Shown: positions 1 to 64,000 of the stretch, one piece after another
How the letters are laid out: every line of letters starts with the position of its first letter
Position numbering within the stretch: position 1 is the stretch's first letter
From: Apostichopus japonicus
Lineage: Eukaryota > Echinodermata > Holothuroidea > Aspidochirotida > Stichopodidae
DNA: 64,000 nucleotides
Direction of reading: 5' to 3'
Assembly: GCF_037975245.1 (NCBI RefSeq)
Contig: NC_092576.1
Span: 41,606,611 to 41,670,610, forward strand
The notes under the pieces: model-generated
What the model saw: only the letters and a program-made list of their open reading frames with translations
Databases searched by the model: none
Told to the model about the DNA's origin: nothing
Program-made: the position numbers and the translations under genes

Positions 1-1980
1 ATCATTTATTCTGCTTCTGAATGATAGAATGACCAAATGCATATTAGCACAACGTATAACAAGGTAAACATTACGGATATTTTTTAGTCGGTTTGATATA
101 GAATCAAATAACTCGATTACAATAAATTACAACTATTGGAGAAATTTAAACTATATTAATTAATACTCTATCACATTGAACATCTTTAACTGAGAAATTA
201 TACTTTATATTAAAACGGAACAAGCCCTAGTCTAATACTTTTGTTTGATTTTTTTAAATCTTTAATGAGTTGTTATTCGGAATTATTCGTAGAAATCACG
301 TAATATATTGTATTCGGTTTAAACACAGAGTACCGATGGATTAGAAAATTATTGCCCATGAAGATTAAACAATGTTCTGCATTCTAAAATAATTGACTCT
401 ACCAATGTCCTAATTTTTCGTGTCCTGGAACAAAAACCATACTTTTTGCTCTTTGGTTTCGTTTGTCTGTAGTTGGTGGTTTTAAGATGTTAGGTAGAAA
501 ACAAGAACACCTCTTTCTAAGAAGAGTGAGAGACTTAATATTTATATTTTAGACCAGTGGCAGATATTTAGTAAGATTTATGGTTATAATAATGACTTAT
601 GATGACAAAAATGTAAGTGAAATAACAATAAGCTTAATACTTTTTGTAAGGATGGACATTTTTTCTTTAAACAGATGCATTATCTCAGCTTTGTTGAAAA
701 TAACAAAGCATAGTGGGATAAAGGTTGTACCAGATGGATATATTTAGACTATGAAGGAGCATATTTTTACAATGCAGGTTAATTGAACTATAATTTCAGT
801 GTTCCTCATGTCCAGCTGGTCTTATTAAGTATATACGGTTTTGTACTGGGAAATTTCTATACGCAAAATGAGTCAAGACATGTACGTCCCTCAACATTGC
901 CCATGGGCATGATCATGCACAAACGGCTCATCTCTAATTCTTTGAGTACAATCCATCTTTCATACAAGTGTAAAGATAACATATGTATGCTTTAAGAATT
1001 GACTAACACGTTGCTTTAATGATGGCATTTATCAATAATAACGAACGAACAGTAGGCCGCTACTAATTTTTCTTACTAGGCCTTGACCTGAAATCACTTA
1101 GAATATTATAATAGAATGTATAGTTCGTCAAATGCACACATTTTAAAGTACTTAATTTGTAAGTGATCAAAACGGCTGTCTTTTCTCTTTACATCAGCAC
1201 AATGATGTCCATTTGACCGTTTTTGAGTACTACGTACAAGTAAGTATTACAAGTATATCACAGTATAGTGTTACCATTTCATACAAATCTCTTAAAGCTA
1301 ACGGCTCGAATCCAAACGGAAGTGTAGCAGAACTTTTACTGAAGAATACACCAGTGCATGTCTGAATAACGTACCTACTAATGGTTAAATAACCATGTGC
1401 TAGTAATATGAAACTATACCTTCACTACCTTAGTCACAGAACTGATGATATATATTACGGTATAAATATTTAGAATGTTGTGTGGATGAAAGAGTTTACT
1501 TGTCTTTGAAACCAGATAAATATGTACCAATATTACAATTATTATTTTACAACATCAACTTGAAGATGAGTGCCGTTAGATCAAGGAGTTGGTCATACAC
1601 AATACTCTCATCATATACAATGGTTCTGTGATTGGCTCATATGCAACAACATGACTGATAGGAATCAATCATAGTTCCAGCCTGGATTATCAGTTATTCT
1701 TGTAACCTTCGCTTACTGACTCAAATCACCTTCTTAACCCCTATTTCCTTGTGTTTTGCAGCAAAATTTAACCTAAACATCGTATTATTAAAGTTTCAAA
1801 TCACGTTTATTTTTTTTCAGGATAACATAATTGTATAGCGTTTACTACTTTTAAATTGAAATGTATTTGCAAGCAAACATTTGCAAGGACAACTATTAGA
1901 GCATAACTTCAAGTACAAATAATCGAAAACATGTACTAAACATATAAAGGAAGACACTTTAATAACTACGGTTCACAAAT
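1..1980. other. No gene recognised
   Basis: AT-rich sequence with only short open frames and no splice-bounded coding segment that I could tie to a protein family on either strand. The longest frame, about 70 codons near 783-995, has no recognisable motif. No RNA gene or transposon end was seen. Confidence 0.5.
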
Positions 1981-1982
1981 GC

Positions 1983-2890
1983 TAGTAGATGTTCAATGGA
2001 ATTGCGATGTATATTCACAACGACGGTAGCAGAAAGTGAATATAAATTTGTAATATGGAGGCTCTACGCAGAGGGTTAAAATTAAGAGGCGAGAAACATT
2101 CAAATTAACAACGACATTACCATATTTATCTGAGCTTTGATGTGAAAATCATATGATTATATCTGGCAACATAATTTAGTCTATCATCCTTACAGTGAAT
2201 ATAAGTCAATCCCTGCATCGATATACACTATGCTATATGAACAATCAAATGTAATTCAGCACATCTCTATCTAAATATTATCTCAAAAGTAACTAAGAAA
2301 GCTTTCACTATTATTAGCTTTCTATCCGGTAATTTGTAAAATGTCTATTCTATCTTGTTTCAGGTGAACAGATACCGAGACAAATATGCGGTAGGCTTCA
2401 AGTAATTTGTGCTTTCTTCTCTAATGAAGTAGTATTTTGCGTTTTAAATTTAATCAAATGATTAGAGCATGAACTGAAAGTTAAAAGAACTGCAAACATG
2501 CAGTTTACATTTGAGGGAAAAACTAATAATAACCACGACCAAAGAAGAGTAGTAGATGTTTAATGGAATTTTGATATACATTCACAACGACTGTAGCAGA
2601 GAACATAATTTAGTCTCTCATTCCATACAGTGAATATAATTCAAATTCTGTTTTGATATACACTAGGCTATATTAAAAATCACTTGTATTTAGGCACATC
2701 TCCATGTAAATACTATCTAACAAGTATTCTAAGAAATCTTAAAAGGCTAATATATTTCCATACGGTAAGTTGTAAGGTGTCTATTCTATCTTCTTTTAGA
2801 TAATAATAATGCTAAGAAATGCTGAGGTAGGTTTCAAGTGCTTCCGATTTACTTCTTTAATGAAGTATTTTTTGCGTTTACATTTAATCA
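1983..2890. repeat. Diverged tandem duplication (two copies of about 400-450 bp)
   Basis: Copy A (about 1983-2460) and copy B (about 2553-2890) share the same order of words: a segment with GTAGATGTT and AATGGAATT, then ACATTCACAACGAC, ACATAATTTAGTCT, ACAGTGAATATAA, GTCTATTCTATCTT and TTTGCGTTT. Identity is clearly reduced and there are indels. Neither copy has a coding frame. It looks like an old local duplication rather than a transposon, since no terminal repeats were found. Confidence 0.6.
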
Positions 2891-2982
2891 AAGCAAATAA
2901 TTAACCATGGATGAAATTAAATGTGAATGAGAGGTCCCAATAACGTATAAGATATAAAAACTCAGTGAGTAATTGCTGAGCG

Positions 2983-3240
2983 ATGCAAAATATTTATGAT
3001 GACAAATATCTGACATTATCTACAGAGAGACCAAATGAACAAGAACCGTACGACATCGGAAGGGAAGTGATTTTCCGAAACTATACCAAGGATGTTGACA
3101 GGAAAATGCCAAAAACAACTGCAAACGGCCTTGCTTATTTCATGTTTTATTCAATCATATACATTCTGTTTCATCCTATCAATGAAAATATTATATATTA
3201 TATATTATTATATATATATATATTAATGTACTATAATATC
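2983..3240 (+). CDS. Orphan exon-like ORF, possible receptor juxtamembrane fragment
   Basis: An ATG-led frame whose first 48 codons look protein-like: charged and tyrosine-containing, with IYDDKYLTL, EQEPYDIGREVIF and RNYTKD. The rest of the frame is low-complexity Ile/Tyr from TA-rich DNA. The stretch around GREVIF faintly resembles the segment just before the kinase fold of the pseudokinase receptor (GRIFYAKD). No good acceptor, donor or partner exons were found nearby on this strand, so it may be a gene fragment or chance. Confidence 0.2.
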
Positions 3241-3244
3241 TAAA

Positions 3245-5660
3245 CAAACAGTAAAGAAATAGGGTATTAAATGATATAGCTGAAAATAATCCACGAAATG
3301 TATTCTTACCATATGTTATGCTCTCGGATCAGATGTTGCACTAAATTAAAAAAAAAAGTTAGGGATCGCAACTTGGCTCGATTAACGATCTTTCTTGCCT
3401 TCCTGCGTGGCATGACATAATGTAACTATGTACTTTATAAACAATTGCAATGAGTAACTATTTCGTTTATTTGCGACGGTTTCAAACACCTTAAGGAACC
3501 TATATCTACAGTTTCTAAATACTCAAAGCTTCCCGAGTCAAACTCTGCCGTTGCGTGTGTATATAAGTATCACTAATCACCGATAGTTCACATACCCATA
3601 GGAACATGTAAGACGATTTGCATTTATGTTTCTTGTTTTCGGTGATTGATTATTAGGACATCAACATCAACTCCATATTTTATAAAAGAGAAATGTTATA
3701 TAAGTGCTCTTGCAATATCATGGACCTTCGTATTCCACAATCTAAGATTAAAATTCAACTTAAGAAACATTCCGTTATGATTGTGTTTAAGAAACGTGAA
3801 GATTTAATAAGTAATTTAATGAGATTTAATGAGTAAGTAATGCATAGCGTTCCGTTGTAAAAAAAAAACTGCAGTTATTTGGTGTTAATCACATGAACGT
3901 AGAAGGTTGAACAGTTCGCAAACTTCCATATTATTATTTGAAATCATACTTGAATAGTCAAAGCCATAGCTAAGAACTGCACCTTCTTAGGATTTTCCTT
4001 ATTTAATAGCATCAACATGTTCCTCAGATTCTCCTAAAACTAAATAACAAAAATGTTATGCCAATCATACAAAATAGGTGTTTGCATTAGTCTTCAGTTT
4101 TAATCATGTTGTCGGTAGTTGGCTCCCTGATAAGTTTTAATCTACGCTATCAGAATAGTATCTTCCTGCAATAAGTACAAAGACTTGTCTTGGTCCTTGT
4201 GTAATGATAGGTAAGTATAACAAACTGTTAACTGCCAATCTGTGAACGCCCCCCCCCCCCCCCGCCGCAAGCTTTGTTCTGCTTCTATGTCCTGCATGAT
4301 GGCTACAATCTTAGTTAGCCATTACACTCTTTTCACGAAATTTGTCTCATTCAATTCATATTCGCAACGTTACCATAAAAATGAATTACATGTGTCAGTA
4401 AGCATGTATTTGAAACTTCTGTTATGTTTCTGAACTTTCAATTTTCTTGTACAGGACTTCAATACTAACAAATAATACATAATAATACAGAAAACAAATT
4501 TGTAAACCATCGTCGCTTGATTTGATTTCGTTAATTATCTGAAGCTTTAATCCTTTTTTAGATTCACAATGATGCATTTATCAAAATCAAGTCTTTCTAT
4601 GTTTTCGTTGTTGTTTTACGTTTTCGAGAATCAAATAAGTCCCTATTTGAGTATTTTAAACTGTTAAGAAACAAACGTGTCTTGTCGTTTAATGAATGAT
4701 GATGTTAAGGTATATTTAGCCATCGATACAGTGTCTTTGTTTTGCAGACAACACTGCTAACTTCAGTTATATAGTACATGCACAATCATTTTACCTTAAG
4801 GGGCTTTAAAATTATTATAATAATGTTGCATTTTGTAATTCTTTAGAGACCCCAAATAGGGACTTATTTTTTGTATTGCTCGTCGTTTGTTAAAAGTAAT
4901 GAAGCAAAGTGTGATTGCTCTTGAAAATTAAGAAGAAACACAAAACTTTGAAATATTCTAATAGAGATGTATGTGATGTATTGTTACTGTTTCTCTGGTT
5001 TTAGAATACCTTATTTATGTATGTTATGTTTATTGTACACAGTGGAATGGTATACACATATTAGTCTGCATGGCTTAACCTTAACTTGTAATGGAATAAC
5101 CGGGCAGAACAATCTACGTGATTCAAGTCGCAAACTGTTCTCTATGGTAACAAAGTTTATATTTACACTATACCGTCAAATTACAGGTTATATAGACAGT
5201 TCTGCACACACCAAGACTTCAAGAGTGTACTTTTCAAGATTCTTTTCTGATAGAATTTATAAGAGACAAATGGAGATTTGAGTGTGTTCAAAAACAGAAT
5301 ATCTAGGTTTTAATTATAATCAAAGTCATTGAATTATCAGCAAAGAAAGAAAGAAAAATAGTAGGGAATCACTGATTTCCCATAATTGATATCAGTAACA
5401 AAATCGATTTACTTTTGATGATATTACTTGATGGTTTAAGTATACTTTCCAATGAGTTGGCTGTGTGAGTAATTACAATAATGCGTACGTACTAATGAGA
5501 AATATACATTTTCATAATATGTATATACATTTTCAGAATCAGAATGCATTCAACTTGTTTCTTTTAGCAATGTAACATCATTTCATACTGTAACCGAAAT
5601 TTACGTAGTAGTTTAACTTTACAGAGTTTTTTTGTACCATGTATTTACTGTTTTAAGCAT
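3245..5660. other. No gene recognised
   Basis: AT-rich, with short homopolymer tracts (poly-C near 4249-4263). The open frames at 4242-4433 and 4967-5281 show no domain, signal or splice context. The first is partly the read-through of the poly-C tract. Confidence 0.5.
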
Positions 5661-5679
5661 AAAGTAATGTTGTAATTCT

Positions 5680-6440
5680 TTGCTGGGAGATCTCAGTTAT
5701 CCTTCTAAGTTGCTAACTATGACGTTAGCAATCGTGCACCTGGCCTTTATTCGATTAGTGGGGCTTTCCGGTCTCCGGAATAGTGGTGACCGGAACTCAG
5801 AGGCGGTGTTCTTTGAAGTAGTACATTCTCGAACGCGTAAACATAGGCCATCGGCCATTCAGGCCAATACTGAAGGAGCTGATGTTAACGTGCAGCGTGG
5901 CGCTCTTTGTCAAAATATCGTACAAGAAGTTGGTATATTTCTAATACCACGGCATCGTGTCGTAACTGTTCGTAGACTTGTTAGTGCTCAAAATATTATT
6001 TAATATATTTGTGAGTCGTATGAATTGTTAGCCAACTGCGCTATTGTACTGAGGGAGATTACGCCCGGTTTTTTAGGAGTAACGTTATAGACCGATTGTC
6101 AACATTTACGTTACTCAGTAGCGCTCTGAACTGCGTAAAACTGTATGCACGTATGTAAAGATCAGTGCTTTGCTGTGAATGGTTTTATTTCAGTTAGTCC
6201 TAAGAAGCAACATTAGTGCAGTTGTCCTAGTTCAGCTTACATAAAGGAAGCTAGGTTAACTGATGCGCATTACGGCCATTTAGTCGGCCATTTACGCTGC
6301 GTTTGGCCCAGTGTTGGGGAATTGCGTTAACTGTAACGTTCTGCGTAATGCAATACTTTATGACCATTGCGTGCAAAAGAAGTCTTGAATAAACGGTACC
6401 ACTGTTCCACGGGCACTTGAATATCTTCTCCATTGCTTTT
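5680..6440. other. Island of less AT-rich sequence, possible transposon debris
   Basis: Visibly higher GC than its surroundings, with a 107-codon open frame at 5680-6003 that matches nothing I recognise. Around 6309-6355 the sequence CAGTGTTGGGGAATTGCGTT and the following GTAACG/GCGTAATG words resemble the ends of non-autonomous hAT-type elements. A matching opposite end with target duplication was not found, so this stays tentative. Confidence 0.25.
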
Positions 6441-7366
6441 TTTGTTGTTGTTGTCGAGTCTCTCTTTTGCCAACCCCAGCTTCAACAATTGCCACACTAG
6501 ACAGGGAAGTGTCGTGACAATATTATGACCAAAATGGTTTATATGCCAAAATGTAAGTAGGCATATCCCCTTTAAGCACTTCTTTGGCAGTTGCCGGATT
6601 GTTCATTCCCATGACATTATCTTCCCTTTAAAGTAATATGATGTTTGAGAAATGCACATAGAATATTTCACCACATTAACATCTCAATCATCGGGTGAGC
6701 CAGTGACTATCAGACGTACGATAATACAATGTAATAACTGAACTATTTCCTTTGAAATCTTTAATATCGACCATGATTTTACTTTAGAGAACCTTAAACG
6801 TGGCTTCAGTGTGCTTGTTAAGCGTATCCTTGGCCTTCTTTTCAACGAAAGTGTTAAGAAAAGAGATCTCTTTGTTTCGTAACTTTGACCTTCAACTTGC
6901 CTTGTTAGTATTTTAAACTGCGTTGGGCTTATAGGAAATTGTTTGTAGGAAATTGCGTTGGGCTTATAAGTCTATAGTCCTTGCAACAACAGACAAACGT
7001 TTTCCACGGGGAGTCTACCACACGGAAAATGACTTTGTGACGAGAGTTGTTCCACTCTGACGTTATCAATACGGAATTTCAAGCATATTATGTAGTGGCT
7101 TACTGTGTATTTTGGTTACATTTTCCAAGCGAGCGGTTTCAGTCAAACAGAAAGCGGTTAGCTTAAAAATCGAATATTAGAGAGTTTTGAGGTTACTGAA
7201 TGATAAAAATTGTCTTTGATCCATGCCTTCGTTATTCCTTTACTCTGCCTCTAATTAACCTAGCGTAGACAAAGGTTGATTTTTAAAGGCCTCACCAAAG
7301 TCATTTAAGCTACACACAAGACAATGCCCGGTATTAACCAATATTTTGTTGAATGAGATTATCGTA

Positions 7367-22127
<14,761 letters not shown>

Positions 22128-22239
22128 TACGTAGAGTAAATGAAAACGTGTTACAAAAGTTATCCAAAGAAAAGCAGGACCGGGTAACTTCGTTCCTAAG
22201 GGAGATTCATTTAGCTCAAAATGCTCACGTATTTCTACG

Positions 22240-24341
22240 TCATTCCATGTACGGCACTTTTACTAAGATGTTGAAGCCACACCAGAGTTGGTTGTTCAGT
22301 GACATTCTATAACACTTATAGTTGAATCTATGACTTTGTAGCACAATGGAAACGTTCGCACTTACTTTGTTCCTCGGTCTCTCGACCTTTACTTTCGTTT
22401 TAGTAATGGTAAGGAAGCTAGTGCGTGACTGAAACATTGCATTAAATATTCTTCAATACGACATTTTGTTCTTTCCTAACAGTATTCTACTGAAGAAAGT
22501 CAAATGGCAACAACAGCAGCACAATTATCCGCGAAGAGGGACGCCTGGAAGTAAAATGGACAGGGGGATATGGTGAGAAGAATCTTGCGTAGCCCGTTCT
22601 GTGCAGTCTCTGGCTGCACTGCGTGCGGGCAGCGTGGAGTCCAGGTGCCGTGGCCCGGTAGGGGTCCTGGGGGCAGATTTCCCTGGAAGCTCTTGTAATT
22701 AGGAACTCGTGAGATATTATCTGGCCTTCTGGAACCGAAATAAAAATATATTTTGTTTTATTAGTTTACATGTTAATATTGATCCTAATCTGTTAGTACA
22801 AAATATGATCAATTGTAACCAGTATAGTAAAATGTTTAATCGACTTTATTTCAATTAAGATATTGACTTATGGTAAACAAATAAACTTTTAGCTAAAGTT
22901 ATAAGAAGAAAGGCACTTCCTGTCACCCTAATTGTAGGCCAATTCCTACCCCTCCCCCGTTCCTTGTCCCTGTGCTATGAACTCAAGTGAATGGCAGAGC
23001 CGATCGACCCTTTGCCTCCATGCTGCATATATATGGCTTTCTGTGTACCTTAAATTGCTAGTGATATATTGCATAGGCCTACATTCACATATAACTTATC
23101 GTGTATGCGTAAGCTGACCTTGTGAAGCTTTGGACTGCATGTATTGTAAATTTATAGAAATATTATATATAACGTAAAATTGAATTTCGGGTGTAACTAT
23201 CATCATCATTAATTGAGTCTGATTCAAAAACGCAAGAGAACATGTTAAGGGAGTGGAAAAGAAAAGAAACAGAACTATGATATATCTTATTGTTCTGGCT
23301 TAGAACACTGTGGCAGTTTTTTTTTTTTTTTTTTTGAGGGGATGGCAATTTACATATAAGCAATAAAGTATCTCTACGAAATTTGCGCTAATATTCAAAC
23401 CAATGATTCCAAAGACTTAAATTTGCACAACTCTACAGTGATACCAGTGGTATGTTTTATCATCAGCATGTGAATTCTTAAAATGTATGTTATCGTCTTT
23501 AGTACTATAATCCTCTGTTACAATACAATTGCAAAGCTTACTTATCTCCTTTGAAATCATATAAAATTGTTATAACAAAGAGAAAATATTTTGATTGAAA
23601 CATTTTGAGAGCGCTTCATATTGTCTCCGATATTCCCACGCTAAAATCACCTCTCCTATATTTACCCTCCAACGATTATTTTAGGCTACATGAAAAGAAA
23701 ATATATGTGAAATACGAATGTGTATACCATTAAACTATTGTTATTTAAAGGACATCTTCGACTCGCCGACACCTCATCAGACAGAAGCTATAATCATCGA
23801 CAACTGGAAGTATTTTTCTCGATCAATTAAAGCCCATTATGCATTCCATTATAAACTTGAACTAGCCAATCCCTCACTCTACAATCGTTTTATCATAAAT
23901 AATCACACAATCCTGCATATTTTTTCATTTTCCCCTCAGTTTGTTGGCCTATTTGCAGGATCGAGAGGAACAAGAAATTAAAAATAAATGGAGTCCAGTT
24001 CGACACACGGGTTTAATTAATATTTCGATATTTTGTTTGAATATTATTGATTCTTCAGGCCGTCGAAATTGAACGCAAATTGCCGCGGTCTTAATTCAAA
24101 GCAAACAATTAGAATTTAAAGTATATTTACATGCCTACACACACGCCCATTGTATCCCGTAAGGAATGTGTATCCGATATGTCTGTCATTGTCTTGTACC
24201 GACCCTGTAAGTATGTAAACACAAGAGCATATTAGTTAGTTAGTGGGCTGCTTTAGGTAAACCCATTATACGTCCGGTAGCGAGGTGATTGCAATAGGCA
24301 TACGGTGTGTAACATATAGCTATATCAGAATTCACACGGAT
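22240..24341. other. Intergenic region between the pseudokinase receptor and NXPE-A
   Basis: The two genes diverge from here, so promoters for both are expected, but I could not identify core elements. A GC-rich patch at about 22530-22720 contrasts sharply with its surroundings and may be a retroelement or foreign fragment; no frame in it was recognised. A poly-T tract lies near 23317-23333. Confidence 0.4.
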
Positions 24342-25432
24342 ATGACAATGGCAGATACTTTCGTGAGAAATTTGTTGAACTATTTCCAGTTAATTTTTGG
24401 TGTATTTTTCATAATTTCCTTTCTGCTTTATTTTGGTATAATTTTCGACAATGATTATGAAGCAAGACTGTCTATTCCCAAACCTCAACTGAGAAGAATA
24501 TCGAAGACAGGAAGATTAAAGAACGTAGACGATACAACACATAGTATGTATATCTAGTATTATAATTATATTGATCATAATTATATCATTAAATATAGAA
24601 TTATATGTAGTTATGTTCTATATTTTAAGCACTTTTAACTGCAAAAGTATGGATGAGAAATTCTATACGACGTTATATATGGTATTATGTACTTCTGTTT
24701 CATTTTCCTATGGTGGTCATTCCGTGGAAGTTAATATGTAATAAATTGTAGGGCTATATATGTTGCTCTCTGTATATAAGTATTTGTTAGAGAAGGCTAT
24801 TGATTTGGACAATCAAAGAGGAAAGAAGATGAAATGAGTTTTGCTTTATAGTCACCATCTGTTTGTACCAAGCTTCATAAGGATATGAACGTAACATGTA
24901 TCATTAATCTGATAAATTTTAAAACATAACTCATCAGCAAACAAAAAAGGAATCTAACAAATTAGGCCTTCAAAGGTATGCGCACGAAAATAGGTTGTAT
25001 AAACGTTAGGTTCGAGACACTAACGGATTGACCGATCGAGGAGCCATCATCTGGATTCGAACGCAAAGATGTATAGATCAGTTCAAGACTGGTACTCGTG
25101 TGTGTATTATACATGACAAGGCCAAGTAGCATGCTGTCAAGCTACAATTTAACTTGGAAGGAGTGCTAATAGGAAGAACATGTACGTGGGTATCTGTGTG
25201 TGTTGGCGCAGATGTGTATATGTATGGTCGTTACTGTGAATATCTATTATCGATTTCTTAGTTCCTAGCCTGTCACTAAAAATTCGATTGCAAGCCCGTA
25301 ACAGATGGTTCAGCTCAAAATGAAATATTTAATGGGCCTTATGCTCCCTAAAATGTCGTCATTACTGATTGCTCGACATTTTCGTAATTTTACCACATAA
25401 CTAAAATTATCCTGGCTTCGTAATTGAAGATT

Positions 25433-25496
<64 letters not shown>

Positions 25497-25527
25497 CTCA
25501 AGATATATATATATATATATATACTCA

Positions 25528-25599
<72 letters not shown>

Positions 25600-27248
25600 T
25601 TAGTCAATATCTTTGTTTTGTTTCAGAAATAGAAGCAATGAAACCTTCCACTAACATGTATGACGTTACCATTGATAATACTGGCCCTATTCTCCGTCAT
25701 CGTCATTTCATCGAGTCAATGAGTTTGAGAAGTAACAGCTCTGTTTCTGATACTAATTGGAATAACACAAAAGTCGGCCAACTTACTACTCTGACCATCA
25801 CAGTAGACATTCATACTTCTCCAACAACCATCTTTAGCGTGTTAGCAGTTGGCGATGATCATATCTTTGCTGCGAATCAATCGGGATATTCTTTTGGGAG
25901 CTTATCGATGATATTCACATTTACACCAAAGTTGCCCGGTGTGTATAAATTGTACGTAGAAGAGGTTCATAGCAACAATCAATTACAGCTTCCTGGAAGT
26001 CCGTTTCGTCTTGTAGTTTACGGTGATCCTGTTCACCTTCTTGACTTCGGTAGACTGGCTGATGAATTGCCGTCTTGTCAGTCCTTGTCCCAATCTACTC
26101 CATCGTGGCTTGATGGTGAATGGATAACTCGAAAGATAGCAGGAACAAAAAGAGGGGTCCTACGCAGCGGATGGGTTTTTCAACCAAGTTGGTGCAGTCT
26201 CGATATTTTCACCACAGAAGATCTGAAGCTGGCGGCGGAAACTCCTCCCCTAAAGACAATTGCCATTTTGGGTTCATCAATCGATCGCGGAATATTTTTC
26301 TCCCTTCTTGATTTATTACTTGCCAAAGACGAGAAATATAAATTAACAGACTCGGATTTTAGCAAATGTTGGGGTTTTGCTCAAGTGCAGGTTGGGAACT
26401 TAAAGATCATGTATCAGGACTTTCGCGTTGCGAGTTCTTTTAACATGAATGTGAGTAAAGATGGTAAATCAGAAGTTATTTGTCACGATGAAAAGGAAGC
26501 CAAATCAGGAAACTATGATCTATTTGGTGAAGGCATGCTATTTTTGAGTAATTATCTCTTTTCGAAAAAACCCTGGCCAGATGTGTTTCTCATAGCTATC
26601 AACAAAGCTGTTCAGTTAGAATTATTATTGAAGGCTATACCGTCATCATGGTCTGGTAGTATTTTTCCTCTCTATAACTTTATTGGTAAGGTGAGTGGGT
26701 TTTACACAAAAAATGGACTTGAGAAAAGTTATCGACTTGCGGAGAAATTGTTATCCTTAGACAACCGTATTCAATTGATCGATGGATTTGGAGTCGGCTC
26801 AGGAATGAGACACGACACCGAGTCGGGTCCGCTAATGATCAAGTCTAACCACTGGCATAAATGGTGCAACGAATTAGACGGTGAGATGAGAGTCTGTGGA
26901 AATCCAACGGAAATGATTGCTCAAGTATTATTAGGGAAGGTACTAGCACCAGTTGGAAAGGAAGCTTGGATGAAGACAGTTGGACCAAAGACAAAAATAA
27001 CATATCCCAGAGAAATAACGGTCTGTCAGGACTGTCCGGCATCTTTAATTCCTTTTCATATCAAACCAAATCCAAATATAACATGTTACGTTACAACAGA
27101 GGGTATTCTTGAAAGTTCCAGTGACGAAAAGAGAGTTTGGGATGGCACATTGTGTCCAGCGGAATGTCTCAAGATGGAACCTGTTGATGTCATAAATACT
27201 GAATCTGGTCCTGTTAATGTCAGGAGATGCAATTTGAGTTTACTTTAA
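24342..27248 (+). CDS. NXPE-type protein A: type II membrane protein with filamin-like and PC-esterase-like domains
   Basis: Two exons, 24342-24543 and 25627-27248, joined in phase 1 (donor A|GTATGT, acceptor TTTCAG), give 607 residues. Exon 1 encodes a short cytoplasmic head, one hydrophobic helix ([19 protein letters not shown]) and a lumenal IPKPQ segment. Exon 2 encodes a filamin/Ig-like fold ending [12 protein letters not shown], then a PC-esterase-like domain with [39 protein letters not shown] and SNHWHKWC, and a Cys-rich end ([22 protein letters not shown]). NXPE-family proteins are secretory-pathway or membrane glycoproteins of poorly known function. The start could be the second ATG at 24348. 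A possible polyadenylation signal AATAAA lies at 27636-27641. Confidence 0.85.
25435..25598. repeat. (TA)n microsatellite in the NXPE-A intron
   Basis: Interrupted TA repeats (with ATATACTCA and ATACATATA breaks) ending about 30 bp before the acceptor of NXPE-A exon 2. An open frame running from the repeat into exon 2 is an artefact of TA not making stops in that frame; the true exon begins at 25627. Confidence 0.85.
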
Positions 27249-27667
27249 AGGAAACTTATTTCAGCAACTGCTGCAATGAAAGTAGGGTTAAAGCAAGTAA
27301 TCTGGTTTTGCTAATAGAGAAACAAATGAACAAGCAAAGACAACTTTTGACACTGCTGTTTCACGTTTTAGCCTATAAAAATCTTAAAACAATTTAAACA
27401 AGGTTCATAATACAGATAACACTCCAAATGATTTGTTTTTGTAAATTACAGTATAGACATGTCCTTTTAAAAAAATGAGCAAAAATACATGATTATAAAA
27501 AATAATGATATTCAATTCAAGTTTGGAGAGTTTAGGTTACAAGAAAACGAGAAAAACCGCTTAAATTTATTTTGTTCTTGCTTCAATTTTGTATGTAACT
27601 GACAGAAAGTGTATCATTAATTAGTACTTAAAGTAAATAAATGAAATAAGAAATATATATATAAAGT

Positions 27668-27676
27668 TAAATATTA

Positions 27677-27746
<70 letters not shown>

Positions 27747-28045
27747 TATATGATTTATTTGCTTATGTATCTGTATTGTCTGTTATATTTAATACCATTT
27801 ATTTTGTTGATTACATTTTGTTTTCTGTTCTAGTATGGTGTAGATAAGTGTTTCTTAAACTGGTGAATGGTTCACTCAAGGATGGATGGATTTATTTCGG
27901 TGGATGAAACTATGAGTGGCAACTGAATGGTCAAGTCGTTTATGTCTCGTCAAGTCAAGTCCAATCAAATCAAGTCAAGTCAAGTCAGGACAACTTAAAT
28001 CACAAGTCTTCAAAGTTTCATATCAAGTCAAGTCAATTTACAAAG
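27668..28045. repeat. (TA)n array followed by a (TCAAG)n pentamer array
   Basis: TA repeats at about 27678-27742, then after some 200 bp an imperfect TCAAG/TCAAA pentamer array at about 27949-28045. Both lie downstream of NXPE-A. Confidence 0.8.
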
Positions 28046-28049
28046 TCTT

Positions 28050-29930
28050 GATTTGTTTCCAGTACAGGGCTCCTCTGGAAAGCAGTGCTTCTGCACTGAG
28101 CATGACTACCCTCATTAAAGATGACAATAATAAAAAGTACTTAAAAAAACGAAGTAAAATGCCAATTTCCTTCAAGTCAAATCACAAGACAAATATAACA
28201 AGGTATAAATCATACTATAGATGTACGCATAACCAAACCCATCGACTTGAATGACTACAATGCACATGAAACGAATACATTCTCCAACGGTAACCTTGTG
28301 AATTAAACCTTTCTTGTAAAATTGGTACTCCTTCCTCTTTCTGAATCAGAATATTGAAATCATGAAACATATGACATATAATATTCTTGAATCACCTAAG
28401 CTATTAACTTTACACAGCTGATAATAATTACATGAACCAAGTAATACATTACCATGTTTAAAATACCATCGATGAAACTGTCGCAAGCTTAAACAATACG
28501 CAGACGCAACTCCTCCCCCCTCCACCCCTCCCCCCACACACACATGCACCCCTGGTAGGCCTTCCCAAAAAAAGGAAACACAAAAAGGGTAATAAATTTG
28601 GTAATTGAATTTTCTTACGAAAAGTTGCTATGATAGCTTAAATTAAACCAGCTGCAAAATATCCTTGCAAAGAAATATGAAATATCGTAACAACATATTT
28701 ATCATGCAATATCGTCTTCTGTCTAACTTCATTGGCTCACCGGAATATCACTTTAAGACTGTTGTATATATGTTTTCATCACTTAAATAACCATTTGTTT
28801 CTTATCAAAATCTGTTTTACAGAGTCAAATGTATCATCGACATATGATCTGATCGTATTGAAGGCGAGAGAAATGGGGAGTTCCACTATATCTGTCTAAA
28901 GGTGCGATATGGGCATGTTTGTTCTGGAGGGAGAGAACAAACGATAATCAAAGGGTATTTCAGTTGACCACAAGAAATAATAAATGGCACACCCTTATGT
29001 CAATTGTATACTGGGGCTAAAATTAGTTGATTCGAACGGTGTGCACACCCATTAACCGAACTTCAAGTTGATGAATAGACTACCGACAATAAGGTTTGAC
29101 CCTATTCAAGTTGAATAATTGTCGTTGTGTTTACGCTCCGACTGTTGACGTTGAATGCAGTAAACACGCACTGATGGGTTTCAAATTGGACAATACTTTA
29201 AGTAAGTGTAAGTTTATCCCCACATTCATATCTAGTCTATTTGATGACCAAGTCACAATGGAAAACTAGCTGTTCTAGATAATAGTGTAAGATAATGGTA
29301 ATTATGTTGAAGCAGAAACAGAAACCGCAGAAATCGTTAGTTAAGAAATTAAATAAGTACGATTTGTTTTTTAATTAGAAAGGTTTTCTCTTTATTTACA
29401 TTTAAATACAAGTTTGTGCAAAATACACAGAGGGTCCATTTTTGTAGAGTGTCTAATAAAGTCAAAGAAATATGCCTGATTAATTTCTTCGAGTATAGGA
29501 ATCTACCTTTTACTCGATCCTAGTCAGGCTTTATCAGTTAAAACTGGTCTACGTGATTAATCGTTAATCAGGTCAAACTAATATACGTTGTTATAATTTC
29601 TAAGCTTGTTTTTAAAACCAACAGTTCCTATTGAGAAGGATTTACAAATAACAAATAATAAGCACATAAACATATGCATAACGATCGACTGGACTACCAA
29701 GACTACTCTTAAGGTTCCGACAACGGCGCACACATGTTAACAGAATGAGAATATGACGCTTTACAGCAAAACGCGTAAATATTGCAAAGTAAGCCATCTC
29801 AACAAGGTATAATAACTAGTGAAACATACGGACAGTTGTAAATGTTAATGATTTAACATATTGTGACCGTATTACGAACATTGGTCGGTTCTAGCTAATT
29901 AACTGTTCATCACCAGCTTTAGCTGATAAA
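28050..29930. other. Intergenic, no gene recognised
   Basis: AT-rich with C-rich and G-rich short tracts near 28505-28550. The open frames are short and without recognisable motif. No transposon ends were found. Confidence 0.45.
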
Positions 29931-29933
29931 GCC

Positions 29934-30110
29934 ATGAAACTCGTTTGGTACGAGGGACATCGCATACTGTGGACCTATTGCATATTTATCGTCGGGAGTA
30001 CCGTATACATTATCGCGTTTCAACGTCGTTTGATGATCAATATTCCAGAAAGAGCAATAATTGATATTTGTTTGGGGAAAATTCATTATAGTATGAGAAT
30101 AGAGACCGGT
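29934..30110 (+). CDS. Candidate NXPE-type first exon (membrane anchor)
   Basis: ATG at 29934 opens a frame with the layout of NXPE exon 1: a short basic head (MKLVWYEGHRI), one hydrophobic helix (LWTYCIFIVGSTVYIIAF), then QRRLMINIPERA, reminiscent of SLIIPQP in NXPE-C. A possible donor (ACCG|GTGATT) would leave phase 1, as in the other two genes. It lies 1.3 kb before the decayed exon 1 of NXPE-B and 1.8 kb before its exon 2. It could be an alternative or displaced first exon, or chance. Confidence 0.3.
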
Positions 30111-31209
30111 GATTTTATTTGCATATAATTAAGTGGATTTGATGGAGTGCATTGTATTATAGGTCTACAACGTAGTAAATAATTCGTGGTGAACGTATGA
30201 CTCACAAATATATTCTAATTGTGTCAGATAGGCCAGTTAAGTGTATTTGCCTAAAGAGGCCAATTATTATAACGTTGTACAGTACAATTACGACAAGAGA
30301 ACTAATGAAGTTATTTCATTTCATCAGTCATCCATGACAGCAACTATGTACATGACAGTTTGCATGACTTTGATAAAATTACATCAGAAGTAGTTTATAA
30401 AAAAAAAAATCGTCAAAAGATAGCCGTGAACTTAGTAAGGACAAACACTCATAAGCTTTCCCTCAAAAAAACTAACGAAAAAACCTGGCATGCTCAGTTT
30501 ATATACGAAGTTTGATACAATAATGTTGAAATAATGTTGTGGAACATTATTTCCCCTTTTATTGTTTGTGAATATTGTCACTCTTCTTGAAAGTAATCGT
30601 AACTTAAAAACACACAAGAAGGACTGCCTGGTATGTATACCATAGAAAAACTATTACAACTGACACAGTCTGTTACCTTGTCTAATTATTGTTTGCTGAT
30701 TATATATTTAGCCTTCTTCCATCCGTATTGAACGCTATCCAGCCGACTACGCATGTTTAAAGGTAACTGTGCATGTGTATTAGGTGACAACATATATTTA
30801 CATAACTTAAATCCTGCACCTTAGGTGGCCTATTGCATTTAATTATGCATAAAGAGTGTCCTCTATTGTTAGTCTTGTACAGCGTTTGATACTCTTACAA
30901 TATATTGACATTCTTTACCTTTATGTATATTTGCGTTGGATTGGTTTGGCAGTTGAGTTAAAAAATTAAAAGGGAGCACGTAAAGAAACAGCGGGAATAA
31001 AGAGCAGAAAGACATTCACCTCTTAATTTGTACTTTTTGTGTAATATATGTACAGGACCCCCATCACACAACCAGGTCAAGCGTTACAATAAGTATAATA
31101 AAAATATTGCTCAGCTAGTTGACAGATTTCATTCTCACACGCACACCCACTGATTATATACCATAACACAGGTTCGTTCAGGCAGTCCCAAGCTTGGAAC
31201 GGCTATAAA

Positions 31210-33538
31210 ATGGCGCAAGTTGGTTTACTCAACAAATAAATGAAAGGTTCTCATCTATACACTTGTTCTTTATGTTTCTTTCCATTTCTGGTGTAGTACT
31301 GTAGTTTACAACTCAGCGAAGACTATAACCATGCATTTGTCATTCCACAACCGCGAGGGTCACACACAACAGCATCGTTGACAAGAGTATACACATATTC
31401 AACCAAGAGTACGTATGATCGAGTCATTTTATTCTTGTATAAAATTTATTCCCACGGGGATGTGATACATTAGCTGTAATTGCGTCGTATAACGGCAAGC
31501 ACTCATATTGACTGAATTTCTTCTTCTCTAAAGTCGTTTTCGAAAGAAGTTTCTAAACGGGGCGAATTATTGGCCATTATTAAAACATTACTCTGTAAAA
31601 TATTGCTAATGCAGTCAGAAGGAATGCAATATCAAATTTTGAGATTACAGTTTTGTTTTTCACTGACGAATTACCATGGTCGTCACTTTTACGCTACTGT
31701 TAATGCCTGATTCTATAGTACATGGCTGTTACATTGTGAATACACTAATATTCCTAAAACATACTACAATTGATTCGTCATTGCCTAGACGTTACTTCGT
31801 TATTAACCTTTCAAGTTGTTTTATTGCAGGAAGACACTGAACTATATGTATGGCTGGAATTAGTTTGAGTTTGAGAGACTAACACCACTAAAAAGTGCTC
31901 GAATCCCTCATTAAATATATTTAATTTCTTGTGTTGCCCTCAGATATGAAAGTCATGAAGAGCTCCAACATTTATGACGTCCCCGTTGATGCTACTGGGC
32001 ATATCCTACGTAATCACCGTTTGGTCGACAAATCTAGAAAACAAATTAAAAGCCGAGTTCATTCTAGTGCTTTGAATAACACACAAGTTAGTCAACTTGT
32101 TCATATAAGAATAGATTTATATACATTAATACGTATAGTACATCTTTCTTTAGTGTGCCGGCAAAAATCACATATTTGCTGCAAACCAATTGACTTTTTC
32201 TGTCAATAGCCCCTAGATGACATTTACATTTAGACCGATATTACCTGGTGTTAACAACCTTTAGGTAGTTGTTTTAAACGAGCAATTTCAGCTGCCGGGC
32301 AGTCCATTTCGTCTTCTGGTACATGGTGATCCTGTTTACGCTGTTGAGCTTGGCAGGCGTGCTGATGAAATGCCTTTTTGTCAGACCTTGTCCCAAACTC
32401 CACTGTCGTGATGGTGAATGGGTAACTCGTAAGATAGCACGAATAAAACGCGGAGTGCTGCGTAGTGGATGGGTTTTTCACCCGCCTTGGCGTAGTTTCG
32501 ATATTTTCCCCAAAGAAGAGCTCGCAATGGCGGCAGAAAGTCATTCTCTAAAGACAATTACAATTCTTGGCTCATCTGTCGATCGCGGTTTATTCTTCTC
32601 CTGCGTTGATTTATTACTTACCACAGATGAAAAGTAGAACCCGACTGACTCTGATTTTAGTAAATGCTGGGCTTTAGCTCCAGTCCAGGTTGGAAATGTT
32701 AAGGTCCTTTATCAGGTCTTTCGAATTGCGGCTGGTTCCGATATGAATATCAATGATGAAGAAAAATCTGAAGTAATCTGTCACGATGAAAAGGAAGCCA
32801 AATCGGGAAGTTATGATTTAATGGGACAAGGGATTCAATTCTTCAGAGAGTACCTCTTTGGTAGCACACCCTGGACAGATGCTTTGGTAATAGCGATCAA
32901 CAAAGCTACTCAGTTGGAATTAATATTAAAAGCCATCCTACCGTCGTGGTTCGGAACTGTATTGCCGTTATACAATTTTAAATGCAATGACAGGATGCTT
33001 TATACAAAGGATGGCATGGAAAGAAGTAATCGAATGGTGGGGGAACTTTTGTCCTTAGACAGCCGTATTCATTTAATCGATGGATTTGGAATAGGCTCAG
33101 GAATGAGACACAACACACAGTCAAGTCCAATAATGAAGTCTAACCACTGGCATAAATGGTGCAACGAATTAAACGGTGAGATGAGAGTCTGTGAAAATCC
33201 AACAGAAGTCATAGCTCAAATATTATCTTGAATAGTAATAGGGTGCCAGAGGGAAAGGACGCTTGGTGAAAGACAATTGGATAAAAAACAAATATAATAT
33301 TTCTAAAAAAAATAAGAGTTTGTCAGGTGTCTTTGCTGCCTTTTCATGTAAAGCCTAGTCCAAGTTGAACATGTTACGTTTCAACAGAAGGTATTCGTGA
33401 AAGTTCCAGTGACGAAAAGAGAGTTTGGGATGGCACATTGTGCCCGGAGGAATGTCTCAAGATGGAACCTGTTGATGCCATAAAAATTATGAGTCTGGTC
33501 CTGTTAATGTCAGGAGATGCACTATGAACCTGTTATAG
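31210..33538 (+). pseudogene. NXPE-B pseudogene
   Basis: Exon 1 remnant 31210 to about 31409: the upstream context GGAACGGCTATAAAATG matches NXPE-C, but stops follow within ten codons and the anchor helix is destroyed. The lumenal piece EDYNHAFVIPQPRG survives. Exon 2 remnant 31944-33538 begins after TGCCCTCAG and is collinear with NXPE-A and C. It has in-frame stops and frameshifts in the filamin-like part (about 32150-32275), a TGA after CCACTGTCG (about 32408), a TAG at about 32635, a TGA after ATATTATCT (about 33229) and a frameshift near 33487. The esterase-like core is still recognisable ([17 protein letters not shown]), as is the C-terminal end. It is clearly broken and not expected to give a full protein. 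Confidence 0.9.
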
Positions 33539-33753
33539 GCAGGCAGGAGCTTCCTTGTCAATTATTCTTTCATACTCAAACAATGATTACCTTGTTTATT
33601 ATTGCTGTCTATGAATCATAACAAACTCACAATGATATCAGCATAACAGCATATTTCTTGATTTTATTTCAATCAATTTCAATCATTTTAATTGCACAAG
33701 AAAGCGATGTAATAACAATAGACTTTAAAACATCAAATATACAAACAGTTATA

Positions 33754-34308
33754 TCAAAAGTAGAGCAGAAAAAAATATGACATGCATATTGACTTGTGAG
33801 AATTATTTGGAATATAAAAACAACAGACTCCCCTGAGAAACAAATATTCATTCATACTTAGTAAAGATTCCTAAATCCTATTGGTCCATTTAGGTCAGCT
33901 GACCGTGGTTAATCCTGTGAGTAACGCATGGTAAAATTACGGGCATCACTTTAATAAATCTTTGGTTATATGTAACCAAACTGTTTTGTTTTATGATTTT
34001 TTCCCCACACAAATGGTAGTGTATGAATGCACGGGGTTAATCAACGGTTTAGCGTGCGTTACTCACATGATTAATGCACTCCGTGTGTTAATGCTAACGC
34101 TGGATGCACTCGGGCTCCGCGATGCACTCGGGCTCCGCCCTCGTGCATCGCTTGCATTATCCCCCGATCGTGCATTAATCCTGTGAGTAACGCACGCTAG
34201 ACCGTTGATTTACCCCTTATTCAAAAGTAGAGCAGAAAAAAAATATGACATGCATATTGATTTGTGAGAATTATTTGGAATATTAAAACAACAGACTCCC
34301 CTGAGAAA
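33754..34308. mobile_element. Foldback element within a duplicated 87-bp flank
   Basis: The 87-bp segment at 33754-33840 recurs nearly identically at 34221-34308. Between them lie 380 bp with a large inverted repeat: arms 34033-34079 and 34170-34216 match at 44 of 47 positions. The loop holds two tandem copies of GATGCACTCGGGCTCCGC followed by CCTCGTGCAT. A third, single copy of the arm core (TTAATCCTGTGAGTAACGCA) lies at about 33911-33930. No coding frame is convincing. It behaves like a non-autonomous foldback element or a hairpin-driven duplication. Confidence 0.6.
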
Positions 34309-34309
34309 A

Positions 34310-36298
34310 AAAAAAGTATTTTAAATGAAAGGAAAGAAAATACGAAACCAGAGCAAACATAACAGTGAATAGTTGAAAGAAAAACGAATGAACACTGTCA
34401 TTCTGCATCCACCACACAATGCAATTTACCAGCACAAACAAAATGACGAAGAAGATTTGTACGTTTTGAATATAAAAACTTGTCGTTAGTTGAAAACACT
34501 GTATTCATTTACCATATAAGAATACCCATAACGTTTAGAAAGGAGAGGAGAAGTAAATACATTCATGCTGATGAGAGGAGTTTAGACTATTTGCAGGAAA
34601 TCCAAAGAGGGGTTGTTGAATGGATCTCATATTGTGTTTGTTTGCGCAATAACTATTGTAGAAATACACATGATAGTTCAATTTTCTATGGTGAGATTGT
34701 CGCAATTTGAATACGCCCGATGGCTAAAATAATGGGAAAATTGAGGTTAACAACAAACCAGGATTGTTGTAAGAGCAAGACGGCTGAATTGCTATAGTAA
34801 GTTTAAGCCTTAAATACTGGCTAGCGTTGCGTCCTATTAATTAAAACTGGTCACCTGGGTCAGTTTTTTTTAATGCCACATGACATCTTTGGTATTCTCG
34901 TTCAAGTTAATTGTATATTTCTCACTTGTAAAAACCAATGACAACTGATTACATATTTCATATTCTTGAACGGTCGTATATTGACGTGGAAGTTCTAATA
35001 ATACCACAAGAATAGGATAGATAGGCCTGCAATTATAAAATATCTTATTTGACTTTGATAAACTTTGGTACTGACTTTGGTAAGTGGGTGATATACTTTA
35101 TTTGATAATTATTTAAATACCCACTAAGGGAATTTGGTCGGATCCAAAGGCACCCCCATGTTGGAAATAGTTCGATCGTCCACGTACGGCTAGCTGACAT
35201 CTACGACAGGGATATTATCATAAACCCAAGGCAAATGCTAAGAATATCACTACTGTTTGCATCAGGAAAATGCCTTAAGTGCTTGTTTAACTCGCTCCAG
35301 AACTTTAAATATTAATACGAATATTATTATCTCTGTTTGGCTCATGTAATGTAATGCCATGCATGTTTATGTTTGTTTTATTGCCAATAGCGCAGGAATA
35401 TCCCATTAATTGTCCTAACAATTTACATCGCAAGTTGTACACATTTTCGTCATCTCATTTGTTCACTATCCTGCCAAAGTAACTTTAAAAGTTAAACAAT
35501 TCAAAGATATAATCTGTACAAGTAGAACCATATAGGTTACACGGTTGAGAGTACAATACACTGTGACATTGTATGATGACAATCAATAGCTGGTACTCAT
35601 GCAAATACTAAACGTGTTTTGAACCAGAAGCCGACAGAAGTGTGCGTTTAAATCTATAGGCTGAGTAAATATAAGTTATCGTCAATTTCTTTTCAGAGTC
35701 AGAATTTGTGTGTGAGCTTAATGAAAATTAACCTGTTCTGAAAGGGTCTGGAATTCTGGCTCTGTAAATAGACGATTATCTTTTATTCCCTGCAAAAAAA
35801 AAGTTATGTTGTAGTCAGATTGGTTACTAGTGAAAAGTTGATAATGAAACATTGAACAAGGGCATCCCAATGTCCAGGGGACAAAAGGGTTGCTTGTCAG
35901 CCAACGGATCACAACTGTAAGTCAAGTGTTTGCATACTGTAGATAAGTAGTTGAGTGCCAACAAGCCTTTACCCCTACCTGTTCTACATCATCAACCGTT
36001 GTAAATTTTTAGGCAGTTGAAAACCTTTAAAATATGTCAATTCTTTGAAACAAAATTGGGAGAAATACACGATAAAAGATCGAATATGGGATCAGCTGTT
36101 GTATGCATCTTGATACAGACAGTCAACTTGTTCCTAGGGGTTCACCTATGCATAGGAACACCCAGTTGGGACAATTCTTTCTATACTATCGTGTCATGTC
36201 CCGCTCAAGAGCACTCGTACTGTCAGTATGATCAGTATGAATAGCATGTTTCTATCAGATATAAAGGTTAACTGTTTTGATCTGTCAATACGAGTGCA
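34310..36298. other. Intergenic, no gene recognised
   Basis: AT-rich. Frames at 34480-34710, 35718-35912 and 36017-36244 show no domain, signal or supporting splice sites. No RNA gene was seen. Confidence 0.45.
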
Positions 36299-37012
36299 TT
36301 GAAGCATAATACGAGAGGAAAGTACATACTAGTATTAGCACAAGGAAATTATCCCAACTGGCTGGTTGACAAACATATTCACATGACAAACATATTCACT
36401 GCCTATAAAACTGATGTATCAAATATTGTAGATCTGTGTGATGGGAAGAATTTAAGACTCAATCCAAAGAAATCTAAGGAAATGGTTTTTGAGAATATAA
36501 ATATTAAACATGAAGGTCTTGTATCATGTAAGTTAACTAAAATCTCAATTAAAGATGCGGAAGTAGAACGCACTCATCATACAGTATATCTAGGTGTTTG
36601 TATTGATGACAAACTAAGTTTCACTGCATGGTCATATAAGCAGAATACTTAAACGGGTGTACATCATAGTCTCAACTCTATCGTATATAGTTCCATATTT
36701 TCATGTTGATGTAAGGAAAAGAGTTTTACTGCCAATATCTTACCACACCTAATATATGCTGTTTCTGCTTGGTATCACTTTTTACTAATTAAAGATAATA
36801 AGAGAATTATTATTTTTTTAAAGTATTGTTCTAGAATTTTTAATATAGATTTTAACTTTCTTATGAGTACTGTAAACAATGCTGCTAAAAATGAGTTCAT
36901 TAGAAGTGTAAATTACATACAGAAAAATGACAGACATTCTTTGCATACCGAACTTAACTCTCTACTTCGAGAAACTACTAGGTAAAACTTGAGAAACAAA
37001 GCAATAAAACCA
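36299..37012 (+). mobile_element. Degenerate non-LTR retrotransposon fragment (reverse transcriptase, C-terminal part)
   Basis: The frame at 36299-36652 reads CDGKNLRLNPKKSKEMVF and then VYLGVCIDDKLSF, the palm-to-thumb region typical of LINE-type reverse transcriptases (a Leu-x-x-Asn-x-x-Lys-x-x-x-Met segment, then a YLGV segment). After frameshifts it continues as LPHLIYAVSAWYHFL to about 37012, followed by AT-rich sequence and a (TA)n array. The upstream catalytic part is missing, so this is a truncated, dead copy. Confidence 0.65.
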
Positions 37013-37118
37013 AAATTCGGAATTAATGTGTATAGAAATAGTTTTATTTATCGTGCTGCTATTTATTTACAAAATTGTAATCTGAAAAATTTATTGTAGA
37101 CAGCTGCACTTGTACGTT

Positions 37119-37504
<386 letters not shown>

Positions 37505-38271
37505 TATTTATTGTTTTTGTGTTTTGTACACTAACATTTTAAAATATTTTCTTGTTACATACTCACTTTTGATGTCCTTTTTATAAATATTTATATTTAT
37601 ACTGGAAATAAATAAATGAAAAAAAAAATATGGCTTTCCCACGCACATTGTAAATCCCGTACCTTGATAACTGTAGCATTACACTTCACACATTATGTGA
37701 ATCAAATCGAGACAGCAGGAATTAAATTACTCCCAAACAACGTGTCTTCATGCCATGAAAGCAATAGACAATTAACAACATAAACAAAATAAAATTTAAA
37801 CACTGGTTTTTCATTGGCAATACACTTTTTTTAACGCGCGTGCAAAGCGATCTGGCCACAGTGTGTGAGCTGTCACTTGCAGCTCTCTGTGCTGCTTCTG
37901 TTACAGTTCTGGTTCTGCTTATTTAGTTTTATTATCGTAGTTGTTCACTGCTAACTTGCTTCTTGTATGGCTTTGTTTGTATTCACTACTGTTTTATGTT
38001 AACTGTCGACGGGAAATTATTTTCCATAATTTTTGTTTCCTGAAATGGACAATAAAAGTTATCTATCTATCATTGCTGATTTCAAAATCCCTTGAAACTC
38101 CTGTCAGTGAATATTTGGAGTATTATGACAATGTCCTCTTGTTATACAATTTTCTATGGTTTGATATAGTGTAGCGCTATCCCGCAAGATACGCATTTGT
38201 ATAGCGCTGCATTCGTTGTTCTCGAACTAGAATGATCACGTTATATCTATAGAACTAGCAGTTACTGAGAG

Positions 38272-38640
38272 CAGACAGTGAGGAAATATTATCAGCGTCA
38301 TCTATACGTTTTAACCAAGTGTGATTACGAGGGAAGCGGAATCGGTTAGCCCAAGAAGAATGTAAGCGAATATAAAAAAGTGTGTAACAAGATGCAGCCG
38401 CCACGAACAGAAACTGAGGAAATATAAACAGCGCCATATAATAAGATATAAATGACATAATTATAACTTCTCTCCAGGAATCTTTTATATACGACTTTTA
38501 CATGTTGTTCCATTTCTCAACATTTTGATTGTTTGGTACCTGTACTATATTAGCGAAGATTAAAAGCAGAAAAGAGGACTAGTCGCTAAACAGACTTTGA
38601 AGAAATATTAACCTCGCCATCTATTTCTACTGCCTTTCTA
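38272..38640. repeat. Three diverged repeat units upstream of the Penelope-like remnant
   Basis: The words ACAGTGAGGAAATATTATCAGCG (about 38275), AACTGAGGAAATATAAACAGCG (about 38411) and CTTTGAAGAAATATTAACCTCG (about 38596) each lead into a CCAT or TCAT segment. Spacing is about 136 and 185 bp. They directly precede the Penelope-like coding remnant and may be part of the element. Confidence 0.45.
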
Positions 38641-38645
38641 ATCAC

Positions 38646-39470
38646 CCCCCGGTAGTCACCAAACGTATTCCGGAGGGCATCGGCAACAGGATCTCCACTC
38701 TTTCATCTAATCAAGAGATCTTTGACAACGCTGCCCCCATATACAACGACGCGCTCCGAGATAGCGGCTACCCCGACCACCTAGAATACAACAATACTAA
38801 GGAGAGCAGCAATAAGCAACCCAGAAAGAAATCCCGCACCAGGAACATTACATGGTTCAACCCACCTTACGGCCGTAATGTTAAATCTAATATGGGTAAA
38901 TTGTTTTTTAAACTTCTCGCCAAGCACTTCCCGAAAGAAATAGGCTCCACCAAATATTCAACAAAAACAACGTGAAATTGAGTTACAGTTGTATGGGTAA
39001 CATGCGATCCATTATCAACAGCCACAATAACCGGCTTTTAACACAAAACGAGCATAGATCTCAGCAGTCGCAACGCACATGCAATTGTAGAGAAAAACAC
39101 AATTGCCCCCTCAACAAGAATTGCTTGGTGAGCAGTGTAATATACAGGGCCGACGTCACAGCTGGCCATGACACCACATCATAACGCTAACGGGTGGCTC
39201 CTTTAAGCAAAGGCACAGTAACCAAAGTAAGTCCTTCCGCCATGAGCGTTACGAGAAAGAAGCAGAGCTTTCCAAACATATATGGGACCTGAAGCGCAGG
39301 GGTGATCCTAAGTCTGGACAAGGTTACCTTTGCATCGATGAGAAGCTCTGTATCCTCCTGTCTAAAAACCCGCATTTGCTCAATAAGAGATCTGAATTCA
39401 TCTCATAGTGTCGCCACAACAGGCTCAAACCAATGAACCGTGCACGTAAGAAACAGGGTTCATGTACTTA
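38646..39470 (+). mobile_element. Penelope-like retroelement remnant, C-terminal ORF with GIY-YIG-type endonuclease region
   Basis: Frames broken by single-base shifts are collinear with the Penelope-like C-terminus. First comes RNITWFNPPYGRNVKSNMGK (about 38850-38905), then KLSYSCMGNMRSIINSHN from about 38974. Next is a Cys motif (CNCREKHNCPLNKNCLVSSV), then RADVTAG near 39150. After another shift come ELSKHIWDLKRRGDP and EKLCILLSKNPHLLNKRSEF, a stop, and CRHNRLKP. The reverse transcriptase part is absent. The Cys-rich motif ahead of an endonuclease with SKHIW is characteristic of these elements in animals. The copy is non-functional. Confidence 0.75.
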
Positions 39471-39499
39471 GGATAATACCCGCGCAGCGAGTATTTGTT

Positions 39500-39550
39500 C
39501 AGTTGTCTGATGATCGCCACCCTAAGGGCGTGAACTGCGAGTAACAACTG
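39500..39550 (+). ncRNA. Hammerhead ribozyme motif 1 (Penelope-type, probably inactivated)
   Basis: Stem I CAGTTGT (39500-39506) pairs perfectly with ACAACTG (39544-39550). The core CTGATGA is at 39507-39513. Stem II is CGCC/GGCG (515-518 with 527-530). The second core strand reads GAAC instead of GAAA, a loss or substitution of the conserved A. A very short stem III precedes GTA at 541-543, the expected cleavage position. Minimal hammerheads with tiny stem III are known from Penelope-like element terminal repeats. Confidence 0.65.
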
Positions 39551-39656
39551 TACTTACCAAGGCATATACTTATGTATATAGGCCATGCTATTATAGCATA
39601 GAGCACTCTCCTCGCAGTCCTGAATCTTTATCATGATATATATATATATTTTCTTC

Positions 39657-39737
<81 letters not shown>

Positions 39738-39783
39738 TGGCCAATATTCACAAAGAGTGCTCTATGCCAAGGCAGAGTTAGAA

Positions 39784-39945
39784 TATCACATAATATACTT
39801 AACTAAAATACCATCATACTGCAAATCATACTGCTACTGATCTACAGCCTGTATTGATTAGTTCAGTTGCCTGATGATCGGTACGCGAGCCTTACCCGCG
39901 AAACTCCGAGTAGCAGTATGATGGTATTTTAGTTAAGTATATTAT

Positions 39946-39951
<6 letters not shown>
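39784..39951. repeat. 39-bp perfect inverted repeat bracketing ribozyme motif 2
   Basis: Arm 39784-39822 is the exact reverse complement of arm 39913-39951. The right arm begins precisely at the predicted 3' side of the ribozyme cleavage site. The 90-bp loop carries the ribozyme core and an extra CATACTGCTACT that can pair with AGTAGCAGTATG. Confidence 0.85.
39866..39917 (+). ncRNA. Hammerhead ribozyme motif 2 (Penelope-type)
   Basis: Stem I is GTTGC (39866-39870) with GCAGT (39913-39917), including two G-U pairs. The core is CTGATGA (39871-39877), stem II CGG/CCG (879-881 with 896-898), then GAAA (900-903). Stem III is minimal within CTCCGAG, and GTA is the cleavage triplet (910-912). The product 5' end would be G39913. 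It sits inside a large inverted repeat. Confidence 0.7.
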
Positions 39952-40025
<74 letters not shown>

Positions 40026-40197
40026 AAACACAATATATATATATTTAATTGTGAATATTGTGTTTGAATATCTCCAGCTTCAAGACAGCTTGTTGTTCTA
40101 TCAATAATCAGGTTTGAATTTACTGTTTTCTACAAAGGCATAGACAAATACGCTGCACCACGCTACACCACGCTACAGCCAGACAACCTGATCATTA

Positions 40198-40240
40198 GCT
40201 ATCTGACGATTGCGAAGAAGCATGAAACTCGAGTAATAGC
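40198..40240 (+). ncRNA. Hammerhead ribozyme motif 3 (Penelope-type)
   Basis: Stem I is GCTAT (40198-40202) with ATAGC (40236-40240), five perfect pairs. The core is CTGACGA (203-209), the variable seventh position being C. Stem II is TGC/GCA closed by a GAAGAA loop (211-213 with 220-222, T-A first), then GAAA (224-227). Stem III is minimal within CTCGAG, with GTA at 233-235. All core positions are intact. Confidence 0.7.
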
Positions 40241-40403
40241 GCAAACTCTGTAAGAGTGTACATTATTTATATCTATCCAGCTCTATACCCAGGTATATTA
40301 AGCACTCTTCACCTGGAATTAATGTCATTTATCATATATATATATATATTCCGCTCTGTCCAATGGACATAGAGCACTCTGCGCCAAGATAGACGCCAAC
40401 CTA

Positions 40404-40475
<72 letters not shown>

Positions 40476-40734
40476 AATGTGAACTCTTTATGTAGAAGTC
40501 TATATGTACTTTATTTACTCCAGGAACTAATCCTACGAAACACTTACTTAGCAGAATAAAAGTAAAAAAGAATTAGTTACACATAACACAAATACGATTC
40601 TCAACATAGTTTAAAGGATTGCTTGTAATTATCCAGACCTACTCAAGCGATAGGCTATTTATAGGCTTGGCAGGCACAAGCAGGGTCTGCTGATCAAGTA
40701 GGGAACACTAGTGTTATTGTGTTCATATCGACTA

Positions 40735-40744
40735 CTATATATAC
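40735..40744 (+). promoter_or_regulatory. Possible TATA box of NXPE-C
   Basis: CTATATATAC lies about 40 bp before the ATG of NXPE-C. NXPE-B has TTATATACC at a similar place, about 55 bp before its ATG, and both share GGAACGGCTAYAAAATG at the start codon. In a TA-rich genome a chance match is possible. Confidence 0.3.
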
Positions 40745-40778
40745 CCACGTCTTGTGTTCACCTCGGAACGGCTACAAA

Positions 40779-43507
40779 ATGACGTTTATTTCACGAAATA
40801 ATTTCTTGAAGGATTTAAAGTTAATCAATATTTTTGCAGTTGTTCTCTTTTCCTACCTGGTTTACTGCGGAGTAAATATCGGTGAAGGATATGACCAAAG
40901 TTTAATTATTCCGCAACCGATGGGATCCTCGAAAAGCGCGGCGTTGGTAATACGATCACAGGATCCCACAAAAAGTATGTATTTTTAGAGTAATTATTTT
41001 AATTTACCTTCATAGACACCATGTTTATTAACAGTACTTTCTAAGAAACGAATAACGTTAATCTTCTAAAAAGTTTACTGTGTTTCATGTATGTTAAATA
41101 CTTTCAAGCAGTGAAGCATTACAATTGAACTTAAAATGCAACGCCTTAACGTGTGTTTAGCTGGATATGGTTGCGCTCTACGTCAACCTCTAGCAAGCAT
41201 TGGTCAGTTCTGAAGAAAAGAATCTCTGTAAGCCAATTGATTTTTTTTTTGGAGGAAGTAGTAAAATTTATAAATTAAAGATTAACTCCAGAACACCATT
41301 TCTGTTTTTGGTTAAAAAAAAGATATTGCTAACCTGCAGGAGCCGTGCCTCGATCAGGCTGACCACATTGACCCCTGTTTTGTACCTTTTTGTCAGAAAA
41401 ACTGCTTCATTCCTGCTTGTACTTGCTAATCGTCGAATATCGTCTGCACCCTTTGCATCCCAAGGGTCTTGATCGTTAGCGCTCAGAGCATGCTGCTGCT
41501 CGCCCCGATACTTCGAATGGCTTATAAAATATACAGCTAATTAATGAATTACACTGGGACTATGATCTTGCCCATTCTGTGCCTGTGCTTTTTGAAACTT
41601 ATCTATCTTAATAACTATTAAGTGTTTCGCCAACCAATGTTTGTAAAGTTTTACCGTACAATGTATTGGATCATAATCAATCTGCCCACTACATTTACCT
41701 TGATGTGCACTATACATGTGCGTCCCCCCCCCCCCCCCCGCAAGAAAAAAATAAAAATCAAGGTTTCAACAATGACAGACAGGCTAAATGGGTCTTGAAA
41801 GTAATCTTGTAATATGGCTACTTATACCAACTTACAACCTTTCGAAAATGCATTAAAGTTAATAAAACTATTTTTGTTCTGCTTCCAGTGATAGATATGA
41901 AACCTTCCAATTTTTATGACGTCACATTTGATGCTTCTGGCCCTATTCTCCATAATCGTCACTTGATCAAGTCAAGTATTTTAAAAAGTAACAGCTATGT
42001 TTGTGATGATGGCTGGAATAACACACAAGTTGGTCAACTGGTTACTCTTACCATTGATGTAAACGTAACCACTTCCAGAACGGTCCGCTTTTATAGCGTG
42101 TTAGCAGTTGGAGAAAATCACATATTTGCTGCAAATCAATCGATTTTGCCTGTTGACAGCTCACTTGTCAAATTCACATTCAGACCGAGATTGCCAGGTG
42201 TGTATAATTTGTATGTAGAGGAAGTACATCGTAATGAACAAGTACAGCTTCCTGGAAGTCCATTTCATCTTGTAGTTCACGGTGATCCTGTTCACGCTGT
42301 TGACTTAGGTAGACGTGCTGATAAATTGCCGTCTTGCCAGACCGTCTCACAGATTAGACGATCATGGCTTGATGGTGATTGGATAACGCGAAAAATAGCA
42401 GGAACTAAACGAGGAGTTCTACGCAGCGGATGGGTTTTTCAACCAAGTTGGTGCAGTTTCGATATTTTCACCACAGAAGACCTAGCAGCTGCGGCGGAAA
42501 CTACTTCCCTAAAGACAATTGCCATATTGGGTTCATCAATCGAGCGCGGAATATTTTTCTCCCTTGTCGATTTATTGCTTGCCAAAGAGGAGAAATATAA
42601 ACTAACCACATCGGATTTTAGTCAATGTTGGGGTTTTGCTCAAGTTCAGGTTGGAAGCTTAAAAGTCATGTATCAGGATTTTCGCGTTGAAAACGTATTC
42701 AAGGTGAATATAAGTGAGGATGGGAAATCTGAAATATTATGTCACGACGAAAAGGAAGCGAAATCTGGAAATTATGATTTATTTGGTGAAGCTATGCAAT
42801 TTCTAACACAATACTTATTCGGAAAGAATCCGTGGCCAGATCTGGTCGTAATAGCAATTAAGGATGTTGAAATCTTTAAATTACTCTTAAAAGCCATCCC
42901 TTCAGAATGGTCTGGAACAATTTATCCTCTGTACAACTTCAAAGCCGAGGACGAAAGGTTGTACGCAATGGCTGGTCTTAATCGAAGTTATCAACTTGCA
43001 GAGAAAGTTGTATCTCTAGACAACCGTATTCAATTGATCGATGGATTTGGATTAGGCTCAGGAATGAGGCACAACACCCAGACAAGTCCACTAATGTTAA
43101 AATCTAACCACTGGCATAGATGGTGCAACGAATTAAACGGTGAGATGAGAGTCTGCGGAAATCCTACAGAAATGATTGCTCAGATATTATTAGGGAAGGT
43201 GATAGCACCAGTTGGAAAGGAAGCTTGGTTGAAGTCAATTGGATCAAGAACGAAAATTTCATTTCCCAGAGAAATAACGGTTTGTCAGGACTGTCCGACA
43301 TCTTTGATTCCTTTTCATGTAAAACCAAATCCAAATTTAAAATGTTACGTTACAACAGAAGGTATTCTTGAAACGTCCAGTGCCAAACAAGAGGTGTGGG
43401 ATGGTACATTGTGTCCGGAGGAATGTCTCAAGATGGAACCGGTTGACGTCATAAATACTGAATCTGGTCCTGTTAATGTCAGGAGGTGCATTGTGAATCT
43501 GTTATGA
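40779..43507 (+). CDS. NXPE-type protein C: type II membrane protein with filamin-like and PC-esterase-like domains
   Basis: Two exons, 40779-40974 and 41889-43507, joined in phase 1 (donor A|GTATGT, acceptor GCTTCCAG), give 604 residues. Exon 1 encodes a signal anchor (INIFAVVLFSYLVYCGV) and a SLIIPQP segment. Exon 2 is collinear with NXPE-A without gaps of note. It has the filamin-like fold (LPGVYNLYVEEVHRNEQVQL, GSPFHLVVHGDP), then [46 protein letters not shown] and the Cys-rich end. The GDS motif of PC-esterases reads GSS in both intact copies and in the pseudogene. It is closer in exon 2 to A and B than to any other sequence here, marking a tandem family. A possible polyadenylation signal AATAAA lies at 43875-43880. 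Confidence 0.87.
41200..41520 (-). other. Unrecognised reverse-strand coding-like stretch in the NXPE-C intron
   Basis: On the minus strand, about 41490-41320 reads as an open, protein-like frame (ANDQDPWDAKGADDIRRLAS, then RYKTGVNVVSLIEARLL). It lies in the intron of NXPE-C, less AT-rich than its surroundings. No family was recognised. It may be a retroelement scrap. Confidence 0.2.
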
Positions 43508-43509
43508 GC

Positions 43510-44768
43510 CGAGGCATCATTTAAGCAATCCCTTTGTTCTAGAGTTGTAGGTAACTTCGGGTTGGCTGCGTCACTTCACTTAATTTTCTAAGGAAATTAG
43601 AGTCAGAGGCAATATTCAGCGGTATTTTGATTTTCTCAGAATTACTGTTTATTAAAAGATAGATACCAATTAAATGGCATCTTACTGGATTAAATACAAC
43701 ATCATTTCATTATCATAGTTTGGAATATTATACATTTTCCTTTGCAGCTGTAACTATTTGCACATTAAAATCTTCACGGATAATCTTTTTTTTTTCTTTC
43801 TTAGAACAGTAATAATATAATAATTGGAGAATTTAATATTATTATAGAATGGACAACTGTGTTATTTTAAAACAAATAAAGCATATTTAAAACATTTTTT
43901 TATGTAAATGGACTCTGAATGCCGTCGTTCTTCATGCATTGAACTGTTTTTTGGGCTGAAGGATCTATATGATGTCTTTCGTGATGTGCTACGGTATTAT
44001 TTCACTTTTACTGACAACTGTTTCTGATAAATGACTTTGATGATTAGCATTGAAAGCAACGTGCTTAAATATTCGTTTAATTTTTCGCTTGCATATTCAA
44101 AATGTTGTTGCTACACTCTATAAAGATACTTCGTGTTTTAATTAAATTGGAAAGTGAGTCTGCATTTGTTACTTACAAAGAAAAAAATATTTTAAGCATT
44201 TCGTATTCTATGGTATCATCAACGTCAGAGCATATGATTTAGATTATTACGTTATGAGATAAGTGATAAATTAGATCTCTAAAAACTTTTTTTTTAAAGA
44301 TTTTCATCAACTGTTTGTAGATCTCCTGACAAATTGACCTTTCGTAGTTATAATATTCTCTTTTAGTTGCAAAAGATCGCACCATTTATCATTTAAGTAT
44401 CCTTTATTACATAAAATGTTATTCTTAGACCCATAGGCTGCCAGTTCATGACTTCAACAAATCGAACGTATCCCCTATATAAATTGTACAGGCATGAAAA
44501 TGTGCAATGTTTGAAAAAAAGAAATCATAGGAATGCATTATATCCATAGACTCTTAAATCCATCGACATATGTAAACCATTTTTATTAACTCCACGCAGA
44601 TTAATTTTTACTACAGTTTTATCTGAAAATATGTGTTATAGTTACAGAGCATACAATCACAACACGTTGTCTCCAAATTCATTTCCCTTCACAGTTACCA
44701 ATTACTACATTACAGAGGTGTACAGCCAGTTATAGCTAATTTTACAGGTGTTGTTGCACGGTAGTGGT

Positions 44769-44855
<87 letters not shown>

Positions 44856-45240
44856 TCAGTTAGTTATATATCAATCTCAGACAATAGAACAACCATCAGA
44901 CGCACCGCACCGATGAGCAATAGAACTCGGAGAGGGTTACTGGTTGTAAGCCGATATATACATATAATTAATATAACATTAGTTATTAGCCAACTGTTAT
45001 GTTCGAGACTCACGCGAATGCACAGTTGGTTTATAGTGCTATTGTTGAAACCCACAATCTTGCATACTCCAATGAATATCAGTACCTTAATTGTCGTGTC
45101 TCTTGAATGTTGGACGGCATTCAAAGAAACGACAATTGTTTCACTCCATGGCCTTGACCTGCTGTTATGACTAAGCCTCGTGATCGATTATCTTATCTAT
45201 GGACGGCAACCCCGAGCAAGAAATATATAGTTTGAGTATT
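43510..45240. other. NXPE-C 3' flank, (TA)n array and unassigned sequence
   Basis: AT-rich 3' flank, then a TA array at about 44776-44852. The open frames at 44748-45170 (plus) and 44864-45124 (minus) overlap each other and show no domain. Confidence 0.5.
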
Positions 45241-45250
45241 CTAGTTACAA

Positions 45251-45950
45251 TTATAACTGACGTGGGGAAGTATGGTACAAAAATTTAGCATGACAGACAA
45301 TACGAATAGCCATTTTCTGTTTTAAAAATAATGGATGTAAATTGTTTTTGTAAGTGTTACCCCATGCTTTCACACAATAATTCAAGTAAGGAAGGAAAAT
45401 AGCACAATATAAAGAATACAGAGCATGGGTATTAAGAAGATGGCTAGCTTTGTAAATAGCAACAATACTTTTGGAAAGTTTACTTGAAATATGGGAAATG
45501 TGATCTTTCCAGGAAAGTTTACAGTCAAGGAACACACCAAGAAACTTGACACAGTTAACTTGGTCAATTTCTAAACCATCTATGGTAATGTTGACATTGT
45601 TACATGTGGTATGGTTGGAGAAAATCATATAATTCGTTTCGTTTACATTCAATGATAATTTGTTAAGGGAAAACCATCTGCTTAACTTCTGAAGTTCGGT
45701 ACTGACCAAATTACATAATGTTTTGATGTCACTATGACTGCCAAAAATGTTTGTGGTATCTGCGAAAAAAATAAAATTCAATATATTGGTAACATTGAAA
45801 TATCAATCAAGTACAAAATGAATAGTTTAGGTCCAATGATTGATCCTTGCGGAACCCCACACAATACGTTAATTTGAACATATTGATTCCGGTTTGATAA
45901 ATAGCTTGAGAGCCAATTATGGACAATACCACGACAACCTTAATGATTTA
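45251..45950 (-). mobile_element. Non-LTR retrotransposon reverse transcriptase fragment
   Basis: Reading the minus strand from 45950, NWLSSYLSNRNQYVQIN leads to GVPQGSIIGPKLFILYLI, a classic LINE reverse-transcriptase block. A stop and shift occur near 45785. The frame continues 45781-45251 with FIFFADTTNIFGS, KLSRWFSLNKLSLNVNETNY, VNCVKFLGVFLDCKLSWKDH and ALYSLYCAIFLPYLNYC. The catalytic FADD box reads FADT, so the polymerase is dead besides being interrupted. No 5' endonuclease or 3' tail is apparent. Confidence 0.8.
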
Positions 45951-46046
45951 ATTTTTAAGTAAGATATTATGATATTAATGTTTAAGTACACTTGGAGTCG
46001 GGGGCTAGACCCATTTAGAAAAAGGATTTTCTATTGGGATGAGGTT

Positions 46047-46328
46047 TTAAGTAACAGTATTGAATACAGAAAGGTTTTGGTTATTTGGGAAGTAAGTAAA
46101 TGTTACATTGTATTTCAATATGAGTTTTTCGATCAATGGATCATTCTCTAGGTTGTTTTTATATAGTTTGGTGTTAAATTCTACGAGTAGGGTGAATACA
46201 GATTTTGTGTTTCCTGCGAGGAGAACGTGAGAGGTAGCTATAGATGAAGGGATTTTTAGGGCAAGTCGATAAGCTGTGGTGTGGATTCTATTTAAAATTT
46301 GTTTATTGGGATTTGAAATGGTAAGCAA
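46047..46328 (-). mobile_element. Second non-LTR retrotransposon fragment
   Basis: A minus-strand frame with LNRIHTTAYRLALKIPSSIA and TLLVEFNTKLYKNNLENDPL resembles the region after the reverse transcriptase of LINE ORF2 proteins. It lies upstream of the reverse-transcriptase fragment in the same orientation, the wrong order for one copy, so it is a separate or rearranged insertion. Confidence 0.5.
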
Positions 46329-46745
46329 GGAGATGCTTCCGTAACTGAGAATTGTTTTTTCTTGAAATTCAGTAAGAGGGAATATATATTAATGCGGTGC
46401 GGTTTCCAGGGTCCATGAGGGTGAGAGTAGGGCGAGAGTCGTTTCCTACTAATTTGAAACTTGACCCCTGCTCCCCTCCCCTCCCCTCCCACGTTTCCGC
46501 CTTCGATTCTTGAGGAAAGTTAACAGTTTCACTACCTGCCCCCTTTCCTTAAATCAGATAGTAGTTACCATCTGCTTGTTATTCGGAGATAACACGTTTG
46601 TTGTTAGTACAGGTATTTTCAAACCATCTGTGAACGCGTACTAATGCCCGCTGCCATTCACGCCGTATGTACATAATTACGTCATGTGTGTGTCAAGAGG
46701 GAGGGAATGCCGGATTATCTGGACTACGCGAGGTAGCATTGTGTA

Positions 46746-46777
46746 ACCAGGGAGTTGTTCCATAACAACTCCCTGGT
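46746..46777. repeat. Perfect 14-bp hairpin
   Basis: ACCAGGGAGTTGTT (46746-46759) and its exact reverse complement AACAACTCCCTGGT (46764-46777) are separated by CCAT. It is short and perfect, with no T-run, so it is not a bacterial-type terminator. It may be a transposon end or the foot of a structured transcript. Confidence 0.7.
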
Positions 46778-46942
46778 GTAACTTCAATTAACGTTCATTC
46801 AGTGTGTTTGGATGGAATGTTTGCCTGAGATGCTGAGGGCTAATATATAAAAAAAAGCAGAAGCGGCAATTGGGGCGTTGCCCATTATTATATTATGTCG
46901 GTGCGAGAGTGACCACGCACTCTTTCGTATACTGTGCAAGGC

Positions 46943-47115
46943 TTTCCCGGCCTTTTGGCTAAGATCATGTGTATTATATGTTCCCCTTTCGAGGGGAATG
47001 GTGATGCACACCCGACGATGATCACACAGTCACAGTCCCGATGCAAGGGGACTGGGGCTGAGAGCGGATCAGTCGTTTGGTAGTTTGGTTTCGTGCCCAG
47101 GTTTTTTCCTGGGCG
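46943..47115 (+). pseudogene. U2 snRNA-like 5' fragment fused to unrelated sequence
   Basis: Positions 46949-46968 match the highly conserved 5' region of U2 snRNA (CGGCCTTTTGGCTAAGATCA) exactly, and GTGTA follows after one mismatch. The branch-site pairing sequence GTAGTA reads GTATTA, and the rest of U2 (Sm site, stems III-IV) is absent. Downstream are hairpins (CCCCTTTCGAGGGG at about 46983-46996; GCCCAGG/CCTGGGC at about 47094-47113). It is best read as a U2-derived SINE head or chimeric retropseudogene. Confidence 0.5.
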
Positions 47116-47259
47116 ACTTTTCCTTAAAATAAAAGTATACTGTGTGTTTCCTGTCAGAATTTAGTGAAAGGGTTTTCGTTTTAACCTATTAATAAACTAG
47201 AAACTCTACCACCGAGCCTAACTGTACTCATTTTCTGGCCGCCGCCTTAGTGAGCGGGA

Positions 47260-49540
47260 CACCCGCGCTAATTGTGAGATAATCCGAACTCAATTGCCTG
47301 AATATTTGTGTCATGTACCCGTTTCACGAAATTTCAGACACGCTTAGACCTATATACAATGTTTACATGATTGTGTTGAAAAGTTACCTGGTTTTAATAA
47401 AATGAAGTTGAAACGGTTCTACGTTTGACTTTTAAGTTTTCCATGGTAACTTACTGAGATGTTATCATTTATGTCGAGTGATCATTACATTACCATGTAC
47501 GAATTATGCGTATTTCACACTACTAGAAAATTACTACGACTTCCTTGGACCGAAGCATTTGAACTATAGAATCCCCAGTTGAAAACCACGAACGCTCCTG
47601 CAAAACGTGGCAAATTAATCCAATCGCATTGTACGTTATATTGCTACATGATGATTTATTAGCAGTTGCACATAAAAGAAAAATAACAAACTTCATTTGA
47701 GCAATTTGTGTCGTATATAGCCACCATATAGGATAAAACCACATGTTGATAAAGGATGAACTACGAATAAAGCTTTGGCCTTAAACTGCTTGTATTAAAT
47801 TTATACGTGAAGAACTGAAGAAGGGCAACTCATCCGGCGATATGTTTGTCACATGCATTAAGTGGAAAAGTATACACAGCAGAGCTCTTGCATGTGTAAT
47901 CAGACTGTAGGAAGTAATTTGCGATGAATAATGCGTAGTTTTGAAGTTCTATTTTGATTTATTTTTTTGCGTTTCAGCTACGTTATTGACCTACATTCCA
48001 TTTGAATTAGCAACAAGACACAATTATTTTTCTCCCTCCGTTATCGACCAAGAAAATTGATGAGTATTGAGGAGAACAAAACAACGGAAGGTTAACAAAA
48101 ATGAACCATCTTCCAAATACTCTAACTTCCCGAACATTTTTAGCCTAATTTTATTATTGCTAATTCTATTTGATGGAAGCCGATCAGGAAAAAACTACGG
48201 ATTATTTTTGTTTTAAGTCAAGTAGGTTGCTTAAGTAGCATCACAATTTTGACTACAAGCTTGGATGATATCGATTATTTGGGTCACTGATGTTCTGTCT
48301 GGAAATTTTTGAAGATCTACGTAGGTACTTTAGCAGTTTGATACTACGATTGGTCAATATAGGGCGTTTGCAAATCTGTACCTCGTCCCCGCCGACACCG
48401 CCGACACCGCCGACACCGCCGTGAAAGAAACATCTTACAGTTCAAGCGGTTAAATGGTAGAAATGACAACCGCTGAGAGCAAGCAGTTTAAGTCATGTAC
48501 CAAAGTGGTCACAGTTGGTGTGCTTAACTTGATAATATTTGTATTAATAGTTATCATAACAAATAAAAACTTTGAAAGTCCTAATTTGTAAAACGTAATC
48601 TTATATTCTCATGTCACGTTAACACCCGCCGTCAATCACCCAACTCAGGATCAAATAACTATCGTTAGTACAAACTGGTGGTTATGCAAAACAATGATGG
48701 TTGCGATAGTACTAGATTACAATTTGCATACCTTTGGAACGTATTCTTCATAAACCGAAAATTTCCTCATATGCATTGGGTCTTAATTCGTATTCGCACG
48801 ATCTTAAAAAAAAAAGAAGACCTACGGTAGGAGTTACAATGTAAATCCACAGTGTAGACAGTCCATCAACCCCATACCCTTTGTACTGATTGTGTTATGG
48901 ATTGCATATTTGTTATTATACCCCCACATTAATACAGTCAGACGGAATCTACTACAAGTTCTTCCAAATCCACCAACTCCCCCCCCCCCCTTCTCTCTCT
49001 CCCTTCCCTATTCCCGCCTTTTATATTTTCATTGATCAATCTTCCCCCACAGTTATCCATTTCCATCAGGGATTAGTTTAGTTATATCATAAACTAGTAT
49101 AACACGAAGTACATCACATTTTAGTCTAATCGGACTTATCACGCAAGACGGTGGTATTTACTGACTATATACACGCCAAACCTTTCATGATTGTTACTTC
49201 AGTATTGAAGTCTACAACGGATTCTGCATTGCTTTATTTGAATGGAGTAACCGTTGCACTTTGGGATCGTGATATCGACGCTGTAAAGTGAAACAACAGC
49301 GTATGAGTGTCTACTGATATATAGGTTAGTAAATATTGAATTCCAAAGTACAATATCAAAACTGCCATACAGTTATAGGGGTTATTACATACGCCCTTGG
49401 TTGTAGCTATATGTGAATACTGGCATAACTACAATATCATATTACATGCCATGCCTGATAATAGGAGAGACAACGGAGTCCATTTTCTTTTTCATCGACT
49501 GACGTATTATTAACTATAATAACATATTTTCATCACAAAT
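47260..49540. other. Intergenic region upstream of the Ig-NACHT gene
   Basis: No coding exon recognised. There is a 9-bp direct repeat (CCGCCGACA, three and a half copies) at about 48389-48421. Poly-C/CT tracts lie at about 48980-49010. No core promoter for the downstream gene could be fixed. Confidence 0.45.
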
Positions 49541-49598
49541 ATGGCGCCGTTAGCAGTATTAGTAACAATAATTCTGCTTCTATCAACGTCCACCTGTG
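49541..49598 (+). CDS. Ig-NACHT exon 1: signal peptide
   Basis: ATG at 49541 followed by a hydrophobic leader, MAPLAVLVTIILLLSTSTC, with donor G|GTAAGT in phase 1. The A-rich context CAAATATGG is acceptable for initiation. Confidence 0.8.
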
Positions 49599-52500
49599 GT
49601 AAGTAACTTAAGGAGCCTCTTTTAAGGAAGCTTATTTTTCTTTAAAGCGGAATGTACAATGCCCTGGCATGTTAACTTCCATGACTGTAGACTTCTACTC
49701 ATATGACCTTTATGTTAATTTACACATCTGTCTTAGATAAGTTTCGAGTAACGTCTCTCGACTACGGTGACAGTCAATTTCAAATCATAACAATCCTTAT
49801 TGTTGAGAAATCTGGAATATTTAAAGAGAGATTGATTGAAAAGTTTGATATTTGATTTTAGACAAAAGGTGCACTGAACCGTTAAAGACACTCCACCCTT
49901 TGATTTCCAAATAGTTGAAAACAATTTAGGGACGGATAATGATAAATGTAAAATTGAATAACTTTATACATATGAAACAGGAAACAAGTGACAAACATTT
50001 CTGTGAAAGAAATAAAATGCACAGAAACGCGTTATTAAAGGGGAACAATTGTAAACTGAAAGCATAACCGATGAAATTGTAATACTTTGAAGTGGCTTGC
50101 AAATAGAAATATTTTGATAAGGATTTACTTACAAATAAGTCATGAGTAACATTATTATATGAAAGCTTGATGGATCCTATGTTATTTATCCTTAGATGTT
50201 TGTTTTAAGTTTGCTAGTAAAGCCCTTATAAAATATTTTATTTTATTAGAACTGGATTTGAACCAGTAGCATCGGGTCTATACAACTTATGTGAAGTACC
50301 AACTGCGTTGTATAGGCATTTGGTGTTGGCGATCCATACACCTTAGTTATGCATAATTTATTTAATTACAGCAGCTACAGAACGTGGGTGTAAGAGTCCA
50401 CAATACCTTGAGATTGGGAAATCTGCAACGATCGTTTGCCATTTTGAGGACACTTTTTCTAGCATCTTTTGGTACTATAAGGCAGACGTAGAGTTAGATC
50501 AACCAACAGTGACCTATGAAGATGGACAGAGAGAGGGAGATGGGTATCTTTCAGGAGAATTTGACATTCGATCAGATGGATCATTGATAGTAAATAACGT
50601 ATCGGTGGAACATGAAACTACATTCATTGTGATTGAGTTTGAAACGGTTGATAAACTACCTAACCGATATGACATCAACATTAAAACTATCAGTAAGTAC
50701 TACCAGTAAGTCTTTAGATCAGTTTGAAGGATAGTCGCTTCAGAAAATTAATTTTAAACAACAACATATTCAACTCAACACGTAAATGAAACGTAACATC
50801 TTAAATATATACAGACCGTGTCGATATAGCATTGTTTCCCTAGAACATGGCCCATTGCTGGGCGCAATATTTTGAAGAAAGAATGGTATATTTATTTTAT
50901 ATGCAGTATATATTAATTTCCGTTTATCAATTGAATGATTTAGAAGAAACTCCAGCTTAACATACCTTAACGAACGTTCTTAGCTTTACTCTATTGTAAC
51001 TAATACACATTCGTTCATATTACTTTGTTGTATTCTTCCATTTAAACCGATGTTTACCTTAATTCTTACTGAACAAATACCAGACAACACCATTCTATAC
51101 CCAGTTGCGACATTTGACAAAACCACAATTGTCCTCTACATATTTGTTTCATTATCTTCTTCATCCAGTTCTTCCGAATCCAACGTACCCTATTGTTGAT
51201 GATTGTACCGTTATCGGTGATGTCTGCTATGTGGAATGGCTCCAGCAAAGGTCAATAATATGTCGAATACAGCATGCTAGACCTAGCGTGGCGTTAACCT
51301 GGGTAGTTAGAACTGTAGGAGGTGATAAATCGGTAACCAACGAAACGACTTATTCAAGTCTAGCCAACGCATGGATAAGCTCCCTATCTGTGGACGATCC
51401 GTTTATACACTCATCATATCTAGCACTGCTTGTATGTAAAGCTAATGATCAATATAACTTGTTGGATCAAACCGAATCTCTGGTGTTGGTTCATAACAAA
51501 GACGACGACAGCCCTGTGTCAACGACGGTTGATTTACCTGTGGAACGACACACTAGGATAGAACTTCCATGTCCCGACGGTGAATATAAGCTACTAGTAT
51601 GGGAGAAGATCGAACCAAATGGCAACGCTTCCAGTACATCCCTAGCTTTCGACATCAATTCTGCCGGTACAACATCGATTTTATCTAATGAGTTTGAGCT
51701 AAATGGGGGGAAGTTATCCATACGTGACGTGCAGTTACGTCATGGAGGTGTATATCGCTGCACCTACAGTGACGATCAGACGGAGAGAATCAACTTGGTC
51801 AATCTCATTGTATTTGGTATGCTTCTTATTTTAATTTTGAAAATAGAACTCGGTTTTGGAATTTGCACCAATTACGTATGCATATCTTTACAATAGTGCA
51901 GATATAGTATTTTTACGTCATTAGTCAGTTGTTTCGGATTGAAGTTTATATTATGTGTCTTTTCCGCTGCTATTCATGCAAAGTTTCCTTTGATGATTGA
52001 TAGGAAGGCTGATGTCATTAGATAAATTCCATTTTGCGCCATATTTCATTTCCTTAAAGGACTAGCAAATACATTCATTGCATATTTTCGCAAAACCCCC
52101 ACCCATAAATTCCGCAAATCAACTTCCTACTTAGATGGACGGGGCTTGTTTTTCCAAATAAAATTAATATGTCTCAGTTATTCAGATATATCAGATGCCA
52201 TATAAAACAATAAACATATGTAAATATTATATATAATATATTAGGGTATTCCGTTGTAACCAGAAGAGTGTACTAGACTGAAATGTAAATGATAAACTAA
52301 AGCATACGTCGCAACATTCACATTTCTTAAACATTATTTTGTGTTTTGTTTCATAATGCAGTTACTCCAGTCCCTGAATACCCAATAATAGACAGATGTA
52401 CTCACAAAGGATATTGTGTGCTTGACGTGAACTATGAGGGGACATTGTCCTGTACAGTGAAAGGCATAAGCCCGGAAGTCAATCTAGAATGGAAGGCATA

Positions 52501-55500
52501 CTTCGAAGAATCACAAAAGCTGATATCATTCCATAATCAACAGTTGAACACAAAGTCCAATGGTGAAACGTCAGATGTCACCCTTACTACAGAGTACAGT
52601 GTGAAAGATCCAGTTGTTAAAAGGATAACTCTGGAATGCAAAGCTATAGGACCGAACGCTAATCTTTTTAGTCTCAGCTCCAAGCTTGATTTATTGTTGA
52701 AAGGAAGTAAGTAACAATTTGTGCCTTTTCTTGATATAAATGATGTCATAAATATTCCAGAACGTGACTGAATTTTCCATAAATTGATATAACCGCGTTG
52801 GCTAAGCATATATTGGTATTAATAAGATGGTGTTTTGCTTGAAAAAAATTGTCCTGAAAATATATTTGGCTTTATCTAGTAATGATAAAAACATTTTTTA
52901 ATATTTTTTTTAAATTTCTTTTAAATACAAAGTATTCTTATTGGAAATTGTCAACTCTTTCTTTGATGTGTATATGAATATTTGTAACGCGTTCATACAT
53001 TCTTTTTTACTTACCTTCAGATAACCAGTCCACCACCGAGAAAGCCGCCACAGAGGAAACCAGTAATCAACCATCAATAGCCACCACTATAGTCATTATC
53101 GTTATAATCGTTTTGATCATCATCATCATCATCGCTATTGCGGCTGTTTGCTTTTGGAAAGGTATTAAAAAAATAACACAAGCAAATTTTATATACAGTT
53201 AGAAAGAACATAGATTAAACATATTGATTTGATTTCAGTCGTATTCTTTACAAGCGTATATAATATGACATCGATTCATCAATTAATTTTTTTTTCTTCG
53301 AAGCGTACCTAAGGAGGAACAGGATCAGGAAGGATCTTTCATCAAAATCAGTCAATGGAGAGGTGATATTATATTATTTTTTATTTTGTAGTTTAAGGGC
53401 CATTAAAAGCACAAAAAATTATATCATAATTTAAGTACATTTTTGAGATAATACAATTTCCAGCATATAATATAATGCGAACTTTGGTAGACTCACCTTT
53501 TTTATATCAATCAGTCTGAATAATAGTTTCATGTTTGTTTTCCTTTCTCTTCTATGTCAACAGAACATCCCCATGCTACAGGACAAAGGTAGTATTTACA
53601 TAAGACCCTATAGCACAGTGCTACAATATTGTATGACTTTTCGAGTGCCTGACAATGGTATAGACATAACGAGATAATGAGCCGATTTATGATGGGCTCC
53701 AAAATACGGTTGTTATTCTGTAAAGTTGCTGTAACGGTCATAGTGGAAAGGCACTTTTCGGAATTTGCATCATACTATATTTACACGCATCACATTAACC
53801 TGCAATTTATTTCAAGAAATAAACGTGTTTGTGCTTGAATGCATTGTCGCTTGGAGTTCATACGATGGCATCAAAAGATGGTTTATAACATATAAATTAA
53901 AGTATTTGCTACTTACGCTCAAATACGCTGAAAAAGGAGGTTGTCTTAACGCATTATCACTATCAATTGTGATATATTTGAAATAGTTACCAGAGAAGAT
54001 TGCTCACTTTACCCAAATATGTTTTAAATGTGTGCTGTCTTTTTCACTTTTGATTGATCTGATAGAGCGAAGCAAAACATAGCTTACATTAGATCCCAAT
54101 AATAAGCATCTGTTAATCCTGTCTGTAACATTCCAAGTAGGTTACGCTATTTGTACTGGGATTTTCATGGACGGGGGGGGGGGGGCGGTGTTCAAAGCGC
54201 ATGCAGTCTCATTTGATATGCACAAACAGTCACTAGAGTGATTTTAAGAGAAGTGTGTCTTTTCTGTATTAGGTCTATTATGTTATATGGACACTTTCTG
54301 AAAGTAAAAACAATGTGTCGTGTAGCCGTTGTTATAACTTTACAACCAGTTCTTTATTATTTCCTCAAAAGAAAGCTAGAGTATTGTATTTTGGAATACC
54401 ATGCCTGACATGAAAACTATAAAATGTAGAACAGAAACATGGAGATCTTAATTAGTAAAGCACTTTTTATACAATTCTCTGGGCAACATGCCTAAAATAA
54501 AATGCCTAAAGAAATGCATGTCAATCATATTTTTTAACTTAGGCATTTCCTCAAGAGATGTCTGACATGTGTTTTCTTTCTTATTTCCTTTAGAACTGGA
54601 CAAGTTTATTTCCCAGCTTAAATCAACTTACGAGAACTTTTACAGCGCAGTTAAACCAATTCCGTTTTTTTCGAGCAACTGCACGGTACATGAACTATAT
54701 GTCGAGGGTGGCATTGACTACTTAGCAAAAAGCAAACCTACTACTGAAACTTGGAACCCTTTGGACTCATACAAAAATATGTTTTCTCATCCCAGTATGA
54801 CCGGTACTCGTTGGATGATCGAGGGTGGACCAGGGTACGGTAAATCTACACTCTCGCTACAACTTGCATATGAATGGTGTAATAACATTGAAGGGTCTTC
54901 TATGTGTGACGTGGAATTCTTTTTCCTTATCAGACTTAGGCAGCTGAAAGGAGTTTCTTCGATCTACGAAGCAATTAAGAAATTTATTTTACCAATAGAT
55001 TCTACGTTTTCTACTGTTGATATCCAAAGGTTCATAACTAACAGTTCATCTGTGTTAATAATCTTAGATGGTTTTGATGAGTATCCCGATAGAGAAGTTC
55101 CCTCGAACTCTGATGTCTTCAATATCATCAAGCGAACTATGTTCCCTGAACACCGAGTTGTATTAACCACAAGATCATCACATCTTCCAGAGGACTACGC
55201 ACCTCAAACTAATCGTATCAGGCTTACCGGGTTCAACAGCAAAGCCCAGGAAGAATACTTGCAAAAAGCTGTGACGATCAACGGATATAAATCTGCAGAG
55301 AGCACCATCCAGGAATGGCTACAAGAGAATCCTATCTTAAATGATCTCTGCGTGGTTCCTCTTTTCTTCGTGATGTATGCACATCTTAGTTTAGACAGTG
55401 ATGCCCTAAGAAACTGTACTTCCGTGACGAGTTTCTTCCGCTACATGATCACGTGTCTGCATAGTCATTTGAAACTAAAATTCAAAGATGAAAACGTCGA

Positions 55501-58500
55501 TTGTTTTGACCTGAATGAAAACGCTCATCAAAAACTGGATGAGTTATGTTTCAGTTATCTCAACGGTCACTCATATAACCCTGATATAGACAAACACGAA
55601 TTAATTCAAAAGCTCGGAGAAAGAAATGTTGAGAAGTACTTGAAAATTGGGATACTGCGGGAAGAAGAAAGCACAGAGGTATCCGAGAAGCCTTCAATCC
55701 AGGCTTCAGATCATGTGAAGAATGTTTCAAAAGTTCGTTTTTACCACAGCCTGTTCTGTGAGTGGTACGCATCACACCATGTTGCTGATGAGTTGGAAAA
55801 GATTAGCAACAGTCCAGCACAGGGAAACATGGATGAGATCTTGGAGGACTTAGACCCTTCTCATCTTCAGTACGTTTATAGATTTGCATGCGGAATAAAA
55901 GCAGAAGCAGCAAAGCGCATCCTGAATTATCTACAGATAGCTGAAGGCAATTTCAAGTTTTCTATTTTGTGTATCCTTGAGCAGGGTGGAAACATAGATG
56001 CGATTATCGACAACGTACGTCACGTTTGTTCTGAGACATTACAGATTAGGACTCAGGATTCAAGAATAGTACAGAGGTCTGTGATACAATTGGCGGAAAT
56101 CGCTGTCAGTAAGAAGGTAACGTATTACAATATATGTAGATGGAGTTGATCTCTGATAAGCTGATCAAATGTTAATTACATTGTTTATCATGGTAGATTA
56201 AAGATAAGTTTGACACATTTCATTTAGAATGAAACAGTTTGATATCTCAAATAATAGGTATGACTTATTCATCCCACTTCCTCCAATCTATTTGGCCCAT
56301 TCATCTTACAAGCACCATTCCAACAATGTCCTCAATTGTTTGTGCCAACATGGAGTGTTGTTTAAATAGAAGAATATAGGCTATGCCCCTATCAAAAAAG
56401 GATCAGTCTTAGTAATAGTACTGGTATATTAATTCAAAACAACATTCGCATCCCACAAGCTTTAGAAACTTTGTAATCCACGAAACCATTGATCATGTTT
56501 TAAGGCTCCTGCCTGAGCATATCACTGTAAATTCTTTGAACATTGTTGTTTGAAATCAAGTGAATGGAATATAATAGCAGAACAGATAAAGAAAGCAACT
56601 TTTCACATATCGTCACTTGATATGATAGACAACAATTTACAGTTATGAAAGATTTCATTTTTAAATATATATTTACCTACAGATTCTGATATCTAAATTG
56701 CAACTAATAGAATGCTTCCAGCAAGTGGATCCCACAAAGAAAGAAATCATCTTGGATTCCAAAGTTCGTTTGCCACTACTGAATGGTATCAAGTCATTGT
56801 GGATAGAACAGACGGGCAAGAGGTTTAGCCAGGACGAAATGGTTGATATCTTCAATCACATCTCAGAGTGTGAACATCTGAGTGAAATCCGGTAAAGTTC
56901 TACTTCATTAATCTATTTGATAATATTCGTAGCCTTATACTTTGCCTTTCCCATTCGATACTAACTGTCTCCTTGGCGTCGTCGTTCAACTTTCCGTTAT
57001 AATCGTCGTTGGTGTCATTTTCGTAATCGTTATCGTCGAGGTAAGCGATCATTGCCTTAATGATTATTACTGCAGTTGTCGGCGATGTCTTTGCCGCTGT
57101 CGTCTATGTAATCATCACCGTAATCGCTGACCTAGTTACTATCGTCGCTGTGGGCTATAGCTGTTCTTGTCGTTATCATTGCTGATGCCTCAGTTAATCT
57201 TTTTGGCCCTTGTCGTATATCGTTGCTGCTGACGCCGATCTGGTTCTCATTCTCGTCATCTCTGTACTATCGTTGTCATTACAACTGTCGTGTTGTTTTT
57301 AGTTTCGTTCTTGATGTACATACCAACATTGCTTGTATTAGAAAATAAGAGTCGCATTTGCGATATCTCTCACATTCTAACGAATGCTCCTTGTTCCAAG
57401 TGAACTTTTTAAATATTTAATATAAATCAGATGGATTTTGGTTAACGGGTGATTATAGCTAAAGATAGAAGAAATAGAATTCGTCCGAAAAAACAACATT
57501 GCAGGGGTGGTGTGTTGGTGTGGGACGGGTGGACCACTAACCCTATAGGTCTCCGGCGGAAAGGGTGCTTGAGTCGGGCTTGGCCAAGCTTGATCAGTTA
57601 TTACACTGCACCACACACTGCTGCTAATAGCTATAATCCAATTTAACCGTTAACCCAATAAACAGAGTGATATATTTACAAATCACAGTACAAAAACCTA
57701 AATTAGGCAAATGTTTTCCAAATGTAAAACGGTAACAGATGAAACATTTTTCAAGTATACTTTTATTTTCAGAATTTCATACGCGTTGCTACCTTATAGT
57801 TTCAAAGATGATCGCTTACTGGAACCACTACGTGCTAACAGAATGCAAGGTAAAGATTATCTGGGAAATGTTTTTATGTTATTTCATATTTCACTGCTCT
57901 TTGTCGTGTGGGACATCTCCATGTTTCTCAGAGTTTGTATAGATGCAGCTATAATATTCTTTATGTGATTCCATAAGTTATGTTTAATATGCTATATTTT
58001 CACAAATTTAGTCAGCACGTCAAGTGAACGAAACAATTTATTTTATTTTAATAATACGACAATATTATAATACGACAAAAAATAATCAAAAGGCATTGTA
58101 AAAAAATGAACAGCCATGACTTGGAACTTAGTGATGTGTAATCTATGTTTCTGTGATTGAACAGATTTCCAAACTTTGATTATTTTGAGCATACATTTGC
58201 TGACGTTAGTGCCTATCATTGGAATGTACAATAACACAATGAGAATGAATTGTTAAATATAATTTTGCTTTCAAATTTTGTCTCATGATTCAGTTCTTTG
58301 GTACCCTTCAGAACAATGGTTCATTCTTGATCTACATTCTGGAAATTGGCAGGTATGAAAGCAACATTTCTTTAGTATGATTAATATGGGGAATACCTTC
58401 CCTAAATTACAGACAAAATACAGACGCAGTAGTTGCGTTGATGTTCCTGAGTAATAGTTTAGCTATTTTTACCAAGAAACTGTCAAATTGGCAATTCTTC

Positions 58501-59503
58501 TGTTTTTTATAGTGGTTTATCTTTTTCTCTTGAGTATACACAAATTCCTCACACCTTGTTTCTTTATTTCACTTCCATTTTTAAGAAACACATCCCTTCT
58601 GACCTTTTGTGCTAATTTGATTTTTTAATCATATAAACTCTGACTAATATATTGTTCTTTGGATAAACAGTAAGTCATTGGACGACATAAGTTTGCAGGA
58701 AGCTATCACAACTAACTGTTTTGCTTCCTTTGACGTTTTAAGTTGATTCCATGAGTTGCCTATGTTTTATATATGTTCTTTTACTACTATAACCAGAACT
58801 TCATATTAAGCGAAAACGCCGTAGAGCTATAACAAAACTGTTGTTTATTATTTGCAATATATTAAATCTCCTGTTTGTACACACATTTAGGTAATTTATT
58901 TGTTATTTCACAGCACAAGACAGGGCTTTTTTATCTGGCCGAGGATGATTACAAAAAAGTGGTAAACAATTAAGTTTAATACGGTATAAATCTGCGTGAA
59001 TTCAATTCTGGTTCAATAATACCGCCCAGAAGTAACATTTGTCCATGTCTCCATTCCTGCAGTCAACGACGAGGAGGAGAACCTTATATGTTATTAATTC
59101 CTGAATAATGTATACTTAGTTGTTAAAAGAAGGATGCATTTTCTCTCAAGAGATTGTGATTCTTATCCTCGGCTTATGAATTGTTAGTTATAGATGTTAC
59201 TTCAATACGATTTCCGCTGTTTAACTTTGAACATATACTGAGCCAATCCTACTGTAGATACGACATATTTGTAATAAATCGATATTTGATACACCTTTAA
59301 ACAGCCGTTCACTTTGTTCAATGGGGTAACATGACCCTTCCCATCATCCCCTCTGCCTCCATCCTTACATTTCTACCTACTTGCCATAGTCTCCGTTGTC
59401 CATCACGTAACGTCGTAACTTAAGTGATTGTTTATTACGGCAAATTAACTGCTTTCTCTCGTTTTCTTTCCAGGTTGATGTCTTCCAAGATATTAACAAC
59501 TAA
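49541..59503 (+). CDS. Transmembrane Ig-NACHT receptor (four Ig-like domains, membrane helix, cytoplasmic NACHT NTPase)
   Basis: A 13-exon model, all GT/AG with matching phases: 49541-49598, 50372-50692, 51169-51816, 52362-52706, 53021-53161, 53304-53362, 53563-53587, 54594-56116, 56683-56891, 57773-57849, 58312-58352, 58914-58961, 59474-59503. The sum is 3525 nt, 1174 residues plus stop, with no internal stop. Order: signal peptide 1-19, Ig1 to 126, Ig2-Ig3 to 342, Ig4 to 457, membrane helix about 480-502, a basic 30-residue linker, NACHT and helical region 533-1040, and a C-terminal part with at most one LRR-like unit. Walker A is GGPGYGKST (610-618), Walker B LDGFDE (690-695), sensor-1 VVLTTRSSHLP. 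RFYHSLFCEWYA resembles the winged-helix segment of NLRs. Known NLRs are cytosolic with LRR sensors; here Ig domains would take the sensing role outside the cell and NTP-driven oligomerisation the output. The function is inferred. Confidence 0.85.
50253..50310 (-). repeat. tRNA-like SINE remnant in intron 1
   Basis: On the minus strand an A-box-like GCAGTTGGTA (50306-50297) and a B-box-like GGTTCAAATCC (50263-50253) lie at nearly tRNA spacing. An acceptor stem and a clear anticodon arm cannot be formed. It is probably a tRNA-derived SINE head rather than a tRNA gene. Confidence 0.35.
50372..50692 (+). CDS. Ig-NACHT exon 2: Ig1 (V-like, atypical)
   Basis: A 321-nt phase 1-1 exon. The B-strand Cys is in ATIVCHFED, the Trp in SIFWYYK, and SDGSLIVNNVSVEHE is the D-E region of a V-like fold. 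The F strand reads TTFIVIEFE, so the usual Tyr-x-Cys is missing and no canonical disulfide can form. Two further Cys positions are absent too, apart from C near RGCKSP. Confidence 0.75.
51169..51816 (+). CDS. Ig-NACHT exon 3: Ig2 and Ig3 in one exon
   Basis: After acceptor CATCCAG. Ig2 has IICRIQHARPSVALTW and LALLVCKAND. A short DDDSPVST linker leads to Ig3 with IELPCPDGEYKLLVWEK and GKLSIRDVQLRHGGVYRC. Phase 1-1. The open frame begins upstream of the exon, but the codons before 51169 are intronic. Confidence 0.85.
52362..52706 (+). CDS. Ig-NACHT exon 4: Ig4
   Basis: After acceptor AATGCAG. PVPEYPIIDRCTH opens as Ig2 does (NPTYPIVDDCTV), which suggests these two domains arose by duplication. 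Cys in GTLSCTVKG, Trp in VNLEWKAY, Cys in ITLECKAIG. Donor GGAA|GTAAGT, phase 1-1. Confidence 0.8.
53021..53362 (+). CDS. Ig-NACHT exons 5-6: membrane helix and basic linker
   Basis: Exon 53021-53161: a Thr/Glu-rich stalk (QSTTEKAATEETSNQPS), then an unusually Ile-rich helix with six consecutive ATC Ile codons, ending AAVCFWK. Exon 53304-53362: YLRRNRIRKDLSSKSVNGE, a strongly basic stop-transfer segment that fixes the NACHT side as cytoplasmic. A 25-nt exon (53563-53587, NIPMLQDK) follows. Confidence 0.8.
54594..56116 (+). CDS. Ig-NACHT exon 8: NACHT NTPase and helical/winged-helix region
   Basis: A single 1523-nt exon, as is usual for NACHT exons of NLR genes. The start shows LDKFISQLKSTYENFYSAV then CTVHELYVEGG. 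P-loop GGPGYGKST, Walker B LIILDGFDEYP, sensor-1 VVLTTRSS, then LTGFNSKAQEEYLQKAV, NPILNDLCVVPLFFVMYAHL and VRFYHSLFCEWYASHHVADE. All key NTPase residues are present (P-loop Lys616, acidic Walker B), so NTP binding is expected. The frame upstream of 54594 is intronic. Confidence 0.9.
56683..59503 (+). CDS. Ig-NACHT exons 9-13: short C-terminal region without an LRR array
   Basis: Exons 56683-56891, 57773-57849, 58312-58352, 58914-58961 and 59474-59503. They encode LLNGIKSLWIEQTGKRFSQD, EMVDIFNHISECEHLSEIRI, SYALLPYSFKDDRLLEPL, EQWFILDLHSGNWQ and HKTGLFYLAEDDYKKV. The first two pieces resemble a single degenerate leucine-rich unit of deuterostome NLRs. If the donor at 58962 is used the protein ends VDVFQDINN; if not, it ends VNN with TAA at 58971-58973. 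Confidence 0.7.
56942..57300. repeat. TCG/GTC-rich low-complexity tract in intron 9
   Basis: A degenerate triplet-like region rich in TCG, GTC and ATC words, giving artificial Val/Ile/Cys frames. No gene recognised. Confidence 0.5.
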
Positions 59504-59586
59504 GTCATTAGATTAATTCAACTTCAAGTTGTTGGATTATCCGCTGGACATGGTGAGCTTGCCGTCATAAAGGAAAGAATATCATG

Positions 59587-59938
59587 TCACAATCTAAAAC
59601 GGTTTAACATTTCAACTTACGTTTTGTGGAGTCCACTCGCCAATGTCACCTTCGAAATGAACGTACAGTGATGGAACCAACTTTGGTCTTACCAAAGTGA
59701 CACAAAGTTGTTTCACAGATTGGTAGAGACTTATTTTACATGTGTAAACAATCCATCTTATCACAATCTAATGCGGTTTAACATTTCAACCTTAGTTTTG
59801 TGGAGTCCACACGCCAATGTCACCTTCGACTTGAACGTACAGTGATGGAACTAACTTTGGTCATACCAAAGGGACACAAAAGTTGTTTCACAGATTGATA
59901 GAGACTTATTTTATATGTGTTAACATTCCATCTTATCA
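59587..59938. repeat. Two 174-bp tandem repeats in the Ig-NACHT 3' UTR
   Basis: Units 59587-59760 and 59761-59938 share TCACAATCTAA, GCGGTTTAACATTTCAAC (first copy ACGG), TTTTGTGGAGTCCAC, CGCCAATGTCACCTTCGA, GAACGTACAGTGATGGAAC and GTTGTTTCACAGATTG. They begin about 84 bp after the stop codon, before the polyadenylation signals, so they are probably transcribed. Confidence 0.85.
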
Positions 59939-60327
59939 AACACCAATGGATATAATTCTGTGGGTAACAGTAATATTAAATGTAACGTTGAAATGGCATA
60001 TGATGAATCGATACGAGGGTCGTCTCAACATACCGTTCTTGTGAATTCAAGAAAGAACAAGAGCATATTCTTCAATAGACAGAAGCTTATCCAGACTACT
60101 CAGGTACACTCACCAAAACGACCCTTCAGAGTAGCTTAGAGGTTATGTTTCATTCGAAATGCAGATGCTACCTTTGTGTTATTTTTCTATTCTAATTGTT
60201 GTTGTTAACTTTGCTGTATATTTCCTGTTCTAAGTTTTGATGTTACCTTCGTGTTATTTTTATTTCAGAACTAGTGAGAGAGAATATAGGTTACAGACTT
60301 ATAATACTATAACCTGTATACAAATCC

Positions 60328-60348
60328 AATAAACAACGCACCAATAAA
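60328..60348 (+). promoter_or_regulatory. Polyadenylation signals of the Ig-NACHT gene
   Basis: Two AATAAA hexamers, 60328-60333 and 60343-60348, about 830 bp after the stop codon. They are the first pair of close canonical signals after the tandem repeat, but in AT-rich DNA this is only a suggestion. Confidence 0.4.
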
Positions 60349-60349
60349 A

Positions 60350-62449
<2,100 letters not shown>

Positions 62450-62457
62450 CTATATAT

Positions 62458-63606
62458 TAGTGTTTACACGGGTCCAAAAATCGGGAACCGGGTACCCGAG
62501 GGCCGTTTATCCTCGTGTATCACGATTTTCAAGAAATTACATATTGGATGCTGTAATAAATGCATTATATTCTCTACTGACAATGTTTTCATGTTCAAGT
62601 ACGTAGGTGTAAGATAAGGTATAAAACCTCCCTCAATAATTTGCTTGTTTCTTTCATTAACTTGTTAATAAATTAATTATTTAATTATAATTAGCATTAC
62701 TACTAACATCGCACTGCCGCCGCTGCTTATGCTAGCTCGTGCACGTCTATTGGATCAACCCATATAAATATCCAATTTAGCTCTTAAACAGTTGTTACTA
62801 CTACTACTATCTATTATGCAGGCCAAGGGATCGCATTAGCCGCGAGATTGCGCGATTCGCGCAATTTGATCGCATTTGGAATAAACGATTAGTGAAAAGC
62901 TACTTGCGATTACTATTTTTTAGTTATCCCGTCTATAATCCATAAACATCGCGTAAAATTCCTTGTCAGCCTTTCCTTCTTTGAAATAAACGAATGAATA
63001 AATAATAATTTCTTCCACATGGTAGCCTAACACCACACTAAGTCAATGAGAAATCTAGCTAAGCCTAACCATCTGTTTATTTGCTGGAGTTGTGACGCAG
63101 TTATAAGACATCCATGGAATACTTTTGTTATTGCTGTTACGTTCGACCACATGGTTGCCTAACACCACACTAAGTCAATGGGGGTAGTCTAGCCTAGTCA
63201 TCTGTTTATTAGCTGAAATTGTGACGCAGTTATAAGATATCTATGGGAAGCTTTCGTTATTGCTGTTATCTTCGAACACATGGTAGCCTAACAACACACT
63301 AAGTCAATGGGAAATCAGCCTAACCATCGGTTTGCATTTTTTTTTTTTTAACAATCACACTTTGCGTATGATTCGGGAAATAAATTAGGAACCGGGTAGT
63401 ATCGCGTCGAACGGACTCCTTGGTTATTGCTGTTATCTTCGACCACATTGTAGTCTAACACCACAAAGTCAATGGGAAATCTGCTTAACCGTCGGTTTGC
63501 CATTTTTTTTTTTTTTAAATCACACTTTGCTTAGGATTCGGGTAATAAATAAGGAACCGGGTAGTATCACGTCGGGCGGGTACCCGGATAACCCGTGCAA
63601 ACACTA
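62458..63606. mobile_element. Non-autonomous hAT-like element with 8-bp target-site duplication
   Basis: Ends are TAGTGTTTACACGGG (62458-62472) and its inverted partner CCCGTGCAAACACTA (63592-63606), one mismatch in 15, continuing into CGGGTACCCG on both sides. Flanks are a perfect 8-bp duplication, CTATATAT (62450-62457 and 63607-63614), the length typical of hAT transposition. No transposase frame. Inside are four repeats of a segment starting CACATGGTAGCCTAACACCA (about 63016, 63148, 63277 and 63443) with spacing 132, 129 and 166 bp, and two copies of GGAACCGGGTAGTATC. Confidence 0.85.
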
Positions 63607-63907
63607 CTATATATCGTGAATTTACTTAACCTAGCGAACAGGGTCAACCCACCCAATAACAAAATTAGTACATAAATAAACCGAATTGAAGCTGGTGAAC
63701 GTTGCATAATAGTTCTATTAGGCAATTTGTTTTAGAGTATTCAAAATTATACGAAGTTTAGTACGGTGGAGTATAAGGATCACGAAATACAATTTCTCAA
63801 AGTGGCACTGAAAACGTGATAAATATCACTGATTAAAGGTCAATTTTAACCGAAATTTTTAGGTCATTCACAATCACAAGGATATATGAATAGGCCTAGG
63901 TAAATTA

Positions 63908-63942
63908 GAGTACGACAGTCGGAAATTCCGACTGTCGCACTC
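63908..63942. repeat. Near-perfect 17-bp palindrome
   Basis: GAGTACGACAGTCGGAA (63908-63924) and TTCCGACTGTCGCACTC (63926-63942) pair at 16 of 17 positions around a single A. It lies 60 bp from the window end, so a larger element may continue beyond it. Confidence 0.7.
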
Positions 63943-64000
63943 AAATTTTCCAACTATCGTCAGTTTTACCAAAATTGGGGAGGGTGGGGAGACACCCCAC

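Follow-up and report, generated by a model that had tools for sequence, protein, structure and literature searches.

Introduction

The closest described relative of the gene studied here is AjNLRC4 of the sea cucumber Apostichopus japonicus (GenBank MN607598 according to PMC11932488), a protein with extracellular immunoglobulin (Ig) domains and a cytoplasmic NACHT domain that was described in 2021 (PMC8699970). Surface position, microbe binding and actin-linked phagocytic uptake have been published for AjNLRC4 only, and the same account ascribes its dimer to the Ig domains and reports the NACHT part as a beta-actin binder (PMC8699970). For caspase-1, binding to the Ig part but not to the NACHT has been reported (PMC11932488); this contact is inconsistent with a simple topology with the Ig part outside, since it would have the Ig part meeting a cytosolic protein. 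A second protein of the same species, AjNLR-new (PIK48001.1, 1197 aa), likewise unites Ig, transmembrane (TM) and NACHT parts in one chain of a size similar to that of our protein, but its authors claim an inverted topology; our comparison with it uses the published description (PMC13133943). In another sea cucumber lineage, NLRs of Chiridota heheva combine NACHT with an Ig V-set domain, and are known from a domain listing that carries no mention of a membrane helix (PMC8913654).

Here, we analyze a gene in a window of 64,000 nucleotides of A. japonicus DNA (contig NC_092576.1, positions 41,606,611 to 41,670,610), i.e., the whole stretch under study. Vertebrate NLRC4 is cytosolic and contains a CARD and leucine-rich repeats (LRRs). 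Classical vertebrate NLRs are cytosolic and have neither signal peptide nor membrane helix, whereas the window protein has both, as predicted from hydropathy. The preliminary description of this locus presented its architecture as a new wiring of the NACHT switch, but the Ig-TM-NACHT design was already known, having been in print for A. japonicus, in AjNLRC4, since 2021 (PMC8699970).

Results and discussion

Exons 1 to 9 of the window gene span 49541 to 56891 on the forward strand (Table 1), and a splice and frame check found AG/GT borders throughout, compatible phases and a single open frame, with exons 1 to 8 ending in phases 1, 1, 1, 1, 1, 0, 1 and 0. The identical exon order is repeated in dozens of paralogues, which disfavours chance as the source of the predicted order. 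The observation of the gene structure is therefore largely borne out for these nine exons by splice sites, phases and the open frame; the longer model proposed earlier, of 13 exons and 1174 codons, found no support for exons 10 to 13, for the stop at 59503 or for the total length.

Table 1. Exons of the Ig-TM-NACHT gene, in window positions
Feature	Position	Strand	Content	Phase	Supporting observation
Exon 1	49541..49598	+	Start codon and predicted signal peptide (MAPLAVLVTIILLLSTSTC)	1 at end	Donor GTAAGT
Exon 2	50372..50692	+	Ig domain 1, V-type	1-1	Pfam V-set
Exon 3	51169..51816	+	Ig domains 2 (C-like) and 3 (V-like)	1-1	Pfam Ig_3
Exon 4	52362..52706	+	Ig domain 4 (C2-like)	1-1	Weak C2-set_2
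Exon 5	53021..53161	+	Stalk and predicted transmembrane helix	1-1	Hydropathy
Exon 6	53304..53362	+	Basic juxtamembrane segment, AYLRRNRIRK...	1-0	Same-phase counterpart at AjNLRC4 locus
Exon 7	53564..53588	+	25-nt micro-exon, NIPMLQDK	0-1
Exon 8	54594..56116	+	NACHT NTPase, including HD1, winged helix and an additional helical region		Pfam NACHT
Exon 9	56683..56891	+	Short exon 3′ of NACHT exon		Homologous exon in L040 and L039
Tentative exon 10	57773..57849	+			Good splice sites and open frame only

Exon 9 is 50% and 44% identical to its counterparts in L040 and L039, respectively, and matches no Pfam family at E values up to 0.1; no convincing homologue of exon 10 was found in three paralogue flanks covering approximately 0.6 to 2.1 kb past exon 9. 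We rejected an LRR tail, as a Pfam search of a 1135-residue model listed no LRR family at E values up to 1 (HMMER itself omits most matches weaker than about 0.1). The same search listed no CARD, PYD or Death domain, so that the CARD and LRR features of vertebrate NLRC4 were not found by Pfam in the window protein.

The predicted ectodomain is laid out as V-C-V-C, with four Ig domains. Two of the four Ig-like domains noted previously are matched directly by Pfam (V-set at residues 34-104 and Ig_3 at residues 292-327), and the other two are weak in Pfam, with exon 4 alone giving C2-set_2 at an E value of 0.055 and the first half of exon 3 alone giving nothing; in paralogues, however, these two regions match one another, with E values of 1e-5 to 2e-3. 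Exon 2 is 57% and 58% identical to the homologous exons of L039 and L040, and genome searches listed 120 matches to exon 3 and 149 to exon 4.

Hydropathy agrees with the predicted signal peptide and membrane helix, with the two highest windows at residues 481-499 (3.99) and, for the signal peptide, residues 4-22 (2.10), and with the basic inner flank, KAYLRRNRIRK, at residue 504. A basic cluster tends to mark the cytoplasmic flank of a helix (the positive-inside rule). In the window protein this cluster follows the sole strong helix, favouring a NACHT inside the cell, and the hydrophobic stretch that comes first lies at the N-terminus and resembles a signal peptide. Both features argue against the topology claimed for AjNLR-new, with NACHT outside and Ig inside. 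That claim concerns a single A. japonicus family member and was based on TMHMM, on staining with antibody and on the attachment of recombinant NACHT to cells (PMC13133943); we regard this topology as very improbable for the window gene. An inverted prediction could arise if the signal peptide were counted as a membrane helix. We also considered a second transmembrane helix at around residue 780 and rejected it, since this stretch falls on the soluble HD1 segment in the alignment to NLRC4 and has a mean hydropathy of 1.02-1.82 across 18 rows, vs 1.12 for the NLRC4 segment on the same scale. On this alignment, what was published as a second transmembrane helix in AjNLRC4 is probably the NACHT HD1 segment, and these comparative data cast doubt on that helix and, indirectly, on the inverted topology claimed for AjNLR-new.

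A phase 1-1 membrane exon is present in 14 of 15 paralogue loci and in none of the 15 on the opposite strand (background of the scan, 6 forward matches and 1 reverse match in window positions 1-49000), with L048 the sole locus lacking it at the scan threshold. Between helix and NACHT, a phase 0-1 micro-exon with a similar motif was found in 10 of 15 paralogue loci (11 of 16 with the window gene) and the remaining 5 gave no match, by a pattern defined after two examples had been viewed, with the L040 positive being weak and opposite strands matching in 3 of 16.

Pfam identifies NACHT at residues 607-757 (E value 4e-15; 56.5 bits vs a curated cut-off of 26.7), and Walker A, Walker B and sensor 1 are intact, as first noted: P-loop GPGYGKS at 611, Walker B ILDGFDE at 689 and sensor 1 TTRSS at 724. 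When 18 family members were combined in a profile, NLRC4 was the top solved structure by sequence, with an E value of 8.5e-19, and P-loop, Walker B, HD1 and winged-helix His of vertebrate NLRC4 all align with the window NACHT exon. This His (His384 of the exon) is invariant across the 18 aligned rows, window included, and aligns with the His in FFHKSF of NLRC4, whose His443 contacts ADP. With Pfam above the cut-off, Walker A and B, sensor 1 and the winged-helix His, the window protein is classed from its sequence as a STAND/NACHT NTPase. AlphaFold, given the NACHT exon as a single sequence, produced a model with a mean pLDDT of 36.8, too low for use. The retention of P-loop, Walker B, sensor and winged-helix residues, together with nine exons that are all open and have intact splice sites, also makes it unlikely that the gene is a pseudogene or a rarely spliced family relic, even though Ig-exon relics with stops are present on C7.

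We placed AjNLRC4 at 4.50 Mb of C16 (locus L044), where its two published qPCR primers match exactly, its two expression primers have 1 mismatch each, and the best placement of its published siRNA spans the junction of exons 4 and 5, with mismatches at 2 of 19 positions; the two "IN" primers have no match to the L044 gene (10 and 12 mismatches). Our L044 model follows the exon plan of the window gene, so that the independent check is the printed residue numbers: the model has LRTD at 177-180, TM at 480-501 and the P-loop at 608-612, and the published description gives 177-LRTD-180, TM 483-503 and NACHT 600-757 (PMC8699970). The two genes share contig C16, an eight-exon plan, its phases and the order signal-Ig-TM-micro-exon-NACHT, with TM and NACHT at nearly equal residue numbers, and by these comparisons the window gene is a paralogue of AjNLRC4. 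They differ in lying ~37 Mb apart and in sequence, with NACHT exons 40% and ectodomains 31% identical, and the LRTD motif of AjNLRC4, said to bind caspase-1, reads VRTV by eye in the window gene.

Among the matches listed, 52 of 120 Ig exon-3 matches (window included) have a NACHT exon on the same strand 2.2-10.6 kb downstream, and none has one upstream or on the other strand; in 1000 runs of random placement, such pairs averaged 0.8 and never exceeded 5. On this evidence the gene belongs to a large family, with dozens of such genes predicted in the genome. The uniform order and strand of these 52 pairs also bear on whether the window holds two adjacent genes, i.e., one for an Ig protein, secreted or membrane-bound, and another for an independent NACHT protein in the cytosol. 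Such a division could be drawn at the intron of approximately 1 kb directly before the NACHT exon, and among the matches listed many NACHT loci have no exon-3 match within 12 kb upstream (13 of 13 on C17, 8 of 8 on C22, 36 of 37 on C7 and 40 of 48 on C12); three C17 NACHT exons that we inspected start with RMEQF, a possible start of their own. The window NACHT exon, however, has no in-frame Met ahead of its conserved start block in a start-codon scan of 30 NACHT rows (5 of which gave no motif match), phases are compatible across all junctions, the micro-exon sits between the membrane helix and NACHT, and the printed AjNLRC4 protein unites all parts and agrees with the exon chain (PMC8699970). 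Two separate genes, the case named at the outset as refuting the proposal, thus have very little probability. The proposal of a single surface receptor with Ig outside and NACHT inside is instead favoured by the conserved exon order, the membrane and micro-exons, the lack of an early NACHT start codon and the AjNLRC4 residue positions.

Overall, we consider it quite probable that this is one A. japonicus gene for a type I membrane immune receptor, paralogous to AjNLRC4, that works as follows. The four outer Ig domains (V-C-V-C) would bind a microbial or other ligand, and one helix would span the membrane, with the basic and micro-exon-encoded linker joining it to an inner NACHT-HD1-winged-helix module that contains the nucleotide-switch residues. 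Ligand binding would cluster receptors via the ectodomain, the NACHT module may then shift its nucleotide state and form an assembly platform (nucleotide control being our inference), and actin-driven phagocytosis, the route reported for AjNLRC4, would then internalise receptor and cargo. It is by analogy that we expect the window paralogue to act like AjNLRC4, presumably with a different ligand, because the ectodomains are only 31% identical. The ligand-driven oligomerisation of NACHT under the membrane that was suggested for this locus is plausible.

Should expression of the family follow the predicted gene structures, an invertebrate would be using NACHT switches as the inner portion of a large repertoire of surface receptors, and it could then be tested directly whether signals from outside the cell can drive a NACHT module. 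A wider reading, to which we give slightly less than an even chance, is that the loci in which both Ig exons accompany a NACHT exon, at least 51 and probably more, constitute a repertoire of diverse Ig ectodomains on one conserved NACHT switch with a juxtamembrane micro-exon, and that several NACHT groups arose by loss of the ectodomain, turning a membrane-bound into a cytosolic NLR more than once. Judged from the NACHT sequences, the Ig part appears to have been lost in some groups: Ig presence and absence labels require 3 changes on a NACHT tree of 37 rows, which leaves out L001, L003, L006, L063 and L065 for long branches or placement in far groups in a preliminary tree (36 of 42 rows kept, six failing a P-loop or length filter). 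In addition, matches to exon 4 are located upstream of NACHT in L030, L033 and L002.

Exon chain and domain content of the window gene

Our rebuilding of the gene by hand gave nine exons, from 49541 to 56891, all with AG/GT borders, and with phases (1,1,1,1,1,0,1,0,2) that produce a single open frame of 1109 codons. The preliminary description had proposed thirteen exons and 1174 codons: exons 1-9 hold by splice borders, phases and frame, an exon 10 is possible at 57773-57849, and exons beyond 57849, up to 59503, found no support in the three short paralogue flanks compared. A search of the 1135-residue model (exons 1-10) against Pfam identified a V-set domain at residues 34-104, an Ig_3 domain at 292-327 and a NACHT domain at 607-757 (56.5 bits against a cut-off of 26.7), with no LRR, CARD, PYD or Death family listed at E up to 1. 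Two of the four Ig-like domains proposed are seen in Pfam, with the other two weak or absent there and supported by paralogue matches; because comparison across paralogues matches exon 4 to the first half of exon 3 (E 1e-5 to 2e-3), the ectodomain reads as V-C-V-C. Hydropathy agrees with the proposed signal peptide and membrane helix: besides the signal peptide, it marks a single strong helix, at 481-499, with the basic flank KAYLRRNRIRK after it.

The alternative to a single Ig-NACHT gene is a pair of adjacent genes. Exon order is kept in the paralogues, and the window NACHT exon has no usable early Met, i.e., its first Met comes only at residue 62, beyond the conserved start block, and no in-frame Met precedes its acceptor, which argues that the Ig and NACHT parts are one gene, not two, as originally proposed. 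In 15 of the 30 NACHT rows compared, the first Met, at 30-33, also lies past this block. The three members examined on contig C17 (L034, L035 and L037) have RMEQF at the start of the NACHT exon, and no Ig match within 12 kb; these are candidate cytosolic forms, with a Met at the exon start as such a form needs.

The NACHT module and membrane topology

A profile built from 18 NACHT exons and compared with solved structures matched NLRC4 best (E 8.5e-19). The P-loop Lys, Walker B Asp and Glu, sensor Arg, HD1 Pro and winged-helix His are invariant in all 18 rows, in keeping with the intact Walker A, Walker B and sensor 1 first described. A single-sequence AlphaFold model of the window NACHT exon was unusable (mean pLDDT 36.8).

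The published A. japonicus receptor AjNLRC4 (Chen et al. 2021, PMC8699970) is reported to have an extracellular part with Ig-like (31-132) and Ig (251-353) domains, a membrane helix at 483-503, an intracellular NACHT domain at 600-757 and a second membrane helix at 776-795. In the alignment this second stretch falls on the HD1 stretch of NLRC4, a soluble protein, and its hydrophobicity is only mild; both observations speak against a second helix, and we infer a single one. AjNLR-new, a second published member, was described in 2026 with the opposite topology, its authors reporting staining and binding data too (PMC13133943); this inversion may stem from a signal peptide counted as a helix.

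Relationship to AjNLRC4

The Ig-outside, NACHT-inside design, first presented here as a different wiring, was already in print in 2021 for AjNLRC4 (PMC8699970), and NLRs with an Ig V-set domain, as in the window gene, are reported from another sea cucumber, Chiridota heheva (PMC8913654). The 22-base core of the published ectodomain forward primer has a single genome match at up to 1 mismatch, at C16:4497307, in locus L044, which also contains both qPCR primers without a mismatch and the ectodomain reverse primer with 1 mismatch. Chaining the L044 exons on the window gene's exon plan gave phases 1,1,1,1,1,0,1,0, and a model protein with LRTD exactly at 177-180, as published (PMC11932488), the expression-construct start GTPQYLEL at 31, a helix at 480-501, a P-loop at 608-612 and a second hydrophobic stretch at 778-794. 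The best site for the printed siRNA bridges exons 4 and 5 and differs from it at 2 of 19 positions. The two "IN" primers (PMC8699970, Table 1) have 10 and 12 mismatches to L044, and because of this the recombinant intracellular part used in that study may derive from another sequence.

The two ectodomain primers and the two qPCR primers show 5-10 mismatches to the window gene, which is 40% identical to L044 in the NACHT exon and 31% identical over 446 residues of ectodomain; these figures mark the window gene as a paralogue of AjNLRC4.

A family of Ig-linked NACHT genes

Searching the genome with the window NACHT exon found at least 85 places and with the Pfam NACHT model at least 106, giving at least 168 NACHT loci when merged; Ig exon 3 matched at least 120 places, window included. 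A same-strand NACHT exon lies 2.2-10.6 kb downstream of 52 of the 120 listed exon-3 matches, and within 12 kb no NACHT exon lies upstream of any of the 120 or on the opposite strand. By comparison, 1000 random placements, which assumed 30 Mb for every contig except C16, C12 and C7, gave a mean of 0.8 and a maximum of 5 such pairs. Paired loci make up 42 of 55 listed NACHT loci on C16, 8 of 48 on C12, 1 of 2 on C10 and 1 of 37 on C7, and 51 of the 52 have an exon-4 match upstream of the NACHT exon, using 91 of 149 exon-4 matches.

We also scanned 15 fetched paralogue loci, AjNLRC4 included. Between exon 4 and the NACHT exon, 14 of these contain a phase 1-1 exon that encodes a strong membrane helix, and none contains one on the opposite strand; the same scan of window positions 1-49000, which contain other open frames, gave 6 forward matches and 1 reverse. 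In 10 of the 15 loci, as in the window, the NACHT exon is preceded by a phase 0-1 micro-exon whose motif resembles IPMM or IPML, as detected with a pattern that was picked after two examples and that 3 of 16 opposite strands match too.

We found no count of Ig-TM-NACHT genes in this genome in the published literature, as covered mostly by open-access main texts. An enlarged NACHT family is not in itself a novelty, since a passage naming japonicus already mentions that NLR "CARD domain-containing" proteins have expanded in a sea cucumber (PMC13228809).

Sequences like Ig exons 3 and 4 also occur at C11:3.74-3.97 Mb, and on C16 outside the pairs, with no NACHT match within 12 kb downstream; because of these, proteins other than Ig-NACHT receptors may carry such an ectodomain.

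Possible loss of the ectodomain in some NACHT groups

Contig C7 has 15 exon-4 matches at 4.1-7.1 kb upstream of NACHT matches, every one of them with in-frame stops. For example, the exon-4 relic at L057:1477-1743 has two stops; the NACHT exon there is still open, as is a hydrophobic stretch. This cluster looks as if its ectodomain had been lost.

In a NACHT tree of 37 rows, the window clade (99/98), which has 5 rows, sits among Ig-linked genes and has the Ig-less genes of C17 as its sister group (100/98); a second Ig-less group (100/99) unites genes of C7, C22 and C12, and a third is the C7 relic. The Ig label requires three changes, each forced by well-supported branches, where Ig-less means no Ig match within 12 kb among the matches listed, and Ig exons may lie further off (about 20 kb in L030). 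The tree is consistent with Ig-less NACHT groups having arisen by ectodomain loss.

Proposed mechanism

In the most likely mechanism, ligand binding by the Ig domains would cluster the receptors, the NACHT module would act beneath the membrane as a nucleotide-controlled platform, and receptor and target would be taken up together by actin-driven phagocytosis. For AjNLRC4 alone, published work reports location at the membrane, binding of microbes via the Ig part, dimerisation, internalisation and an interaction with beta-actin (PMC8699970); nucleotide control is suggested by the NACHT motifs. A caspase-1/MLKL death pathway was added for AjNLRC4 in 2025 (PMC11932488), and the caspase-1/Ig contact reported there does not fit easily with an Ig part outside the cell.

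Other features of the window

The Ig-type frames on the minus strand probably belong to a further, neighbouring Ig gene.

Features in the window and matching micro-exons in fetched loci
Feature	Position	Strand	Remarks
Ig-type open frames	17027-22259	minus	C2-set_2, E 5e-7, at 17027-17407
Two similar long open frames	25428-27245; 41813-43504	plus	606 and 564 codons; MKPS...YDVT in both; no Pfam family above its cut-off
Micro-exon	53564-53588; L044:4405-4435; also L051, L053, L056		phase 0-1; short xPM(L/M/I)-like motif; between membrane helix and NACHT exon in 11/16 loci
Tandem repeats	59587-59938; 10392-10937; 63015-63574		units of 174, 278 and 129-165 bases, respectively
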